Assembly (NCBI GenBank): GCA_947623585.1
Contig: CANQHA010000008.1
Coordinates: 1 to 64,000, forward strand
Direction of reading: 5' to 3'
From: an uncultured Clostridia bacterium
GTDB taxonomy: Bacteria; Bacillota; Clostridia; Oscillospirales; Ruminococcaceae
DNA: 64,000 nt
Positions 1-64,000 of this stretch are shown piece by piece. A program made the translations under genes and the position numbers. Numbering within the stretch: position 1 is the stretch's first letter; every line of letters starts with the position of its first letter. The notes under the pieces were generated by a model. It was given only the letters and a program-made list of their open reading frames with translations, was not told where the DNA came from and did not search any database.

Positions 1-4
1 AACG

Positions 5-250
5 ATGCCCGCACTTTCTGCGGGCAGGTTATTTTTGCCGGCAAGTTTTTTGTTTGCCTCGCTCATCGCTCGGCAAAAGGGGAACCCCCGGCGAGGGTTC
101 CCCCACGCGAAAACTGTCCACAGGACAGTTTTCGCTCCCCTTCCTGCGCTTCGCTTCGCAGGGTGTTCCGCTTCTGCGGAAGCGGTGAGGGGGCGTTGCC
201 CCCTCAACCCCCACAAGCCTTTTGTAAAAGGCTTGACCGAAAACTTTTAT
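5..250 (+). repeat. Dispersed repeat S, copy 1
   Basis: Non-coding, hairpin-rich stretch. It opens with GCCCGCACTTTCTGCGGGC followed by a TTATTTTTGCCGGCA block and ends with GCTTGACCGAAAACTTTT. The same beginning and end recur at 1884-2029 in the same orientation, with a different middle. The middle here contains several small hairpins, for example GAAAACTGTCC / GGACAGTTTTC. The two copies flank the ftr-trx-mscS genes as direct repeats. Confidence 0.65.
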
Positions 251-276
251 TTTCTCCGCTTTGTCATCTCAAGGCG

Positions 277-344
277 CTTCTGCCATTCTGTCCTCTGCCA
301 TCTGACTTCTGACATTCTGCCCTCTGACATTCTGCCTTGTTCTA
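277..344 (+). repeat. 7-bp-periodic pyrimidine array H1
   Basis: TCTG recurs at roughly seven-base steps (CTTCTGC, CATTCTG, TCCTCTG, CCATCTG, ACTTCTG and so on) and runs directly into the -35 box of the ftr promoter. Four other promoters in the window have a comparable array. Confidence 0.6.
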
Positions 345-373
345 TTGACATTTTCGGACATTTAATATAAAAT
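345..373 (+). promoter_or_regulatory. Promoter of ftr-trxA-mscS
   Basis: TTGACA (345-350), 17-nt spacer, TAAAAT (368-373). The GTG start of the first gene lies 33 nt further on. Confidence 0.7.
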
Positions 374-406
374 ATATACATATAAACCGAAGCGGAGGTC
401 AAAATA

Positions 407-604
407 GTGAAGATAACGTTTAACACCGATGAAAAGCTGGTCGCGGCTATCCGCGAGGGCTTGAAGAAAAAGGACGGTCATTGTCCTTGCCGCCGCGAGA
501 TTTCCGAGGACACCGTGTGTATGTGCCGAGAGTTTCGCGAGCAGATCGCCGACCCCGATTTTGAGGGCTATTGCCACTGCATGCTTTATTACAAGAGCAA
601 ATGA
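407..604 (+). CDS. Ferredoxin-thioredoxin reductase catalytic-chain-like protein
   Basis: Small cysteine-rich protein of 65 aa with three C-x-C pairs: CPC (26-28), CMC (38-40) and CHC (56-58). This is the cysteine set of the ferredoxin:thioredoxin reductase catalytic chain, where a [4Fe-4S] cluster and a redox disulfide pass electrons from ferredoxin to thioredoxin. Spacings between the pairs (9 and 15 residues) differ from the plant/cyanobacterial 16 and 8, and the protein is shorter than that enzyme. The start is GTG with AGCGGAGG at 391-398. Thioredoxin begins 24 nt downstream in what looks like the same transcript, which supports the assignment. A simple iron-sulfur or rubredoxin-like protein is the alternative. 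Confidence 0.72.
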   Translation: MKITFNTDEKLVAAIREGLKKKDGHCPCRREISEDTVCMCREFREQIADPDFEGYCHCMLYYKSK

Positions 605-628
605 TTTTTAAATGAAAGGAAGATAAAA

Positions 629-937
629 ATGCACATTGAGCTTTCGGGCGAAAATTTTGAAGAAGAGGTCATAAACTGCGAAAAACCCGTCGTCGTTGAC
701 TTCTGGGCCGAGTGGTGCGGGCCCTGCCGCATGATGGCGCCTATCGTCGAGGAGATTTCTGAAGAGCGCGGCGATATAAAGGTCTGCAAGCTGAACGTAG
801 ACGAAGCCTCCGACATCGCGAACAGGTTTGAGGTCTCGGCCATTCCGACGATAATATGCTTCAGAAACGGCGAGATTGCGGCGACCTCGATAGGCTTCAA
901 GTCAAAAGAGCAGCTCCTTTCCGAGCTCGGACTCTAA
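629..937 (+). CDS. trxA: Thioredoxin
   Basis: 102 aa, full length for a thioredoxin. The WCGPC redox centre is at 29-33 within [16 protein letters not shown], and the cis-proline loop AIPT follows later. It is a cytoplasmic disulfide reductase; the gene just upstream is the probable electron donor (ferredoxin-linked rather than NADPH-linked). AAGGAAG precedes the ATG. Family assignment is secure; the partner is inferred from neighbourhood. Confidence 0.96.
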
Positions 938-957
938 ACTAAAAGGAGACGTGAAAA

Positions 958-1773
958 ATGACAAACGTAATGTCGGTAATAATCAACTTCATAAACGAAT
1001 ATCTCGTTCACTTCGCGGTATCTCTCGTCTGCGCCGCGCTGATACTTCTCATTGGGCTTAAACTTGTAAAGGTCCTTACGAAAAAGCTGGCAAAGAGCAA
1101 GGCTTTTCAGAAAATGGACAGCAGCGTTTCAAGCCTGATCCTCAACACGATAAAGGTGCTTTTGAACGCGCTGATAATCATTGTGGCGGTGCAGATACTC
1201 GGCGTGCCCTCCGCGACGATAATCGCGGCGCTCGGCTCCTGCGGACTTGCCGTCGGGCTTGCGCTTCAGGGCGGGCTTTCAAACCTTGCCGGCGGAGTTA
1301 TGATAATGGTGTTCAAGCCGTTCCACATCGGCGACTACATCAGCACCTCAAGCGGCGAGGGCACCGTTGAGGACATCGGGCTGTTTTACACCAAGCTGGC
1401 GACGGTCGATAACCGTCTCATAAACATACCAAACTCTGCGCTTTCCTCAACGACCGTTACGAATCTTTCGGTCAAGGAGACGAGGGGAATCGACGTTGAG
1501 GTCGCCCTTGCCTACGGCTCGGACCTCGACCTTGCCCGCAAAACGCTTTTAGAGTGCGCCCAAAAGTGCGACAAGGTCCTCTCGGAACCTGCTCCGCAGG
1601 TCTTCGTTTCGGCTCACGGCGATTCTGCGGTCAAAGTCACCCTGCGTGTAAGCGTCAGGGGAGGGGACTACTGGCCGGCGAGGTTCTGGCTGATGGAAAA
1701 CTCTCTAAAAGATGTTGCCGCGGCGGGGCTTACGATCCCTTATCCTCAGCTCGACGTACATATGAAAGGCTGA
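958..1773 (+). CDS. mscS: Small-conductance mechanosensitive channel, MscS family
   Basis: 271 aa, near the usual length for MscS. Hydrophobic N-terminal helices (about 8-35, 60-80 and 85-110) are followed by a glycine/alanine-rich pore helix (ALGSCGLAVGLALQGGLSNLAGG) and a cytoplasmic beta domain containing the PFHIGDYI signature. It opens under membrane tension to release solutes during osmotic downshock. It lies 20 nt after trxA and is the last gene before a strong terminator, so it is probably co-transcribed with the thioredoxin genes. I see no functional link to them. Confidence 0.93.
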   Translation: MTNVMSVIINFINEYLVHFAVSLVCAALILLIGLKLVKVLTKKLAKSKAFQKMDSSVSSLILNTIKVLLNALIIIVAVQILGVPSATIIAALGSCGLAVGLALQGGLSNLAGGVMIMVFKPFHIGDYISTSSGEGTVEDIGLFYTKLATVDNRLINIPNSALSSTTVTNLSVKETRGIDVEVALAYGSDLDLARKTLLECAQKCDKVLSEPAPQVFVSAHGDSAVKVTLRVSVRGGDYWPARFWLMENSLKDVAAAGLTIPYPQLDVHMKG

Positions 1774-1788
1774 AAAGCAGAATAAAAG

Positions 1789-1817
1789 AAATCTCCGGAC
1801 GGTCTCCGGAGATTTTT
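1789..1817 (+). terminator. Intrinsic terminator after mscS
   Basis: 10-bp stem AAATCTCCGG / CCGGAGATTT with a 7-nt loop, followed by a T run. Confidence 0.88.
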
Positions 1818-1883
1818 GTTTTTCGGGAGCGGTTGGTTGCTTTGTTCGGCGCTCGGCAGAGAGGAGCTACCGGCGAGGTCTCA

Positions 1884-2029
1884 ACGACGCCCGCACTGTC
1901 TGCGGGCAGATTATTTTTGCCGGCATCGTTTCGCAAAGGCTTGCGCCTTCGCCCAAAATGGCGGCGACAGACCGTCCGCCGGATTGTTTGTGCTGCCCAT
2001 TTTGCAAAAGTCTTGACCGAAAACTTTTA
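1884..2029 (+). repeat. Dispersed repeat S, copy 2
   Basis: Second copy of the repeat at 5-250, in the same orientation: GCCCGCACTGTCTGCGGGC, the TTATTTTTGCCGGCA block, and the closing CTTGACCGAAAACTTTT. It sits between the mscS terminator and the 3' end of the minus-strand atp operon, where no separate atp terminator is evident. Confidence 0.65.
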
Positions 2030-2038
2030 AATTTGGGA

Positions 2039-2449
2039 TTACCCCTCGGTCTTTTGCGAAATCTTAATTCTCAGCTCGGCGCGCTGGAGCTTTATCTGAG
2101 CGAGGCTTTTTTCAGCCTCGCTTTTCGGGTTCTCAAGCCTCGAAAGAGCTTTTTGCTTTGCGGCTTCGGCGCGGTCGCGGTCGATGTTCTCCGCCCACTC
2201 GAATGTTGTCGGCGCCAAAAACACGCCGTCCTTTGTCACGTTCAGAAGTCCGCCGCAGCAAGCCGCCCGCTTAACGCTGTCGTCCTCCGCATAAACTCTG
2301 CACTCGCCGATTCCGACCGCGGTCAGATAGGGGATATGCCCCGCAAGGATCGCAACGTCGCCGTCAATCGAGCGCAGCGAAAGCTGCTTCGCCTTTCCGT
2401 CGAAGAAAACGCCGTCCGGCGAAACTATTTTAAGCTGAAATTCTGCCAC
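2039..2449 (-). CDS. atpC: F-type ATP synthase epsilon subunit
   Basis: 136 aa. The N-terminal beta sandwich has the family pattern FQLKIVSPDGVFFDGKAKQLSL and GDVAILAGHIPYLTAV; a helical C-terminal hairpin (about 88-136) follows. It belongs to the central stalk, binds gamma and the c-ring, and its C-terminal helices commonly regulate ATP hydrolysis. It is the last gene of the atp operon, 18 nt behind atpD. Confidence 0.95.
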   Translation of the reverse strand: MAEFQLKIVSPDGVFFDGKAKQLSLRSIDGDVAILAGHIPYLTAVGIGECRVYAEDDSVKRAACCGGLLNVTKDGVFLAPTTFEWAENIDRDRAEAAKQKALSRLENPKSEAEKSLAQIKLQRAELRIKISQKTEG

Positions 2450-2467
2450 AGCGATCCTCCTTTCGGA

Positions 2468-3892
<1,425 letters not shown>

Positions 3893-4738
3893 TTATTCTT
3901 CCTGCGCGCCCGAAACGATCTCGGTTATCTGGCGGGTGATGGTGCTCTTTCTCGCCTTGTTATATTTAAGGCGCAAATCGTCGATGATATCGTCGGCGTT
4001 AGAGGTGGCGCTTTCCATAGCGGTTCTTCTTGAAGCAAGCTCGGAGGCGAAGCTCTCGCAAACCGCTCCCCAGAGAAGACCCGCAACTGTGTCGGGGATA
4101 ATCGAGTTGAACACTGCTCCGGCGCCGGGCTCGACGAGAGTGAATTTTGCTTCGCTTCCGTCCGACAGAAGCTCTTTGTCGAGCGGCAAAAGGTTAAGCT
4201 GCGCGGGTTCTTGGCCGAGCATTGTCACAAAGTTTGTGTAAACGCAGACAAGCCGGTCGAACTCTCCGTCCAAAAACATCTTGCACAAAAGCCTTGAAAT
4301 TTCAAAGCAGTCGCCGACGTCGATATCCTCGACGCTCGCATAATCCTCCGAGACGATCTCAAATCCTCTGCGCTCAAAGTGTTCAAGCGAGCGCTTTCCT
4401 ATCGGCAGAACGCAGACGTTTTTCTCTCCGATAAGCTCGGCGGCATATTTGAACAGGTTCGAGTTATAGCCGCCCGCAAGACCTCTGTCTCCGGCGATGG
4501 CGATAACGCAGGTCTTTTTCACCTCGCCGTCGCGGCAAAAGCCCGAATCGAGAGGGGAGACCGCCGCCGAAACGTCGGAAAGCGCCGAATAAAGCTCGGT
4601 GTAAAAGGGTCTTATGCGGTCGATGCGTTCTCTCGCCTTTGACAGCTTTGAAATCGCGACAAGCTCCATCGCCTTGGTGATCTGGCGCGTTCCCGAGATC
4701 GATTTTATTCTCAGGTTTATTTCCTTCATCGACGCCAT
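3893..4738 (-). CDS. atpG: F-type ATP synthase gamma subunit
   Basis: 281 aa. The conserved ends that form the rotating coiled coil are present: KEINLRIKSISGTRQITKAM near the N terminus and TSNADDIIDDLRLKYNKARK near the C terminus. It forms the rotor shaft inside the alpha3beta3 ring. It lies between atpA and atpD in the standard order. Confidence 0.97.
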   Translation of the reverse strand: MASMKEINLRIKSISGTRQITKAMELVAISKLSKARERIDRIRPFYTELYSALSDVSAAVSPLDSGFCRDGEVKKTCVIAIAGDRGLAGGYNSNLFKYAAELIGEKNVCVLPIGKRSLEHFERRGFEIVSEDYASVEDIDVGDCFEISRLLCKMFLDGEFDRLVCVYTNFVTMLGQEPAQLNLLPLDKELLSDGSEAKFTLVEPGAGAVFNSIIPDTVAGLLWGAVCESFASELASRRTAMESATSNADDIIDDLRLKYNKARKSTITRQITEIVSGAQEE

Positions 4739-4769
4739 TTCAAAGCCTCCTTTGCGTTAAAATAAGAGA

Positions 4770-6275
4770 TCATTTTCCGGTGAATTTCTTTGTGAAATCT
4801 TCGACTGCCTTTGAAAGCTCGGCCTTGTGCTCGTCGTCAAGGTTTCCGCCCGCGGCGATGTAATCGAGCAGATCTCTGTGATAAGAATTCATCTCGAAGT
4901 AAAGCCCTTTTTCGTAATCCTTTACCTTTGAGACCTCGACGTCGCGAAGATAGTTATTTACCACCGCGAAGATTATGCATACCTGAAGCTCGACGTCAAC
5001 GGGCGAGTTTCTGTCTTGTTTAAGAACCTCGACGATTCGTTCGCCCTGAGCGAGACGGTCTTTAGTGTCTTTATCAAGGTCCGAGCCGAACTGCGCGAAG
5101 CTCTGAAGCTCGCGATACTGCGAATAAAGCAGCTTCAAGGTTCCCGAGACCTGCTTCATAGCTTTAAGCTGCGCCGCGCCGCCGACTCGGGATACCGAGA
5201 TACCGGGGTTTACGGCGGGCATGATCCCCGAGTTGAACATTTCGGTCTCAAGGAATATCTGGCCGTCGGTTATCGAGATAACGTTCGTCGGAATGTAAGC
5301 CGAAACGTCGCCGGCTTGTGTTTCGATTATCGGAAGGGCTGTCAGCGAGCCTCCGCCCGCCTCGGGCGAAAGCCTTGCCGCCCTTTCAAGAAGCCTTGAA
5401 TGTAAATAGAACACGTCGCCGGGGTAAGCCTCTCGTCCCGGCGGACGGCGGATCAAAAGCGACATCGTTCTGTAAGCGACGGCGTGCTTTGAAAGGTCGT
5501 CATAGATAACGAGAGCGTCGAGCCCCTGCTTCATGAAGTATTCGCCCATGGTGCAGCCGGCATATGGGGCGATATACTGGAGCGTTGCAAGCTCACTTGC
5601 CGTCGAACTGACGACTATCGTATAGTCCATCGCTCCCGCGCGCGAAAGCGTTTCAACGAGCTGAGCGACGGTCGAGTTTTTCTGACCGATGGCAACGTAA
5701 ATGCAGATGCAGTTTTTGCCCTTTTGGTTGATGATGGTGTCGGTCGCAATTACGGTCTTTCCGGTCTGGCGGTCGCCGATAATAAGCTCGCGCTGACCTC
5801 TGCCTATCGGTATCATCGAGTCGATAGCCTTGATTCCGGTCTGAAGCGGAACGCTGACCGATTTTCTCTCGATAATTCCGGTGGCTTTCTGCTCGATAGG
5901 CAAAAACGCCTCGCTTTCAACGGGGCCTTTGCCGTCGATAGGCTGACCGAGGGCGTTTACGACCCTGCCGATGAGCCCTTTTCCGACCGGCACCGAAACG
6001 ACCGAGCCGGTGCGCTTGACAATGTCGCCCTCGCGAATTCCGACGTCCGAGCCGAGCATAACGACCGAGACCGAGTCCTCTTCAAGGTTCAGCGCCATGC
6101 CGTAAGAGCCGTTTGAGAATTCGACGAGCTCGTTTGAAAGGCAGTTGTCAAGCCCATAGACCGAGGCGATACCGTCGCCGACGGTGATAACGCTGCCGGT
6201 CTCCGAAAGCTCGGCCTTTTTGTCATAGTTTTTTATCTGAGTCTTTATAAGACTGCTGATATCGTCAATGTTCAT
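4770..6275 (-). CDS. atpA: F-type ATP synthase alpha subunit
   Basis: 501 aa, full length. P-loop GDRQTGKT is at about 167-174 and the alpha signature [14 protein letters not shown] is present further on. Alpha holds the non-catalytic nucleotide sites and contributes the arginine finger to beta. It lies 18 nt after atpH in the operon. Confidence 0.98.
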
Positions 6276-6293
6276 AGATATTCTCCAAAAACT

Positions 6294-6839
6294 TTAATCT
6301 GAGTTTCTGATCGCGCGTCCGAGCTCATCAAGTCTTCCGCGAACGCTTGCGTCATATCTCTTTCCGCCGTATTCGACCCTTATTCCGCCGATGCAGGAGG
6401 GGTCTTTTTTGCAGGTGAGAAGTATCTCGCTGCCGGTTTTTTCCTTCAGCTTTTCGCAGAGGCGTTTTTTCTGCCGCTCGCTGAGGTCTGTCGCGGCCGA
6501 AGCCGTCACCGGAAGAATATTATTGTCGGCGCAGTAGAGGCGCTTAAAGGTCTCGAAGCACTTTGAAACCTGATCGCACCGGCGCTTTTCGGCGAGAATT
6601 TTCAGGGCGTTGAGAAGATTTTTGTCAATTTTTCCGTCAAAAACCCTGCCGACGGTATCGGCGCGTTCCTCGGCGCTCAGGCGGGGATTTGACAGAAGCC
6701 TGACGAATTCGGGATTTTCCGAAAACGCCTGCTCGACGCCCTTGAAATCTTCAAAAATCTCCTTCGAGCGCTGCTCCTCAACGGCGAGCGCATAGATCGC
6801 GGTGCCGTATTCGCGTGAAAAATCCTTTGCCATAGTCAT
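6294..6839 (-). CDS. atpH: F-type ATP synthase delta subunit
   Basis: 181 aa. N-terminal helical domain (REYGTAIYALAVEEQ) and a C-terminal region with the family's GGIRVEYGGKRYDASVRGRLDEL. It links F1 to the b-subunit peripheral stalk. The ATG overlaps the atpF stop by four bases (ATGA); a second ATG two codons on is possible. Confidence 0.95.
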   Translation of the reverse strand: MTMAKDFSREYGTAIYALAVEEQRSKEIFEDFKGVEQAFSENPEFVRLLSNPRLSAEERADTVGRVFDGKIDKNLLNALKILAEKRRCDQVSKCFETFKRLYCADNNILPVTASAATDLSERQKKRLCEKLKEKTGSEILLTCKKDPSCIGGIRVEYGGKRYDASVRGRLDELGRAIRNSD

Positions 6840-7345
6840 TCACCGAGACCTTCGATAGCGTCGTCGATAAGCGACTCGTGAACTTTCGGGTCGATCTCTT
6901 TTTCAACGACCTGCTCGGCGAGAGAAATGACCATATCCGAAATGGAGTCGCGCATTTCCTCGGCGGCTTTTTTCTTTGCAAGCTCAATGTCCTCGTCGGC
7001 GTTGCGGCGGCGGCGTTCGGCCTCTTTTTTGGCGCCCGAGATTATCTCGGCCGATTCGGCCTTTGCGCGCTCGCTCGCGGTTTTTATCATAGCGTCCGCC
7101 TCCGACTTAGCCTCGTCGAGCTTTTGAAGATAAAGCTGCTTTTCGGCTTCGGCGTCGGAAAGCGCCTTGTCGGCGTCGGAATAAGTCTTTCCGATCTCCT
7201 CTTCACGCTGTCTGAGTATCTTCTGAACCGGCTTGAAAAGAAACTTTTTGAGGATAAGAACGAGAATGAGCAGGTTTCCTATCGCCATCAGGATATGCCA
7301 GACGTTTATGGAGAGAAAATCAAGAGTTCCCGCCATTGTAATCAT
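6836..7345 (-). CDS. atpF: F-type ATP synthase b subunit
   Basis: 169 aa. One N-terminal membrane helix (about 13-35), then a long charged coiled coil rich in Glu, Lys and Ala (about 45-150) that forms the peripheral stalk. Only one b-type gene is present, so the stalk is presumably a homodimer. AAAGGCAG precedes the ATG; a second ATG at codon 4 is an alternative start. Confidence 0.95.
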   Translation of the reverse strand: MITMAGTLDFLSINVWHILMAIGNLLILVLILKKFLFKPVQKILRQREEEIGKTYSDADKALSDAEAEKQLYLQKLDEAKSEADAMIKTASERAKAESAEIISGAKKEAERRRRNADEDIELAKKKAAEEMRDSISDMVISLAEQVVEKEIDPKVHESLIDDAIEGLGE

Positions 7346-7362
7346 AATTCAACTGCCTTTCT

Positions 7363-7695
<333 letters not shown>

Positions 7696-7716
7696 TCAAA
7701 TTTTTTGCGGATATAT

Positions 7717-8472
7717 CTATTCCGTTTCGGCGGCCGAGGCGATGTAAAGCATCGTCAGCATACAGAAGATGAACGCCTGCAAAACTCCGCTGAAAACGTC
7801 AAAATAGAGCGATAAAACAGCCGGAAGGCCGAGCTGAAGAATGGGGAGCTTTTCCCCCATCTCTCCGAGGATTCCGGGAAGCCACCCGAAAAGCGCGCTG
7901 TTTGCGGCGGCGAGGGCGGCATATACGAGCGCCGAGACGACGGTTCCCGAGGCGACGTTTCCGAACATACGAAACGCCATAGACATCGGGGTGGCGATCT
8001 CGCCGAGAATGTTCATCGGCGTCATGATAAAGACCGGCTCGGTGAGGCTTTTCGCATAGCCCAGAGGGCCGTTGGTCTTTATTTTATAGAAAGTAATGAG
8101 AACAAAGGTCATTATCGCCCAACCGAGGGTGGTGTTGAGGTCCGAGGTCGGGGGATACATTCCGAGCAGGGAAATGAGGCTTGAAAACAGCGCCAAAGAG
8201 AACAGCGCGGCGATATAAGGCGCGAACCAGAGCCATTTTTTGCCCATGTTTCCCGAGACGAAATTTTCGGCGGTCTTAACGAGAAATTCCGCGACTATCT
8301 GCCTTTTCGAGGTCGGCTTGACTTTAAGGCCGCGGGTCAGCCAGATGCAGAGCGCGGTTATTCCCAGCATGACGAGCCACATATTGACCTGAGTTTCGGT
8401 TATAGTTATGCCGAAAGGCAGTTCGAGCAGTATTTTCGCGCCGGTTACTTCAATTTCCAACCGAATCGTCAC
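7717..8472 (-). CDS. atpB: F-type ATP synthase a subunit
   Basis: 251 aa with five to six membrane helices. The stator helix with the essential arginine is visible as MSMAFRMFGNVASG, and AAIVQ/ALLQAF-type residues are in the C-terminal helix (SGVLQAFIFCML). It forms the ion half-channels against the c-ring. The start is GTG overlapping the upstream gene by 23 nt; a TTG four codons later fits the GAAAGG ribosome site about as well. Confidence 0.95.
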   Translation of the reverse strand: MTIRLEIEVTGAKILLELPFGITITETQVNMWLVMLGITALCIWLTRGLKVKPTSKRQIVAEFLVKTAENFVSGNMGKKWLWFAPYIAALFSLALFSSLISLLGMYPPTSDLNTTLGWAIMTFVLITFYKIKTNGPLGYAKSLTEPVFIMTPMNILGEIATPMSMAFRMFGNVASGTVVSALVYAALAAANSALFGWLPGILGEMGEKLPILQLGLPAVLSLYFDVFSGVLQAFIFCMLTMLYIASAAETE

Positions 8473-8902
8473 CTTTCTTTCCGTCTCCGTCGCTTTGGCG
8501 GAGCTTTGTTCTTATCTGCCACGCGGCGATAGCCAAACGCGGAACAAGCAGCGAAATTATTATCGGAAGCCAGTGGAAAACGGCTTTGGGGGCATAGTCG
8601 GTCGAGAAGAAAAGCCCCGCTCCGATGAAAACTACCAAAATGAGCATTCTCAGGCTGTAAGACGCCTGGATCCGTTTTTTTGCGGCTTCGGGTTCCGATT
8701 CCGAGGCTGCCTTCGCCGTTGAGAGGGCGAATAAAAGATTATATAAAAGCATGACCGCCGAGCCGTAGACCGCTCCGAAAAGCACCGCCGCCGAGAATCT
8801 TTTTGCCAAAGCGAACGCCGCGCAGACGAGCGGTATGTATATTGCAAACCCCGCCGCTATGCAAAGCATATACTCGCGGACGGCTTTTTTACTCTCGTTC
8901 AG
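8450..8902 (-). CDS. AtpI-like small membrane protein heading the atp operon
   Basis: About 150 aa with four predicted membrane helices and a charged tail. Position and topology match the poorly conserved AtpI/subunit I genes that open atp operons and help assemble the c-ring; sequence alone is not decisive. An in-frame ATG lies at 8929, but the promoter would start RNA at about 8931, making that start leaderless. A strong GGGAGG (8912-8917) lies inside that reading and points to a CTG start at 8902, nine bases on. The next in-frame ATG is at about 8869. Confidence 0.7.
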   Translation of the reverse strand: MNESKKAVREYMLCIAAGFAIYIPLVCAAFALAKRFSAAVLFGAVYGSAVMLLYNLLFALSTAKAASESEPEAAKKRIQASYSLRMLILVVFIGAGLFFSTDYAPKAVFHWLPIIISLLVPRLAIAAWQIRTKLRQSDGDGKKGDDSVGN

Positions 8903-8937
8903 AAAGCGGCACCTCCCGAATAAAATCATTCTATTAT

Positions 8938-8965
8938 ATTATAGCTTATTTTTCAAATTTGTAAA
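8938..8965 (-). promoter_or_regulatory. Promoter of the atp operon
   Basis: Reading the minus strand: TTTACA (8965-8960), 16-nt spacer, TATAAT (8943-8938). Transcription would start at about 8931. Confidence 0.75.
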
Positions 8966-9148
8966 GAGGGTTTTTGAACGATTTGACATCTGCACAATTT
9001 TTCAAGCGGCGCGAGGGGTAATTTGTTGACTTTTTGCGTTGTCGATTTGCACAAAGCTATTGAAAGTTTATTGTGAGAAATCCCACTTCAAAATTTCGCT
9101 TGACTGTGCTAAAATAAAAACAACTTTTTATGTTTTCGGAGGATGACA

Positions 9149-10495
9149 ATGAAAAAATTTTTATCGCTTGCTTTGGCGTTTTCGGTCTGCCTTTCGCTTT
9201 TTGCCTGCGGAGGCATGAAGCACCCCGACTATAAGACCGAGCTTACTGATCAGGAGCTTAATTACAGTGCCGACGAGCTTGAAGACTACGCCGCGATGGA
9301 ATGTTCGGTCGATGATTACGACCTCCCCGCGCTGTATAAATATTTCGATGGCAAAGTCAGCCTCGGCGTCGCTTTCGGCGCAAATCAGATCGGCTATTTC
9401 GGCAACAAGGATATAGATATCTTGCAGGAGTCGAGAAACACCGAGGTCAGAACGATGAAGGGCATACTCAAGCATTATAATATGTATGTTCTCGGCAACG
9501 AGCTGAAATCGGATCACTGCAACCCCTCTGAGGGCGTTTACAACTTTGACGACGGCGACAAGCTGGTTGAGTGCGGAAAGGCCGCCGGCGCGCAGCTCAG
9601 AGGGCACACTATCGTCTGGCATTCTCAGGTGCCTCAGTGGTGGTTCAAGGCCGACCCGAACGACGGTTCATCGCTTCAGGACTGCTATAAAAACGGCACG
9701 CTTGCAAGCCGCGAGCAGCTCACCGAAAGGCTTGAGACCTATATCACCGAGCTTATGACCCACTTTAAAGACGATATCAAGATATGGGACGTCTGCAACG
9801 AGGTGCTCAACGCAAACGGCATTCGTCAGGTGGCCGACGATTCCTATTGGGCCGAGATAATCGGCGACGTTGACGGAAACGGCTATGCCGACGACTATGT
9901 TGAGATCGCTTTCAACAAGGCCCGCGAGGTCGGCGGCGAGGACTTGGTGCTGATGATAAACGACTTCAACCTTGAATGGCAGGATTCAAAGGTCAACGCG
10001 ATGTACGACATGGTCGAGAGAATGCTCAGAAAGGGCGTAAGGATCGACGGCGTCGGATTCCAGTCTCACATCGGGCTTGACTGCAACGTTGAGAAATACC
10101 GCCAGTGCATTGAAAAAATAGCGGGGCTTTCGGAGGTCTATGACGAGTGCTTCCCCGAATATAAGGGCAACTTCAGAATTCAGATAACCGAGCTCGACAT
10201 GAATATGTACGTCGGAGCGCTTGCGAACGAATACGGCTTCAGAACATGGAGCGACGAGGACTATCAGAAGCAGGCCGACAAATATTACGAGCTTATAGAT
10301 ATGTTCCTCGACTTTGCCGACGAGGGAGTTATCGACGCGATAGTGTTCTGGGGGACCGACGACGAGAATTCATGGCTCAACTCAATGAACGGCAAGCTGA
10401 GAAGAAACGCCGCGCTGATAGTTGACCGCGACCTGACCTTAAAGCCCGCGTTTTGGTCTGTTGCGCGAGCAGCTATCGCTCACAGAGACAGTTGA
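9149..10495 (+). CDS. GH10 endo-1,4-beta-xylanase, lipoprotein
   Basis: 448 aa. N-terminal lipoprotein signal with lipobox LFAC and lipidated Cys20. The GH10 barrel follows from about residue 60: acid/base Glu218 in WDVCNEVL, nucleophile Glu348 in QITELDM, plus the family's GHTIVWHSQVPQW. It should cleave xylan backbone at the outer face of the membrane, feeding the arabinofuranosidases and GH3 enzymes elsewhere in the window. The ATG at 9149 is chosen because the ATG at 9143 overlaps the GGAGG. No carbohydrate-binding module is seen. A weak promoter (TTCAAA / TAAAAT, 9087-9115) precedes it. Confidence 0.95.
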   Translation: MKKFLSLALAFSVCLSLFACGGMKHPDYKTELTDQELNYSADELEDYAAMECSVDDYDLPALYKYFDGKVSLGVAFGANQIGYFGNKDIDILQESRNTEVRTMKGILKHYNMYVLGNELKSDHCNPSEGVYNFDDGDKLVECGKAAGAQLRGHTIVWHSQVPQWWFKADPNDGSSLQDCYKNGTLASREQLTERLETYITELMTHFKDDIKIWDVCNEVLNANGIRQVADDSYWAEIIGDVDGNGYADDYVEIAFNKAREVGGEDLVLMINDFNLEWQDSKVNAMYDMVERMLRKGVRIDGVGFQSHIGLDCNVEKYRQCIEKIAGLSEVYDECFPEYKGNFRIQITELDMNMYVGALANEYGFRTWSDEDYQKQADKYYELIDMFLDFADEGVIDAIVFWGTDDENSWLNSMNGKLRRNAALIVDRDLTLKPAFWSVARAAIAHRDS

Positions 10496-10519
10496 TTTAA
10501 AATCCGTAAGAAATACAAA

Positions 10520-10556
10520 AATCGGGAAGAGGCTTAGCCACTCTTCCCCGATTTTT
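10520..10556 (+). terminator. Terminator after the GH10 gene
   Basis: Hairpin ATCGGGAAGAG / CTCTTCCCCGAT with one bulge, followed by TTTTTT. Confidence 0.85.
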
Positions 10557-10630
10557 TATATCCTTTTTCGGGCGAAAAACCTGCTCGCAAAGGTTTTTTG
10601 AGGGCTTTTCGGGAAAATTTTCAAATGCTC

Positions 10631-10659
10631 TTGACAAGCGCGAAAGTTTGTGATATAAG
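10631..10659 (+). promoter_or_regulatory. Promoter of the dap operon
   Basis: TTGACA, 17-nt spacer, TATAAG. Transcription would begin just before the lysine riboswitch. Confidence 0.82.
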
Positions 10660-10667
10660 TTAAGACA

Positions 10668-10840
10668 ATACTGATAGAGGCGCGGTGCGTCATCAGTAAC
10701 CGAAGCCGGGCGCATTGCCGATGCGGGCTTCGGCGAAAGGGGCCTCCGCCGAGGACATTTCGCGGCAAAGAAATGATCCGGCGCAACGGATTAACAGCCG
10801 TTTCGCTGTCGCACACCGTGCGGAGGGCTATCGCGTGAAT
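10668..10840 (+). ncRNA. Lysine riboswitch (L box)
   Basis: Contains the conserved blocks of the lysine aptamer in order: GATAGAGGCGCG (from 10673), GCGAAAGGGGCCTCCGCCGAGG in the middle, and GGAGGGCTATCGCG (from 10822). GATAG and CTATC close the P1 stem. It lies between a promoter and dapA, the expected place for lysine feedback. A terminator hairpin follows. Confidence 0.9.
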
Positions 10841-10866
10841 ATCATTTATTTATAGTGATTTTTTGT

Positions 10867-10899
10867 GCGGAGTCTTTTCAGTCTCCGCTGTTTATTTTT
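10867..10899 (+). terminator. Riboswitch-controlled terminator before dapA
   Basis: Stem GCGGAG / CTCCGC with a 10-nt loop followed by a T-rich tract, ending just upstream of the dapA ribosome site. It is the likely expression platform of the lysine riboswitch. Confidence 0.7.
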
Positions 10900-10919
10900 G
10901 TCAGAGAAAGGAAATCGTC

Positions 10920-11804
10920 ATGCACAAGACCGTATTTAAAGGAGCGGCGACCGCGATCATCACGCCTTTTCGCAACGGAAAGGTAGACTATGAGGCTTTC
11001 GGAAGGCTTATCGACTGGCAGATAGAATCGGGCATAAGCGCGATAGTTGCCGCAGGCACCACCGGCGAGGGCTCTACGCTTAACGACGCCGAGCACCGCG
11101 AAGTGATTAAGTTCTGCGTCGAGAAGACCGCGGGCAGAGTGCCGGTGATAGCCGGTACCGGCTCGAACGACACGGCGTATGCCGCGGAGCTAACCGAGTA
11201 TGCCTGCGACGTCGGGGCGGACGCAGTGCTTTTGGTCACGCCCTATTATAATAAGGCTACTCAGAAAGGGCTTATAGAGAGCTTTACCGCCGTTGCGGAC
11301 AGAAGCCGAAAGCCCATCATACTTTATAATGTGCCCTCAAGGACCGGCTGCAACATTCAGCCCACGACCGCAAAGGTTCTTTCTCAGCACCCGAACATCG
11401 CCGGCATCAAAGAGGCGAGCGGAGACATTGCGCAGATCGCCGAAATTGCGGCGCTTTGCGGCGACGATCTTGACATTTACAGCGGAAACGACAATCAGAT
11501 CGTTCCGGTTTTGTCTTTGGGCGGAAAGGGCGTTATCTCGGTGCTTTCAAACCTCATGCCGAAAGAGACCGACGACATCTGCCGCGACTTTTTCGAGGGC
11601 AGATTCGAGAAGTCAAAGGACGCTCAGCTTCGGCTGCTTCCTCTTGTGAACGCGCTGTTCTCGGAGGTGAATCCTATACCCGTCAAGGCTGCGATGGCGG
11701 CGATGGGCTTCGGTGAAAACGAGCTGAGACTGCCGCTTACCAAAATTGAGAAGGAGCACGGCGAAAGGCTCTTCGAGCTGATGAAAGAGCAGGGGCTCAT
11801 CTGA
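10920..11804 (+). CDS. dapA: 4-hydroxy-tetrahydrodipicolinate synthase
   Basis: 294 aa, standard length. Condenses pyruvate with aspartate semialdehyde, the first committed step to diaminopimelate and lysine. The Schiff-base Lys164 lies in GIKEASGD, the catalytic Tyr136 in YNVPSRT, and GTTGE is near the N terminus. The start follows AGAAAGGA; a longer in-frame reading upstream would run through the terminator and is rejected. First gene of the riboswitch-controlled lysine operon. Confidence 0.97.
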   Translation: MHKTVFKGAATAIITPFRNGKVDYEAFGRLIDWQIESGISAIVAAGTTGEGSTLNDAEHREVIKFCVEKTAGRVPVIAGTGSNDTAYAAELTEYACDVGADAVLLVTPYYNKATQKGLIESFTAVADRSRKPIILYNVPSRTGCNIQPTTAKVLSQHPNIAGIKEASGDIAQIAEIAALCGDDLDIYSGNDNQIVPVLSLGGKGVISVLSNLMPKETDDICRDFFEGRFEKSKDAQLRLLPLVNALFSEVNPIPVKAAMAAMGFGENELRLPLTKIEKEHGERLFELMKEQGLI

Positions 11805-11809
11805 ATTTA

Positions 11810-11948
11810 CACGGCGGTCATCGCCGCTTCGAGGGCGCAGCCCCCTCCCGCCTGCGGCGGGAGGGCCGCCCGCAGGGCGGCTCGCCGAAAGCGCAGCTTT
11901 CGGCGGGGGCTGCGCCCCCATGCGCGGCGATACCGCGTCACCAAGGAG
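11810..11948. repeat. GC-rich nested palindrome G1 (dapA-lysA gap)
   Basis: Perfect 13-bp arms GGGCGCAGCCCCC (11833-11845) and GGGGGCTGCGCCC (11905-11917) enclose three smaller hairpins: TCCCGCC/GGCGGGA, GCCGCCC/GGGCGGC and CGCCGAAAGC/GCTTTCGGCG. Outer, imperfect arms extend it to both gene borders. It could act as an RNA processing or stability element, or as a REP-like insertion. Confidence 0.7.
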
Positions 11949-11955
11949 ACATAAA

Positions 11956-13254
11956 ATGCTTTACGACAACATAACGGTAAAAGACGGAAAGCTGTTTTTT
12001 GCGGGAATGGATACGACGCTTCTCGCGAAAAAGCACGGTACGCCGCTTTATTTAATGGACGAGGACAGAATACGCGGTAACTGCCGCGCCTATCGCGACG
12101 CGCTGAAAGGCTGCGCCTGCCCCGATTCCGAGGCGGTCTATGCTTCAAAGGCTTGCAGCTTTGCGGGGATTTACAAGATGATCGCCGAGGAGGGGCTTTG
12201 CGCCGACGTTGTTTCCCCCGGAGAGATATACACCGCGAAAAAGGCGGGCTTTCCGATGGAAAGGGCCTATTTTCAGGGGAACAACAAGACCGACGAGGAT
12301 ATAGCGTTCGCGATTGATTGCGGCGTGGGATATTTTGTCTGCGACAATTTCGAGGAGCTCGACGTGCTCGACAGGATAGCCGGCGAAAAGGGCGTACGGC
12401 AGAAGATACTTTTAAGGGTCACGCCTGGCATTGATCCTCACACTTACGCCGAGGTCTCGACCGGAAAGGTCGATTCAAAATTCGGCGTCGCCATTGAAAC
12501 GGGTCAGGCCGCCGAAGCCGTACAAAAGGCGCTTTCAAAGAAAAACCTCATTTTTGAGGGGATCCACTGCCACGTCGGCTCGATGGTCTTTGATTCGGAC
12601 GTATTTCTTCGCGCTTCGGCGGTGATGCTCGGCTTTGCCGCCGAGATAAAGAAAAACCTCGGCGCCGAGATAAAGATACTCGACCTCGGCGGGGGCTACG
12701 GCGTCAAATATTATCCCGGTCAGGGCGAGATAGATATTCCCCAAAACATCAAGGCGGTCGCAAAGCGCGTCGCCGAGCTTTCGGAGGAATACGGCCTAAA
12801 AACGCCGTCGCTTCGCTTAGAGCCGGGCAGGAGCATCGTCGCCGACGCGGGGATAACGCTTTACACCGTCGGCTCGGTCAAAAAAATCACCGGGTACAAA
12901 AATTACGTTTCGGTTGACGGCGGAATGACCGACAACCCGCGCTATGCGCTTTACGAATCGAAATACACCGTTCTGACCGCAAACAAGGCCGATTCGCCCT
13001 GCGACATGACCGCCGATCTCGTCGGCCGATGCTGCGAGTCGGGCGACATAATCCAGCCCGGGGTCAGCTTCCCCTCGAGCATTGAAAGGGGAGACGCGGT
13101 GGCGGTGCTGACCACCGGAGCATACAACTATTCGATGGCGTCGAACTATAACCGCGTGCCGCGCCCGCCTATCGTTTTGCTGCGCGGCGGCAGCGACAGG
13201 GTCGCCGTCAGGCGCGAGAGCCTTGACGACCTGCTTTCAAACGACATAGTTTAG
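11956..13254 (+). CDS. lysA: Diaminopimelate decarboxylase
   Basis: 432 aa. PLP enzyme of the alanine racemase fold that decarboxylates meso-diaminopimelate to lysine. PLP lysine Lys65 in YASKA; the phosphate-binding and substrate loops LDLGGGYG and EPGRSIVA are present, and the Cys-Glu pair of the second active-site half appears as GRCCESGD. The start follows AAGGAG; an upstream in-frame ATG at 11920 lies inside palindrome G1 and is rejected. Confidence 0.97.
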   Translation: MLYDNITVKDGKLFFAGMDTTLLAKKHGTPLYLMDEDRIRGNCRAYRDALKGCACPDSEAVYASKACSFAGIYKMIAEEGLCADVVSPGEIYTAKKAGFPMERAYFQGNNKTDEDIAFAIDCGVGYFVCDNFEELDVLDRIAGEKGVRQKILLRVTPGIDPHTYAEVSTGKVDSKFGVAIETGQAAEAVQKALSKKNLIFEGIHCHVGSMVFDSDVFLRASAVMLGFAAEIKKNLGAEIKILDLGGGYGVKYYPGQGEIDIPQNIKAVAKRVAELSEEYGLKTPSLRLEPGRSIVADAGITLYTVGSVKKITGYKNYVSVDGGMTDNPRYALYESKYTVLTANKADSPCDMTADLVGRCCESGDIIQPGVSFPSSIERGDAVAVLTTGAYNYSMASNYNRVPRPPIVLLRGGSDRVAVRRESLDDLLSNDIV

Positions 13255-13255
13255 C

Positions 13256-13430
13256 CCATGCGCCGCCCGCACTGCCTGCGGGCGCCGTCCGACGGCGGAA
13301 AGCTCCGCTTTCCGCCTCCCGCCCCCCCTGCGGGGGGGCGGGCCCCCGCTTCGCGGGGGTCGGGCGGCGCGGCGGCTTTGTGAAAGTTCCCGCAAAGCGC
13401 GCTCAGGGGGGCAAATCGCGCGGCGCATGG
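13256..13430. repeat. GC-rich nested palindrome G2 (lysA-dapF gap)
   Basis: Perfect 11-bp terminal inverted repeats CCATGCGCCGC (13256-13266) and GCGGCGCATGG (13420-13430) enclose hairpins GCCCGCACTGCCTGCGGGC, GGCGGAAAGC/GCTTTCCGCC, CCGCCCCCCC/GGGGGGGCGG and GCCCCCGC/GCGGGGGT. The right arm contains an ATG in frame with dapF, but the dapF ribosome site lies after it. Confidence 0.75.
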
Positions 13431-13450
13431 CGATTCAAGGAGACTTAGCA

Positions 13451-14281
13451 ATGAAATTCACAAAAATGCATGGCATCGCGAACGATTACATCTACATCAA
13501 CTGCTTCAAGGAGCAGGTAGACGATCCCTCGGCGCTCGCGATAAGGCTTTCCGACCGCAGGCGATCCGTCGGCGGAGACGGAGTTATTTTGATCTGCCCG
13601 TCGGACAAAGCCGATTTCAGAATGAGAATGTTCAACGCGGACGGCAGCGAGGGCAAAATGTGCGGAAACGGCAGCCGCTGCGTCGCGAAATACGTTTACG
13701 ACAAGGGTCTGACCAAAAAGACCGACCTCACGCTCGAGACGCTTGCGGGGATAAAAACGCTCAAGCTCCACGTTAAGGGCGAGAAGGTCTCGGCGGTCAC
13801 GGTCGGAATGGGAAAAGCCGATTTTTCGCCCGAGGCCGTGCCGGTGCTTTTCGGCTCCGAGATGATAAATTCGCCGATAGAGGCCGCCGGAAGAGAATGG
13901 AAAGCCACCGCCGTCTCGATGGGAAACCCGCACTGCGTTATCTTTTGCGACGAGGACGTTTTGGAACTGCCTCTTGAAAAGATCGGTCCGCAGTTTGAGA
14001 ACCACCGCCTTTTCCCCGACAGGGTGAACACCGAATTCGTAAACGTCATCGACCGAAACACCCTGAAAATGCGCGTTTGGGAGCGCGGAAGCGGCGAGAC
14101 CATGGCCTGCGGAACGGGCGCCTGCGCGGTTGCAGCCGCAGCTGTCAGAAACGGAATCTCAAAGGCGGGCGAGAAAATAACCGTTCGGCTTTTGGGAGGA
14201 GACCTTGAAATAACCGTCTCCGAAGATTGGTCGGTAAGCATGACCGGGCCCGCAGAAACCGCCTTCGAGGGCGAAATATAG
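13451..14281 (+). CDS. dapF: Diaminopimelate epimerase
   Basis: 276 aa. Converts LL- to meso-diaminopimelate with two cysteines acting as base and acid: Cys71 in KMCGNGSRC and Cys220 in MACGTGACA. Two mirror-image domains, full length. The start follows CAAGGAGAC; the ATG at 13427 within the upstream palindrome is not used. It supplies meso-DAP for both LysA and peptidoglycan. Confidence 0.97.
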   Translation: MKFTKMHGIANDYIYINCFKEQVDDPSALAIRLSDRRRSVGGDGVILICPSDKADFRMRMFNADGSEGKMCGNGSRCVAKYVYDKGLTKKTDLTLETLAGIKTLKLHVKGEKVSAVTVGMGKADFSPEAVPVLFGSEMINSPIEAAGREWKATAVSMGNPHCVIFCDEDVLELPLEKIGPQFENHRLFPDRVNTEFVNVIDRNTLKMRVWERGSGETMACGTGACAVAAAAVRNGISKAGEKITVRLLGGDLEITVSEDWSVSMTGPAETAFEGEI

Positions 14282-14299
14282 CTTAGAAAGGGAATACAT

Positions 14300-15478
14300 A
14301 TGAAGATCAATCACAACTATGACAATATCAAAAAAAGCTATCTTTTCAGCGAGATATCTCACCGTCTGCGCGATTACACCGCCGCTCACCCCGAGGCCGA
14401 CATCATCAAAATGGGCATCGGCGACGTAACGCTTCCGCTTGCTCCTGCTGTCGTTGAGGCGATGCACAGGGCTGCCGACGAAATGGGCAGAAAAGAGACT
14501 TTTCGCGGCTATGTTGACGACAACGGCTACGATTTTCTCATCAACGCGATAAAGGGCTATTATTCTACCTTCGGCGTAGACCTTGATTATTGGGAGATTT
14601 TCGTCTCGGACGGCGCTAAGAGCGATCTCGGAAACATTTTGGACCTCTTTGACGCCGACAACACGGTTTTGGTGACCGACCCCGTTTATCCCGTCTATGT
14701 CGATACTAACGTGATGGCGGGGCGAAAGGTGATTTTCAGCAACGCCGCCGAGCAGAACGGTTTTCTTCCGATGCCCGACCCCGACGTTCACGCCGACATA
14801 ATCTATCTCTGCACGCCGAACAACCCGACCGGCGCCGCGTATACGAGAGAACAGCTCAAAGTATGGATAGACTATGCGAAGAAAAACGGCGCGGTGATAC
14901 TTCTTGATTCGGCTTACGAGGCTTTCATCACCGACCCCGACGTACCTCATTCGGCTTATGAGATCGAGGGCGCGAAGGAGTGCGTGATAGAGTTCTGCTC
15001 GCTTTCAAAGACTGCGGGCTTCACCGGCACGCGCTGCGGATATACCGTTGTTCCGAAAGCGCTTAAAGCCGACGGCGACCTCAACGCTATGTGGCTCAGG
15101 CGGCAGACGACAAAATTCAACGGCGTGGCTTATGTTATCCAGCGCGCCGCCGAAGCGGTCTTCTCGCCCGAGGGGCAAAAGCAAATCCGCGAAAACATAG
15201 CTTATTATCAGGAGAACGCGAAGATACTCATGAACGGGCTCGACCGCTGCGGAATAAAATATTTCGGCGGCAAAAACTCGCCCTATATCTGGCTGAAATG
15301 TCCGGGCGGCATGGGCTCGTGGGAATTCTTCGACAAACTTCTCGAAGAGGCAAACGTCGTCGGAACGCCGGGAGAGGGATTCGGCGAAAACGGAAAGGGC
15401 TATTTCAGACTGACATCGTTCTCGACCCACGAAAAGACCGCCGAGGCGATGGAACGGCTTTATAAAATGCTCGGTTAA
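14300..15478 (+). CDS. dapL: LL-diaminopimelate aminotransferase
   Basis: 392 aa fold-type I PLP aminotransferase. PLP lysine Lys237 lies in SLSKTAGFTGTR, with the DapL-typical N terminus (YLFSEISHR, IIKMGIGDVTLPL) and CTPNNPTG. It turns tetrahydrodipicolinate directly into LL-diaminopimelate using glutamate, bypassing the succinylase and acetylase routes. With dapA, lysA and dapF it completes the route except for dapB, which is not in this window. Confidence 0.95.
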   Translation: MKINHNYDNIKKSYLFSEISHRLRDYTAAHPEADIIKMGIGDVTLPLAPAVVEAMHRAADEMGRKETFRGYVDDNGYDFLINAIKGYYSTFGVDLDYWEIFVSDGAKSDLGNILDLFDADNTVLVTDPVYPVYVDTNVMAGRKVIFSNAAEQNGFLPMPDPDVHADIIYLCTPNNPTGAAYTREQLKVWIDYAKKNGAVILLDSAYEAFITDPDVPHSAYEIEGAKECVIEFCSLSKTAGFTGTRCGYTVVPKALKADGDLNAMWLRRQTTKFNGVAYVIQRAAEAVFSPEGQKQIRENIAYYQENAKILMNGLDRCGIKYFGGKNSPYIWLKCPGGMGSWEFFDKLLEEANVVGTPGEGFGENGKGYFRLTSFSTHEKTAEAMERLYKMLG

Positions 15479-15496
15479 AGAGCTTGAAAGGGAAAA

Positions 15497-16132
15497 ATGA
15501 AAATATTAAAAGAACATTATCCGCAGTTTTTCAGCGGAATAGCTTCGGGGCTTCTGGTCGCCATCGGAGGCACCGTGCTTTTGAGCGTTGAGAACAGAAC
15601 GGTCGGCGCCGTTCTGTTCACGGTCGCGCTGCTGTCCATATGCCTTATGGACCTTTATCTCTATACCGGGAAGATCGGCTTTGTCGCCGAGAGCTTCTCC
15701 AAAAAAACCGTCGCAGAGCTGTCGTTCGGGCTTTTCGGCAATTTTTTGGGAGCGACCCTGACCGGACTTATCATGCGTTACGCACGTCCCACTCTGATTG
15801 AAAAAGCCGCGCAAAGCTGCACGGCAAAGCTGTCCGAGGGGATACTTCGGGCGTTTGTGCTCGGCTGCTTCTGCGGAATGCTTATGTATGCCGCGGTGAA
15901 GATTTATCGCGAAAAAGGCAGCGTATGGGGAATAGTTTTTTGCATACCGGTGTTCATTCTCTCGGGCTTCGAGCACTCTATCGCCGATATGTTTTACTTC
16001 GCTATCGCAGGAATGATCAATGCCGAGTACGTCGGCTTCATCGTCGCAGTGGTCTTCGGAAACTCGATCGGCGCGGTGCTTCTGGCCGCGCTTTGGCGGC
16101 TGAAAAGAGGGGGAGGAAGCAGAGGGGAATAA
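15497..16132 (+). CDS. Formate/nitrite transporter (FNT) family protein
   Basis: 211 aa with about six membrane helices. FNT signs are LYTGKIG in the first half and GFEHSIADMFY near the end; the latter resembles the FocA pore-histidine segment (GFEHxxANM), with Asp where Asn is usual. It is shorter than FocA (about 280 aa). Its substrate may be formate, nitrite or another small anion; sequence does not tell. It lies 18 nt after dapL and is probably read through from that operon, though no functional link to lysine is evident. Confidence 0.72.
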   Translation: MKILKEHYPQFFSGIASGLLVAIGGTVLLSVENRTVGAVLFTVALLSICLMDLYLYTGKIGFVAESFSKKTVAELSFGLFGNFLGATLTGLIMRYARPTLIEKAAQSCTAKLSEGILRAFVLGCFCGMLMYAAVKIYREKGSVWGIVFCIPVFILSGFEHSIADMFYFAIAGMINAEYVGFIVAVVFGNSIGAVLLAALWRLKRGGGSRGE

Positions 16133-16187
16133 GCAGAGGAAGGTGCTGCGTTGACTGTGATTTCTGCGGGCGCCGAACCGAGCGCTT

Positions 16188-16408
16188 AAAAGGTATCCAT
16201 ATTTTCCTCTGCCGGAAAATATGGATGCTATCGTCTATCACCCCACCCCCATCGAAAGTACAGCAGAAAGGCACATTTTGTAACGCCCCCGCCCCTCAAG
16301 GGGCGGGGGCCTCGATATCTTTCCCGCCCGCAGTCCGTACGCCGGGGGTGGGGTGCTAAACGATAGTATTCTTCTTACCCGTGGAAGCGGGGAAGATGAA
16401 TACCTTTT
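16188..16408. repeat. Dispersed element R1 (complete copy)
   Basis: Left arm: AAAAGGTAT, hairpin ATCCATATTTTCC / GGAAAATATGGAT (16195-16207 / 16214-16226), then GCTATCGTCTATCACCCC. Centre: perfect GCCCCCGCCCC / GGGGCGGGGGC hairpin (16285-16310). Right arm, inverted: GGGGGTGGGGTG, CGATAGTATTC, a second hairpin, GAATACCTTTT. Non-coding. Confidence 0.8.
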
Positions 16409-16444
16409 ACCCTCTCATGGTGCCTATCCTCAATATCGAATTCC

Positions 16445-16600
16445 GACTATCTGACTTCTGACCTCTGTTTTCTTGATGCAGCTTTAGCCGCATCGGGAGT
16501 ACCCATTCCGCACGCATTATACAAAATTAAATATGTCGCCGAAGGCGACTCCTTGAGATTCTAACATCTAATATCTAATTTCTATCTTCTTGATGTGGCC
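16445..16600 (+). repeat. 7-bp-periodic pyrimidine array H2
   Basis: Two short runs: CTATCTGACTTCTGACCTCTG and, from 16559, TTCTAACATCTAATATCTAA continuing to TCTATCTTCTT. Each run ends in TTGATG and a small hairpin (GATGCAGC/GCCGCATC and GATGTGGCC/GGACACATC). The second run leads into the pspC promoter. Confidence 0.5.
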
Positions 16601-16630
16601 GTTTAGGACACATCAGCCGCATCACCCCCC

Positions 16631-16659
16631 TTGATTTTTTCCTCTCTATGGTTTATAAT
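16631..16659 (+). promoter_or_regulatory. Promoter of pspC-like gene
   Basis: TTGATT, 17-nt spacer, TATAAT; 32 nt before the ATG, with GAAAGGA in between. Confidence 0.8.
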
Positions 16660-16690
16660 AAAACTATCCCTACTGAAAGGACTGATTTTC

Positions 16691-16915
16691 ATGGCGACAA
16701 AAAAGCTGTATAAATCCCGCAACAAGGTCGTTGACGGCGTCTGCGCAGGGATCGCGGAATATTTCAACATCGACCCGACGCTTGTCAGGGTGATCTGGGC
16801 GATACTCATTTTATGCTTCGGCACGGGCATTCTCGCTTATATCGTCTGCGCGATATTGATACCCAATATGCCCGACGGCACCGTTATCGTTGAGGACAGC
16901 GACGACCGCAGCTGA
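16691..16915 (+). CDS. PspC-domain small membrane protein
   Basis: 74 aa, nearly all PspC domain: KKLYKSRNKVVDGVCAGIAEYFNIDPTLVRVIWAIL, then a membrane segment (about 36-62) and an acidic tail. PspC proteins sit in the membrane and relate to envelope stress in proteobacteria; the role of such stand-alone copies in Clostridia is not established. Start chosen by GAAAGGA; an in-frame ATG 60 nt upstream lies inside the promoter. Single-gene unit between a strong promoter and a terminator. Confidence 0.88.
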   Translation: MATKKLYKSRNKVVDGVCAGIAEYFNIDPTLVRVIWAILILCFGTGILAYIVCAILIPNMPDGTVIVEDSDDRS

Positions 16916-16932
16916 GAAAAAATCAATAAAAT

Positions 16933-16965
16933 TACCGCCGATCAAGCAGTCGGCGGTATTTTTTT
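16933..16965. terminator. Bidirectional terminator between pspC and the DUF6171-like gene
   Basis: Stem TACCGCCGA / TCGGCGGTA, 8-nt loop, T7 on the plus side and an A-rich run on the other, so it can serve both convergent genes. Confidence 0.85.
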
Positions 16966-17224
16966 ACCAGAAGTGTTCGGCGCTCGGGCAGTAGTTTTTT
17001 TGCGCAGCAGCCCTAAGCTCAACGAAGCAGCCGCACTCGCGGCAGATGCCGTTTTCAAGTCCCTCGCAGCTTCGGCAGATATCAAGGCGCCGCCGATATT
17101 CTTTATCGGGGGTCTTAATGTCCTCGGGTATCAGCGAGATAAGCTCGCCGACCTTTTTATAAAGCCCCTCGGGATCGACCTGCGCCAAAAGACAGCGCTT
17201 GCAAATAGGTCTTTGCGGCTCCAT
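16964..17224 (-). CDS. Small cysteine-rich protein (DUF6171-like)
   Basis: 86 aa. Cysteine pairs CKRC (8-11), CRSC, CRECGC and a late single Cys suggest a zinc-ribbon-like fold. It resembles the short uncharacterised DUF6171 proteins of Firmicutes; no function is known to me. It starts 3 nt after the GH51 stop and so is co-transcribed with it, ending in the shared terminator. Confidence 0.6.
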   Translation of the reverse strand: MEPQRPICKRCLLAQVDPEGLYKKVGELISLIPEDIKTPDKEYRRRLDICRSCEGLENGICRECGCFVELRAAAQKNYCPSAEHFW

Positions 17225-17227
17225 TTG

Positions 17228-18700
17228 TTATGAGAGCTCGATTGCGACGACCGAGCAGGCGCGGAGCGTAAAGCTCAGTCTTTCGCCGTTCAGCTTAACG
17301 CCGGCGAAGTTTTCGGGCTTGACCGCGTCGGGATGGTCGAAGTCGTTGAGAGCGTTGTAAGCGCCGGTGAGTATCTTCGCCGAGACGTTTTTATATTCCG
17401 CCCTCGGAATAGCGCAGTCAATCTCAAATCCCTCGCTCAGAGAAGCGTTTGAGATAGTGATATGCATTTTGCCCTCGGCGTTGACCGATACCGACTGCGA
17501 CACCGCCGGGAATTTGCCGTCTTTGGCTTCAAGCTCAACGTTTTCGCAGCTCGAGTATACGAGGTCGGCCTCCATGTGCTCCTTATACATATCGAAGATG
17601 TGATAAGTCGGAGTTTTTATCATTTTTTCGCCCTCGGTGAGAAGTATCGCCTGCAAAACGTTCACCATCTGAGCGATGTTCGCCATCTTCACTCTTGCCG
17701 AGTGCTGATTGAACAGGTTGAGGTTTATCGAGGCGAGGACCGCGTCGCGCATGGTGTTCTGCTGATACAAAAAGCCCGGGTTGGTGCCCTCCAAAACGTC
17801 CGTCCAAATGCCCCACTCGTCAACGATAAGACCAATCCTCTTGTCGTTGTCATAGCGCTGCATAACGCCCTCCTGATCCTTGAGGATACGCTCCATGAAC
17901 CAAGTGTGCTGGAGGGTGTTATAATATTCTGCCTCGTCGAATTTCACCGAGTCGCCCTTTTTCTGCCACTGATTTGTCGGCACGGTATAGTGGTGGAGCG
18001 AGAGACCCTGCATCTGCCACGGGCCGACGTTTTTCATCATGGTGTCGGTCCAGTTTACGTCGTTCGAGTTCGGTCCGCAGGCGATTTGCTGCTCGGCGCC
18101 GCGAGCGAAGCAGTGGAACTGCTTATAGAGGCTCGCATAGTAGTCGGCGTTCATCTCTCCGCCGCAGCCCCAGTTTTCGTTGCCGATACCGACGTATTTT
18201 ACCTTCCAAGGCTTTTCTCTGCCGTTTTTCTTTCTGAGCTCGGTCATGGGCGATTCGTTGGCGCTCGTCATATATTCGAGCCATTCGGCGGCCTCCTGAA
18301 CGGTTCCCGAGCCGACGTTCACCGCAACGTAAGCCTCGCAGCCGACGAGCTCGCAGAAATCGAGAAATTCATGGGTTCCGAACGAGTTGTCCTCGGTAAC
18401 TCCGCCCCAGTGGATATTGACTATTTTTTTGCGGTTTTCCTTCGGGCCGATACCGTCGCGCCAATGATAAGTGTCGGCGAAGCAGCCGCCGGGCCAGCGG
18501 CAGACGGGCAGCTTTATCGCTTTAAGGGCTTCGATAACGTCGTTTCTTATTCCGCGGGTATTCGGAATGGGCGAGTTCTCGCCGACGTAAATTCCGCCAT
18601 AGATGCATCTGCCGAGGTGCTCGGTGAAATGCCCGTAGATCTCCTTGTTGATTTTTGAAATTTTATTCGTCTTGTCGATTGTCATTTTCAAAGCTGTCAT
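17228..18700 (-). CDS. GH51 alpha-L-arabinofuranosidase
   Basis: 490 aa, no signal peptide, so cytoplasmic. The GH51 barrel has acid/base Glu175 in GIGNENWGCGG and nucleophile Glu295 in LIVDEWGIW; a C-terminal beta domain follows. It removes arabinose from imported arabino- or arabinoxylo-oligosaccharides. The ATG is set by GGGAGG seven bases upstream; an in-frame TTG before it overlaps that site. The closest type is the classic intracellular enzyme, different from the second GH51 at 47.8 kb. Confidence 0.95.
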   Translation of the reverse strand: MTALKMTIDKTNKISKINKEIYGHFTEHLGRCIYGGIYVGENSPIPNTRGIRNDVIEALKAIKLPVCRWPGGCFADTYHWRDGIGPKENRKKIVNIHWGGVTEDNSFGTHEFLDFCELVGCEAYVAVNVGSGTVQEAAEWLEYMTSANESPMTELRKKNGREKPWKVKYVGIGNENWGCGGEMNADYYASLYKQFHCFARGAEQQIACGPNSNDVNWTDTMMKNVGPWQMQGLSLHHYTVPTNQWQKKGDSVKFDEAEYYNTLQHTWFMERILKDQEGVMQRYDNDKRIGLIVDEWGIWTDVLEGTNPGFLYQQNTMRDAVLASINLNLFNQHSARVKMANIAQMVNVLQAILLTEGEKMIKTPTYHIFDMYKEHMEADLVYSSCENVELEAKDGKFPAVSQSVSVNAEGKMHITISNASLSEGFEIDCAIPRAEYKNVSAKILTGAYNALNDFDHPDAVKPENFAGVKLNGERLSFTLRACSVVAIELS

Positions 18701-18730
18701 GAAATTACCTCCCAAAGATTTCTTAGCTGT

Positions 18731-18759
18731 ATTTTACACATTTTGCCTTTGTTTGTCAA
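18731..18759 (-). promoter_or_regulatory. Promoter of the first GH51 gene
   Basis: Minus strand: TTGACA (18759-18754), 17-nt spacer, TAAAAT (18736-18731), 31 nt before the ATG. Confidence 0.82.
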
Positions 18760-18849
18760 CACTTACGGCTCAAAAACCTCAAAAATGCAAAAAATACTTT
18801 ATTTTTTAACTATTGACGGTCTCTCATGCCGAGAAAATATCCGTGCGGG

Positions 18850-20376
18850 TCACATCAGCGGAGAGAATACCTTTAAAACCGCCTGCAAAACTGCGTAAAG
18901 TCCGCCCTTTTTCTTTATCTCCTCAAGGGTTATCTCCTGAGATTTTGCGAGCGTCTCCGCAAAATCGCGCTCGACGTCTTTCACGCAGGAGGATTTATAG
19001 CACAAAACGCAGTTTTCAAAGTGAAGATACATACTTCTGAAATCAAGGTTCGCCGTACCGACTATCGCCGCTTTTCCGTCCATAATGACGCTTTTTGCGT
19101 GAATGAACCCGGGGGTGTACTCATAGATTTTTACGCCGCTCGTCAGAAGCGCGCGATAGTTTGAGCGGGTGACCGCCATGATGATTTTTTTGTCGGGAAT
19201 GTGCGGGGTGATTATTCTCACGTCTACTCCGCTGCGGGCGGCATGGCAGAGCGCGGTGGTCATCTCGTTGTCGAGAATGAGGTAAGGCGTCGTGACATAG
19301 AAGTGGTCGGTCGCGCTGTTCGCAAGGCCCATATAGCAGAGCTCGCAGGTCAGGTCGTCGGTCGAGGGGCCGTCGGCAAAGGGCTGAATGAAGCCGTCGC
19401 TTTCGCAGATAAGGGTGCTCGCATATTCTTTATAGTCTATTTTCGTCTCCCCGCGTGAGAAGTGCCAGAGCTGCAAAAATATCTCGGTCAGCTTGGTAAC
19501 GGCCTGTCCTTTAAGCATGATGCCGGTATCCTTCCAATGCCCGAAGCGCTCGACCTCGTTGATATATTCGTCGGCGAGGTTTATTCCGCCGGTGAAGCCG
19601 ACGTTTCCGTCAACGACGAGTATCTTTCTGTGGTCGCGATAGTTTAAAAAAGCGTCGAGCGAGGGCTTCATTCGGTTGAACACCGAGACTCTTATCCCCA
19701 TCGCTTCAAGTTTTTTATCAAACTTTTTCGGCAGCTTGTTTATGGTGCCGATGTCGTCGTACATTATTCTTACCTCGACGCCCTCGGCGACCTTTCTTTT
19801 GAGGATATCAAGAATGCTGCCGAGCATTTTGCCCTCTTCTATGATGAAATATTCGAGAAAAACGAAGCGCTGAGCCTTTTCAATCTCGCGGAGCACCGCC
19901 GCGTAAAATTCCTCGCCCGAGGAAAAATAGACCGCCTCGGTGTTGCGATAGACCGGCGAATAAGCGGTTTTTTCGATATATCTGAGCTGCTTTGCAAGCT
20001 GAGGGTTCTCCGCCTCGATCTCCGAGATAGGATCGTCGGGGTTAGGCAGGGTGTTGCGCATCAGCGTGCGGTAATTTTTAAAGCGCTTTGCGATCCGGCG
20101 GGTCTGCTTTGACTTCGCAAAGAGGATATAAAGAGGCGCTCCGAAAACCGGCACCGCCATAACGAGCACCACCCACGGCAGCTTATACGAGGGATTCATG
20201 TTCTGATTGGCTATATCAAGCACGATGAGCGCCGCCATCGCCATTGAGATTATATAGTATACCGAGAATTTGTTCGCGAGAAATCCCACGAAAACGATAA
20301 GCACTATAACCTGAAAAAGCATAAGAAGCGCGGTGATAAACATTCTGCTTTGCAAAAATTTCAGCGCTTTTTTCAT
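18850..20376 (-). CDS. cls: Cardiolipin synthase (phospholipase D family)
   Basis: 508 aa. Two N-terminal membrane helices (about 12-60, PLDNc-type), then two HKD motifs: YRDHRKILVVDG and FIHAKSVIMDG. It joins two phosphatidylglycerol molecules to cardiolipin and glycerol at the membrane. Full length. GTGAGGG precedes the ATG. It is a single-gene unit facing the GH51 promoter region. Confidence 0.95.
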   Translation of the reverse strand: MKKALKFLQSRMFITALLMLFQVIVLIVFVGFLANKFSVYYIISMAMAALIVLDIANQNMNPSYKLPWVVLVMAVPVFGAPLYILFAKSKQTRRIAKRFKNYRTLMRNTLPNPDDPISEIEAENPQLAKQLRYIEKTAYSPVYRNTEAVYFSSGEEFYAAVLREIEKAQRFVFLEYFIIEEGKMLGSILDILKRKVAEGVEVRIMYDDIGTINKLPKKFDKKLEAMGIRVSVFNRMKPSLDAFLNYRDHRKILVVDGNVGFTGGINLADEYINEVERFGHWKDTGIMLKGQAVTKLTEIFLQLWHFSRGETKIDYKEYASTLICESDGFIQPFADGPSTDDLTCELCYMGLANSATDHFYVTTPYLILDNEMTTALCHAARSGVDVRIITPHIPDKKIIMAVTRSNYRALLTSGVKIYEYTPGFIHAKSVIMDGKAAIVGTANLDFRSMYLHFENCVLCYKSSCVKDVERDFAETLAKSQEITLEEIKKKGGLYAVLQAVLKVFSPLM

Positions 20377-20408
20377 GTTTTGCCCTCACTTTCAAAAGCT
20401 GTGCTTCC

Positions 20409-20437
20409 ATTATACACCTTTTGTCAAGGAAAGTAAA
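20409..20437 (-). promoter_or_regulatory. Promoter of cls
   Basis: Minus strand: TTTACT (20437-20432), 17-nt spacer, TATAAT (20414-20409). A TTGACA lies inside the spacer but only 7 nt from the -10, so it cannot pair with it. Confidence 0.6.
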
Positions 20438-20454
20438 GATGGGAAATTTGAGAT

Positions 20455-20515
20455 GCGTCCGAAGCGGACGTGTCAAGAAAGCAGAGGGCAGAGGACAGAT
20501 TGGCAGAATTTCAAG
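20455..20515 (-). repeat. 7-bp-periodic pyrimidine array H5 (minus strand)
   Basis: Read on the minus strand: TTCTGCC, AATCTGT, CCTCTGC, CCTCTGC, TTTCTTG, then hairpin GTCCGCTTCGGAC and the cls promoter. Same architecture as arrays H1-H4, oriented toward cls. Confidence 0.5.
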
Positions 20516-20599
20516 GTGTCGCCTGCGGCGACGGTTTCAAACGGTGAGGATAGTGCGGAAAGGTAAGATATAAGTGAGGGGTGGGCGACGTTCGGCGGG

Positions 20600-20928
20600 A
20601 AAAAGGTATTCATCTTCCCCGCTTCCGCGGGTAAGAAGAATGCTATCGTCTATCACCCCACCCCCGTTCGCTATCTTCCTGAACGCTCCATGCGCACAAA
20701 AGCCCCGCAGGAGCTTTTGTGCCACAGACGCGGGGTTTTGCCCAAGAGGACGAGCCGCCGATTCGGCATGGCGGCGAATGTCCGATTGGTAACAAAACCA
20801 GCTTCTGTTGCCCTCGAGGGGCGGGGGCTTTGCATTTGTCCCTCCCCGACAAACGTACTGCGGGGGTGGGGTGTCTCAAAATAGTATTCAATCATTACCT
20901 CGTGAGAGGGAACGATTGAATACCTTTT
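20600..20928. repeat. Dispersed element R2 (complete, carrying a Q element)
   Basis: Left arm AAAAAGGTATTC, hairpin ending GAATGCTATCGTCTATCACC. Right arm GGGGGTGGGGTG, then ATAGTATTCAATC and GATTGAATACCTTTT. The right hairpin differs in sequence from R1 but still pairs. The centre keeps GAGGGGCGGGGGC; a Q element (20724-20808) sits within it. No gene lies between 20377 and 21153. Confidence 0.78.
20724..20808 (+). repeat. Dispersed hairpin element Q, copy A
   Basis: Arms ACAGACGCGGGGTTTTG and CAAAACCAGCTTCTGT pair imperfectly. The interior includes CCCAAGAGGACGAGC and GTCCGATTGG, shared with copy C. Confidence 0.7.
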
Positions 20929-21029
20929 AACAGCTCGGTTCGTCGTCCGCAGAAAGTATGTATAATGCGGCAAGCCGGCAACGATGAATACCTTTTTCCC
21001 AGCGAACATCGGGCGCTTTTCACACCCTC

Positions 21030-21085
21030 ATCTTTCTTCGCCTATTCTATCCTCTATCTTCTATCTTCTATCCTCTATTCCCTAA
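21030..21085 (+). repeat. 7-bp-periodic pyrimidine array H3
   Basis: Steps of CTATCCT, CTATCTT, CTATCTT, CTATCCT, CTATTCC running into the promoter of the esterase gene. Confidence 0.6.
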
Positions 21086-21092
21086 ATCCCCC

Positions 21093-21121
21093 TTGATTTT
21101 CCCCTCGAAATGCATTATAAT
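21093..21121 (+). promoter_or_regulatory. Promoter of the CE1-type esterase
   Basis: TTGATT, 17-nt spacer, TATAAT, 33 nt before the ATG. Confidence 0.8.
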
Positions 21122-21153
21122 ATTCTCACCCCAAACAGAAAGGAACGTTATTT

Positions 21154-22002
21154 ATGAAGTTTATCAACGAAATGCCGGCCGAGATGCTCAAAGAGCCGAC
21201 GAAAAAGGGCGAGGTAGTGCGCCTGAACTATCGCACCGAGACCTATGACAGCGACGGCTCGAAGCCCCTTGAAAAGGGCGCTTGGGTCTATCTGCCGAGC
21301 GGCTACGACCCTAAAAAGCAGTATAATATCCTCTATCTTCTGCACGGCGGCGGGGTAAGCGAGGACTGGTGGTTCAAAATGTTCCCCGATACCGTGACTA
21401 TCCTTGACAACATGATAGAAAAGGGCGTCTGCGAGCCGCTTATCATCGTCACACCGACATATTATCGCGGAGACGAGACCGACCGCAACGCCGACTATGT
21501 GACCGAGAACTTCTGCAAAGAGCTTCGCCGCGACCTTATCCCCGCGGCCGAGAAAGCGTACTCGACCTTTGCCGGCGGAGACGTCAGCGAGGAAAATCTC
21601 ATAAAGACCCGCTCGCACAGGGCTTTCGCGGGGCTGTCGCTTGGTTCGATGACCACCTATCGCGCGGCGTTTTATAACAACTTTGACCTCTTTGCCTACT
21701 ACGGACCGTTCTCGGGCTGCTGCGGACCTTTCGGCGACCATGAAAAAGAGGTCTCGAGGATAATCGAGACCCTCGAAAACGGAAAGAAAAAGGGCCTCGG
21801 GCTTGGCTATATGCTTTGCTGCAACGGAGACAAGGACATCGCCTATGCCGAGCACATCGACATCATGGGCAAGGTGCTCGAGCGCTGCGACTATCTCAAA
21901 AAGGGCGAAAACTACGATATGTTCGTTATCCCCGGCGGAGTGCACGACATGAAAGCGTGGCAGCTCCACCTCTATCACGCGCTTCAGGTTTTCTTCAAGT
22001 GA
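21154..22002 (+). CDS. CE1-type esterase (feruloyl/acetyl-xylan esterase-like)
   Basis: 282 aa alpha/beta hydrolase of the esterase D / carbohydrate esterase 1 type. Nucleophile Ser162 in AGLSLGSMT, likely Asp226 in CNGDKD and His264 in PGGVHDM; LLHGGG forms the oxyanion region. No signal peptide, so cytoplasmic. Together with the xylanase, arabinofuranosidases and GH3 enzymes, removal of feruloyl or acetyl groups from xylo-oligosaccharides is the most economical role, but the substrate is not proven; a siderophore or glutathione-type esterase is possible. Confidence 0.8.
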   Translation: MKFINEMPAEMLKEPTKKGEVVRLNYRTETYDSDGSKPLEKGAWVYLPSGYDPKKQYNILYLLHGGGVSEDWWFKMFPDTVTILDNMIEKGVCEPLIIVTPTYYRGDETDRNADYVTENFCKELRRDLIPAAEKAYSTFAGGDVSEENLIKTRSHRAFAGLSLGSMTTYRAAFYNNFDLFAYYGPFSGCCGPFGDHEKEVSRIIETLENGKKKGLGLGYMLCCNGDKDIAYAEHIDIMGKVLERCDYLKKGENYDMFVIPGGVHDMKAWQLHLYHALQVFFK

Positions 22003-22026
22003 GCGAGCTGAAAAAATAAAATCTTC

Positions 22027-22057
22027 AAAAAGCAGACTTTTTAAGGTCTGCTTTTTT
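22027..22057 (+). terminator. Terminator after the esterase gene
   Basis: Stem AAAAAGCAGAC / GTCTGCTTTTT followed by T residues. Confidence 0.88.
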
Positions 22058-22152
22058 GGGGAGCACCGTCCGCGCAGAGTGTTTTTCGCCGTCCGATAGC
22101 TCCCTTAAAAGTTACAGCCGGGTTACAATTCGATTAAGATTTTAAGTTGGGG

Positions 22153-22181
22153 TTGACATTTGCACGAAAGCGGGATAAAAT
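22153..22181 (+). promoter_or_regulatory. Promoter of the PASTA pseudokinase gene
   Basis: TTGACA, 17-nt spacer, TAAAAT. Confidence 0.8.
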
Positions 22182-22242
22182 ATATCTTGATTTTTTATGA
22201 ATTGAAGCAGACGCTTTTCAATATGAAAGGATTGAACACCGC

Positions 22243-24015
22243 ATGAGCGAACATAAAACTCTTTGCATGGGCTGCATGGAGCCGATCGACGAGGTCGGCG
22301 TCTGCCCCTTTTGCGGATATGACGACGGCGCTCAGAACCCTCCGAGCTATCTTCCGACAAAGACGGTTTTAGACGGAAAATACATCGTCGGAAAGCTGAT
22401 CTCCGCAAACGGCGAGTCGGCGCTTTATATGGGATTCGACCGCGCCGGAGAAGAAAAGGTATTCATTCGCGAATATATGCCCGACGCGCTTTGTATGCGC
22501 GACCGCAACTCACCCGAAATAACTGTCAATCCCGGGGCGGTGGTGCAGTACAAAAACTATATGTCAGAGTTCATCGAGCTGAACAAGGCGGTAATGCGGC
22601 TTCGCACGATGCAGCACATCGTCGCGCCGACGGATATGTTCTCGCAGAACAACACCGCCTATGTGATAATGCCCTATGCCGGCTCGGAGACGTTAAAGCA
22701 GTATCTTGCCGACAATGCCGGCGAGCTGACATGGGAGCAGGTCAAAAAGCTGTTTCCGCCGCTTCTCACAACGCTTGCCTGCATACATAACGCGGGCATT
22801 CTTCACCGCGGCATAAGCCTTGAAAACATTCTTGTGACCGACAGGGGAGAGCTTTTGCTCACCGGCTTTTCGATATCCGCGATAAGGACCGTCAACACCG
22901 ACCTTGCGCCCGAGCTTTATACCGGTTATTCCGCTCCCGAGCAGTACGCTTCGTCCGAGTGGATAGGCACATGGACCGACGTTTACGCCGTCGCGGCTGT
23001 GATGTATCGGCTGCTTACCGGCTGTATGCCCACCGAACCCATGGCGCGCGTCGGAAACGACGATCTTCTTGAGCCCGCAAAGATAAATCAGAACGTCCCT
23101 GCGAACGTCTCCAAGGTAATAATGCAGGCGATGCGCTTAAACTGCAACCAGAGGATACAGACCGTCACCGATTTTGTTACAAAGCTGTTCGAGCAGCCGA
23201 GCTATATGCAGAAGCTGCCTAACGGCGCCACCCAGACGATTCCGATAAACGTTCCGAGGCGGCGGACCTCTCAGCAAAAAAACGCCAAGAAAAACAAGAC
23301 CTCGGTGATAGCGAACATCTTCATGATAATCGGCGCGTCGGTGCTTATCGGAATAGTGATAGCGGCGTTTGCGCTTTTGGCAAGAATGCTTATTCCCGGG
23401 CAGCCCGATTCTCCGGTGACTTCGGGCACCGGCTCGTCGGCAAATTCCTTCGTTCAGACCACCCCAACCTCGGAAAACCCACCCGCAACGCTTCCGCCTC
23501 AGAGCCAGACGCTTCCGTCCTCCTCCGAGACCGCGGCCTCAAAGCCTCAGGGCAGTATGTTCGTAATGCCAAAGCTGGTCGGTCAGCGATATGATTCCGT
23601 CGCCGAAAGCTCGACATGGAAAGAGCGCCTTGAATTCGAGGTGACATACGATTATTCCGACGATTACGAGAGCGGCATAATCTATGAGCAGGATATCGAA
23701 GAGGGCACCACGCTTTACCCGGTCCAGAAGGTCAAACTCTCGGTCAGCAAGGGGCTTAAGATAGTCGAGATACCCGACTTTATGAACGAACTCGGCTTCA
23801 GAATGACAAAGGAAGAATACATCGCCATTCTCGACGGACTTAACATAAAATACGAGTGCAGAAACGTTGAGACCCCGACCGAGCAGAGCGGGCTCGTCAT
23901 GGGCGTTTACTGCCGAGAGACCGGAGGAGAGGTCGGAGGCGAGATAAACGTCGCCGAGGGAAACACTCTTTATGTCGATATTTCGGTCTTCAATCCGACC
24001 GGTCTTGCCGGATAA
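22243..24015 (+). CDS. PASTA-domain Ser/Thr kinase-like membrane protein, probable pseudokinase
   Basis: 590 aa. Zinc-ribbon start (Cys8, 11, 21, 24), kinase fold (about 45-315), one membrane helix (about 354-383), Ser/Thr/Pro-rich linker, and two PASTA-like repeats (about 420-480 and 481-585) outside. The kinase core keeps APE (231-233) and the Asn195 after the catalytic loop. It has Arg76 for the ATP lysine (VFIREYMP), HRG (188-190) for HRD and GFS (208-210) for DFG, so three key residues are lost. It probably senses cell-wall fragments without phosphorylating, or is regulatory. Monocistronic. Confidence 0.88.
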   Translation: MSEHKTLCMGCMEPIDEVGVCPFCGYDDGAQNPPSYLPTKTVLDGKYIVGKLISANGESALYMGFDRAGEEKVFIREYMPDALCMRDRNSPEITVNPGAVVQYKNYMSEFIELNKAVMRLRTMQHIVAPTDMFSQNNTAYVIMPYAGSETLKQYLADNAGELTWEQVKKLFPPLLTTLACIHNAGILHRGISLENILVTDRGELLLTGFSISAIRTVNTDLAPELYTGYSAPEQYASSEWIGTWTDVYAVAAVMYRLLTGCMPTEPMARVGNDDLLEPAKINQNVPANVSKVIMQAMRLNCNQRIQTVTDFVTKLFEQPSYMQKLPNGATQTIPINVPRRRTSQQKNAKKNKTSVIANIFMIIGASVLIGIVIAAFALLARMLIPGQPDSPVTSGTGSSANSFVQTTPTSENPPATLPPQSQTLPSSSETAASKPQGSMFVMPKLVGQRYDSVAESSTWKERLEFEVTYDYSDDYESGIIYEQDIEEGTTLYPVQKVKLSVSKGLKIVEIPDFMNELGFRMTKEEYIAILDGLNIKYECRNVETPTEQSGLVMGVYCRETGGEVGGEINVAEGNTLYVDISVFNPTGLAG

Positions 24016-24042
24016 TGCGGAATAATGCACAGAAACTTCACA

Positions 24043-24075
24043 AAAGACGCGTCGATTTTCGGCGCGTCTTTGTTG
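24043..24075 (+). terminator. Hairpin after the pseudokinase gene
   Basis: Stem AAAGACGCG / CGCGTCTTT with an 11-nt loop; the T tract is short, so termination may be partial. Confidence 0.6.
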
Positions 24076-24085
24076 CAGATTATTA

Positions 24086-24114
24086 TTGACTTTGAGATTT
24101 TACTGTGATATCCT
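24086..24114 (+). promoter_or_regulatory. Promoter of pfkA
   Basis: TTGACT, 17-nt spacer, TATCCT. Confidence 0.75.
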
Positions 24115-24196
24115 AAATATAACTGCGGGGCAATCCGATTGCTTCCGAAGAAGAAAATTTTTCCGCAAACTTTAGTTGATGTTGGAGGAATAACTT

Positions 24197-25171
24197 ATGG
24201 CAATGACAATAGGCATTTTGACCAGCGGCGGAGACGCCCCGGGAATGAACGCTGCTATACGCGCCGTAACGAGAGCCGCGATAGCAAAGGGCTATAAGGT
24301 AATAGGCATAAGACGTGGCTATCAGGGACTTATCGACGGCAATATGTTCGAGCTCGGCGCGCGCGACGTCTCGGATATTTTGCACCGCGGCGGAACGATG
24401 CTTTACACCGCCCGAAGCAAGGAATTCACCACTACTGCGGGCCTTGAAAAGGCAAAGCGGAATCTTGACAACGCCGGTATCGACTCCTTGGTCGTCATCG
24501 GAGGAGACGGCACCTATCGCGGAGCGCTCGACCTTTCTCATCTCGGAGTAAAGTGCATCGGGCTTCCCGGAACCATCGACAACGACATCGTCTGCACCGA
24601 ATACACCATCGGCTTCGACACCGCTCAGAACACCGCGCTTGAGATGCTTGACAAGCTCAAGGACACCGAGATGTCTCACAACCGCTGCTCGGTCGTTGAG
24701 GTAATGGGAAGAAACGCGGGCCACATCGGCGTAAACGTAGCGGCCGCCACCGGAGCCATCGACTGCCTGACCGTTGAGGTGCCTTACGATCTCGACGATA
24801 TCTGCCGAAAGATAATCGAGCAGAAAGAAGCCGGCAAAACTCACTTCGAGCTTATCGTCTGCGAGGGCGTCGTTCACGACGATTTCACCTCCGACTACAT
24901 CGCGAAATATATCGAGCAAAAGACCGGAGTAACCTCCCGCGCGACCGTTTTGGGTCATGTTCAGCGCGGCGGAGCGCCGACCTGCTATGACAGAGTTATG
25001 GCGCTGAAAATGGGCTATTACGCCGTCGAGCTTCTTGCGAACGGCTATAAAAACCGCATAGTCGCCGTTAAGAACAACAAGCTGGTCGATTACGACATCG
25101 ACGAGGCGCTCAGAATGCAGAAGGGCTATGACGAAAAGCTCCATTCGGTTTTGAGAGTGCTGTCTATCTGA
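24197..25171 (+). CDS. pfkA: ATP-dependent 6-phosphofructokinase
   Basis: 324 aa, size of bacterial PfkA. TSGGDAPGMNA at the N terminus, GGDGT at 102-106 (Gly rather than Asp at the position that separates ATP- from PPi-dependent enzymes) and catalytic Asp128 in PGTIDND. Phosphorylates fructose 6-phosphate, committing carbon to glycolysis. GGAGG precedes the ATG. It stands alone, about 5.5 kb from the pgk-tpiA-gpmI cluster. Confidence 0.96.
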   Translation: MAMTIGILTSGGDAPGMNAAIRAVTRAAIAKGYKVIGIRRGYQGLIDGNMFELGARDVSDILHRGGTMLYTARSKEFTTTAGLEKAKRNLDNAGIDSLVVIGGDGTYRGALDLSHLGVKCIGLPGTIDNDIVCTEYTIGFDTAQNTALEMLDKLKDTEMSHNRCSVVEVMGRNAGHIGVNVAAATGAIDCLTVEVPYDLDDICRKIIEQKEAGKTHFELIVCEGVVHDDFTSDYIAKYIEQKTGVTSRATVLGHVQRGGAPTCYDRVMALKMGYYAVELLANGYKNRIVAVKNNKLVDYDIDEALRMQKGYDEKLHSVLRVLSI

Positions 25172-25193
25172 TAATTCATCAATTTCAAGTCAC

Positions 25194-25302
25194 TAAGAGT
25201 AGAGCTACGAGCGTGAAACAGTGTCGGGCAGACGGGGAGTTGCTGCCCGAACAAAACGCCGCAAAATCGCGGCTGCGGTTCGTATCTCGCATCCCGCTTA
25301 AC
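25194..25302 (+). ncRNA. Tetrahydrofolate riboswitch candidate
   Basis: AAGAGTAG (25195-25202) at the 5' end and GCATCCCGCTT (25289-25299) at the 3' end match the conserved termini of the THF aptamer, and AAG pairs with CTT. AGCTACGA can pair with TTCGTATCT as the next helix. The downstream gene is a folate-type ECF S component, a known target class. Judged by eye; a covariance search would settle it. Confidence 0.68.
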
Positions 25303-25375
25303 GTGCAAGAACCTATCGCCTTTTGCGGCGCCTTCCGAGCATATTAAGCAGTATGTATCAAAAGGAGGAATTGCC

Positions 25376-26188
25376 GTGAAAGGCTTTTTCAATCTCTTCA
25401 AGCGTTCCGCGCTTGAGCTTAAAAGCATACGCTGCCTGTCGGTGACGGCCCTGCTCATCGCGCTCGACCTCGCCATCAAGCTGACCACCACCGTTGACGG
25501 AAGCGATTCGCTTCACATTTCGTTCGCGTTCGTCGCGCTGGCGTCGGTCTCAATGCTTTACGGCCCGACCGTCGGCTTTATCGCCGGCATGATAACCGAC
25601 CTTCTCGGCTTTGTGATACGCCCGAGCGGAGCTTTCGACATTCGCTTCACCCTGATAGAAGCCCTCGGCGCGATGATTTACGGCATATTCCTGTATAATA
25701 TGCAAAACGACCGCTGGATGATCCCGAGAATAATCGCCGCAAAGACCTCGGTGGTGATAATCTGCAACCTCTGGCTGACGACTTGGGCAGTCGCCTCGCT
25801 GGCCGGAAAAGGCTTTTTGGCGATGTTCCCCGCAAGGGCGATAAAAAACATAATTCAGCTTCCGATAGACATTGTGCTGCTTTCGCTGCTTCTGCCGGTG
25901 ATACTCAAAATATGGCAGCTCAACCCCGCGCACAAAAGGGTCATCGACGAAAATCTTCTGTTTTGCGACGGAAGCGTCGGCAAGGCGATGATAGCGATGA
26001 CGGTCATAATAATGATAATCGTCATCAGCCTCGGCTATGTCGCGCAGTATCTCAGCGACCAGATAAAAGACCTCAAGAGCACGGTGAAATCTCAGAGCGA
26101 GCAGATCGAAAAATTCGACGCCGAAATATCCGAGATATATTCTCAGCTCGGCTTAGAGCGCCCCGAGGTCTCGGAAGAAGCGGAATAA
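25376..26188 (+). CDS. ECF transporter S component, folate (FolT-like) family
   Basis: 270 aa. Six or so membrane helices in the first 190 residues, with the FolT-family N terminus (LKSIRCLSVTALLIALDLAI) and GFIAGMITDLLGF. A further helix (about 203-223) and a C-terminal coiled coil (about 225-262) extend it beyond a plain S component. It captures folate for a shared energising module, which is not encoded here. GTG start after AAGGAGG. The THF riboswitch candidate in the leader supports folate as substrate. The extra helix plus coiled coil is unusual. Confidence 0.82.
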   Translation: MKGFFNLFKRSALELKSIRCLSVTALLIALDLAIKLTTTVDGSDSLHISFAFVALASVSMLYGPTVGFIAGMITDLLGFVIRPSGAFDIRFTLIEALGAMIYGIFLYNMQNDRWMIPRIIAAKTSVVIICNLWLTTWAVASLAGKGFLAMFPARAIKNIIQLPIDIVLLSLLLPVILKIWQLNPAHKRVIDENLLFCDGSVGKAMIAMTVIIMIIVISLGYVAQYLSDQIKDLKSTVKSQSEQIEKFDAEISEIYSQLGLERPEVSEEAE

Positions 26189-26201
26189 TTGTCAAAATGA
26201 C

Positions 26202-26230
26202 TTGAAAGCCGAAAAGAAATATGGTATAAT
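26202..26230 (+). promoter_or_regulatory. Promoter of the SpoIIM-like gene
   Basis: TTGAAA, 17-nt spacer, TATAAT. Confidence 0.78.
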
Positions 26231-26324
26231 TGCCGCAGAGGTTTTTTCCGAAGCGGCTTCTTTTTGCCCGCCGGCTTCTATCGCCTGTCCCGAGGGAATA
26301 TAATTAAGCGACGGAGGCGATATT

Positions 26325-26909
26325 ATGAACGCAGAGCAAAAGGGCGTAAGAGCCATGAATATCGACATTGCGCTTGCCGCGGCGACCGCTGCCGGCGTTA
26401 CCGGCGGAGTGATTTTAAGCCTCGGCGCGGACGAAAAAACGCTGATATCTTTAAGCGGCTCCGAAGCCAAGCTGTCTCTTGCCGCGGCGGGAGATTGGTT
26501 CGGCATCTTTTCTCATTCGGCGGCCGGAGCAGGGCTTATCCTCTTGGCGGCGTTTCTGTTGGGATTTTGCGCCGTCGCCCAGCCGTTTGAGATACTTCTT
26601 GCGTCGTTTCGGGGTCTCGGCCTCGGGGTATGCGTCCGCGGGATATATCTCGGAGAGGGGATATTCCGCTCGATGGCGCTGTTTTTGCCGTTTGCGACGG
26701 CTTCGACGGGCATATTGCTTTTGGGCATAAAAGAGGCGTTTCGGCTTTCGATGAGATATCTTTCGATCTCGGCCACCTCGGAGAACCGAATAGGGCTTCG
26801 TCGCGAGATAAAGGATTACGTTTTTAAGTTCATTGTCATGGCGGCGCTTATTTCGGCGTTCGCCGCGCTCGACGCTTTTATCGCATTGCTTTTGTGCCGG
26901 CTGACATGA
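26325..26909 (+). CDS. SpoIIM-like (stage II sporulation protein M family) membrane protein
   Basis: 194 aa with about five membrane helices. The segment LLGFCAVAQPFEILLASFRGLGLGVCVRGIYL resembles the conserved core of SpoIIM/DUF95 proteins, which in Bacillus help the DMP peptidoglycan machine during engulfment. Spacing of helices and length agree, but the match is by eye and partial. No other sporulation gene is nearby. GGAGG precedes the ATG. It is followed 21 nt later by the DUF624-like gene, probably one transcript. Confidence 0.55.
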   Translation: MNAEQKGVRAMNIDIALAAATAAGVTGGVILSLGADEKTLISLSGSEAKLSLAAAGDWFGIFSHSAAGAGLILLAAFLLGFCAVAQPFEILLASFRGLGLGVCVRGIYLGEGIFRSMALFLPFATASTGILLLGIKEAFRLSMRYLSISATSENRIGLRREIKDYVFKFIVMAALISAFAALDAFIALLLCRLT

Positions 26910-26930
26910 ACACGAAAGGACTGTTAAAAC

Positions 26931-27818
26931 ATGGGACTGTTTTCAAATTACGACAAGGTCGGCCCGGGCGTCTCAAAGGACCCCGACAAGAAGATAGCGC
27001 TGTTTCGCTATCTTGACATCGCCGTTTCTCATTTCTCAAAGCTGATAATTTTGAATTTCATCTTTCTGATAGCGCTGCTGCCCTTTGGCGGAATAATGTT
27101 TTTGGAGTATTTCGGGCTCGGAAACATAGTGTTTTACGTCGTCTTTGTTCTGATGGGAATAATAGTCGGCCCCGCGATATGCGGCTTCTCCAAGGTTTTA
27201 AGAAACATCTCCTGCCGAAGACCGGTCTTCATCTGGACCGATTACTGGCGCGCGTTCGCCTCAAACTTCAGGCAGGGCGCGATAATGGGCGTTATAGATA
27301 TGTTCGTGATAGTCGCGCTTTCCTTCGCTATACCTATGTATTACAACATGGCGCAGACAAGCGGCGTTTTCAACGTTCCGTTCGTCATTTGCCTTGTGAC
27401 GGCATTTATTTTCCTGATGATGCATTTTTACATCTATCTTCTGATCGTTTCGACGAATCTTTCTCTTTGGAACATTTTAAAAAACTCGCTGTTTTTGACC
27501 GCTATCGAGATAAAGACGAGCGTTATAAATCTTTTGGTAACGGTCGTCGTCGTAATAGCTTTTGCGCTTCTGTTTCCGTGGTCGGTCTTCACAATAGTCA
27601 TATTCCCGTCGTTTTTGGGGCTTTTGTATGCTTTTAACTGCTTCCCCGCGATAAGAAACCGCGTCATCAAGCCTTATTATGACGCAAGGGGAGAACGTAT
27701 GCCCGAGCTGAGCTATGTTCAGCCGAGCGAAGAAAACGAGGCTGTTTTTGTCGATACCCCCGAGACCGAGATACCGCAGGAGCCTCCGAAGAAAAAGAAA
27801 GCAAGAAAAATAAGGTGA
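26931..27818 (+). CDS. DUF624 (YesL-like) membrane protein
   Basis: 295 aa. Five to six membrane helices and the YesL-type pattern of RPVFIWTDYWRAFASNFRQGAIMG; charged tail with a lysine-rich end (KKKKARKIR). YesL-like genes often accompany sugar ABC transporters or glycan enzymes, but their function is unknown. None of those partners is adjacent here. It probably shares the SpoIIM-like gene's promoter. Confidence 0.72.
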   Translation: MGLFSNYDKVGPGVSKDPDKKIALFRYLDIAVSHFSKLIILNFIFLIALLPFGGIMFLEYFGLGNIVFYVVFVLMGIIVGPAICGFSKVLRNISCRRPVFIWTDYWRAFASNFRQGAIMGVIDMFVIVALSFAIPMYYNMAQTSGVFNVPFVICLVTAFIFLMMHFYIYLLIVSTNLSLWNILKNSLFLTAIEIKTSVINLLVTVVVVIAFALLFPWSVFTIVIFPSFLGLLYAFNCFPAIRNRVIKPYYDARGERMPELSYVQPSEENEAVFVDTPETEIPQEPPKKKKARKIR

Positions 27819-27861
27819 ATATGTAAGCCCGCCCCCGAAAGGCGGACTTTTGGCGTGCGGC

Positions 27862-28038
27862 TCACATGAACATTCCGCCGAGAATGTCCATCATCGAGCC
27901 GACCGAGCGCACCGCTTTCATTGTGTTTGACTTGAAGCGGCGCTTTTCGCTGCCGGTGGCGTTGGTGACGGCATATGTTATCACTCCGACGGTCATTCCG
28001 ACAGCTACGCCCTTGCAGATAGAGGAAACGTTGATCAT
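27862..28038 (-). CDS. Small Gly/Met-rich hypothetical protein
   Basis: 58 aa. A weakly hydrophobic N-terminal half (VAVGMTVGVITYAVTNATG), then a basic stretch (SEKRRFKS) and a Met/Gly-rich end (MMDILGGMFM). This is the layout of small YtxH-like membrane-associated proteins, but I do not recognise a family. The ATG follows AGGG by eight bases; a GTG seven codons upstream overlaps the ribosome site. It is convergent with the DUF624 gene. Confidence 0.5.
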   Translation of the reverse strand: MINVSSICKGVAVGMTVGVITYAVTNATGSEKRRFKSNTMKAVRSVGSMMDILGGMFM

Positions 28039-28156
28039 TTTAAAAACCCTGCCTTTCACAAATTTGTGTTTTTATTCTGCACGGTTTTTCCGAAAATAAT
28101 CCCCGAAAACTCAGGGATTTTTGAGGGAAGAATTGGAAATTAAAAGGAGCGATTTT

Positions 28157-29017
28157 ATGTCAGAGCTTAAAAGAGTCGCCGCGATACACGATCTTTCCGG
28201 CGTCGGAAGATGTTCTCTTTCGGTGATTTTTCCGACGCTTTCGGCCTTGGGGATACAGGTCTGCGCAGTTCCCACCGCGCTTTTGTCAACCCACACGAGC
28301 GGCTTCGGCGACGTTGTTTTGGAGGACATGACCGAGTACATTCCCAAGGCGCTTGCGCACTATATTTCCTCGGGAATAGATTTCGACTGCATATATTCCG
28401 GCTTTTTGGCCTCGGAAATTCAGGTCACGCACTGCCTCGAGTTCATGGAGAGCTTCAAAAACGCGCTTAGGGTGGTCGATCCGGTTATGGGCGACGGCGG
28501 AAAGAAATACCGCACCTACAACGACGATCTTTGCCGAAGAATGGGCGAGCTCGTCGCCGCGGCGGACATCATCACCCCGAACCTCACCGAGGCTTCGATC
28601 CTTTTGGGAACGGAATATCCGACCGCGCCGATGCAGGCCTCCGAGCTTAAAAAGGCGCTCGTCAAGCTGTCGTCAAAGGGGCCCGAAACGGTGGTCATAA
28701 CCGGCGTTGAGATGGCCGACGGCGAAATTTGCAACGTCGGCTTTGACAGCGAACACAACGCTTTCTGGCGGGTGCCTTATGAGATGATACCGCGAAATTA
28801 CCCCGGGACAGGCGACATTTTTGCGAGCATTCTCACCGGCGGCATACTCCTCGGAGACAGCCTGCCCATCGCAATGAGCCGCGCCACGGCTTTCTGCGAA
28901 TATGCGATAAAAACCACCTTCGGCTACGGCGCCCCCGCCCGTGAAGGCGTCATGCTCGAAAAGTGCCTTCCCATGCTCGCCGAAAAGCGCAGCTTCACCG
29001 ATTATCGCCCGCTTTGA
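28157..29017 (+). CDS. pdxY: Pyridoxamine/pyridoxal kinase
   Basis: 286 aa of the ribokinase-like PdxY/PdxK type. N-terminal VAAIHDLSGVGRCSL, substrate and nucleotide segments VVDPVMGDGGK and ITGVE, and the anion hole with catalytic Asp in YPGTGDIFAS. Makes PLP or PMP from salvaged vitamers, which the many PLP enzymes here (LysA, DapL, IlvE) need. The start is set by AAAAGGAG; an in-frame reading begins 36 nt earlier without a ribosome site. Confidence 0.9.
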   Translation: MSELKRVAAIHDLSGVGRCSLSVIFPTLSALGIQVCAVPTALLSTHTSGFGDVVLEDMTEYIPKALAHYISSGIDFDCIYSGFLASEIQVTHCLEFMESFKNALRVVDPVMGDGGKKYRTYNDDLCRRMGELVAAADIITPNLTEASILLGTEYPTAPMQASELKKALVKLSSKGPETVVITGVEMADGEICNVGFDSEHNAFWRVPYEMIPRNYPGTGDIFASILTGGILLGDSLPIAMSRATAFCEYAIKTTFGYGAPAREGVMLEKCLPMLAEKRSFTDYRPL

Positions 29018-29107
29018 CCCCGCCGCGCCACCGCCTCCGCACAGTCCGCTCCGCGGACGCGCTTCGCCGACGGCGCGCCTCACTTTCCCCCGAAAGGAGC
29101 CTTTTCA

Positions 29108-29605
29108 TTGACGCTTAATATCGTTCTTGTCGAGCCGCAGATCCCGCAGAACACCGGAAACATCTCGCGCACCTGCGCTGTGACCGGCGCGCGGCTCCAC
29201 CTTGTAAAGCCGATGGGCTTTGAGGTTACAGATAAAAACCTCAAAAGAGCCGGTCTCGATTACTGGGACAAGCTGGACGTGACCTATTACGATTCGCTCG
29301 CCGATTTTTTTGAGAAGACCGCTGGCGGCAAGTATTTTTACTTTACAACCAAGGGCAGAAACCTCTATACCGAGGCGAGCTACCCCGACGGGTGCTATAT
29401 CCTTTTCGGCAGAGAGGACGCGGGGCTTCCCGAGGAGCTTTTGCACAAAAACCCCGAAAGCTGCCTGCGCCTGCCTATGCGCCCGACCTTAAGGAGCCTG
29501 AATCTTTCAAACAGCGTCGCCATAGCGGTCTACGAGGTGTTAAGACAGTGGGATTTTCCCGACCTCGAGCGCGAGGGCAGGCTTACGAAATTCGAGTGGG
29601 AGTGA
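29108..29605 (+). CDS. trmL: tRNA (cytidine/uridine-2'-O-)-methyltransferase TrmL
   Basis: 165 aa SPOUT methyltransferase. Starts TLNIVLVEPQIPQNTGNISRTC, and the trefoil-knot motifs LFGREDAGLP and RSLNLSNSVAIAVYE bind S-adenosylmethionine. Methylates the wobble nucleotide (position 34) of certain leucine tRNAs. The start is TTG, seven bases after AAAGGAG; there is no better in-frame start. The 90 nt upstream are GC-rich without a clear promoter. Confidence 0.93.
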   Translation: MTLNIVLVEPQIPQNTGNISRTCAVTGARLHLVKPMGFEVTDKNLKRAGLDYWDKLDVTYYDSLADFFEKTAGGKYFYFTTKGRNLYTEASYPDGCYILFGREDAGLPEELLHKNPESCLRLPMRPTLRSLNLSNSVAIAVYEVLRQWDFPDLEREGRLTKFEWE

Positions 29606-29609
29606 TCTT

Positions 29610-30098
29610 ATGGCGAGAATAATCATAACCTGCGGAAAACTTTGCTCGGGAAAGACGACCTATTCAAAAAGGCTGGCGGGCGAGCTTCCGGCGGTTCATT
29701 TTTCGGTGGACGAGCTGACGCTTTTGCTGCTCGGACCATACCCGGGCGACGTTTTGGACGAATATGTTGAAAAGTTAGAGGCTTATTTCTTTGAAAAGTC
29801 GATAGAGCTTGCAAAAAGCGGCATAAGCTCGGTAATAGACATCGGGCTTTGGACAAAAGCCGAGCGCGAAGCCGTCAGAAAATTTTACCGCGATAGGGGA
29901 GCCGACTGCGAGCTTCACTATATAAAGGTCTCCGACGGCGAGTGGAGGCGCAGAATCGACAAGCGCAACCGCGACGTCGAGGCAGGCTTCACACAGGCAT
30001 ATTATGTCGATGAAAACCTTTTAAAAAAGTTCGAGAGCTTCTTTGAGGAGCCGTCGCCCGAAGAGGTTGACGAGATTGTGGATTCAACGGAGACATAA
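29610..30098 (+). CDS. P-loop kinase of the zeta-toxin/adenylate-kinase-like type
   Basis: 162 aa. Walker A GKLCSGKTT at 9-17, a Walker B-like VIDIGL (about 73-78), and a lid-like Arg-rich segment (WRRRIDKRNRDVE). These small AAA-type phosphotransferases act on nucleotides, sugars or antibiotics; the substrate here is unknown. It starts four bases after trmL ends and is probably co-transcribed with it and with the next gene. Confidence 0.65.
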   Translation: MARIIITCGKLCSGKTTYSKRLAGELPAVHFSVDELTLLLLGPYPGDVLDEYVEKLEAYFFEKSIELAKSGISSVIDIGLWTKAEREAVRKFYRDRGADCELHYIKVSDGEWRRRIDKRNRDVEAGFTQAYYVDENLLKKFESFFEEPSPEEVDEIVDSTET

Positions 30099-30100
30099 AA

Positions 30101-30610
30101 ATGATATTATGGATAAACGGACCCTATGGGGTCGGAAAAAGTACGCTTGCCGAGCAACTTCATCAAATGAGGTTGCACAGTTTTATTTTTGATGCCGAAG
30201 AGGTCGGCAATGCGGTAAGAGAGAATATGCCGCCGGATATGTTCAACGGCTATATTTTTGAAGGTTATGAGCTTTGGTTTGAATTCTGCACCATGCTTCT
30301 TGAAAAAATATCTCAAGGTTTTGACGGCGATATATTCGTACCGATGACTCTTGTGCATCCGGATTCCTTTGAAAAGATAGCAGAGCCGCTGATGAAAAAT
30401 GGGATAGAGGTTCGGCATATTCTTTTGGAATCAGACTATAAAACTGTTCATGACAGAATTATTGAAAGAGGCGAGGAAGAAGGCTGTTGGTGCATGGAGA
30501 ACATTAAACTCTGCCTTGAAAATCAGAGGAATTTTAGGAACGTAATCAGGCTCAAATCCCTCGGGGCAACTGTCCTTGAACTTGCGAATGAGGTTTTGCG
30601 GCGGATTTGA
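30101..30610 (+). CDS. TmrB-like P-loop protein
   Basis: 169 aa. Begins MILWINGPYGVGKSTLA, with VPMTLVHPDSF in the middle, the same layout as Bacillus TmrB (MIIWINGAFGSGKT, VPMTIVHPEYF), which confers tunicamycin resistance by an ATP-binding, membrane-linked mechanism. Base use is visibly more A+T-rich than neighbouring genes, suggesting later acquisition. It is 2 nt behind the preceding P-loop gene. Resistance is not implied by similarity alone. Confidence 0.65.
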   Translation: MILWINGPYGVGKSTLAEQLHQMRLHSFIFDAEEVGNAVRENMPPDMFNGYIFEGYELWFEFCTMLLEKISQGFDGDIFVPMTLVHPDSFEKIAEPLMKNGIEVRHILLESDYKTVHDRIIERGEEEGCWCMENIKLCLENQRNFRNVIRLKSLGATVLELANEVLRRI

Positions 30611-30630
30611 GGAAAATTTTTCTCAAACTA

Positions 30631-30659
30631 TTGCTATTTTGCGGATAATTTAGTATAAT
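30631..30659 (+). promoter_or_regulatory. Promoter of the pgk cluster
   Basis: TTGCTA, 17-nt spacer, TATAAT, followed by AAAAGGAGA before pgk. Confidence 0.75.
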
Positions 30660-30709
30660 ATATCCGTCAGGTTACAAGACGCATTTTTTTGAAAAGGAGA
30701 TAAATCATT

Positions 30710-31930
30710 ATGGCAGGATTAAACAAAGTATCGGTAGACGACCTTTCGGTCAAGGGCAAAAAGGTTCTGGTACGCGTTGACTTCAACGTTCCGCTCAAGG
30801 ACGGAGTCATCACCAACGACAACAGGATCACCGCCGCGCTTCCGACCATCAACAAGCTGGTCGCCGACGGAGCAAAGGTCGTTTTGTGCTCCCACCTCGG
30901 CAAGCCCAAGAACGGCCCCGAGGACAAATTCTCTCTCGCGCCCGCAGCTCAGAGGCTTGCGCAGCTTGTGAAGACTAACGTTATCTTCGCAAAGGACGAC
31001 GAGGTCGTCGGCGAGAACGCAAAGAAGGTTGTCGCCGAAATGAAAGAGGGCGAGATAGTCGTTTTGGAGAACACCCGCTTCAGAGGCAACGACGAGACCA
31101 AGAACGGCGAAAACCTCTCGAAAGAGCTTGCCGACCTTGTCGATAATCAGGTCTTTGTTATGGACGCTTTCGGCTCGGCGCACCGCGCGCACGCTTCGAC
31201 CGTCGGCGTCACCAAGTATGTAAAAGAGACTGCGGTCGGATATCTCATGCAGAAAGAGATCGCATATCTCGGCAACGCGGTCGAGAACCCGGTAAGACCG
31301 TTTGTCGCCGTTTTGGGCGGAGCAAAGGTCGCAGACAAGCTGAACGTCATCTCGAACCTGCTCGAAAAGTGCGACACGCTTATCATCGGCGGCGGCATGG
31401 CATATACCTTCCTCAAGGCAAAGGGCTGCGAGATCGGAAAATCTTTGGTTGACGACGAGAAGCTCGATTATTGCCGCGAGATGCTCAAAAAGGCAGACGA
31501 TCTCGGCAAAAAGCTGCTTCTGCCCGTCGATACCGTCGTAGCCGATTCCTTCCCCGACCCGATCGACGCTCCTATCGCTATCGCCACCGTTCCGGCCGAC
31601 GCTATTCCCGCCGACAAGATGGGTCTTGATATCGGCGCAAAGACCATTGAGCTTTTCTGCGCCGAGGTCTCAAAGGCAAAGACCGTTGTTTGGAACGGAC
31701 CTATGGGCGTTTTTGAGAACCCCGTTCTCAACAAGGGCACCCTTGAAGTCGCAAAGGCCATGGCCGAGACCGACGCTACCACCGTCATCGGCGGAGGAGA
31801 TTCCGCAGCGGCCGTCATCAACCTCGGCTTTGCCGACAAGATGACCCACATCTCTACCGGCGGCGGAGCTTCCCTTGAATATTTAGAGGGCAAGGGACTT
31901 CCCGGCGTTGACGCCATTGCCGACAAGTAA
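30710..31930 (+). CDS. pgk: Phosphoglycerate kinase
   Basis: 406 aa, full length. [12 protein letters not shown], the HLGKPK loop and the C-terminal GGGDSAAA nucleotide motif are all present. Interconverts 1,3-bisphosphoglycerate and 3-phosphoglycerate with ATP formation. First gene of a glycolytic cluster; gap (GAPDH) is not adjacent. Strong ribosome site. Confidence 0.98.
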
Positions 31931-31995
31931 CCGACTTACTGAGCAGGCAGGGCGGCGAGCTCTGTCTGCTCTTAATTTGAAAGAGGTCTGATATT

Positions 31996-32160
31996 ATGTT
32001 GAAAAAACTTGAAGCGGTCAGACGGAGCGCCGACGGCAAAATCCTGTTTTATTTACTTTTGGGGGCGATTGTCGGAATGACCGTGGGGCTTCTGTTTTCG
32101 CCGAAGTATATGGGATGCTTTAACGGATGCGGCAATACCGTACCCGGTGACAATAACTGA
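31996..32160 (+). CDS. Small single-pass membrane protein, 54 aa
   Basis: Starts MLKKLEAVRR, one hydrophobic helix (about 16-35, ILFYLLLGAIVGMTVGLLF) and a short tail with two cysteines (Cys41, Cys45) and CGNTVPGDNN. A GAAAGAGG ribosome site lies about nine bases upstream, codon use is like its neighbours, and it fits neatly between pgk and tpiA with 65 nt and 14 nt gaps. It is therefore probably real and co-transcribed. I do not recognise a family. Confidence 0.6.
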   Translation: MLKKLEAVRRSADGKILFYLLLGAIVGMTVGLLFSPKYMGCFNGCGNTVPGDNN

Positions 32161-32174
32161 TATAGGAGATTTAT

Positions 32175-32942
32175 ATGAACAAGAATCTTAGAAAAGCCGT
32201 TATAGCCGGCAACTGGAAGATGAACAAGACCCGCCCCGAGGCGAAAGAGCTTATCGAAGCTATCAAGCCGCTTGCCGCGAACGCGGGGTGCGAGGTCATC
32301 GTCTGCGTGCCGTTTACCAACCTTGAAACCGCCGTTTCGGCGACCAAGGGCACAAATATTCATGTCGGAGCACAGAACTGCCACTTTGAAAAGTCGGGAG
32401 CCTTTACAGGCGAGATCTCGGCCGATATGCTTGCCGAGCTGGGCGTCGAATATGTTGTTTTGGGCCACAGCGAGCGCAGGCAGTATTTTGCCGAGACCGA
32501 CGAGACCGTGAACAAGCGCCTCAAAGCCGCACTCGAAGCGGGTTTAAAGCCGATAGTATGCGTCGGCGAGCTTTTGTGGGAGCGCGAATGCGGCATCACA
32601 GAGGAGGTTTTGGGCAAGCAGTGCAAGCTGGACTTCTACGGGATATCCGCCGAGGATATGAAAAAGACCGTGATCGCATATGAGCCGGTCTGGGCGATAG
32701 GCACCGGAAAGACCGCGACTGCGGATCAGGCCGAGGAAGCCTGCAAATACATTCGCGGCGTCATCGCGAAGATATTCGGCGAGAGCGTTGCGAACGCGGT
32801 GACGGTCCAATACGGCGGCTCGATGAACGCCAAAAACTGCGCCGAGCTTCTCTCGAAAGAGGACGTTGACGGCGGGCTAATCGGCGGAGCTTCTCTCAAA
32901 GCCCCCGATTTTGGCGAGATCATCTCGGCGGCTTCCGTCTGA
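32175..32942 (+). CDS. tpiA: Triosephosphate isomerase
   Basis: 255 aa. NWKMNK near the N terminus, catalytic His in VLGHSERR, catalytic Glu in AYEPVWAIGTGKTA, and the GGASL phosphate loop at the end. Interconverts DHAP and glyceraldehyde 3-phosphate. It lies 14 nt after the small membrane protein gene. Confidence 0.98.
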   Translation: MNKNLRKAVIAGNWKMNKTRPEAKELIEAIKPLAANAGCEVIVCVPFTNLETAVSATKGTNIHVGAQNCHFEKSGAFTGEISADMLAELGVEYVVLGHSERRQYFAETDETVNKRLKAALEAGLKPIVCVGELLWERECGITEEVLGKQCKLDFYGISAEDMKKTVIAYEPVWAIGTGKTATADQAEEACKYIRGVIAKIFGESVANAVTVQYGGSMNAKNCAELLSKEDVDGGLIGGASLKAPDFGEIISAASV

Positions 32943-33054
32943 TGTAAAGCAAATCGGCTTTACGGCATCGGCTGCGCCCTGCTTTTACGCGGGCTTAAGG
33001 CAACACTGCGTGTAAAGCTAAAGACTTTTACACTTGACAAAAAGGAGATAAACG

Positions 33055-34620
33055 ATGAAACCATTAGTTCTGATAGTCATGGACGGCGTGGGGTTCTCAA
33101 AAACCGGGCTCGGCGACGCCGTGACCCTTGCAAACACACCGGTCCTTGACAAACTTCTCAAAGAGCGCCCCAACACCCGCCTCAAAGCTCACGGCGGCGC
33201 GGTGGGGCTTCCGACCGACGACGACATGGGAAACTCCGAGGTCGGGCATAACGCGCTCGGCTGCGGACAGATCTATTCTCAGGGCGCAAAGCTGGTCAAC
33301 GAATCCATCGAGAGCGGAAAGATGTTTGATTCCGACACATGGAAAAACCTCGTCGGAAACTGCCTCTCAAACGGCTCGACGATGCACTTTATCGGGCTTC
33401 TGTCCGACGGCAACGTACACTCGAACATCAGCCACCTCAAGCAGATGATAGTCAGAGCCAAAAACGACGGCGTAAAGCGCGTTCGCTGCCACATTCTTCT
33501 TGACGGCCGCGACGTTCCCGCGACTTCGGCGCTTCAGTATGTTGACGATTTGGAGCAGCTTCTTGCAACGCTGAACGATTCGACCTTTGACGGTGCAATC
33601 GCCTCGGGCGGAGGAAGAATGAAGGTCACAATGGACCGCTATCAGGCCGACTGGAACATGGTCAAGCTCGGATGGGACACCCATGTTCACGGCTTGGGAA
33701 GGCAGTTTGAGACCGCAAAGGACGCGATAGAGACCTATCGCAAGGAGCTTGACGTCATCGATCAGGACCTGCCGGCGTTCGTTATCGCTAAAAACGGCGA
33801 GCCGGTCGGAAAGATCATGGACGGCGACAGCGTTATCCTTTATAACTTCCGCGGCGACCGTGCTATTGAAATTTCAATGGCGTTCGATCAGCCCGATTTC
33901 GACAAGTTCGACAGGGGAGAGGCGCCCAAGGTCATCTATGCCGGAATGCTGCAATATGACGGCGACCTCAAGCTGCCGAAAAATTATCTTGTCGCCCCGC
34001 CCGAGATCAAAAACACTCTTTCCGAGCTTTTGGTCGCTCACGGTCTGAGGCAGTACGCGGTCTCGGAGACGCAGAAATACGGCCACGTCACCTATTTCTG
34101 GAACGGCAACCGCTCGGGAAAATTCTCCGAGGAGCTCGAGACCTATAAAGAGATACCCTCGGATAACGTCAGCTTTGACGAGCGCCCGTGGATGAAGTCG
34201 GCCGAGATCACCGACGACGTTATCGCCGCCCTCGAGAGCGGAAAATACGACTTTATCCGCTGCAATTTCCCTAACGGAGATATGGTCGGTCACACCGGCA
34301 ACCTTGACGCCACGATAACCGGCGTCGAAGCGGTCGATCTCGGTCTCGCGAGAATTTTAAAGGCTGCCGACGCAGTCGGGGCGACCGTTCTTGTGACCGC
34401 CGACCACGGCAACGCGGACGAGATGCTCGAAAAGAACAAAAAGGGCGTGATCCAAGTACGCACCGCGCACTCTCTGAACCCTGTTCCGTTCATCATCTAT
34501 GACAACGACACCGATTACGTCATCAAGCCGGGCGAGTACGGCCTCGCAAACGTCGCGCCGACCGTTGCGAAGATTCTCGGCATCGAGCCCCCGGCTTGCT
34601 GGGAACCGAGCATGATCTGA
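33055..34620 (+). CDS. gpmI: 2,3-bisphosphoglycerate-independent phosphoglycerate mutase
   Basis: 521 aa, alkaline-phosphatase superfamily. VLIVMDGVGF starts the metal site, DDMGNSEVGHN holds the catalytic serine, and later metal ligands appear in FPNGDMVGHTG and TADHGNADEM. Mn-dependent conversion of 3- to 2-phosphoglycerate. Preceded by AAAAAGGAG; last gene of the cluster, ending at a terminator. Confidence 0.97.
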   Translation: MKPLVLIVMDGVGFSKTGLGDAVTLANTPVLDKLLKERPNTRLKAHGGAVGLPTDDDMGNSEVGHNALGCGQIYSQGAKLVNESIESGKMFDSDTWKNLVGNCLSNGSTMHFIGLLSDGNVHSNISHLKQMIVRAKNDGVKRVRCHILLDGRDVPATSALQYVDDLEQLLATLNDSTFDGAIASGGGRMKVTMDRYQADWNMVKLGWDTHVHGLGRQFETAKDAIETYRKELDVIDQDLPAFVIAKNGEPVGKIMDGDSVILYNFRGDRAIEISMAFDQPDFDKFDRGEAPKVIYAGMLQYDGDLKLPKNYLVAPPEIKNTLSELLVAHGLRQYAVSETQKYGHVTYFWNGNRSGKFSEELETYKEIPSDNVSFDERPWMKSAEITDDVIAALESGKYDFIRCNFPNGDMVGHTGNLDATITGVEAVDLGLARILKAADAVGATVLVTADHGNADEMLEKNKKGVIQVRTAHSLNPVPFIIYDNDTDYVIKPGEYGLANVAPTVAKILGIEPPACWEPSMI

Positions 34621-34636
34621 CCTTTCGCGAAATATT

Positions 34637-34664
34637 AAAAAGCAGGCGGATTCGTCTGCTTTTT
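34637..34664 (+). terminator. Terminator after gpmI
   Basis: Stem AAAAAGCAGGCG / CGTCTGCTTTTT with one G-T pair and a TT-rich loop, followed by further T residues. Confidence 0.85.
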
Positions 34665-34724
34665 GCTTTAAAATCGAGGTTTGCGCGTTATCCCTGCCTT
34701 TGCCGCAAGCCGTGCCGAGCGGGG

Positions 34725-34849
34725 AAAAGGTATTCGCAAAATCCCGCCTCGTGGTGGAATTTTAGCGAATGCTATCGCTCATCACCCCACCCCCTCCATG
34801 TTGCCTGCGGGCAGGAAAAATAGTGGAGCCCCCGCCCCTCGAGGGGCGT
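34725..34849. repeat. Dispersed element R3 (left half)
   Basis: AAAAGGTATTC, hairpin ATTCGCAAAATCCCGCC / GGTGGAATTTTAGCGAAT, GCTATCGCTCATCACCCC, then the start of the central CCCCGCCCC/GAGGGGC hairpin. It stops within the central block. The missing right half is probably R4, about 8 kb away. Confidence 0.75.
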
Positions 34850-34896
34850 AGTTCCCCACACTTAAAGACCCGCACCCACGCTTACAGTATTAGAGA

Positions 34897-34929
34897 CCCC
34901 AGTCAATCCATGCACAGGACTGACTGGGG
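34897..34929. terminator. Hairpin downstream of the DUF362 operon
   Basis: CCCCAGTCA / TGACTGGGG with a 15-nt loop, about 80 nt past the minus-strand DUF362 stop; the T tract is better on the plus side. Confidence 0.5.
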
Positions 34930-35010
34930 CTTTCTTGATTATATTACAACATTCACAATCAGCCTCGTTGCCAGCAAAAACGCCATGACAAAGGCAAGAT
35001 AATGTTTTCG

Positions 35011-36423
35011 TTATTTCTTAATACTCACAAGCTCAATCCCTTCGTCTTTTCCGAGATTACGGCTGTACAGCTTTTCCGTAGAGTTGCACCAATGCTCATG
35101 GACACCCAAGTTCGTGACTGTATGCCCCTGACTGTCCGTGTAGATTGTGCCGGACGGCGCGTTCCCGACAAGTCCGGCCTCATGCAGATAATTTTCTACC
35201 GTGGAATCGCCGCGCAGCGCTCCGTTATAATCCGTGACTGTCGGTTCGTTCATCAGAAAGTCTGCGCCAACCGAGTCAATTGCGACCGGGTCCTGAGAGA
35301 CAAACACGCTTGATGTGTAATCCCCGTTAAAGGGTGCCTGCTGCCATCTGGAATTATCCCCGGTGATGGATGCTCCCTCGCTTGGCGCACAGATAAGCGC
35401 GTCCAGCATATAAAGCACCGTCTTGCCGCCGAGGTCGGCGTTTGCCATAAGGTCAACAAGCGGACTGTAAATACCCATTTCGTTTCTTGTGAGCCACTGG
35501 TGAAGGTTTGCACCTTCCGGCGGGCGCATGGTGTTGCCATTGATAAATGAACCGAAGTGATTTTTGCCGCAGAGGGTAATGCCGTAGCTGTGACCTTTGA
35601 GATTGGCAAGGTTGATGACATACGCCGCCTCGGTTACACAGGTTGGAAGATAGTTGACCTTGCCGCTGAATTCATGCGACCAGACAATGGGAGCAGACTC
35701 GTCCGCCACACCGGTATCCCGGTCCACAAAGCGGACGCCTTTCAGTTCTTCCTCGGTACACATCTCTACCATGTAGTCCGGGAACAGCCGAGACACGTCA
35801 TAGACGGTGATGTCCTCCGGTGCGACGCCGGCTTCCTCTACCAGTGATGTGAGCAAGGTTTTCAGCAGAACGGGGTTCGTGTAGCTCATTTTTGTTTCGC
35901 CGGAGGTGTCGTCATCATAGACGGCGGAGCCGTTGATGTTGGCTTTGATAGCTATTTTTTCGCCCGCTTTATACCCGCCGCTTTTGCCATGCGCTGCATT
36001 ATGAGCGGTGAAAAGCGCCGTCCAGCCGTCTCGGGAGGTATCTTTCCCACTGAGCGCGGCGATGGAGTCATTGACCATACTCAAGATGACACTCTCATCG
36101 AAGTGGTCAAGCTCCCACCAGTAGCCGTTTCCGTCCCAGTCCACGCTGTCCGGGTCGTAGGTCCAGACCACACGTCCCGGCATGGCGCCGATGCCTGTGC
36201 CGTAGGGCTCATGCTGTGGATAGACGTTATCATATTCTTTGCTTGGGATAAAACTGTAGGTTGTATTTTCCGTATTCTGTTCCTCCTTTTTACCGGAAGA
36301 AAGTTCCGATGACGGTGAATTTCCCGTCCTTTCCGTATTATTTGAAAATTCCTGATTGCCGCCGCAAGCAGGACAGCAGAAAATCATCGCCAATAAGAGA
36401 ACCACCGAAATCAGCCGTTTCAC
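35011..36423 (-). CDS. DUF362-domain lipoprotein
   Basis: 470 aa. Lipoprotein signal ending in CCPAC-GG, a Ser/Asn/Glu-rich linker (about 22-55), then a DUF362 domain with conserved CGKNHFGSF and a late Asp-rich segment (SQDPVAIDSVGADF). DUF362 proteins are poorly characterised, and some occur with iron-sulfur domains; none is seen here. The second GTG is chosen because GGAGG lies seven bases before it; the first abuts the site. It is the last gene of the island operon, 33 nt after the hydrolase. Confidence 0.82.
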   Translation of the reverse strand: MKRLISVVLLLAMIFCCPACGGNQEFSNNTERTGNSPSSELSSGKKEEQNTENTTYSFIPSKEYDNVYPQHEPYGTGIGAMPGRVVWTYDPDSVDWDGNGYWWELDHFDESVILSMVNDSIAALSGKDTSRDGWTALFTAHNAAHGKSGGYKAGEKIAIKANINGSAVYDDDTSGETKMSYTNPVLLKTLLTSLVEEAGVAPEDITVYDVSRLFPDYMVEMCTEEELKGVRFVDRDTGVADESAPIVWSHEFSGKVNYLPTCVTEAAYVINLANLKGHSYGITLCGKNHFGSFINGNTMRPPEGANLHQWLTRNEMGIYSPLVDLMANADLGGKTVLYMLDALICAPSEGASITGDNSRWQQAPFNGDYTSSVFVSQDPVAIDSVGADFLMNEPTVTDYNGALRGDSTVENYLHEAGLVGNAPSGTIYTDSQGHTVTNLGVHEHWCNSTEKLYSRNLGKDEGIELVSIKK

Positions 36424-36456
36424 CTTCACCCCTCCGTTTCTGTTCGCTTGATATTT

Positions 36457-37455
36457 TTATTTCAAGTATTCCGCGAAAAACTGCGTGAGCTTATCAAACG
36501 GTATTGCATTCTTTCCTCCGCCGTCGTACAGATCGGTGTGGACGGCGTTTGGAATGATAAGCAACTCCTTGTTTTCCGTGTACTTGCTGTCCTTGACCAT
36601 AGCAGCATAAGCGTCCTTGCTGAAATAGCAGGAGTGCGCCTTTTCACCGTGCATAATCAAAACGGCACTGCGGATTTCATTTGAGTATTTGAGAATCGGC
36701 TGATTCATGAAAGATTCACACCCGATCACATTCCAGCCGCCGTTGGAGTTGAGAGATCGCTTGTGGTAGCCGCGCTCGGTTTTGTAGTAATCGTAATAAT
36801 CCTTTACGAAGAACGGCGCGTCCTCCGGCAGCGGATCAACCACACCGCCGCCAAGTGCGTATTCTCCCGCCTTCAAATCCGCAAGCCGCTGAGCGCACAT
36901 GGCCGCTTTTTTCTGATACCGCGCTTCCTCGCTGTCCTCGGCGTCAAAGTAGCCGTTGGCATTTACTCTTGTCATGTCGTACATGGTGGAGGCTACGGTC
37001 GCTTTGACTCTCGTATCCAGCGCCGCCGTGTTCAGCGCCATGCCGCCCCAGCCGCAGATGCCGATAATACCAATTCGGTCAGGATCGACTTTATCGTGCA
37101 GCGACAGAAAATCCACCGCTGCCATAAAGTCCTCAGTGTTGATGTCGGGGGACGCCATGTAACGGACGTTACCGCCGCTCTCGCCGGTGAAGGAGGGGTC
37201 AAAGGCAACCGTCAGGAATCCTCTTTCCGCCATGGTCTGTGCATACAATCCCGCCGCCTGCTCCTTCACCGCTCCGAACGGCCCGCAAACGGCAATCGCA
37301 GGAAGCCTTCCTGCCGCATTTTTCGGCACATACAAATCTGCCGCCAGCGTGATGCCGTAACGGTTCACAAAGGTCACCTTGCTGTGGTCTACCTTCTCGC
37401 TCTTTGGAAAGGTCTTATCCCATTCCGCCGTGAGTTTCAGTTCTTCTTTTTTCAT
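36457..37455 (-). CDS. Alpha/beta hydrolase
   Basis: 332 aa, YcjY/dienelactone-hydrolase-like. The nucleophile elbow reads GICGWGG, with Cys at the nucleophile position instead of Ser. DPSFTGESGG lies in the first half, and a late IPNAVHTDLYD supplies the likely His. No signal peptide. Substrate unknown. AAAGGAC precedes the ATG. Middle gene of a three-gene unit facing lysR. Confidence 0.83.
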   Translation of the reverse strand: MKKEELKLTAEWDKTFPKSEKVDHSKVTFVNRYGITLAADLYVPKNAAGRLPAIAVCGPFGAVKEQAAGLYAQTMAERGFLTVAFDPSFTGESGGNVRYMASPDINTEDFMAAVDFLSLHDKVDPDRIGIIGICGWGGMALNTAALDTRVKATVASTMYDMTRVNANGYFDAEDSEEARYQKKAAMCAQRLADLKAGEYALGGGVVDPLPEDAPFFVKDYYDYYKTERGYHKRSLNSNGGWNVIGCESFMNQPILKYSNEIRSAVLIMHGEKAHSCYFSKDAYAAMVKDSKYTENKELLIIPNAVHTDLYDGGGKNAIPFDKLTQFFAEYLK

Positions 37456-37473
37456 GATGTTTCCGTCCTTTCG

Positions 37474-37701
37474 TTATTTTATTGATTGTTTTTCGGTTTG
37501 CCGTATCAGGTAATCCATAAGATCTACCCGCTTCTGGCTTTCGTGCATCTTATCAAGCAGACCGCAGCGGCATTGTTTGAGAAATCTTGTCAGCTCGCTC
37601 AGGCTACCCGACTGCAAAATGCGCTCGGCTTTATTGATTTCATCAGCTGTACAGCCTGCGTCGGCCATTCCTGCGAGCAGACTTTCTGCTTGTTCGCTCA
37701 T
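37474..37701 (-). CDS. Small hypothetical helical protein
   Basis: 75 aa, mostly helical and charged: MADAGCTADEINKAERILQ then LTRFLKQCRCGLLDKMHESQKRVDLMDYLIRQ. Two Cys form CRC. The C-terminal half resembles the short helical tail seen behind some regulators, but I know no function. The ATG follows GAGAGG; a longer open frame upstream runs through lysR on the opposite strand and is rejected. First gene of the divergent operon, 18 nt before the hydrolase. Confidence 0.65.
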   Translation of the reverse strand: MSEQAESLLAGMADAGCTADEINKAERILQSGSLSELTRFLKQCRCGLLDKMHESQKRVDLMDYLIRQTEKQSIK

Positions 37702-37742
37702 CATTTCACCCTCTCTGCGCCCGTCTTTTTTCTGACATCTAC

Positions 37743-37771
37743 AGTATAGCACATTGACATACCCCTCGCAA
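37743..37771 (-). promoter_or_regulatory. Divergent promoter of the hydrolase operon
   Basis: Minus strand: TTGCGA (37771-37766), 17-nt spacer, TATACT (37748-37743). It overlaps the lysR promoter. Confidence 0.65.
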
Positions 37772-37782
37772 ATAGTTATAAT
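37754..37782 (+). promoter_or_regulatory. Promoter of lysR-type gene
   Basis: TTGACA, 17-nt spacer, TATAAT. Confidence 0.8.
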
Positions 37783-37783
37783 G

Positions 37784-37797
37784 AATATCATGATATT
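37784..37797. promoter_or_regulatory. Palindromic operator candidate
   Basis: Perfect 14-bp palindrome AATATCATGATATT at the predicted lysR transcription start, in the gap between lysR and the divergent operon. It fits a LysR-type site with autoregulation. Confidence 0.55.
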
Positions 37798-37837
37798 TAT
37801 TTTTGGAATATCACGATCAGGAAAGGAGGACATCAAT

Positions 37838-38737
37838 ATGGAAATTCGTACTTTAAGATACTTTCTCGCCATTGCAAGAGAAGAAAACATGACCAAAGCC
37901 GCAGAGATTCTGCACGTTACACAGCCCACTCTTTCCAAAACGCTGAGGGCATTGGAGGACGAGCTTGGAAAAAAGCTGTTCACACGGCACAGCTTCAGCA
38001 TTTCGCTGACCGAGGAAGGAATGCTTCTCAGAAAGCGGGCGGAGGATTTAGTTTCGATGGCGGATAAGATCATCGGCGAATTTGTGTCTTTGGACGATGT
38101 AACCGGTGGAGATATTTATTTTGGACTGGCTGAGTCATATCAAATTCGTTATCTTGCACAGGAGATCAAGCGTTTCAAAGAGATTTATCCCGGTCTGCGC
38201 TATCATATCAGCAGCGGGGATACGGAACAGGTCACAGAAAAGCTGGACAAGGGTATTCTTGACTTTGCCGTACTTGCGGAGGAGCCGGATACAGCAAAGT
38301 ATCACTATCTCACTTTTCCAGAAGCAGATGTGTGGGGATTGGTTATGCCGAGTGATTGCCGGCTCGCAAGGAAAGAACGCATATGCTTCGATGACCTTGT
38401 CGGGCTGCCACTGTTTTGCTCGGAACAGGGTTGGCAAAAGGATATTGCAAAATGGTCCGGGGAACGAATCGATGAATTACATCTTGAAGGCTCATTCCGG
38501 CTCTCTTATAACGGTTCTCTTTTTGTGCGCGAGAGGCTTGGTTATCTATTGACATTTGACCATTTGATTGATACAAGCCCGACAAGCGGACTTGTGTTCC
38601 GACCGCTTACACCGAGGCTTGAAACGAAGCTCTTTCTCATCTGGAAAAAGTATCAGACATTCACGCCGATTGCAGAGCGGTTTCTCGCCGGGGTCAAAAC
38701 GAACTTTGGGGAACACAGCACAAAACAGTCTGAATAA
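37838..38737 (+). CDS. LysR-family transcriptional regulator
   Basis: 299 aa. N-terminal winged helix (MEIRTLRYFLAIAREENMTKAAEILHVTQPTLSKTL) and a substrate-binding-protein-like effector domain (from about 90). AAAGGAGGA sits just upstream of the ATG; a longer in-frame reading would start inside the promoter. Divergent from the small protein/hydrolase/DUF362 operon, which it probably controls in response to an unknown small molecule. Confidence 0.94.
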   Translation: MEIRTLRYFLAIAREENMTKAAEILHVTQPTLSKTLRALEDELGKKLFTRHSFSISLTEEGMLLRKRAEDLVSMADKIIGEFVSLDDVTGGDIYFGLAESYQIRYLAQEIKRFKEIYPGLRYHISSGDTEQVTEKLDKGILDFAVLAEEPDTAKYHYLTFPEADVWGLVMPSDCRLARKERICFDDLVGLPLFCSEQGWQKDIAKWSGERIDELHLEGSFRLSYNGSLFVRERLGYLLTFDHLIDTSPTSGLVFRPLTPRLETKLFLIWKKYQTFTPIAERFLAGVKTNFGEHSTKQSE

Positions 38738-38848
38738 CTTTCTGTGAATAAACAGGAAATCGAAAGCGCTTGTGTTTCGGTTCCTTTAATAGAGCAGTTT
38801 TTACAGATTTCATAGAGCAAGATTTTACCGCGGGACCAAATTTCGCGT

Positions 38849-39015
38849 ATGCACGCGGGGTTTTGTCTGCGCGACAACCGAGGCGGTCGTTAAACAACGC
38901 GATTAAAACTCTTTGAGCCAACCGAGGCGATCGTTTCCGCCGAGGGCAGGCGAAAAGATAGTTTTAACGCTTTGTTTGTCGAGAGCGGTCGCGCAGCAAC
39001 AAAACCAGCTTGCAT
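38849..39015 (+). repeat. Dispersed hairpin element Q, copy B
   Basis: Arms ATGCACGCGGGGTTTTG and CAAAACCAGCTTGCAT as in copy C, with a longer interior in which CCGAGGCG(G/A)TCGTT occurs twice. Confidence 0.65.
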
Positions 39016-39075
39016 TATGCTCATTTTGTCTGCGCGGGAATCTTGTTGGGGAGCGCCTTCCCCAAACCCTATTAA

Positions 39076-39109
39076 AAATCGTCAATGTCCTAATGCACAT
39101 TGACGATTT
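39076..39109 (-). terminator. Terminator of the XRE regulator gene
   Basis: Perfect 12-bp stem AAATCGTCAATG / CATTGACGATTT, 10-nt loop, T-rich on the minus strand. Confidence 0.85.
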
Positions 39110-39137
39110 GCTTGTTAAAATATCTTGTTTGCTCCTA

Positions 39138-39890
39138 TCACACCGACACCCATGTGCTGCCCCGGATACCCCCAAGGTCGAACAGACTGCACCCCGCGAG
39201 CACCATCCACACGGCGACCATGCCGGACGCGGGGCAGTAGCCCTCCTTGCCGTTTTTGTCGCGACCGTGCACTATCACGGCGAAGTTTGAAAGCTCTAAA
39301 AGGATCTCCTGAATTTCTGATTTTTCCAAGCCCGTTTCGGCGCAGATTTCGTCAACTGTAGCCGTATTTTTCGCGATGATTTTGACGACGGCAAACACAG
39401 TCTCATCTGTAAAAAGACTAATCAGATTATTGATTCGTGTTCTGTCCATCTTCAGACAATAGTCCGCAAAATCGGTTCCCGACATCACAAAACCCATGCC
39501 GTGCGGGTCGGAAACAAGGACATTTTTGCCGTTTTCAAGGCATATACTGAGCTCGTCGTTCCTTGACACAACGACATCTTGATTCATCATTCGCGAAATC
39601 GCCTGCCTAACCGTTTCGGCGCGACCGTTTTTCATCGCAAATTCGCAGAAATCGCCTATGATCTGTGGGCTTTCGGGATTTTCAGCGCGCTTTCCGCCCA
39701 GAAGCGAGTCAAGCGTAGTGCCGAGCACATCGCACAGGTCGGGCAGAATTAAGATGTCCGGCATCGCCTCGTCGCGCTCCCATTTTGAAACGGCCTGCCC
39801 CGAAATCCCCAGCTTCTCGCCGAGCTGCTCCTGCGTCAGCCCCGCCGCCTTGCGAAGTTCGATAATTTTTTGTGAGATAGTTTTTTCCAT
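39138..39890 (-). CDS. XRE-family regulator with C-terminal winged-helix-like domain
   Basis: 250 aa. Cro/CI-type helix-turn-helix at 4-60 (LRKAAGLTQEQLGEKLGISGQAVSKWERDEAMP), a linker, then a region (about 160-215) that looks like a second small HTH (TVDEICAETGLEKSEIQEILLELSN). The target is unknown. The ATG is set by AAAGGAG. Part of the mobile island and probably one of its regulators. Confidence 0.8.
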   Translation of the reverse strand: MEKTISQKIIELRKAAGLTQEQLGEKLGISGQAVSKWERDEAMPDILILPDLCDVLGTTLDSLLGGKRAENPESPQIIGDFCEFAMKNGRAETVRQAISRMMNQDVVVSRNDELSICLENGKNVLVSDPHGMGFVMSGTDFADYCLKMDRTRINNLISLFTDETVFAVVKIIAKNTATVDEICAETGLEKSEIQEILLELSNFAVIVHGRDKNGKEGYCPASGMVAVWMVLAGCSLFDLGGIRGSTWVSV

Positions 39891-40191
39891 AGATTTACTC
39901 CTTTTTGACATTTTGAAGATCTTCTGCCGTCATTTTAGAGCATTTTTCTCGGAAAGTCAACAAACCATTCGGCGAATTGACTAAACCGGTGGTTGGAAAA
40001 ATCCGATGCATTTTTCGGGACATCAGGCGGTTATTTGCACACATTCTGACGGACACAATCATAGCGGGAACATTCATTGTCACATTGTCATCAACAGCTT
40101 GCGGATTGCTGACACGCCGTTTCTTGAAACCCGGTGTGTCCATGGTCGATTCGTATGTATAGATGTGCGCCTTTAGTTCCTAAAAGGTTTT
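39891..40191. other. Intergenic stretch, island
   Basis: No gene supported. A short minus-strand reading (39895-40143) has no ribosome site and odd composition; it may be a remnant. I see no promoter, RNA or repeat that I trust. Confidence 0.5.
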
Positions 40192-40584
40192 TCACCGTAT
40201 CTTAAAATGCTTCTTAATCCTGTCGGAACATATAACTTTGCCCTTAACAGTGATGCTTTCAACATTTTCAATAACGAGATCATCAAACTCACTGTCTATA
40301 CCCAATAGTCCATAGCCTTTGATTTTTATCTTGAGCTGGTTTTCCTTTGCTTTCAGTAGTTCTTCTTTTTCAAGAGACATAACCCCGATAAACCACCTGA
40401 AATCCAGATCATTTTGCTGCTTGCTCATCTCTTCGATGACCGACTTTCTCTCATTAAGCGCTTGCCTTACAGACTGATTGATGAAATCGCTTCGGTTAGA
40501 ATAATATCCCTTATCGACCAACAGGTCAATTTGAGAAAGTGTTGCGATGTTCATGTTTACTGACACCTTTTCGCTTGTTTCCAT
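40192..40584 (-). CDS. Ribbon-helix-helix (CopG/Arc-type) regulator
   Basis: 130 aa. The N-terminal half is an RHH domain: KVSVNMNIATLSQIDLLVDKGYYSNRSDFINQSVRQAL, with the usual hydrophobic spacing and the NRSDF turn. The C-terminal half (about 60-130) is unassigned. GGAGG precedes the ATG. A palindrome and promoter directly upstream suggest it represses itself. Regulators of this type commonly accompany plasmids and transposons, which suits the island. Confidence 0.75.
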   Translation of the reverse strand: METSEKVSVNMNIATLSQIDLLVDKGYYSNRSDFINQSVRQALNERKSVIEEMSKQQNDLDFRWFIGVMSLEKEELLKAKENQLKIKIKGYGLLGIDSEFDDLVIENVESITVKGKVICSDRIKKHFKIR

Positions 40585-40603
40585 GAGTATACCTCCGATT
40601 TGT

Positions 40604-40627
40604 AATATGCTCCAATTAGAGCATATT
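40604..40627. promoter_or_regulatory. Operator candidate of the RHH gene
   Basis: Perfect 9-bp inverted repeat AATATGCTC / GAGCATATT with a 6-nt spacer, at the predicted start of transcription. Confidence 0.65.
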
Positions 40628-40628
40628 T

Positions 40629-40657
40629 AGAATATCATGCATTTTTACTTTTGTCAA
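40629..40657 (-). promoter_or_regulatory. Promoter of the RHH gene
   Basis: Minus strand: TTGACA (40657-40652), 17-nt spacer, TATTCT (40634-40629). Confidence 0.78.
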
Positions 40658-40770
40658 GAGGAAAAAATTTATTACAATGAAAACGCCCCGGCGATTCTGT
40701 TATCGTCCAGAGCGTTCCTGTCTGCTGTTCAGGGTCGTTCCCGTTAGCTGCCGGCAAATGTGATAAGTAG

Positions 40771-41035
40771 ATAAAAATAAATAATTACGACCACATCAAC
40801 CTTTGCGAGTGCTATGAGCCACTGGACTTTCCGTCCAAGGAGATTATGAAAGCATGGAAACGTGAGAGCGAACCGGTACCGAAGCCTTTTTTACGAAACC
40901 GAGCTTGACAGTGAGAAATTTTTTTACATAGGGAACAACCGCATCAAGGTTTCGGAACATTTTAATAAAGACGGCAAGCCAATAGAAGATTTGCTCGAAG
41001 ATGTTATAAAATATCCTGCAAGACCATCACTTTAA
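40771..41035 (+). pseudogene. Frameshifted remnant of a small mobile-element protein
   Basis: Frame one reads NYDHINLCECYEPLDFPSKE and on to KPFLRNRA then stop; another frame picks up with ETELDSEKFFYIGNNRIKVS and ends KYPARPSL stop at 41035. The two parts look like one protein broken by a frameshift, with no start codon at its beginning. The second part resembles short proteins that often precede transposon serine recombinases. I cannot name it. The region from 40658 to 40770 holds nothing I recognise. Confidence 0.5.
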
Positions 41036-41093
41036 AGCCTGAAATCGCTACATGCTTATGATATAATTTTATTGTATTGTAAGCGTGGGTGCA

Positions 41094-41177
41094 ATGCAAG
41101 CTGGTTTTGCAGCCAATCGGACGTCGCGGACATAAACGCCCGCCCGCTCGTCCTCTTGGGCAAAACCCCGCGTGCAT
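41094..41177 (-). repeat. Dispersed hairpin element Q, copy C
   Basis: Inverted relative to copies A and B. Arms (minus strand) ATGCACGCGGGGTTTTG and CAAAACCAGCTTGCAT; interior CCCAAGAGGACGAGC and GTCCGATTGG as in copy A. It lies just before the recombinase ribosome site. Confidence 0.7.
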
Positions 41178-41194
41178 GTAAAAAGGAGGTTAAA

Positions 41195-42821
41195 ATGACA
41201 CCCAACAATGCAAAATATAGCGACGCGCTCTCTACATGAGGTTAAGTAAAGATGACGAGAATTTTGGGGATAGCGTTTCGATTGAAACGCAAAGAATAGT
41301 CCTGCAAAAATTCGCGCAGGAAAATGGATTATTTGTGTACGACGAGTACGTAGATGACGGTTGGAGCGGCACGAACTTTGAACGACCCGCCTTTCAGCGA
41401 ATGATGTAGGATATTGAAACGGGCAAGGTAAACTGTGTCGTGACAAAAGACCTCTCCCGTTTTGGACGTGAGCACGTCACTATGGACTATTATCTCGAGT
41501 TCGTTTTCCCCGAGATGAATGTCCGTTATATTGCCGTCAACGACAATGAAGATACAGACAAAGGCTTATCTGATTTTGTACCGTTCAAAAACCTGTTTAA
41601 CGAATTTATGGCAAAAGATACCAGCCGCAAGGTTAAGTCGGCGCTACACGCGAAATTCGCAGCAGGTGAGCGTACTTTTTCAATCGCCCCATTCGGCTAT
41701 ATGAGGCACCCCGAGGAGCATAATAAGCTGGCGATTGACCCCGACACGTCTTGGATAATTGAGAAGATTTTCGACCTCGCCGCTCACGGTGCGGGCGCAG
41801 GCAAAATAACCCGTACACTCACATCTGAAAAAATCCCTACCCCGGGATATTTCAACTACAAGAAATACGGGATGTTCTCAAAATTCTATGACAAAGCTCC
41901 CGACGAGAAAGCCTATACATGGACGATTAGGGCTGTCAGAAGCATTCTGTCAGACGAAACTTACATAGGCAATTCCGTTCACGGAAAGCAGACGAACGTA
42001 TCTTACAAGAACAAGAAAAGCGTTCGCAAGCCCGAAAGTGAATGGTTCCGTGTTGAGAATACGCATGAACCGATCATTTCAAAAGACGTTTTCAATCAAG
42101 TCCAGAAACAGATTGTGAGCCGCAGGAGACCGATGAAATCGGGGAAAACGCAGATTTTTGCAGGGCTTGTGAAATGCGCGGATTGCGGCTGGTCACTAAG
42201 CTATTGCAATCACAAGAGCAAAAGCAGATCGACAGGATATTTCAACTGCTCGAAATTTCGTCAGCTTGGAAAGGCAGGTGGACAATGCACAGCGCATTAC
42301 GTCAGGTATGATACGCTTTATGCTTATGTTCTTGCGAGGTTGCAGGATTGGATTTATCAAGCACATACGGACGAAAAAGAGCTTCTGAACAGGCTGCTTA
42401 AGACAAGTGACAAGGAATCCACAAAAGCCCATAAGAAACAGTCTGCCGAACTTGCAAAGTCGGAGAAACGCAAGGCAGAGGTAGACAGACTGTTCGTCAA
42501 GCTCTATGAGGACTGGACATCTGAGCGTATTACTGAGTACAACTTCAAGATGCTATCACAGAAGTATCAGGCAGAACAGCAAGAATTAGTCGAAAAGATT
42601 GACAGACTCAAGACAGAGCTTGCTACTGAAAAGCAAACCACAGCTGATGCTGAAAAATGGATTGCCTTAATCAAGCAATACTCCGAACCAACTGAACTGA
42701 CTGCCGAAATGCTTAACACGCTCATTGAGAAAAAGTCGTACACGAAGTCGTCAAAGACCCTGATGGCCTCAGAACACAAAAAATTGAAATATTTTACCGA
42801 TTCGTAGGCAAAATTGATTAA
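41195..42821 (+). pseudogene. Large serine recombinase, broken
   Basis: The original start is the ATG at 41195 behind AAAAGGAGG. Three lesions are visible: a 2-bp duplication of TC near 41229-41233 (GCGCTCTCTACATGAGG should read GCGCTCTACATGAGG), a TAG at 41407-41409, and loss of one A in the A run near 42729 that diverts the C terminus from KVVHEVVKDPDG and IFYRFVGKID. Between the lesions it keeps a resolvase core (YMRLSKDDE, VVTKDLSRFGRE), recombinase domain, zinc ribbon (CADCGWSLSYC) and coiled coil. The long open frame from 41440 lacks the catalytic serine, so the product is inactive. Confidence 0.85.
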
Positions 42822-42853
42822 AAACATATGTGCGTCTTTAAGTTTGTTAAACG

Positions 42854-42957
42854 GGCCTTTCCATGTAGTGCTTCCCTGCAAAACCCCGCCGGGGGGTGGG
42901 GTGATTTTAAATAGCATGAAATATTTTCCTCGAAAGAGGAAAATATTGAATTCCTTT
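42854..42957. repeat. Dispersed element R4 (right half)
   Basis: GGGCCT-type centre remnant, GGGGGGTGGGGTG, ATAGCATG, perfect hairpin AATATTTTCCTC / GAGGAAAATATT (42920-42947), GAATTCCTTT. It lacks any left arm and is probably the other half of R3. Confidence 0.72.
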
Positions 42958-43077
42958 ATGCTATCGGCGCGGCGTTGGGACTATATCATTTGTCCGGCCC
43001 CTCGCCACCCTCTTCCTATTTTCTCCCCCGCCGTCTCCTCCCCCTCATTCTCCACCCCAGCCCCGTCACCGAATGTG

Positions 43078-43148
43078 CCTTCTACCCTCCACCCTCTATC
43101 CTCTACCCTCTACCCTCTACCTTCTACCTTCTATCTTCTATCTTCTAA
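43078..43148 (+). repeat. 7-bp-periodic pyrimidine array H4
   Basis: Clearest of the arrays: about ten consecutive heptamers CTACCCT, CCACCCT, CTATCCT, CTACCCT, CTACCCT, CTACCTT, CTACCTT, CTATCTT, CTATCTT, CTAACGT, followed by hairpin GTGGCCTTTTGCCAC and the GH3 promoter. Confidence 0.75.
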
Positions 43149-43171
43149 CGTGGCCTTTTGCCACCCTCCCC

Positions 43172-43200
43172 TTGACATTTCCTCCGAAATACATTATACT
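43172..43200 (+). promoter_or_regulatory. Promoter of the first GH3 gene
   Basis: TTGACA, 17-nt spacer, TATACT. Confidence 0.82.
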
Positions 43201-43246
43201 ATCCGCATAAGAAAACATCAATACTTCACGAAAGGCGGCGAGTTTA

Positions 43247-46000
43247 ATGAAATACCCGTTTATGGACGAATCTCTCAGCTTTGAGGAACGCGTAGAAGAT
43301 CTCATATCGAGGCTCACGCTTGATGAGAAAATCGCAATGCTGACGACATGGCAGCGCGGAGTTCCGCGACTCGGAATAGGCGATTGGCACATCGGGGCCG
43401 AGGTCGCGCGCGGTTATGTTTCGCGAGACCCCTCGGTGACGACGACGGTGCTCCCGCAGCCGATAGGCATGGCTGGAATGTTCGACCCCGAGTTAATGGA
43501 AAAGCTCGGCGAGATCGCCGGGGTCGAGGCCAGGATTCTCCATAGCCGCAACCCCCGCACAAATTTGATGCTTTGGGGCCCTACGGTAGATGCTTGCCGC
43601 GATCCTCGCTGGGGCAGAAACGAGGAAAGCTACGGCGAAGATCCGTTTTTGACCGGCAAAATGGCGGGAGCATATACCCGCGGCATGGCGGGGCGTGATA
43701 AAAAGTATCTCCGCACAGTACCTACGCTCAAGCATTTTTACGCCAACAACAACGAGGAGAAGCGCGGCTCCTGCAACGCCAACATCGACGAGCGCACCAA
43801 GCACGAGTATTACTACGAGTTCTTCCGCCGACCGATCTGCGAGGGCGGCGCGCATTCGATGATGACCTCATACAACTCGGTTTCGGGCGTTCCGTCGATA
43901 GTGAACCCCGAGGTCGGCTCGGTCGTGAAGAAAAAATGGGGGCTTGATTTTGTCGTCACCGACGGCGGCGATTTCACCCAGAACGTCACCGCGCACCGTT
44001 ACTCCGACTCTCACGCCGAGACGCTCGCGCTCGCGCTCAAGGCCGGGACAGACATAATGACGGACGGCGCCGAGACGGTAGCAATAGCCGCAAAAGACGC
44101 GCTGGCAAAGGGTTTGATGACCGAGGCCGACATCGACGGTTCGCTACGCTGCAGCCTCCGCGCGCGGTTCATGCTCGGCGAATTCGACCCGCCCGAGAAA
44201 AACCCCTACGCCTCGCCCGACCCCGCGCTTTTAGACTGCGAGGAGCACCGAAAGCTCAACCGCCGCGCCGCGCTCGAGCAGGTGGTGCTTTTGAAAAACG
44301 ACGGTCTGCTCCCGCTGAAAAATGCCGGCAAAATCGCGGTATTAGGCGATTTGGGCGACCGCTACTGCATGGACTGGTACACAGGTTATTCAAGTTATTC
44401 AATTTCGGTAGCAGAGGGCTTAAAAGAGCGCTTCGGTGCAGAAAACATCAAATTTGACGACTGCCATGACCGGGTCGTAATAAAATCCAAGCTCGGAAAA
44501 TATCTCCGTGCCGATGATGACGGCGCGCTTTATGCGAGCGCCGACGATGTGAAAAGCGCCTCAGTTTTTATCAAAGCCGACTGGGGCGGCGAGGTGACCT
44601 ACAAGCTCGAATCGAGCGGAAAATTCTTCACCGCCGAGACCTTAAAGGCCGACTCCGACACCGCCTACCGCTGGTTCAATCAAGAGCTTTTGCGCCCGCA
44701 AAAAACCGAGGACGGAATAACCTATGTGACCTATTTTAAGGACAAAAAGCTGTGCGTATCCGACGGCGGAAAGATAGCGGCCGCGCCGCTCAAAAACCCG
44801 CGTCCCGAAACGCTTTTCGAGGAAGAAATAATATCTTCGGGAGCGGCTCGTGCGGCGGATCTTGCTGCCTCGTCGGATACGGTTTTGATCTGCGTCGGCA
44901 ACGACCCGATGATAATTGCCCGTGAGTGCTACGACCGAACGACGCTCTCGCTTTGCCCTCATCAGAGGGAGGTTGTAAAGGCCGCTTCCGGGGCAAACAA
45001 ACGCAGTATTCTTGCGGTGATTTCGAGCTATCCATATGCCATTGAAGATGAGGAAAAATCAGTTTCAGCTGCGATTTATACCTCCCATGCCGGCCCCGAG
45101 CTCGGCAATGCGGTCGCCTCGGTTTTGAGCGGAGACTATAACCCGGCGGGCAGACTTGCGCAGACATGGTACAGAAGCGAAGATGAGCTTCCGTCAATTT
45201 TCGACTATGACATCATGAAAAACGGCGTCACCTACCTCTACTACGAGGGCGAACCGCTGCACCCGTTCGGCTACGGCCTGAGCTACTCCGAGTTCGGCTA
45301 TGAAAACCTCGCTGTAAGCCGTTTTGCAGGCGCAACGCACATCTCGTTCGACATGAAAAACGAGTCGAAAATCGACGGTGAGGAGGTCGCTCAGGTATAC
45401 TTCACCGCGCTGAATTCGCGTGTAAAACGTCCTTTAAGACAGCTATGCGGTTTTAGCAGAGTAAAGCTCAGCGCCGGCGAAGCCAAAAGGGTAACGATCG
45501 CCGTTCCCGACACAGAGCTGAAAATCTACGACGTCACGCGTGAGAAATTCTGCGTTGAAACCGGCGAATACGAGTTCTTCGTCGGCGGCTCGAGCAACGA
45601 TAAACGGCTTTGTAAAATGGTTTACGTCCGCGGCGAGAAGATACCCCCGCGCGACCTCGGCAAAACCACAAAGGCTATAAACTATGACAAATTCTCGAAT
45701 TCCGAGATGATGTTCTCAAAATGCGAGAATCGCCACTATATGCGCGGCGGCGAGCTGACCTTCGCGGCCTCCCGCCTTTCCGGCGAGCGCAGCCTACAGC
45801 TCCGCTACGCAACGACCGGCAGACGAGGAAAGATCAAAGTCACCTTCGGCGACGAAATCATCTGCGAGGCCACCCTCAATGGCACCGCCAGCGAAACCGA
45901 CTTCCGCTACATAACGGTTCCGGTGCTCCCTCGTCGCGGTGTCCGCAACCTCACCATCTCCCTCGACGGCGTTACGCTTCTCGATTTCAAGTTCGCTTAA
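43247..46000 (+). CDS. GH3 beta-glycosidase with inserted and C-terminal accessory domains
   Basis: 917 aa, no signal peptide. The GH3 barrel has PTVDACRDPRWGRNEESYGEDP, LKHFYANNNE and nucleophile Asp239 in VVTDGGDF, then the beta/alpha sandwich and a fibronectin-like domain (about 660-790). About 110-120 residues (about 400-520: IKSKLGKYLRADDDGALY, WGGEVTYKLESSGKF) interrupt the second domain and look like a fascin/beta-trefoil-type fold. A further beta-rich domain ends the protein (about 800-917). Likely a beta-xylosidase, beta-glucosidase or related exo-enzyme; specificity is open. Monocistronic. Confidence 0.9.
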   Translation: MKYPFMDESLSFEERVEDLISRLTLDEKIAMLTTWQRGVPRLGIGDWHIGAEVARGYVSRDPSVTTTVLPQPIGMAGMFDPELMEKLGEIAGVEARILHSRNPRTNLMLWGPTVDACRDPRWGRNEESYGEDPFLTGKMAGAYTRGMAGRDKKYLRTVPTLKHFYANNNEEKRGSCNANIDERTKHEYYYEFFRRPICEGGAHSMMTSYNSVSGVPSIVNPEVGSVVKKKWGLDFVVTDGGDFTQNVTAHRYSDSHAETLALALKAGTDIMTDGAETVAIAAKDALAKGLMTEADIDGSLRCSLRARFMLGEFDPPEKNPYASPDPALLDCEEHRKLNRRAALEQVVLLKNDGLLPLKNAGKIAVLGDLGDRYCMDWYTGYSSYSISVAEGLKERFGAENIKFDDCHDRVVIKSKLGKYLRADDDGALYASADDVKSASVFIKADWGGEVTYKLESSGKFFTAETLKADSDTAYRWFNQELLRPQKTEDGITYVTYFKDKKLCVSDGGKIAAAPLKNPRPETLFEEEIISSGAARAADLAASSDTVLICVGNDPMIIARECYDRTTLSLCPHQREVVKAASGANKRSILAVISSYPYAIEDEEKSVSAAIYTSHAGPELGNAVASVLSGDYNPAGRLAQTWYRSEDELPSIFDYDIMKNGVTYLYYEGEPLHPFGYGLSYSEFGYENLAVSRFAGATHISFDMKNESKIDGEEVAQVYFTALNSRVKRPLRQLCGFSRVKLSAGEAKRVTIAVPDTELKIYDVTREKFCVETGEYEFFVGGSSNDKRLCKMVYVRGEKIPPRDLGKTTKAINYDKFSNSEMMFSKCENRHYMRGGELTFAASRLSGERSLQLRYATTGRRGKIKVTFGDEIICEATLNGTASETDFRYITVPVLPRRGVRNLTISLDGVTLLDFKFA

Positions 46001-46045
46001 AGTTACATACACTATTTAAATATCTGTGCAAATGCATATAAAAAT

Positions 46046-46088
46046 CCGCCGTTGACTTAAAAGCATCGGCGGTCGTTTTTATTTTTTT
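46046..46088 (+). terminator. Terminator after the first GH3 gene
   Basis: CCGCCG / CGGCGG stem with a 15-nt loop, followed by T-rich sequence. Confidence 0.78.
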
Positions 46089-46178
46089 GTAGCAGTGAGC
46101 TGCTCCAAAAACATGATAATAAATCAATAATCAGTGATATGTTAAGCTCGTTATATGCTCAATGCAGTAATATGAGAA

Positions 46179-46721
46179 TCAGTCAATAAAATCGACAGAA
46201 CCCGTAGCTGTATGATATACTGCTCCGACAGCTTTAGCATCATGAAGTGCATTTGCTGCTATTTCAACGCCTTTTTTAACGTTCAAAAGGCAGGCAGCTT
46301 CGGGGCGTGTTTCGCCTTTTATAGCCTCTTTTATCGCGCTTGTGAGCACGCCGACGTGACCCTCGCATTCGCCGTGAAGTGCCGCTTCAATGGCCCCACA
46401 TCCGTCGTGCCCGAGTATCACAACGAGACGGCAGCCGAGGTGCTCGACCGCGTATTCAAGGCTTCCGAGCTGGGTTTCGGCGATGATGTTGCCGGCGACG
46501 CGAATGACGAACAGCTCGCCGATGCCGCAGCCGAAAATCGCCTCGGGGATCACCCTCGAATCGGAACAGGCGACCACCGCGGCGAATGGGTGCTGCCCGT
46601 TTTTGTACGTATTTTCGCGGATCTGCGCGGAAACGTCGCCTAAAAAAGCGCCGCTCGCGAGATAGTTTTTATTGCCGGTTTTCAGGCGCTCGAGCGCCTC
46701 GGCGGCGGAAAGATTTGTCAT
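46179..46721 (-). CDS. Beta-class carbonic anhydrase
   Basis: 180 aa. Zinc ligands Cys52 and Asp54 in ACSDSRV, His105 and Cys108 in LGHDGCGA; the Asp-Arg dyad is intact. Hydrates CO2 to bicarbonate in the cytoplasm, useful for carboxylating enzymes in CO2-rich gut settings. The ATG follows GAGG by six bases; an in-frame GTG four codons upstream overlaps the site. Stand-alone gene. Confidence 0.95.
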   Translation of the reverse strand: MTNLSAAEALERLKTGNKNYLASGAFLGDVSAQIRENTYKNGQHPFAAVVACSDSRVIPEAIFGCGIGELFVIRVAGNIIAETQLGSLEYAVEHLGCRLVVILGHDGCGAIEAALHGECEGHVGVLTSAIKEAIKGETRPEAACLLNVKKGVEIAANALHDAKAVGAVYHTATGSVDFID

Positions 46722-47503
46722 GCTGCACCTCACTATTTATCAATTTTGTGGCCGCTTATCATGCGGCGCAATGAAGCTGCTTTTTGAACAGCGCCGAAAA
46801 TGGCGAAAGCCCAATTGCAGGCGTAAGCCTTTATGAAGGCGGAATCATTCTGGATAGGTTAAGCCAATATTTAATATGTTATGTTATATAATTGCACTTT
46901 AGAGGGGGTGCTAAAATTATGCGCACTTGCATGGACCGGGTTTGAGGTGAGCGGTGTGCTGAAAGCGCAGCGAGGGGCTTGGATATGGTGCTGCGTTGAA
47001 TTGGAAAGGGTTGGCAAGCGCGTAGAAACTACAAAAATGGCATTGTATCAACGGTTAGCGTGCTATGCTTTGGTGTGGGAAGCTGAAATTATAGCTGCTC
47101 GTGTGATTGAGGCTTTGGGCGGGTGCGCGTTAAAAGAGGTGGGCTCGGAGGAGCGCTACATTAAAATGAAGGCGAGCTGCGGGTTTAAAGAGGTGAGTGG
47201 CGGGGCTCGGAGGGCGCGACGCGCTGAAATGGTGTGAATGACAACGAGCGCAAAACGCTACAATGTAAGAAGTTGTGTCAATACTTAGTGCGTTATGCTT
47301 TGCGCACGAAAGTCAATATAATGTTGTAAGGTCAGCGCTTTTGGTGAGCTGTTGTTTAAAAAGGAGTGATTGGGTAAAAACGGCGGCGGGAGTGGAACAA
47401 AAACTGCGCGGGGGGATAGAACCGCGTGGGGGGGACAAAAGTGCGTAGGGAACAAAAAACGTCGAGTGAAGATATGCATGAGCGGAGTTTATGCCATCCG
47501 TTG
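46722..47503. other. Gene-poor, strand-asymmetric region
   Basis: About 0.8 kb with purine/G-rich plus strand. The reading at 46881-47237 has no ribosome site and repeat-like composition, so I treat it as non-coding. Two related blocks, TTAAAAGAGGTGGGCTCGGAG and TTTAAAGAGGTGAGTGGCGG, lie about 53 bp apart near 47130-47200. Origin unknown. Confidence 0.45.
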
Positions 47504-47700
47504 CACTTTGTCAGTAAGTTTGCGCGTGCTTTTGGGCTATGGCAGTAATTTTATGTTGAATTTTTTGCTTTAACGGTGAGCCGGCGACAGCTTTTGCTTT
47601 TGCGGTGTGTTTATGCCGGATTTTGTGCTTTGGTAGTGAGTTTCACCTGCTTTTACCTTTGACGGCGAGTTGGCGCCGGCTTTCTACTTTGAAGATGAGA
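47504..47700 (+). repeat. Degenerate ~30-bp tandem repeat
   Basis: About six and a half units following the pattern CTTTGNCGGTGAGTT, then GCGCC and GCTTTT, for example starting at CTTTGTCAGTAAG, CTTTAACGGTGAG, CTTTGGTAGTGAG and CTTTGACGGCGAG. No spacers, so not a CRISPR array. Confidence 0.6.
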
Positions 47701-47844
47701 AAAGATCAAATGAAAGAGTATACGCGGTATGCTGTTTATACATGGGCGGGTCGCTGTTTTGAAAGGGGAGCATTTGCGGGGTTGCGGAAAGGGCACCGCG
47801 AAGCTGCTCCCCGAAAACAGCTGTTTTATCAATTATTATGTATG

Positions 47845-49455
47845 TTATTTAGTCTTAAACCTGAAAACGTTCCACGAGAGGGGCTTGAGGTCGGCGGTGA
47901 GAATTCCGCCCGAAAATGACGTCTTTTCGTTCTCTTTCGGGGATATCGCGCTCGGGTTCTCATAGCTGTTCGAGGCGTTCAGATCGTCTGAATACATCTC
48001 TAAATGCTGAACGAAGCTGCTCCCCGAAAATGCGGATAAATCAATTTCAAGCGACTGGGAGTCGGCGGGGCGGCGGTTGATGACGAACACCGAAAGCTCG
48101 CCTTTCTCCTCGTTGAGCGCCGCCGCGCAGTCAACGAACGGCACGCCTTCCTTGGTCGGGTACTGTGAGTTATCGTCAACCATGTAGGCCGGAATGTCGA
48201 AGGTTTCGCACTCGACCGCAGGCTTGAGCGACTCGCCCTGACCGAAATTCATTAACTGTGTGAACGGATAATAGGACGCCGAGCGCCAGACGTGCTCGCG
48301 GTCGGAAGCCGCAAGCGCGCCGAGACCGCCGGTCATGCAGCCGATCTTCACCCTGTCGGCGTGCCGCAAAAACGCAAGCAGCACCGAGGCGCTTCCGAGG
48401 GCGGGTATCATGTCGCCTCGGCGGGGCATCGGGGCTCGGCCGGGATACATATTGTCGGGGTCGTGGCGCACGAATTTGCGGTCGGGGTCGAAAACGTAAT
48501 GGTCGGCGTAGAGATTGTGCGGCCCGCCGCCGAAACGGTACTCTCGGGGGGTGCGAGGCATGGCGCCGTATTCGTCGAAGGAGATCATCATTTTCTTCGG
48601 GCTGCGGCATTTTGCCTGAACATAATCGAGCATCGCACATTCGGCGTTGATGAAGTCTTCGTAGTAGAGCGCTCCGCCCAAAAGCGCGCCTAAATCACCG
48701 GGAGGCGCGGAGTGGTAATGATGCACCGAAAGATAATCGACCGACTCGTAACACTCGGAGACGACGCTGAGATCCCATTCGGGGAAATGAGCCATGAACG
48801 GCGCAGAGGAGCCGCATACCGCGGTCTCTATCGAGCCGTCTACCCATTTTATCGCCTTTGAGATTTCGTTTGCGCGGATACCGTAGCCTTTCGGGTCGCG
48901 TTCCCATGAGCCTATCTGCCAAGGACCGTCCATTTCGTTGCCGAGATACCACATTTTGACGCCGTAGGGAGCTTCATGGCCGTTTTTGCGCCTTAAATCG
49001 CTCCACCATGTTCCGCCCTCGTGATTTGTGTATTCAACGCAGGAAACGGCGTCGTTTATTCCGGCGGTGCCGAGATTGAGCGTATAGAGCGGCTCGGCGC
49101 CGACCTTCTCGGCCCACTGAAGATATTCGTCGTGGCCGACGTCGTTGGGAATGTATTGGTGCCACGCAAGGTCAAGATGGGCTTTTCTTGATTCGAGCGG
49201 CCCTATCGAATCCTGCCAGCGCCAGCCGGAAACGAAGTTTCCTCCCGGAAGCCTTATCGCGGGGATAGGAGTCGAGCGGAGAGCCTCGATGAAATCGCGG
49301 CGAAAACCCTGCTCGTCGGCGGTCGGGTGCTTGGGGTTGTACATCGTGCCGTTCACCATCGTGCCTATCGGCTCGAGAAACGAGCTGTAAAGCCGAGGGG
49401 AGATCTTTCCGATCTTAAACAGCGGGTGAAGAGTGATCTTTGCTTTTGCGGACAT
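47845..49455 (-). CDS. GH51-family alpha-L-arabinofuranosidase, second type
   Basis: 536 aa, no signal peptide. Acid/base Glu174 in WYLGNEMDGPW and nucleophile Glu295 in ISFDEYGAM; RLPGGNFVSGWRWQDSIGP is the family's N-terminal barrel motif. A C-terminal beta domain follows. It is only distantly like the GH51 at 17.2 kb, suggesting a different linkage or oligosaccharide preference. AAGGAGG precedes the ATG. It lies 33 nt behind the GH13 gene, so both come from one transcript. Confidence 0.93.
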   Translation of the reverse strand: MSAKAKITLHPLFKIGKISPRLYSSFLEPIGTMVNGTMYNPKHPTADEQGFRRDFIEALRSTPIPAIRLPGGNFVSGWRWQDSIGPLESRKAHLDLAWHQYIPNDVGHDEYLQWAEKVGAEPLYTLNLGTAGINDAVSCVEYTNHEGGTWWSDLRRKNGHEAPYGVKMWYLGNEMDGPWQIGSWERDPKGYGIRANEISKAIKWVDGSIETAVCGSSAPFMAHFPEWDLSVVSECYESVDYLSVHHYHSAPPGDLGALLGGALYYEDFINAECAMLDYVQAKCRSPKKMMISFDEYGAMPRTPREYRFGGGPHNLYADHYVFDPDRKFVRHDPDNMYPGRAPMPRRGDMIPALGSASVLLAFLRHADRVKIGCMTGGLGALAASDREHVWRSASYYPFTQLMNFGQGESLKPAVECETFDIPAYMVDDNSQYPTKEGVPFVDCAAALNEEKGELSVFVINRRPADSQSLEIDLSAFSGSSFVQHLEMYSDDLNASNSYENPSAISPKENEKTSFSGGILTADLKPLSWNVFRFKTK

Positions 49456-49488
49456 GGTGTGCCTCCTTCATAATATAATGTTCTAAAA

Positions 49489-50802
49489 TCAGCGCTCGGT
49501 TTTCCAGAACTGCGCGCTTAAAGCCGGTAAAACGCTGCCTCCGCCGAAATCATGCTCGACGCCGCTTAAAAGCTCGGTCGCCCTGCCGCATTCAGCGTTG
49601 AAATGAGCGGTGAAATCGCTGTCGTCGGCGTTTATCGCGACAAGTATGCGCTCGGAATCGGTTCGGCGCTCGAAAATGCACTGCTTGTTTGTGAGAAGTA
49701 TCGAGCGGAACGAGCCGTAGTTGAGGGCGGGAGAGCTTTTTTTGATCTCCGAAAGGCGGGAAATGAAGTCGCAAAGAGAGTTCCACTCGGGAGCCTCAAA
49801 GCAGGGCCGGAGCGCGTGGTCGCCGCTTCGCTTCTCACCTAAAGCACCCCACTCGCTGCCGTAATATACGCAGGGAATGCCAGGCATTCCGAATTCGAGA
49901 GCATAGATGAGCGGGAGGTGTCTTTTGTCGCTTAAAATGCTCGCGACGCGCGTTACATCGTGGTTATCGACAAAGCTGAGCATATGCTTGCCTTTGTAAA
50001 GAGTCCAGTTCTCGGGGCCGAATTGGCGCATGAGAGAATGGTTTATCTCAAAGAGATTCATGCTGTTGAAGCTGCTGTAAAGCCCCTTGTAACATTCGTA
50101 ATTCGTCGCCGAGTGGAGCATTGAATCGTTGACGAGACGGTTATAGTCGCCGTGGAGCATTTCGCCGAGAAGGAAGAAATCGGGCTTTAACGAATCGGTG
50201 AAGCCGCGAAGACGCCGGATAAAATTCTCGTCGAGGCTGTATGCAACGTCGAGCCGAAGACCGTCGATGTCAAACCTTTCGACCCAGAAGCGAACGCTTT
50301 CCAAGAGGTAATTTATGACCTCCTCGCAGCGAAGATTCAGCTTTACAAGGTCATAACAGCCCTCCCAGCCCTCGTACCAGAGACCGTCGTTATAGCAGGA
50401 ATTTCCGCCGAGGTCGATTCGGTTGAACCAGCCGAGATAGGGCGAACGCTCGCGGTTTTTAAGAACGTCCAGAAAGGGCGGGAAGCCTCGCCCGACATGA
50501 TTGAAAACGCCGTCGAGAACGACCTTTATGCCGTTTCGGTGAAGCTCGGAGCAGACGCGGGAAAAATCTTCCTCGGTGCCGAGGCGAACGTCGATCTTTC
50601 GGTAGTCGCGGGTGTTGTAGCCGTGAGTGTCGGATTCGAAGACCGGAGAAAAATATACCGCGTTTACGCCGAGACGCTTTAAATGAGGGATCCAGTCGAG
50701 GACCTTTAAAATTCGGCTCGACAAAACGCCGTCGTTTTCAAACGGCGCGCCGCAAAAGCCGAGAGGATATATCTGATAGAATACGCTTTCATATGCCCAC
50801 AT
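49489..50802 (-). CDS. GH13 alpha-amylase-family glycosidase (maltodextrin glycosidase-like)
   Basis: 437 aa, cytoplasmic. Barrel with nucleophile Asp185 (GLRLDVA), acid/base Glu214 (LLGEMLHG) and Asp282 (FVDNHD); region I reads DGVFNH. It resembles the catalytic part of cyclomaltodextrinase/neopullulanase-type enzymes but lacks their N-terminal CBM34 domain. It probably trims imported malto-oligosaccharides. First gene of a two-gene unit with GH51, an unusual pairing of starch- and arabinan-type activities. GGAGC-type ribosome site. Confidence 0.9.
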   Translation of the reverse strand: MWAYESVFYQIYPLGFCGAPFENDGVLSSRILKVLDWIPHLKRLGVNAVYFSPVFESDTHGYNTRDYRKIDVRLGTEEDFSRVCSELHRNGIKVVLDGVFNHVGRGFPPFLDVLKNRERSPYLGWFNRIDLGGNSCYNDGLWYEGWEGCYDLVKLNLRCEEVINYLLESVRFWVERFDIDGLRLDVAYSLDENFIRRLRGFTDSLKPDFFLLGEMLHGDYNRLVNDSMLHSATNYECYKGLYSSFNSMNLFEINHSLMRQFGPENWTLYKGKHMLSFVDNHDVTRVASILSDKRHLPLIYALEFGMPGIPCVYYGSEWGALGEKRSGDHALRPCFEAPEWNSLCDFISRLSEIKKSSPALNYGSFRSILLTNKQCIFERRTDSERILVAINADDSDFTAHFNAECGRATELLSGVEHDFGGGSVLPALSAQFWKTER

Positions 50803-50836
50803 CGCGATGCTCCTTTTAAAATGATCTGCAAGTTTT

Positions 50837-50864
50837 ATTATAGCTTTTTTCGCCGAAAAGTCAA
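50837..50864 (-). promoter_or_regulatory. Promoter of GH13-GH51
   Basis: Minus strand: TTGACT (50864-50859), 16-nt spacer, TATAAT (50842-50837). Confidence 0.75.
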
Positions 50865-51073
50865 CTGCGCCGAAAAATCACGCTTTTTGACCTTTTTGAG
50901 CGCAAAATTTAAGGACTGCGGACGGTTTTTTTGACAAACCGAGCGAAAAGGCGTGCAACATTTTAAAAAACCGCGGAAATTTCTTTGAGAAGATTTTTCG
51001 CAAAAATCGGCAAATTGATGAAATGCGCCGGATATTCGCCGAAAGGGTCGGCAAAATTTATTAAAAACGCCGA

Positions 51074-51103
51074 TTGACAAAGGCTTTAAATCAGTGATAT
51101 AAT
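51074..51103 (+). promoter_or_regulatory. Promoter of the T-box operon
   Basis: TTGACA, 18-nt spacer, TATAAT. The T-box leader begins just downstream. Confidence 0.78.
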
Positions 51104-51109
51104 AGCCGA

Positions 51110-51386
51110 TAACAAAAGCTGTGACGAAGACGGAACGCCTTGCAGCGCGTTTTTCAGAGAGTCGGCGGGGATGCGAGCCGATAAACGCTTAGGCAGTTCA
51201 TATCACTTCCGAGCTGAAAGCCCGAGCCCCTTTTTGAAGGATGTAGACGCTTTCCGCGACTGCGCGTTATAGCAGAAGGCTTAAATCAAACGAGCCGGAG
51301 AGGCGGAATTTTCCGCAAGTTGAGTGGTACCGCGGGTATATAACGTTTGTTGTAACTCGTCTCAAGTTTTTTGAGACGGGTTTTTC
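51110..51386 (+). ncRNA. T-box leader, specifier read as ATC (isoleucine)
   Basis: Stem I shows the AGAGAGTCGG / CCGATAA distal part (51155-51184), and GGAA pairs with TTCC at its base. The specifier side reads ATC (51202-51204) followed by ACTTCCGAGC, the usual register. The T-box bulge segment is TGAGTGGTACCGCGGG (around 51321-51336), and a 10-bp terminator (51356-51380) followed by T5 closes it. Charged tRNA would favour termination. Recognition as a T-box is firm; the Ile reading is by eye. Confidence 0.9.
51356..51386 (+). terminator. T-box-controlled terminator
   Basis: CTCGTCTCAA / TTGAGACGGG with a 5-nt loop and T5, competing with the antiterminator that contains the T-box sequence. 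Confidence 0.85.
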
Positions 51387-51416
51387 ATTTTTTATAACTT
51401 TTAAAGGAGAGATTTT

Positions 51417-53693
51417 ATGAGCACAAACACTGCCACGACTTCGCTTTTTGAGGTGGCGGAGCGAATCAGGGAGATGCGCGAGATCATGGGCTGGAGCACC
51501 GCCGAAATGGCCGAGAAGACGGAGGTGACCGAGGAGGAGTATCTTGAATACGAATCGGCAAAGGCCGACCTACCCTTTACCTTTATCCACAAGTGCGCCC
51601 TCGCTTTCGAGATCGACCTTACCGACCTTTTGGAGGGCCGCAGCGCCGCGAGACTTTCGAGCTATACCCTCACGAGAAAGGGCCAGGGTCAGGTGACGGC
51701 GAGAGAACAGGGCATCGACATCGCTAACCTTGCGCCGAAGTTCCGCGACAAGATCGCTGAGCCGTACTGGGTCAAGTACGAATACAGCGAGGCGCAGCAG
51801 AATATGCCGATTCACCTGACAAAGCACAGCGGTCAGGAATTCGACCTCATCATCTCGGGAAGCCTTAAGGTTCAGGTGGGAAGCCACATTGAGGTGCTTA
51901 ACGAGGGCGACAGCATTTATTATAACTCATCGACCCCTCACGGAATGATTGCCGTTGACGGAAAGGACTGCGTTTTCGTCGCGGTGGTGCTGCCCGGAGA
52001 GGATACGACCGAGGAAACCGTCAGAACGTCGGTCATTCAGGCTAACAGACCGCAGAAGGAAACCCTTTTGTGCGAGAGGTTCGTCGATACCGTCGAGGAC
52101 GAGAACGGCAAGCTGAAAAGCATCAAGTTCAAAAACACCGAGAGCTTTAACTTCGGGTTCGACTGCGTTGACGCCATAGCGGATAAATACCCCGAAAAGC
52201 TCGCGATGGTTCACCTTGACAAGCATAAGGTCGAGCGCAGATTTACCTTTAAGGACATCAAGAGGGCCTCGAATCAGACAGCGAATTACTTCCGCTCGCT
52301 CGGAATAAAACGCGGCGACAAGGTAATGCTCGTTCTGAAAAGACATTATCAGTTCTGGTTCGCGATGACGGCGCTTCACAAGCTGGGAGCGGTCGCTATT
52401 CCCGCTACGAATCAGCTTAAAGAACACGATTTTATTTACAGGTTCGACCGCGCCGGGGTCTCGGCTATTCTTTGCACCGCCGACGGAGACGTTGCGGAAA
52501 TCGCCGAGAGGGCCGCGGCTCAGTGCCCGAGCGTTAAGACGAAGATTCTCGTCGGAGGCGTGAGAGAGGGCTGGAGAGACTTCGATAACGAATATCCGCT
52601 TTTCACCGGAAAGTTTGAAAGACCCGAGGATTGCTCGGCGGGAAGCGATATGGCGCTGATGTTCTTTACTTCCGGCACCACCGGCAACCCGAAAATGGCA
52701 GCCCACGCGCACACCTATGCCCTCGGTCACTTCGTTACCGCGAAATATTGGCACTGCTGCGAAAGAGACGGTCTGCACCTGACTATCTCGGACACCGGCT
52801 GGGGCAAATCGCTTTGGGGCAAGCTGTACGGTCAGTGGCTCTGCGAGGGCGCGGTGTTCGTCTATGACTTCGATAAGTTCGACGCCTCGGATATTCTGCC
52901 TCTCTTCAAAGAATATAACATCACGACCTTCTGCGCGCCGCCGACTATGCTGAGAATGATGATAAAAGAGGACCTTTCGGGATACGACCTTTCGTCGATA
53001 CACCATATGACCACCGCAGGCGAGGCGCTTAACCCCGAGGTCGCGAAGCAGTTTAAGCAGGCGACCGGACTTGAGATAATGGAGGGCTTCGGTCAGACCG
53101 AGACCACACTCGTTATCGGAAACCTTTACGGCGACGTGCCGAAATACGGCTCGATGGGCAAGGCTTCGCCGCAGTATGACATCGACATTTTGGACCCCGA
53201 CGGAAATCCCTGCGCAAACGGCGAGGTCGGCGAGATAGTCATCAAGACCTCGGACGAGGTGCCGGTGGGACTTTATAAGGAATATTACCTCGACGATAAG
53301 CTGACGCTTGAAGCGTGGCACGACGGATATTATCATACCGGCGACACCGCCTGGAGAGACGAGGACGGATATTTCTGGTATGTTTCGAGAATAGACGACG
53401 TTATCAAGTCGTCGGGTTACAGAATAGGCCCGTTCGAGATCGAAAGCGTTATCATGGAGCTTCCATATGTTTTGGAGTGCGGCGTTTCGGCAGTGCCCGA
53501 CGAGGTTAGAGGGCAGATAGTCAAGGCGAGCATTGTTCTCACCAAAGGCACAGTCGGCACCGACGAGCTTAAAAAGGAAATCCAGAATTACGTCAAGAGC
53601 CATACCGCGCCTTATAAATATCCGCGCGTGATAGCTTTCAGAGACGAGCTTCCGAAGACGATAAGCGGAAAGATTCAGAGAAATAAGCTGTGA
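51417..53693 (+). CDS. AMP-forming acyl-CoA synthetase fused to an XRE-cupin N terminus
   Basis: 758 aa. Helix-turn-helix (about 10-73: IREMREIMGWSTAEMAEKT), cupin (about 125-190: HSGQEFDLIISGSLKVQVG, HGMIAV), then an ANL ligase with P-loop FTSGTTGNPK, GFGQTE, KSSGYRIGPFE and catalytic Lys752 in TISGKIQR. The ligase part is closest to the medium-chain/branched acyl-CoA synthetases. XRE-cupin is normally a regulator, so this may sense its own substrate. First gene under the Ile-type T-box, followed by korDABC; branched short-chain acids such as 2-methylbutyrate or isobutyrate are the likely substrates (inference). Confidence 0.88.
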   Translation: MSTNTATTSLFEVAERIREMREIMGWSTAEMAEKTEVTEEEYLEYESAKADLPFTFIHKCALAFEIDLTDLLEGRSAARLSSYTLTRKGQGQVTAREQGIDIANLAPKFRDKIAEPYWVKYEYSEAQQNMPIHLTKHSGQEFDLIISGSLKVQVGSHIEVLNEGDSIYYNSSTPHGMIAVDGKDCVFVAVVLPGEDTTEETVRTSVIQANRPQKETLLCERFVDTVEDENGKLKSIKFKNTESFNFGFDCVDAIADKYPEKLAMVHLDKHKVERRFTFKDIKRASNQTANYFRSLGIKRGDKVMLVLKRHYQFWFAMTALHKLGAVAIPATNQLKEHDFIYRFDRAGVSAILCTADGDVAEIAERAAAQCPSVKTKILVGGVREGWRDFDNEYPLFTGKFERPEDCSAGSDMALMFFTSGTTGNPKMAAHAHTYALGHFVTAKYWHCCERDGLHLTISDTGWGKSLWGKLYGQWLCEGAVFVYDFDKFDASDILPLFKEYNITTFCAPPTMLRMMIKEDLSGYDLSSIHHMTTAGEALNPEVAKQFKQATGLEIMEGFGQTETTLVIGNLYGDVPKYGSMGKASPQYDIDILDPDGNPCANGEVGEIVIKTSDEVPVGLYKEYYLDDKLTLEAWHDGYYHTGDTAWRDEDGYFWYVSRIDDVIKSSGYRIGPFEIESVIMELPYVLECGVSAVPDEVRGQIVKASIVLTKGTVGTDELKKEIQNYVKSHTAPYKYPRVIAFRDELPKTISGKIQRNKL

Positions 53694-54181
53694 TGAACGT
53701 CATACTCAGATACGCCTGCTCCGAGGACGCCGAGGCGGTCGGAAGGCTTCACTACACCTGCTGGCAGGAGACCTACCGAGGTCTTCTGCCCGACGGCTAT
53801 CTTGACAAAATGAGCCCCGAAAAGAGCGCGAAGATATTTCGCTCGACCGGCTGCCGCAACCTCATCGTCGCGGTATGCGGCGGCGAGATCGTAGGCGAAT
53901 GCGGCTTCGGCGCCTCGCGCGACGAAGATCTTGAAAACTGCGGCGAGATACAGGGGATATATGTCCTGAAAAAATATCAGCGCCAAGGGATCGGCAGAAG
54001 GCTGATGTCGCTTTCTCTTGACAGGTTAAAATCCTACGGGTATACTAAGGCGTGTCTTTGGGTGCTTAAAAGCAACGAAAATGCCAAGGAATTTTACCGT
54101 TCGGCAGGATTTTCGCCAGACGGCGCAGAAAAGGCGGTTCCGTTCAACGAGATAAGATATATAACCGATATCGAGAGGTGA
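53693..54181 (+). CDS. GNAT-family N-acetyltransferase
   Basis: 162 aa. The acetyl-CoA site is visible as IYVLKKYQRQGIGRRLM and ends with the family's NENAKEFYRSAGF. Its ATG overlaps the ligase stop (TGATG), so the two are translationally coupled. Substrate unknown. A protein-lysine acetyltransferase controlling the ligase is a tempting idea, since many AMP-forming acyl-CoA synthetases are regulated that way, but nothing in the sequence proves it. Confidence 0.88.
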   Translation: MNVILRYACSEDAEAVGRLHYTCWQETYRGLLPDGYLDKMSPEKSAKIFRSTGCRNLIVAVCGGEIVGECGFGASRDEDLENCGEIQGIYVLKKYQRQGIGRRLMSLSLDRLKSYGYTKACLWVLKSNENAKEFYRSAGFSPDGAEKAVPFNEIRYITDIER

Positions 54182-54183
54182 AT

Positions 54184-54840
54184 ATGCACAGGGTAACTCT
54201 TTTCGCCGGGCATTACGGCTCGGGCAAGACGAATCTTGCGGTAAACTTTGCGCTTAAACTTAAAAACGAGGGGAAGCGCGTGGTAATCGCCGACCTCGAT
54301 ATCGTAAACCCGTATTTTCGCACAAAGGATTCCGCGGAGCTGCTCGAAAAAAACGGAGTCGAGGTGGTTTCGCCCGAATTCGCTAACTCTAACGTCGATC
54401 TGCCCGCGCTGCCCTCGCAGCTTTACGGGGTGGTCCAGAACAGAGAACGGTATGCCGTGCTCGACATCGGCGGAGACGACAGGGGAGCTTACGCGCTCGG
54501 AAGATTTGCGCCGTATATTTTGGAGGAAAACGACTTCGAGATGATATTCGTAGCAAACTTTCGCCGCCCGCTGACCCTTAGCCCCGAGGACGCGCTCGAG
54601 GTCATGAAAGAGATAGAAGCCGCGGGAGGAATCCCTTTTACCGGAATCGTGAACAACACTAACCTCGGAAAGCTGACCGAGCCCGAAACGGTGCTCGAGG
54701 GGCTTGAGCTATCAAAAAAACTGGCGAAGCTGTGCGGACTGCCGGTTTTGTACAGCTCGGCCGAGAGAAGCGTTGCGGAAAAAATCAACAGCGACGGGAT
54801 ATTCCCGATAGATCTGCAAAGGAAAATTTTTGACTTATAA
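54184..54840 (+). CDS. P-loop ATPase of the MinD/ParA (SIMIBI) type
   Basis: 218 aa. Deviant-type Walker A near the N terminus (FAGHYGSGKTNLAVNFA), ADLDIVNPYFRTKD, and VLDIGGDDRG. This family includes maturation and cofactor-loading ATPases as well as partition proteins. Encoded between an acyl-CoA ligase and the Kor subunits, it could help assemble or activate the iron-sulfur oxidoreductase, but that is context only. The start is the ATG after GAGAGG; a GTG two codons earlier is possible. korD follows after 15 nt. Confidence 0.72.
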   Translation: MHRVTLFAGHYGSGKTNLAVNFALKLKNEGKRVVIADLDIVNPYFRTKDSAELLEKNGVEVVSPEFANSNVDLPALPSQLYGVVQNRERYAVLDIGGDDRGAYALGRFAPYILEENDFEMIFVANFRRPLTLSPEDALEVMKEIEAAGGIPFTGIVNNTNLGKLTEPETVLEGLELSKKLAKLCGLPVLYSSAERSVAEKINSDGIFPIDLQRKIFDL

Positions 54841-54855
54841 CGGAGGTAGTTTTTA

Positions 54856-55065
54856 ATGGCAAAGGTTACTTTTGAAACGGATATCTGCAAAGGGTGCGGA
54901 CTGTGCGTGAACGCCTGCCCCAGAGGGATAATCGCCATTGCCAAAGACAAGATCAACAAAAAAGGTCATTCGCCCGCGGAGATAACCGATCAGTCGAAGT
55001 GCATCGGCTGCGCCTGCTGCGCGATCATGTGCCCCGACTGCGTTATTACCGTCGAGAAGGACTGA
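54856..55065 (+). CDS. korD: 2-oxoacid:ferredoxin oxidoreductase, delta (ferredoxin) subunit
   Basis: 69 aa, two [4Fe-4S] motifs: Cys11/14/17 with Cys21, and Cys49/52/55 with Cys59. Relays electrons between the TPP site of KorAB and external ferredoxin. It begins the korDABC set; spacing to korA is 12 nt. CGGAGG ribosome site. Confidence 0.92.
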   Translation: MAKVTFETDICKGCGLCVNACPRGIIAIAKDKINKKGHSPAEITDQSKCIGCACCAIMCPDCVITVEKD

Positions 55066-55077
55066 GGAGGAGATTTT

Positions 55078-56139
55078 ATGGCTAAAGTTCTGATGAAAGG
55101 CAACGAGGCGGTCGCGGAAGCGGCTATCAGATCGGGCTGCCGCCACTATTTCGGCTATCCGATAACGCCTCAGACCGAGATAGCGGCCTATATGGCGAAG
55201 CGTATGCCGAAGATAGGCGGAACGTTTTTGCAGGCAGAAAGCGAGATCTCGGCCATCAACATGGTTTACGGAGTTTCTTCGGCGGGAAGAAGAGTTATGA
55301 CTTCGAGCTCGAGCCCCGGAGTTTCGCTTAAGCAGGAGGGGATATCTTACCTCGCCGGCTCGGACCTTCCGGCGCTCGTCGTCAACGTTCAGCGCGGAGG
55401 CCCCGGTCTCGGAGGGATCCAGCCGTCGCAGTCGGATTATTTTCAGGCGACAAAGGGCGGCGGCCACGGAGACTATCACCTGATAGTTCTGGCGCCGGCC
55501 TCGGTCCAGGAAATGGCCGACCTCACCGCGAAGGCTTTTGACCTCTCGGATAAATACAGAATGCCCGCTATGCTTCTGGCGGACGGCACTATCGGTCAGA
55601 TGATGGAGCCGGTGGAGCTTCCGCCCGAGACCGACGGAAACGCCGTCGAAAAGCCTTGGGCGGTGACCGGAACGGAAAACAAAAGGGAGCACAACATCAT
55701 CAACTCGCTCTATCTCGTTCCGGAGCAGCTTGAGGTCAAAAACCTCGAAAGATATGAAAGATATAAGACCGTCGAACAAAACGAGGTGATGTTCGAGGAA
55801 TATATGACCGAGGACTGCGACGTTTGCGTCGTGGCTTTCGGAATCGCGGCGAGAGTATCTAAAAACGCTATCACCGCGGCAAGGGCGAAGGGCATTAAAG
55901 CGGGACTTATCAGACCGATAACCCTTTGGCCGTTCCCGAAGGATATCATCGCAAAAACCGCCGAAAGGGTCAAGGGCTTCGTTTCGGTCGAGCTTTCGAT
56001 GGGTCAGATGATAGACGACATCAGGCTTGCGGAAAGCTGCAAAAAGCCGGTCGCGCTCTGCTCGAGAGTGGGCGGAATGATACCCTCGCCGGACGAAGTG
56101 CTTAAAGCCGTTGAGGATATGGAAGGGGGAAAATTCTGA
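55078..56139 (+). CDS. korA: 2-oxoacid:ferredoxin oxidoreductase, alpha subunit (VorB/KorA-like)
   Basis: 353 aa. Starts [20 protein letters not shown], then [21 protein letters not shown] and [17 protein letters not shown], the pattern usually labelled as the 2-ketoisovalerate (VorB) type. With KorB it forms the TPP-dependent core that oxidatively decarboxylates 2-oxoacids to acyl-CoA, or runs in reverse with reduced ferredoxin. The branched-chain label agrees with the Ile T-box and nearby ilvE, but substrate range cannot be read from sequence. Its stop overlaps korB by one base. Confidence 0.92.
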
Positions 56140-56891
56140 TGGCGGTAGTTTTTTCTAAACCCAAGGCGCTTACCGACGCGCCTCTGCACTATTGCCCCGG
56201 CTGCACCCACGGGATCATCCACAGGCTCGTCGCCGAAGCGATAGACGACCTCGGAATCATCGGAAAAACGGTCGGTATAGCTCCGGTCGGCTGCGCCGTT
56301 ATGGCTTACGACTATTTTGCCTGCGATATGGTCGAAGCGGCCCACGGCAGGGCGCCGGCGGTCGCGACGGGACTTAAACGAGCTATGCCCGACAGGATTA
56401 TATTTACCTATCAGGGCGACGGAGACCTCGCTTCTATCGGTATGGCCGAAACAGTTCACGCGGCGACGAGAAACGAAAATATCACCGTTATTTTCGTAAA
56501 CAACGCGATTTACGGCATGACCGGCGGACAGATGGCTCCGACCTCGCTGCCCGGACAGGTCACCCAGACCTCGCCTTACGGCAGAGACGTTAAGACCGTC
56601 GGATACCCGATAAAGGTCTGCGAGCTGCTCTCGGCGCTTGACGCACCGGAATATATCGAAAGAGTGGCGGTGAACAACGTCAAAAACGTTATGAACGCGA
56701 AAAAAGCTATCAAAAAGGCGTTTCAGAATCAGATCGACGGCAAGGGCTTCTCGCTTATCGAGGTGGTATCGAGCTGCCCGACAAACTGGGGAATGACCCC
56801 GCAAAAAGCCCTCGATTGGGTGGAAAGCGATATGATACCCTATTACCCGCTCGGGGTTTATCGCGATAAATCCGCAAAGGAGGCAAAGTGA
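56139..56891 (+). CDS. korB: 2-oxoacid:ferredoxin oxidoreductase, beta (TPP) subunit
   Basis: 250 aa. HYCPGCTHG with cluster-type cysteines Cys19 and Cys22 near the N terminus, and the TPP motif [11 protein letters not shown] with [11 protein letters not shown] further on. Catalytic subunit of the oxidoreductase; translationally coupled to korA (TGATGG) and followed after one base by korC. Confidence 0.94.
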
Positions 56892-56892
56892 T

Positions 56893-57432
56893 ATGGCTTA
56901 TACTCAGATCCTTATTGCGGGATTCGGCGGTCAGGGAGTTTTGTTCGCGGGAAAGGTGCTCGCTTATAAGGGGCTTACCGAGAACAAACAGATAAGCTGG
57001 CTTCCGTCTTACGGACCCGAAATGCGCGGAGGCACCGCAAACTGCTCGGTGATAGTGAGCGATACGCCGGTGGGCTCGCCGATAGTCTCGGAGCCGGATA
57101 TACTCATCGTTATGAACCTGCCCTCGCTCGACAAATATGAAAACGCAGTCGTTAAGGGCGGTTACGTCTTTGCGGACTCGACGCTTATCGAGAGAAAGGT
57201 CGAAAGAAAGGACGTTAAGGCGTTTTATATCCCCGCGACGAAAATGGCCCGCGAGCTCGGAGTGCCGACGCTCGCAAACATGATACTTCTCGGAAAGGTG
57301 ATCAAGGAGACCGGAGCCGTGAGCATCGACGGGCTTAAAGACGCCCTCGTCAAGACCGTTTCGGCAAAGCATCAGGACCTTGTCGAGGCAAACCTCAAAG
57401 CGATAGAGGCGGGGTACAGGTACGAGGAGTAA
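56893..57432 (+). CDS. korC: 2-oxoacid:ferredoxin oxidoreductase, gamma subunit
   Basis: 179 aa. Starts [23 protein letters not shown], the signature of the gamma domain, with [13 protein letters not shown] next. It completes the DABC enzyme and closes the T-box operon; R5 lies in the gap before ilvE. Confidence 0.94.
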
Positions 57433-57455
57433 AGGCGCGAAGGGGAGCGAGCCCG

Positions 57456-57582
57456 CCCCCTCCCCTTTGAGGGGAGGGGGCGAAGCAAAGGTTGGATTTC
57501 CGCCGAAAGTGCGGCGGGGGAGGGGTGGCTAAACGATAGCATTCTTCTTACCCGCGGGAGCGGGGAAGATGAATACCTTTTT
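57456..57582. repeat. Dispersed element R5 (centre and right half)
   Basis: Central hairpin CCCCCTCCCC / GGGGAGGGGG (57456-57480), equivalent to GCCCCCGCCCC / GGGGCGGGGGC of R1 with a paired base change. Right arm GGGGGAGGGGTGG, ACGATAGCATTC, hairpin TTACCCGC/GCGGGGAA, GATGAATACCTTTTT. No left arm. Lies between korC and ilvE. Confidence 0.75.
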
Positions 57583-57661
57583 CCCCCTCGGGGAGCTTTG
57601 TTTGAAATAGCGCCGAAATTTTTAGCCGCGCAAAAACGCACGCAAAATTCGCGCAGAAGTA

Positions 57662-57690
57662 TTGCATTGTGACAAAAACGGTATTATAAT
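57662..57690 (+). promoter_or_regulatory. Promoter of ilvE
   Basis: TTGCAT, 17-nt spacer, TATAAT; ilvE can therefore be expressed independently of the T-box. Confidence 0.7.
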
Positions 57691-57722
57691 GTTTAAGATC
57701 AATCGTTCAGGAGGCTTAAATT

Positions 57723-58793
57723 ATGCTTGATATCAAAATTCAGAAAACCGCGTCGCCGAAAAAAATACCCGCAAAGGGCGAAAAGCTCGGATTCGGTCAC
57801 ATCTTCACCGACCATATGTTTATCATGAACTATACCGAGGGTAAGGGCTGGCATGACCCGAGGATCGTTCCTTTCGGAGACATTACTCTCAGCCCCGCGG
57901 CAATGGTTCTGCACTACGGTCAGGAGATGTTCGAGGGGCTTAAGGCTTATCGCGGTGAAAACGGAGAGGTCTATCTTTTCAGACCCGATATGAACGCAAA
58001 GCGCGCAAACAACTCTAACGACAGGCTTTGCATTCCCCGCATACCCGAGGAGGATTTCGTTCAGGCCGTTAAAGCCGTTGTCGCGGTCGATAGCGACTGG
58101 GTGCCTTCGGAGGAGGGGACTTCGCTTTATATCAGACCTTTCGTTATCTCTACCGACGCTCACCTCGGAGTTGCGCCCTCGAAAACATATATGTTCATAA
58201 TAATCCTCTCGCCCTCGGGAGCTTACTATGAGAGCGGGCTCGCACCCGTCGGAATCTGGATCGAGGACGAATATGTCAGAGCGGTCCGCGGTGGAATGGG
58301 TTTCGCAAAAACCGGCGGAAACTATGCGGCTTCTCTGGCGGCTCAGGTCAAAGCCCATGACGGAGGATATTCTCAGGCGCTGTGGCTCGACGGAGTTGAG
58401 AGAAAATATATCGAGGAAGTCGGCTCGATGAACATAGCCTTCAAAATCAGCGGAAAGGTCGTCACCCCGATGCTCAACGGCTCGATACTGCCCGGCATCA
58501 CCCGCGACTCTATTCTGCACCTCTGCCGCGAGTGGGGCTATGAGGTCGAGGAGAGAAGAATTTCGGTCGACGAGCTTATCGCGGCGGCACATTCGGGCGC
58601 GCTCGAAGAGGTTTTCGGAACCGGCACTGCGGCGGTGGTTTCGCCGGTCGGAAAGCTGAGATATAAAGACGACGTTATTGAGATCGGCGGCGGAAAAATC
58701 GGCGAGCTGACACAGAAACTTTACGACGAGCTCACCGGAATTCAGTGGGGAAAGAGACCCGATCCTTACGGCTGGAGAGTTAAGGTCTGCTGA
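57723..58793 (+). CDS. ilvE: Branched-chain amino acid aminotransferase
   Basis: 356 aa class IV PLP aminotransferase. PLP lysine Lys196 in GFAKTGGNYAAS; LHYGQEMFEGLKAY and RPFVIS belong to the substrate and phosphate regions. Interconverts Ile, Leu and Val with their 2-oxoacids. Located right behind korDABC, it would convert the oxidoreductase product to the amino acid (or feed it in the opposite direction). CAGGAGG ribosome site; single-gene unit. Confidence 0.95.
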   Translation: MLDIKIQKTASPKKIPAKGEKLGFGHIFTDHMFIMNYTEGKGWHDPRIVPFGDITLSPAAMVLHYGQEMFEGLKAYRGENGEVYLFRPDMNAKRANNSNDRLCIPRIPEEDFVQAVKAVVAVDSDWVPSEEGTSLYIRPFVISTDAHLGVAPSKTYMFIIILSPSGAYYESGLAPVGIWIEDEYVRAVRGGMGFAKTGGNYAASLAAQVKAHDGGYSQALWLDGVERKYIEEVGSMNIAFKISGKVVTPMLNGSILPGITRDSILHLCREWGYEVEERRISVDELIAAAHSGALEEVFGTGTAAVVSPVGKLRYKDDVIEIGGGKIGELTQKLYDELTGIQWGKRPDPYGWRVKVC

Positions 58794-58817
58794 GATCGAA
58801 TAATCATACAAATTGTG

Positions 58818-58850
58818 GGCGGCACTTCCGAAAGATCGGATATGCCGCCT
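58818..58850 (+). terminator. Terminator-like hairpin after ilvE
   Basis: GGCGGCA / TGCCGCC stem with an inner TCCGA / TCGGA pairing; T-rich but interrupted tail. Confidence 0.6.
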
Positions 58851-58949
58851 ATATTTAATCTTTTTATTAAGTTTGCGCGTTAATTTAGACAAAAATTTGC
58901 GCAAGGTTTTGTGAAAATAACCAGTCTTTTATAAAAAGACTTCAAATAC

Positions 58950-58977
58950 TTGACTTTATTTTTGTTTGAAGTATAAT
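58950..58977 (+). promoter_or_regulatory. Promoter of the SPDTG surface-protein genes
   Basis: TTGACT, 16-nt spacer, TATAAT, then AAGGAGG before the first gene. Confidence 0.78.
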
Positions 58978-59028
58978 AAACTTAGATTTGCATTATTGCA
59001 GATTACTATATTTAAGGAGGAAATTATT

Positions 59029-59577
59029 ATGAAAAGAATTCTTTCGGTTGCCGTGGCTCTCGTTATGGTTTTGGCGCTCGGAGTTTGCGCTTTCGCGGAT
59101 GACCCGCTCACGCTCGACAACTTCGGCACTTCCGGCTGGGATTCGGAATATGACGCCGCCACAAAGACCATTACATTCAGCGGCGCTTGGACCGGACGCG
59201 GCTGGTGGATCGGCACGGACGCGCCCATGACCGGATATGAGGCCATAACCATCGAGTTTGAGGGCGGCGCTGCCGCTGCCGGACAGGTCGTTTGCGAGTA
59301 TACCGACGGCTCGGAATCCGACGTTACCACATTCGCTGCCGGCGACGCTTCCGTTACCGCCGTTATCAAACCCGATTCGCCCTGCTCCCAGATATATGTT
59401 CAGATCGGCGGAGATCCGCAGCCCCTCGTTCTGAAGGCTGTTTCTATGGCCGCTAAGGGAACTTCCGCTCCCGCAGAGACCACCGACGCCGCAGACTCTC
59501 CCGATACCGGCATTGCCCTCGCGGTCATTCCCGCTATCATCGCTATCGGAGCCGCTGCGGTATCTAAGAAAAGGTAA
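59029..59577 (+). CDS. Secreted surface protein 1 with SPDTG-type sorting tail
   Basis: 182 aa. Signal peptide (MKRILSVAVALVMVLALGVCAFA, cut before DD), a beta-rich domain of about 105 residues with several Trp (GWDSEY, GRGWWIG) reminiscent of a jelly-roll carbohydrate-binding module, a short Ala/Thr linker, then SPDTG, a hydrophobic helix and KKR. The tail has the order of a sortase signal, although SPDTG departs from LPxTG and NPxTG. Strong AAGGAGG site. First of three tandem paralogs sharing tail and signal peptide but not the central domain. Confidence 0.75.
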   Translation: MKRILSVAVALVMVLALGVCAFADDPLTLDNFGTSGWDSEYDAATKTITFSGAWTGRGWWIGTDAPMTGYEAITIEFEGGAAAAGQVVCEYTDGSESDVTTFAAGDASVTAVIKPDSPCSQIYVQIGGDPQPLVLKAVSMAAKGTSAPAETTDAADSPDTGIALAVIPAIIAIGAAAVSKKR

Positions 59578-59604
59578 TAATTTTATTATACGGAGGAATA
59601 TATT

Positions 59605-60189
59605 ATGAAGAAAATTCTGGCAATCGCTTTGGCGCTTTCTATGGTTTTGGCGCTCGGAGTTTGCGCTTATGCCGAGGACATCGACGTCTCGGGCATGGAC
59701 GTTGCTTTTGAGTGGACGACCGGAAAGGCCGCTACCGACTGGTGGACCACCAACGACGTTTTCACCGCCGATGAGGCCGCCGCTTTCTATGCCGCTTTGG
59801 CAACGGAGGGCGCTGTCGTTGAGGTCAAGGGTAACAACCCCGGCTCGGGCGGAACTATGACCAACTTCAACTTTGACTGGGACGGTCACGGACTTATGAT
59901 GGCTGACGGCTATCCGACCGGAGATTTCGATCTCTTCGCCTCAATGGATACCCTCAGAGCTGACGGAAAGGTTCCCGATACCATTTCTAACGTTATCGTT
60001 CAGTTCAATATCTATCAGGATACCGAGACCGAGGTAACCGTTTCGAGGATCGCGGTTTATGTTCCCGCAGGAGCAGCTGCGACTTCCGATGACGCCGCCG
60101 CTGCCGATTCACCCGACACCGGAATCGCCCTTGCGGTCATTCCCGCTGTCATCGCTCTCGGAGCAGTTGCAGTATCTAAGAAAAGGTAA
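59605..60189 (+). CDS. Secreted surface protein 2 with SPDTG-type sorting tail
   Basis: 194 aa. Signal peptide ending in CAYA, a central domain (about 25-155) with aromatic residues (TTGKAATDWWTTNDVF, FNFDWDGHGLMM), acidic Ala-rich linker, SPDTG, hydrophobic helix and KKR. The central part looks beta-rich like surface protein 1 but is not obviously the same. GGAGG precedes the ATG. The 27-nt gap to the previous gene implies one transcript. No enzyme motif is visible. Confidence 0.72.
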   Translation: MKKILAIALALSMVLALGVCAYAEDIDVSGMDVAFEWTTGKAATDWWTTNDVFTADEAAAFYAALATEGAVVEVKGNNPGSGGTMTNFNFDWDGHGLMMADGYPTGDFDLFASMDTLRADGKVPDTISNVIVQFNIYQDTETEVTVSRIAVYVPAGAAATSDDAAAADSPDTGIALAVIPAVIALGAVAVSKKR

Positions 60190-60218
60190 TTAAATTTTAA
60201 ATTACGGAGGAATATATT

Positions 60219-60791
60219 ATGAAGAAAATTTTTGCAATCGCAGTAGCCGTTATGATGGTTTTGGCGCTCAGCACGATCGCTTTTGCCGATTATGACGCAG
60301 TCGCCGAGCTCGGCGGAACTCTTACCGGCAACAAGACCATTCCGATCCCCTCTACTCTTGACGTTTCCAACGGTCAGACCGTTACTCTTAAAGTCAAGGG
60401 TACCTCTTCCGATTCGGCTATCAGATTCTATCTCACCGGCCCCACCGATAACGAGCGCGTTACCGACGCCATCTCTGTTGAGGTCGTTGACGGAGCTTTC
60501 GAGGCGGAAGTTGTTATGAAAATCGATTCGACCGGAGCTATCCAGGGCAACGCAGATCCTACCGTTCTCATGATCAAGGGTCCTCAGGCCGGCGTTGATA
60601 TCACCAACACCACTTTCGAGTCCCTCGTTTTCGTAGGAATTGACGCTCCCGCTGCAGAAGCTCCTGCCGACACTGCCGACGCTGCCGAGGCTCCTGCCGA
60701 GACTACCGATTCTCCCGACACCGGAATCGCCCTTGCGGTCATTCCCGCTATCATCGCTCTCGGAGCAGTTGCTGTTTCCAAGAAGCACTGA
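60219..60791 (+). CDS. Secreted surface protein 3 with SPDTG-type sorting tail
   Basis: 190 aa. Signal peptide ending in AFA, then a beta-rich domain (about 28-145) without the Trp cluster of its neighbours (GNKTIPIPSTLDVSNGQTV, FYLTGPTDNE), a proline-containing Ala/Glu linker, SPDTG, hydrophobic helix and KKH. The fold suggests a carbohydrate-binding or adhesion-type module. Ends the three-gene unit, 16 nt before a terminator. Confidence 0.72.
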   Translation: MKKIFAIAVAVMMVLALSTIAFADYDAVAELGGTLTGNKTIPIPSTLDVSNGQTVTLKVKGTSSDSAIRFYLTGPTDNERVTDAISVEVVDGAFEAEVVMKIDSTGAIQGNADPTVLMIKGPQAGVDITNTTFESLVFVGIDAPAAEAPADTADAAEAPAETTDSPDTGIALAVIPAIIALGAVAVSKKH

Positions 60792-60806
60792 TGTGAGTTA
60801 AAAATT

Positions 60807-60835
60807 GTCCCCGTCATAAGGCGGGGACTTTTTTT
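60807..60835 (+). terminator. Terminator after the surface-protein genes
   Basis: GTCCCCG / CGGGGAC stem, 8-nt loop, T7. The proC stop codon on the other strand lies at its edge. Confidence 0.88.
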
Positions 60836-61640
60836 ATTTCATTCCGAGTTGACGGGAGCGGGCCTCGCAGGCTTTTGCGGCGGAGCGGATTATTTGCTCG
60901 AAGCCGCGGGAGTCGAGGACCTTTACCGCTTCGATCGTTGTGCCGCCGGGGGTGCAGATCTTCTCTTTCAAAGCGGCGGGGGGAGCTTGCGATTCGAGAA
61001 CCGTTTTTGCCGAGCCGAGAACCGTTTGCGCGGCGAAAAGACGGCCCTGCTCGGGGGTCATTCCGCTCTCGACGGCATAGCTTTCAAGCGCGTTTATGAA
61101 CGAATAGACATAGGCGGGGCCCGAGCCGCTTATCGCGGTGACGGCGTCGAATTGCTCCTCGGGAACGATAGCCGTTTTGCCGAAGCTGTCAAATATCCGG
61201 CGGGCATATGAAAGCTGCTCGGCGCTTGCCGATTTTGAGGCGCAAAGCGCGGACATCGCTTCATTGACGAGCGCGGGGGCGTTGGGCATTACCCGAACGA
61301 TCGCGGCGCTCTCTCCGAAAAGCTCGGCGAGCGTTTCAAGGCGCTTGCCGGCGCATATCGAGATTATTACCGCCGTCGGCGAGAGGACCTGCTTTATATC
61401 GGCGGCGAGGGCGGAAAGATCTGTCGGCTTTATCGCCAAAAGCACGCTCTCGGCGTTCGCGACAGCCTCGGAGGGGGTGGCGGCTGTTTTTACTCCTAAC
61501 TTTGCGGCCGCTTTTTGAGCCTCGGGGACGCGGTCGGAAACGCAGATATCTTCGGGGCGGAAGATATTTGCCTTTAACGCGCCCTCGACTATCGCGGAGC
61601 CCATGTGCCCGAAGCCGATGACTGCGAGTTTTTTGTTCAT
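60834..61640 (-). CDS. proC: Pyrroline-5-carboxylate reductase
   Basis: 268 aa. N-terminal dinucleotide fold (AVIGFGHMGSAIVEG), and the C-terminal dimer helix bundle carries the ProC signature (SGSGPAYVYSFINAL, LGSAKTVLE, CTPGGTTIEA). Last step of proline synthesis with NAD(P)H. AAAGGA precedes the ATG. It is convergent with the surface-protein operon; proA and proB are not in the window. Confidence 0.95.
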   Translation of the reverse strand: MNKKLAVIGFGHMGSAIVEGALKANIFRPEDICVSDRVPEAQKAAAKLGVKTAATPSEAVANAESVLLAIKPTDLSALAADIKQVLSPTAVIISICAGKRLETLAELFGESAAIVRVMPNAPALVNEAMSALCASKSASAEQLSYARRIFDSFGKTAIVPEEQFDAVTAISGSGPAYVYSFINALESYAVESGMTPEQGRLFAAQTVLGSAKTVLESQAPPAALKEKICTPGGTTIEAVKVLDSRGFEQIIRSAAKACEARSRQLGMK

Positions 61641-61654
61641 GTTACCATTCCTTT

Positions 61655-61780
61655 CTCAGCCGACGGGCGGGGCGCGAAGCGCGCTCCCCGGCGGGAGCGC
61701 CGCCCGCCCCCCGAAGGGGGCAGGCCGGGTGGGCGAAGCCCACACGCTTCGCGCCTGCGGCTGCGTGCGGTTTTTCTTGA
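61655..61780. repeat. GC-rich hairpin cluster G3 (upstream of the last GH3)
   Basis: Series of short hairpins: GGGGCGCG / CGCGCTCCCC, GCGGGAGCGCCGCCCGC, GCCCCCCGAAGGGGGC and GTGGGCGAAGCCCAC. Style as in G1 and G2, without long outer arms. Confidence 0.5.
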
Positions 61781-61858
61781 TTTTATCATAACGCGCACGG
61801 ATTGGCAACACTTTGTCGGAAATACGCAAGTTTTTCTGTAAAAAATGTCTTCAAACGG

Positions 61859-61887
61859 TTGATTTCGGCTGAAATTTTTAGTACAAT
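61859..61887 (+). promoter_or_regulatory. Promoter of the last GH3 gene
   Basis: TTGATT, 17-nt spacer, TACAAT, then CAGGAGG and the ATG. Confidence 0.78.
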
Positions 61888-61918
61888 ATAATCAGCAGTT
61901 TTTTGCAGGAGGTATATT

Positions 61919-64000
61919 ATGGATATTTATAAGGACAAGTCAAGATCTTTTGAGGAACGCGCAAAGGATATCGTCTCGAAAATGACCGTCGAGGAGCGCT
62001 GCGAACAGCTTAAATTCGGTGCGCCCGCTATCGAAAGGCTTTCGGTCGAGGCCTATAACTGGTGGAACGAGGGGCTTCACGGCGTAGCCCGCGCCGGCGT
62101 TGCGACGATGTTCCCGCAGGCTATCGGCCTTGCGGCTTCTTTCGACGAGGAGCTGCTTAAAACCGTCGCCGAGGTCATATCTATCGAGGCGAGGGCAAAG
62201 TATAACGAATACTCGAAACACGGCGACCGCGATATCTATAAGGGGCTGACGCTTTGGAGCCCGAATATCAATATTTTCCGCGACCCGCGCTGGGGACGCG
62301 GCCATGAGACATACGGCGAGGACCCGTTTTTGACCTCGCGCCTCGGCTGCGCTTTCGTCAGGGGCGTTCAGGGCGAGGGAAAATATCTTCGCGCGGCAGC
62401 CTGCGCAAAGCATTTCGCGGTGCACTCGGGCCCCGAGGCACTAAGACATGAATTCGACGCCGTTGCCGAGCCCAAAGACATGGAGGAGACCTATCTTCCG
62501 GCGTTTGAAGCCCTCGTTAAAGAGGCTAAGGTCGAGGGCGTTATGGGAGCATATAACCGCACAAACGGCGAACCCTGCTGCGGAAGCGAATACCTTTCGG
62601 GAAAGCTGAAGGAATGGGGCTTTGACGGATATTTCGTCTCGGACTGCTGGGCTATCAAGGACTTTCACGAGAACCACCACGTTACCGCGACGGCGGAGGA
62701 ATCGGCGGCGCTTGCTCTTAAAAACGGCTGCGACGTCAACTGCGGCTCTACATATATCCTCGTCTATAAAGCCTATAAGGACGGACTTATTTCGGAGGAG
62801 GAGATCACTTCGGCCGCCGAACACCTTATGCGCACGAGAATGAGGCTCGGAATGTTTGACGAGACCGAATTTGACAGCCTCGGATATATGGACGTTGAGA
62901 CCCGCGAACACCTCGACATAAGCCTTGAAGCGGGAAGAAACGCCTGCGTTTTGCTTGAAAACGACGGGATCCTGCCGCTCGACCGCTCGAAGATAAAAAC
63001 CGTTGGAGTTATCGGCCCGAACGCTCAAAGCCAACGCGCGCTTATGGGAAACTATCACGGCACCGCTTCGAGATACAGAACCATTCTTGAGGGTATTCAG
63101 GACGAGTTCGAGGGCAGAGTGCTCTTCTCGGAGGGCTGCCATCTGTTCAGAGATAAGGTGGAGGGTCTGGGGCTTCCCGGAGACAGAATTGCCGAGGCGG
63201 TCATCGTTGCCGAGCACTCGGACGTGGTAGTTTTGTGCGTCGGACTTGACGAGACCCTTGAGGGCGAACAGGGCGACGCCTCGAACACCGACGCTTCGGG
63301 CGATAAGCTGACGCTTCAGCTCCCCGAGCCTCAGAGACTTTTGGTCAAAAAGGTCATGGAGGTCGGAAAGCCTACCGTTATCGTTTTGGTCAGCGGCTCG
63401 TCGATAAACGTAGAAGCTGAGCCGAACGCCCTGCTTCAGGCGTTTTATCCCGGCTCGGAGGGCGGAAAAGCCGTCGCTGAGATCTTGTTCGGAAAAACAT
63501 CGCCCTGCGGCAAACTGCCGGTCACTTTCTATAAGGACGTTAAAAAGCTGCCCGATTTCACCGACTATTCGATGCGCTATCGCACCTATCGGAACGAAAG
63601 GGCCGAGGACGACAACGTTTTGTATCCGTTCGGCTTCGGGCTGAGCTATGGCGACGTGAGAGTGGTTTCGGCGAGCGCAGAGAAGATCGGAGAAAAGATC
63701 GAGGCAAGCGTTCAGCTTGAAAATAACGGCGAAAAGACCGCCGACGCGCTTCAGGTTTATTTCAAATCGACCTCGAAGGACGCCGTGAGAAATCACGCGC
63801 TCTGCGGCTTTAAAAAAGTTAAGCTCGAAAAGGGCGAGAAGAAAACAGTCTCAATGTCGATCCCACTCTCGGCTCTTACCGTCGTTGACGAGGAGGGCAG
63901 AAGATATCTCGATAAAAACGCAAGGACCACCCTTTATTTCGGCACGTCGCAGCCCGATGAGCTTAGCGAGAGGCTTTGCGGCAAAAAATGCGTTGAGGTT
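61919..64000 (+). CDS. GH3 beta-xylosidase/beta-glucosidase (cut by window end)
   Basis: 694 residues visible and still open at 64000. WWNEGLHGVARAGVATMFP and DPRWGRGHETYGEDP are typical of GH3 xylosidases; nucleophile Asp242 lies in YFVSDCWAI. The second domain follows (NACVLLENDGILPL, GLDETLEGEQGD) with LYPFGFGLSY, and a fibronectin-type III domain begins at about 570. No signal peptide, so cytoplasmic hydrolysis of xylo- or gluco-oligosaccharides. It is unlike the GH3 at 43.2 kb in lacking the inserted domain. Confidence 0.93.
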   Translation, partial: MDIYKDKSRSFEERAKDIVSKMTVEERCEQLKFGAPAIERLSVEAYNWWNEGLHGVARAGVATMFPQAIGLAASFDEELLKTVAEVISIEARAKYNEYSKHGDRDIYKGLTLWSPNINIFRDPRWGRGHETYGEDPFLTSRLGCAFVRGVQGEGKYLRAAACAKHFAVHSGPEALRHEFDAVAEPKDMEETYLPAFEALVKEAKVEGVMGAYNRTNGEPCCGSEYLSGKLKEWGFDGYFVSDCWAIKDFHENHHVTATAEESAALALKNGCDVNCGSTYILVYKAYKDGLISEEEITSAAEHLMRTRMRLGMFDETEFDSLGYMDVETREHLDISLEAGRNACVLLENDGILPLDRSKIKTVGVIGPNAQSQRALMGNYHGTASRYRTILEGIQDEFEGRVLFSEGCHLFRDKVEGLGLPGDRIAEAVIVAEHSDVVVLCVGLDETLEGEQGDASNTDASGDKLTLQLPEPQRLLVKKVMEVGKPTVIVLVSGSSINVEAEPNALLQAFYPGSEGGKAVAEILFGKTSPCGKLPVTFYKDVKKLPDFTDYSMRYRTYRNERAEDDNVLYPFGFGLSYGDVRVVSASAEKIGEKIEASVQLENNGEKTADALQVYFKSTSKDAVRNHALCGFKKVKLEKGEKKTVSMSIPLSALTVVDEEGRRYLDKNARTTLYFGTSQPDELSERLCGKKCVEV

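Follow-up and report, generated by a model that had tools for sequence, protein, structure and literature searches.

Why would an isoleucine-type T-box leader precede a gene for an acyl-CoA ligase? This is the arrangement found in the window, a stretch of 64,000 nucleotides from an uncultured, gut-type Clostridia bacterium, and the answer favoured here, with a probability of roughly 0.8 judged from sequence, is a T-box-controlled reductive carboxylation by which 2-methylbutyrate would become isoleucine and, in relatives, isobutyrate would become valine. Going by the T-box class, uncharged Ile-tRNA would pair with both the leader's ATC specifier and its UGGN bulge, allowing the antiterminator to form and the operon to be transcribed. 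The ligase would convert 2-methylbutyrate from other microbes to 2-methylbutyryl-CoA, a branched-chain-type 2-oxoacid:ferredoxin oxidoreductase (VOR, VorDABC) would carboxylate it with reduced ferredoxin and CO2 to 3-methyl-2-oxopentanoate, and IlvE would transaminate the latter to isoleucine.

The covariance-model search bears out the T-box that an earlier note on this DNA had placed before the ligase. RF00230 matches positions 51112..51367 of the forward strand, on which all features described below also lie, with 81 bits and E 5.5e-18, spanning the full model (1-219). The match comes from a permissive cmscan; the default Rfam scan misses this T-box, significant by its E-value, since 81 bits fall below the gathering score of 93. 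In the same genome 8 of the 10 T-boxes found score below 93, including five before aminoacyl-tRNA synthetase genes (valS, alaS, cysE-cysS, pheS and thrS). The transcript would start from a sigma-70-type promoter, TTGACA-18-TATAAT at 51074..51103, with 12/12 consensus matches. The antiterminator core GTGGTACCGCG at 51324-51334 contains the UGGN bulge, TGGT at 51325..51328, identified from the sequence and the covariance-model alignment as the expected pairing site of the tRNA NCCA end, and it competes with an intrinsic terminator, a stem followed by a T-run, at 51354..51382. Folding of the leader alone gives an uninformative z of -1.21.

Within the Stem I loop the specifier reads ATC (51202..51204), as the earlier note had it, and no other codon was assigned. 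The reading follows a rule (the codon followed by 1 nt, some 5 nt more and GAG) that was read by eye in nine other T-boxes of the genome, where the spacing ranges over 3-6 nt and valS has GAA for GAG, and that returns the expected codon in each: hisS CAC, tyrS TAC, trpE TGG, leuA CTC, valS GTC, alaS GCT, cysE-cysS TGC, pheS TTC and thrS ACC. A tyrosine specifier (TAT), obtained by shifting one base, was rejected as breaking this rule. The leader is predicted to respond to Ile-tRNA as a T-box.

Tight gene spacing extends from the ligase through VorC. The first gene (51417..53693) encodes a 758-aa fusion of an XRE helix-turn-helix, a cupin and an AMP-forming acyl-CoA ligase (Pfam, NCBIfam, PDB 3etc), predicted to be a 2-methylbutyryl-CoA ligase. 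Its similarity to PDB 3etc (E 2.8e-190) covers the ligase part only, and the top match of 104 NCBIfam families is MbcS (NF047394), whose 436.5 bits stay under the cut-off of 850, so that the protein is not filed as MbcS. A GNAT acetyltransferase (53690..54181) and a ParA/CbiA-like P-loop NTPase (54178..54840), both assigned by Pfam, come next; the earlier note did not mention them, and its gene order otherwise holds. The VOR comprises all four subunits: VorD, the 4Fe-4S ferredoxin-type subunit (54856..55065), and VorB, the beta subunit with the thiamine pyrophosphate domain (56139..56891), are family matches under their cut-offs, while the alpha subunit VorA (55078..56139) exceeds the VorB-type cut-off (NF005507, 555.6 against 399 bits) and the gamma subunit VorC (56893..57432) exceeds that of TIGR02175 (82.4 against 81.1 bits). 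The branched-chain aminotransferase gene ilvE (57723..58793; TIGR01123, 415.5 bits, cut-off 250) begins after a gap of 290 nt containing an inverted repeat and belongs for that reason only possibly to the same transcript; no T-box was found before it.

The rest of the window genome (G000, 99.5% complete) points to a need for such a route. Profile searches returned no ilvA or cimA over the cut-off; the best matches, TIGR01127 at E 1.9e-21 and TIGR00977 at E 7.4e-22, fall far below it. Three proteins belong to PALP (cysK, trpB and thrC) and three to HMGL (leuA, an aldolase-like protein and the oxaloacetate decarboxylase alpha subunit). Isoleucine is therefore left without its ordinary 2-oxobutyrate source in this genome, in which a separate complete isoleucine pathway with its own Ile T-box was likewise not found. 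The genes leuA, leuC, leuB, ilvB, ilvN, ilvC and ilvD cluster behind a Leu T-box. In this bacterium salvage would replace the missing IlvA/CimA step, and ilvBNCD with the leu genes would supply valine and leucine. The ligase has two matches in the genome, the second too weak for listing, and the operon has no Val-type copy next to it.

A survey of ligase loci in relatives, whose named contigs are nearly all MAGs of unstated completeness, extends the pattern. T-boxes could be read at 134 of 171 ligase copies, 95 with an isoleucine specifier and 39 with a valine specifier (three different Val codons), and none of the 134 specifies any other amino acid; the 37 remaining copies, some at contig edges, have no readable T-box. 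The automatic specifier parser erred in 1 of 128 cases (L132 copy 2, GTA by eye), and six T-boxes beyond the strict core pattern were added by eye (L043 copy 1, L074, L103, L104, L114 copy 1 and L133). The Ile T-box is kept over ligase orthologues in many species. Tandem ligase pairs with two T-boxes have the Ile type first and the Val type second in 22 of 22 cases, always with the NTPase and VorA on their 3' side and one shared VOR. Together with the missing ilvA and cimA and the Ile T-box over orthologues, this Val T-box over a tandem paralogue strengthens the isoleucine specificity, the biosynthetic direction and the branched-acid substrate proposed in the earlier note. In many relatives isobutyrate would enter by the Val-type ligase and, via the VOR that both ligases share, end up as valine. 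The earlier suggestion of isobutyrate as a substrate fits these relatives, whereas the window genome lacks a Val-type copy beside its operon.

Taken jointly, these loci probably reflect a gut Clostridia lineage that salvages acids in place of the ilv route, each acid having its own RNA switch. An Ile T-box would govern the ligase for 2-methylbutyrate and a Val T-box that for isobutyrate, with VOR and transaminase in common; in at least one genome, G105, a Leu T-box stands over a leuA that might use the VOR product. As part of the same reading, the codon and a Gly/Ala residue of the ligase would have switched together several times, and the codon would predict the substrate. On the ligase tree the specifier label changes 5 times, compared with 32.8 in shuffles, 0 of 500 of which are as low.

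The residue in question is position 463 (codon 52803-52805 in the window ligase, Gly). Ile-type ligases have Gly in 90 of 93 cases, Ala in 2 (L088 and L103) and Met in 1 (L106), L103 being counted even though its T-box was added by eye and contradicts the rule, and Val-type ligases have Ala in 38 of 38, as do 7 of 7 second tandem copies without a T-box. The association also holds where tree and codon part: Ala463 is carried by the Val-type L089 and L100, which do not belong to the main Val clade, and Gly463 by the Ile-type L131 and L134, which do. Supported branches provide four independent pairs, for which a sign test gives p 0.125, 0.05 being out of reach at n=4. Four residues after 463, W467 aligns with Trp259 of MacsMa, the Methanosarcina acetivorans enzyme of PDB 3etc (chain residue 282, an offset of 23 set by the YHTGD motif), and Gly255 of MacsMa occupies the position of residue 463. 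Both W467 and G559, the latter assigned by motif to the pocket Trp position of Acs, are invariant in 168 of 168 alignment rows, giving the ligases both MacsMa-like features, the Trp259 equivalent and a Gly in place of the Acs Trp. According to the accessible text of PMC10455477, Trp259 is critical for substrate binding and MacsMa prefers 2-methylbutyrate. Through Gly or Ala, residue 463 would fit the size of the pocket to a C5 or a C4 acid.

Propionate would offer another way to the same end: the ligase would make propionyl-CoA, the VOR 2-oxobutyrate, and ilvBNCD with ilvE isoleucine, again with the Ile T-box in control. Since the window genome retains ilvBNCD and has no ilvA or cimA over the cut-off, this route is possible there, and MacsMa forms propionyl-adenylate; nonetheless it is unlikely, given that MacsMa fails to finish CoA transfer with many poorer substrates (both points from the portion of PMC10455477 available). 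Moreover, the Val-type Ala is the larger side chain and implies a smaller pocket, opposite to what C3 for isoleucine and C4 for valine would need. Both ligase types occur in 29 genomes, counting G050 and G116, where the two copies are separated; 25 of the 29 have no PF00920 match at all, and 2-oxobutyrate could not proceed there. Strong ilvD (E<1e-125) occurs in 2 of the 29, the same 2 with ilvA over the cut-off. Two others, G050 and G116, have cimA over the cut-off, as do 22 of the 28 ligase-carrying genomes that are more distant within the family, which means that in some genomes another route accompanies the ligase.

The rarity of ilvD where both ligases exist also weighs against lipid salvage, in which isoleucine shortage would call up 2-methylbutyryl-CoA as a primer of branched-chain fatty acids and the VOR would run oxidatively into the same pool. 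MbcS, the best NCBIfam match, has that role in S. aureus (PMC10026030, as excerpted), and T-box ligases without a VOR are common within the stretch fetched around each; yet VorDABC and ilvE in the locus, with no other recognised isoleucine route, point to amino-acid supply, and a ligase beside an oxidative VOR would be redundant, leaving this explanation improbable. VOR-type enzymes of fermenting anaerobes often run oxidatively, from amino acids to acyl-CoA, and a catabolic, energy-yielding role of IlvE and VOR would fit that habit. It is very hard to credit here, as induction by uncharged Ile-tRNA would waste a scarce amino acid and an AMP-forming ligase costs ATP. Isovalerate, a further substrate floated in the earlier note, is disfavoured: an isovalerate-to-leucine ligase was rejected with 0 of 134 ligase T-boxes reading Leu, and isovalerate is a poor substrate of S. 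aureus MbcS (PMC10026030, in part).

The chemistry underlying 2-methylbutyrate salvage is old. Rumen anaerobes convert 2-methylbutyrate to isoleucine and isobutyrate to valine (Robinson & Allison 1969; Allison & Peel 1971, as cited in the available text of PMC7356843), the same acids and amino acids in other organisms; the genes, RNA control and lineage are what is proposed here. Methanobrevibacter ruminantium, an archaeon, requires 2-methylbutyrate, and its carboxylation was inferred as the isoleucine route where the usual pathway misses a gene, much as for the window bacterium; the excerpted PMC2812497 mentions no dedicated regulated operon in the archaeon. S. aureus MbcS, likewise an AMP-forming ligase, selects 2-methylbutyrate and isobutyrate, precursors of exactly isoleucine and valine, which supports the branched-acid reading; it feeds fatty acid synthesis, with T-boxes mentioned 0 times in PMC10026030, and differs from the window ligase in the latter's XRE-cupin part and score under the MbcS cut-off. 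MacsMa, the nearest solved structure by sequence, is archaeal. T-boxes over leuA, ileS and other aminoacyl-tRNA synthetase genes share RNA class and logic (PMC2494555, in part), whereas the target here is an acid-salvage ligase, and in relatives a single locus holds two T-boxes that differ in specificity, each over one of two paralogous ligases. The literature searched describes neither a gene set with its control for branched-acid salvage in Clostridia nor the RNA control of acid salvage and its match to the enzyme, of which T-box surveys (Vitreschak 2008, Gutierrez-Preciado 2009) or 10.1155/2006/738517 may hold an earlier mention.

The valine and isoleucine T-box versions may account in part for the use of branched acids that has long been known from rumen bacteria, with a bearing on isoacid feed supplements and cross-feeding in gut communities. 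They name a compact gene set from whose sequence the acid used by each species is predicted, a case of a regulatory RNA codon predicting an enzyme's substrate pocket. Within that set the P-loop NTPase is present in 36 of 36 VOR-linked loci, and the GNAT gene follows the ligase, among the loci surveyed, only in the window locus and in a genome of the same genus.

The stretch at 51110..58793 is a real feature, most likely a T-box-governed system salvaging acids into amino acids. The earlier note, which read it as a candidate operon for 2-methylbutyrate salvage to isoleucine under an isoleucine-type T-box, was right, and the system is larger than it described, with isoleucine and valine versions. 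The T-box and its ATC specifier, read there from sequence alone, are borne out by the covariance-model search it had proposed, which places RF00230 at 51112-51367 on the forward strand (81 bits, E 5.5e-18), and by a spacing rule that gives ATC here and the expected codon, read by eye, in nine other T-boxes of the window genome (his, tyr, trp, leu, val, ala, cys, phe, thr). The leader's promoter (51074-51103) is perfect and its terminator (51354-51382) is strong. The T-box score lies below the Rfam gathering score of 93, as do those of 8 of the 10 T-boxes detected in this genome, five of these eight preceding aminoacyl-tRNA synthetase genes (identified by eye). Among the T-boxes found in the genome, this leader alone senses isoleucine.

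The first gene encodes a protein of 758 aa in which an XRE-type HTH and a cupin are joined to an AMP-forming acyl-CoA ligase. The ligase's top NCBIfam match is MbcS, under which it is not filed because 436 bits fall short of the cut-off of 850; by sequence, its closest solved structure is 3etc (E 2.8e-190), MacsMa of Methanosarcina acetivorans, reported to prefer 2-methylbutyrate (PMC10455477). Next are genes for a GNAT protein and a P-loop NTPase, both absent from the earlier gene list, then VorD, VorA (over the NF005507 cut-off), VorB, VorC and, 290 nt past VorC, ilvE (over the TIGR01123 cut-off). The gap ahead of ilvE (57433-57722) holds an inverted repeat, GC-rich and lacking a T-tail. The NTPase (54178-54840, between ligase and VorD) is present in all 36 loci where VorA lies downstream of the ligase; as a guess, it perhaps delivers Fe-S to VorD. 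VorC falls inside the stretch examined in 33 of these loci, and ilvE lies within 9 kb in 23. The HTH and cupin domains (51459-51986), fused to the ligase here, form a separate gene immediately upstream of it in many distant relatives, and could possibly be a second control layer responding to acid or acyl-CoA.

Ligase matches, many of them weak, occurred in 128 of 148 genomes of a family sample, and 60 stretches around the better ones were taken; a scan of GTDB contigs confirmed at least 591 relatives, and the best 80 of them, many titled as ruminant-gut MAGs, were retained. Together with the window these yield a comparison set, skewed to close relatives, of 171 ligase copies with an identity of 40% or more. 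The T-box over the ligase is kept in relatives, in two SPECIFICITIES, being found upstream of 134 of the 171 copies, 128 by a strict core pattern and 6 by eye, while in 13 loci picked from the pattern-positive ones Rfam matched a T-box 15 times (E 8e-11 to 7e-24), twice in each of the tandem loci L013 and L014. The isoleucine T-box that the note had proposed seeking over orthologues is thus retained: the specifiers read ATC in 95 cases, GTA in 33, GTC in 4 and GTG in 2 (one, L132 copy 2, corrected by eye), so that valine is specified by three synonymous codons, and none of the 134 specifies any other amino acid. Thirty loci carry two ligases. In 22 of them both copies have a T-box and lie in tandem, with a gap of 348-1737 nt, and isoleucine comes first and valine second in every pair; the second copies of two pairs (L120, L165) are >97% identical. 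Five loci have a T-box, for isoleucine, on the first copy only and two have none, whereas in L191 the Val and Ile copies lie 5.5 kb apart in the reverse order.

The specifier tracks the ligase itself. On a tree of 168 ligase domains (three near-copies removed), the Ile/Val label requires 5 changes against a shuffled mean of 32.8, with 0 of 500 shuffles as low, and 6 once column 463 is left out of the tree building and the loose-core rows are included. In a ranking of the ligase columns, residue 463, four before W467, which aligns with Trp259 of MacsMa, discriminated best between the two labels. Among 93 Ile-types, 90 have Gly at this residue, 2 Ala and 1 Met; all 38 Val-types have Ala, and rows without a T-box divide into 20 with Gly and 17 with Ala. 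The rule holds where specificity switched elsewhere in the tree: Val-types of a distant group (L089, L100) have Ala463, and Ile-types within the Val clade (L131, L134) have Gly463. It extends to copies lacking a T-box, with Ala463 in 7/7 second tandem copies and Gly463 in 3/3 VOR-linked first or only copies (L044, L153, L156). Supported branches offer only four independent pairs. Of 200 random pairings, 157 show agreement in all four and 43 in three, with no pair disagreeing; four pairs are too few to reach p 0.05. In acetyl-CoA synthetase the corresponding residue, Val310, lines the acetate pocket. Gly463 would give space for the extra carbon of 2-methylbutyrate, and Ala463 would suit isobutyrate. 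Staphylococcus aureus MbcS is reported to select both acids and to use isovalerate poorly (PMC10026030), in accord with the lack of Leu-type T-boxes on the ligases studied here.

The window genome (2.07 Mb, 99.5% complete) carries leuA, leuC, leuB, ilvB, ilvN, ilvC and ilvD in a cluster preceded by a Leu T-box, each over its NCBIfam cut-off, a 164-aa ORF between leuC and leuB presumably being leuD. No protein reaches the cut-off for ilvA or cimA: its three PALP proteins are cysK, trpB and thrC, and its three HMGL proteins are leuA, oxaloacetate decarboxylase alpha and an aldolase-like protein below every cut-off shown. Isoleucine is thus left without a recognised 2-oxobutyrate source on the two routes searched, ilvA and cimA, and the same picture is seen in G044, the second representative of the genus. 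Among 80 genomes searched for ilvD, ilvA and cimA, 29 carry both ligase types, 27 in single loci and two (G050, G116) in separate ones; type was assigned by T-box, or in five (G079, G160, G163, G166, G168) by tandem position alone. Only G154 and G169 have a strong ilvD (E<1e-125), and the same two alone have ilvA over cut-off; G105 and G170 give a weaker PF00920 match, 25 give none, and G050 and G116 have cimA over cut-off. Of the 20 family genomes that lack a ligase match, 12 were searched, giving ilvD in 8, ilvA in 9 and cimA in 1 (Fisher p: ilvD 0.0002, ilvA 0.00003, ignoring kinship and with genomes reached through contigs of unstated completeness). The classical route is therefore usually gone where both ligase copies exist. 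Against a simple story, cimA is over cut-off in 22 of 28 more distant ligase-bearing family genomes (G050 and G116 included), and 14 of these 22 (e.g., G073, G060, G097, G086), several reported as 96-100% complete, have no PF00920 protein, and 2-oxobutyrate there would have no classical path on to isoleucine.

Uncharged tRNA-Ile would be expected to induce an operon whose ligase would take 2-methylbutyrate, whose VOR would run in the carboxylating direction and whose IlvE would transaminate the product. A propionate route to isoleucine fits the window genome taken alone, but is at odds with relatives lacking ilvD and with the pocket trend at residue 463. A fatty-acid role would account for a ligase but leaves VOR, ilvE and the missing isoleucine route unexplained. 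The chemistry of branched-acid salvage is classic: 2-methylbutyrate and isobutyrate are described as rumen precursors of isoleucine and valine (cited in PMC7356843), and 2-methylbutyrate carboxylation has been inferred in M. ruminantium (PMC2812497). In the literature searched no paper joins a T-box to this route, a limited negative given that two older T-box surveys lay outside the search; the single match in one of the searches concerned Geobacter leuA. The main text of PMC2494555 contains neither "ferredoxin" nor "acyl", and that of PMC3766115 neither "ferredoxin" nor "acyl-CoA".

Other loci and riboswitches were observed alongside. In L042 (4786-8676, reverse strand) and L044 (9966-13888, forward strand), VorC is followed by a divergent LeuA-like protein (HMGL + LeuA_dimer) and by an 830-aa-class protein that joins a xylose-isomerase-like TIM barrel to an AMP-forming ligase (this fusion identified by Pfam in L042, by eye in L044). 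The leuA-like gene of L042 has its own T-box, with a CTC (Leu) specifier by eye, and is followed by an amidohydrolase and apparent aromatic-pathway genes. Within the window, a lysine riboswitch (10667-10838, 83.6 bits) lies ahead of dapA (TIGR00674 over cut-off) and of an ornithine/DAP/arginine-family decarboxylase, and a THF riboswitch (25193-25301, 67.3 bits) lies ahead of a gene for the folT-type component of an ECF transporter (over the TIGR04518 cut-off).
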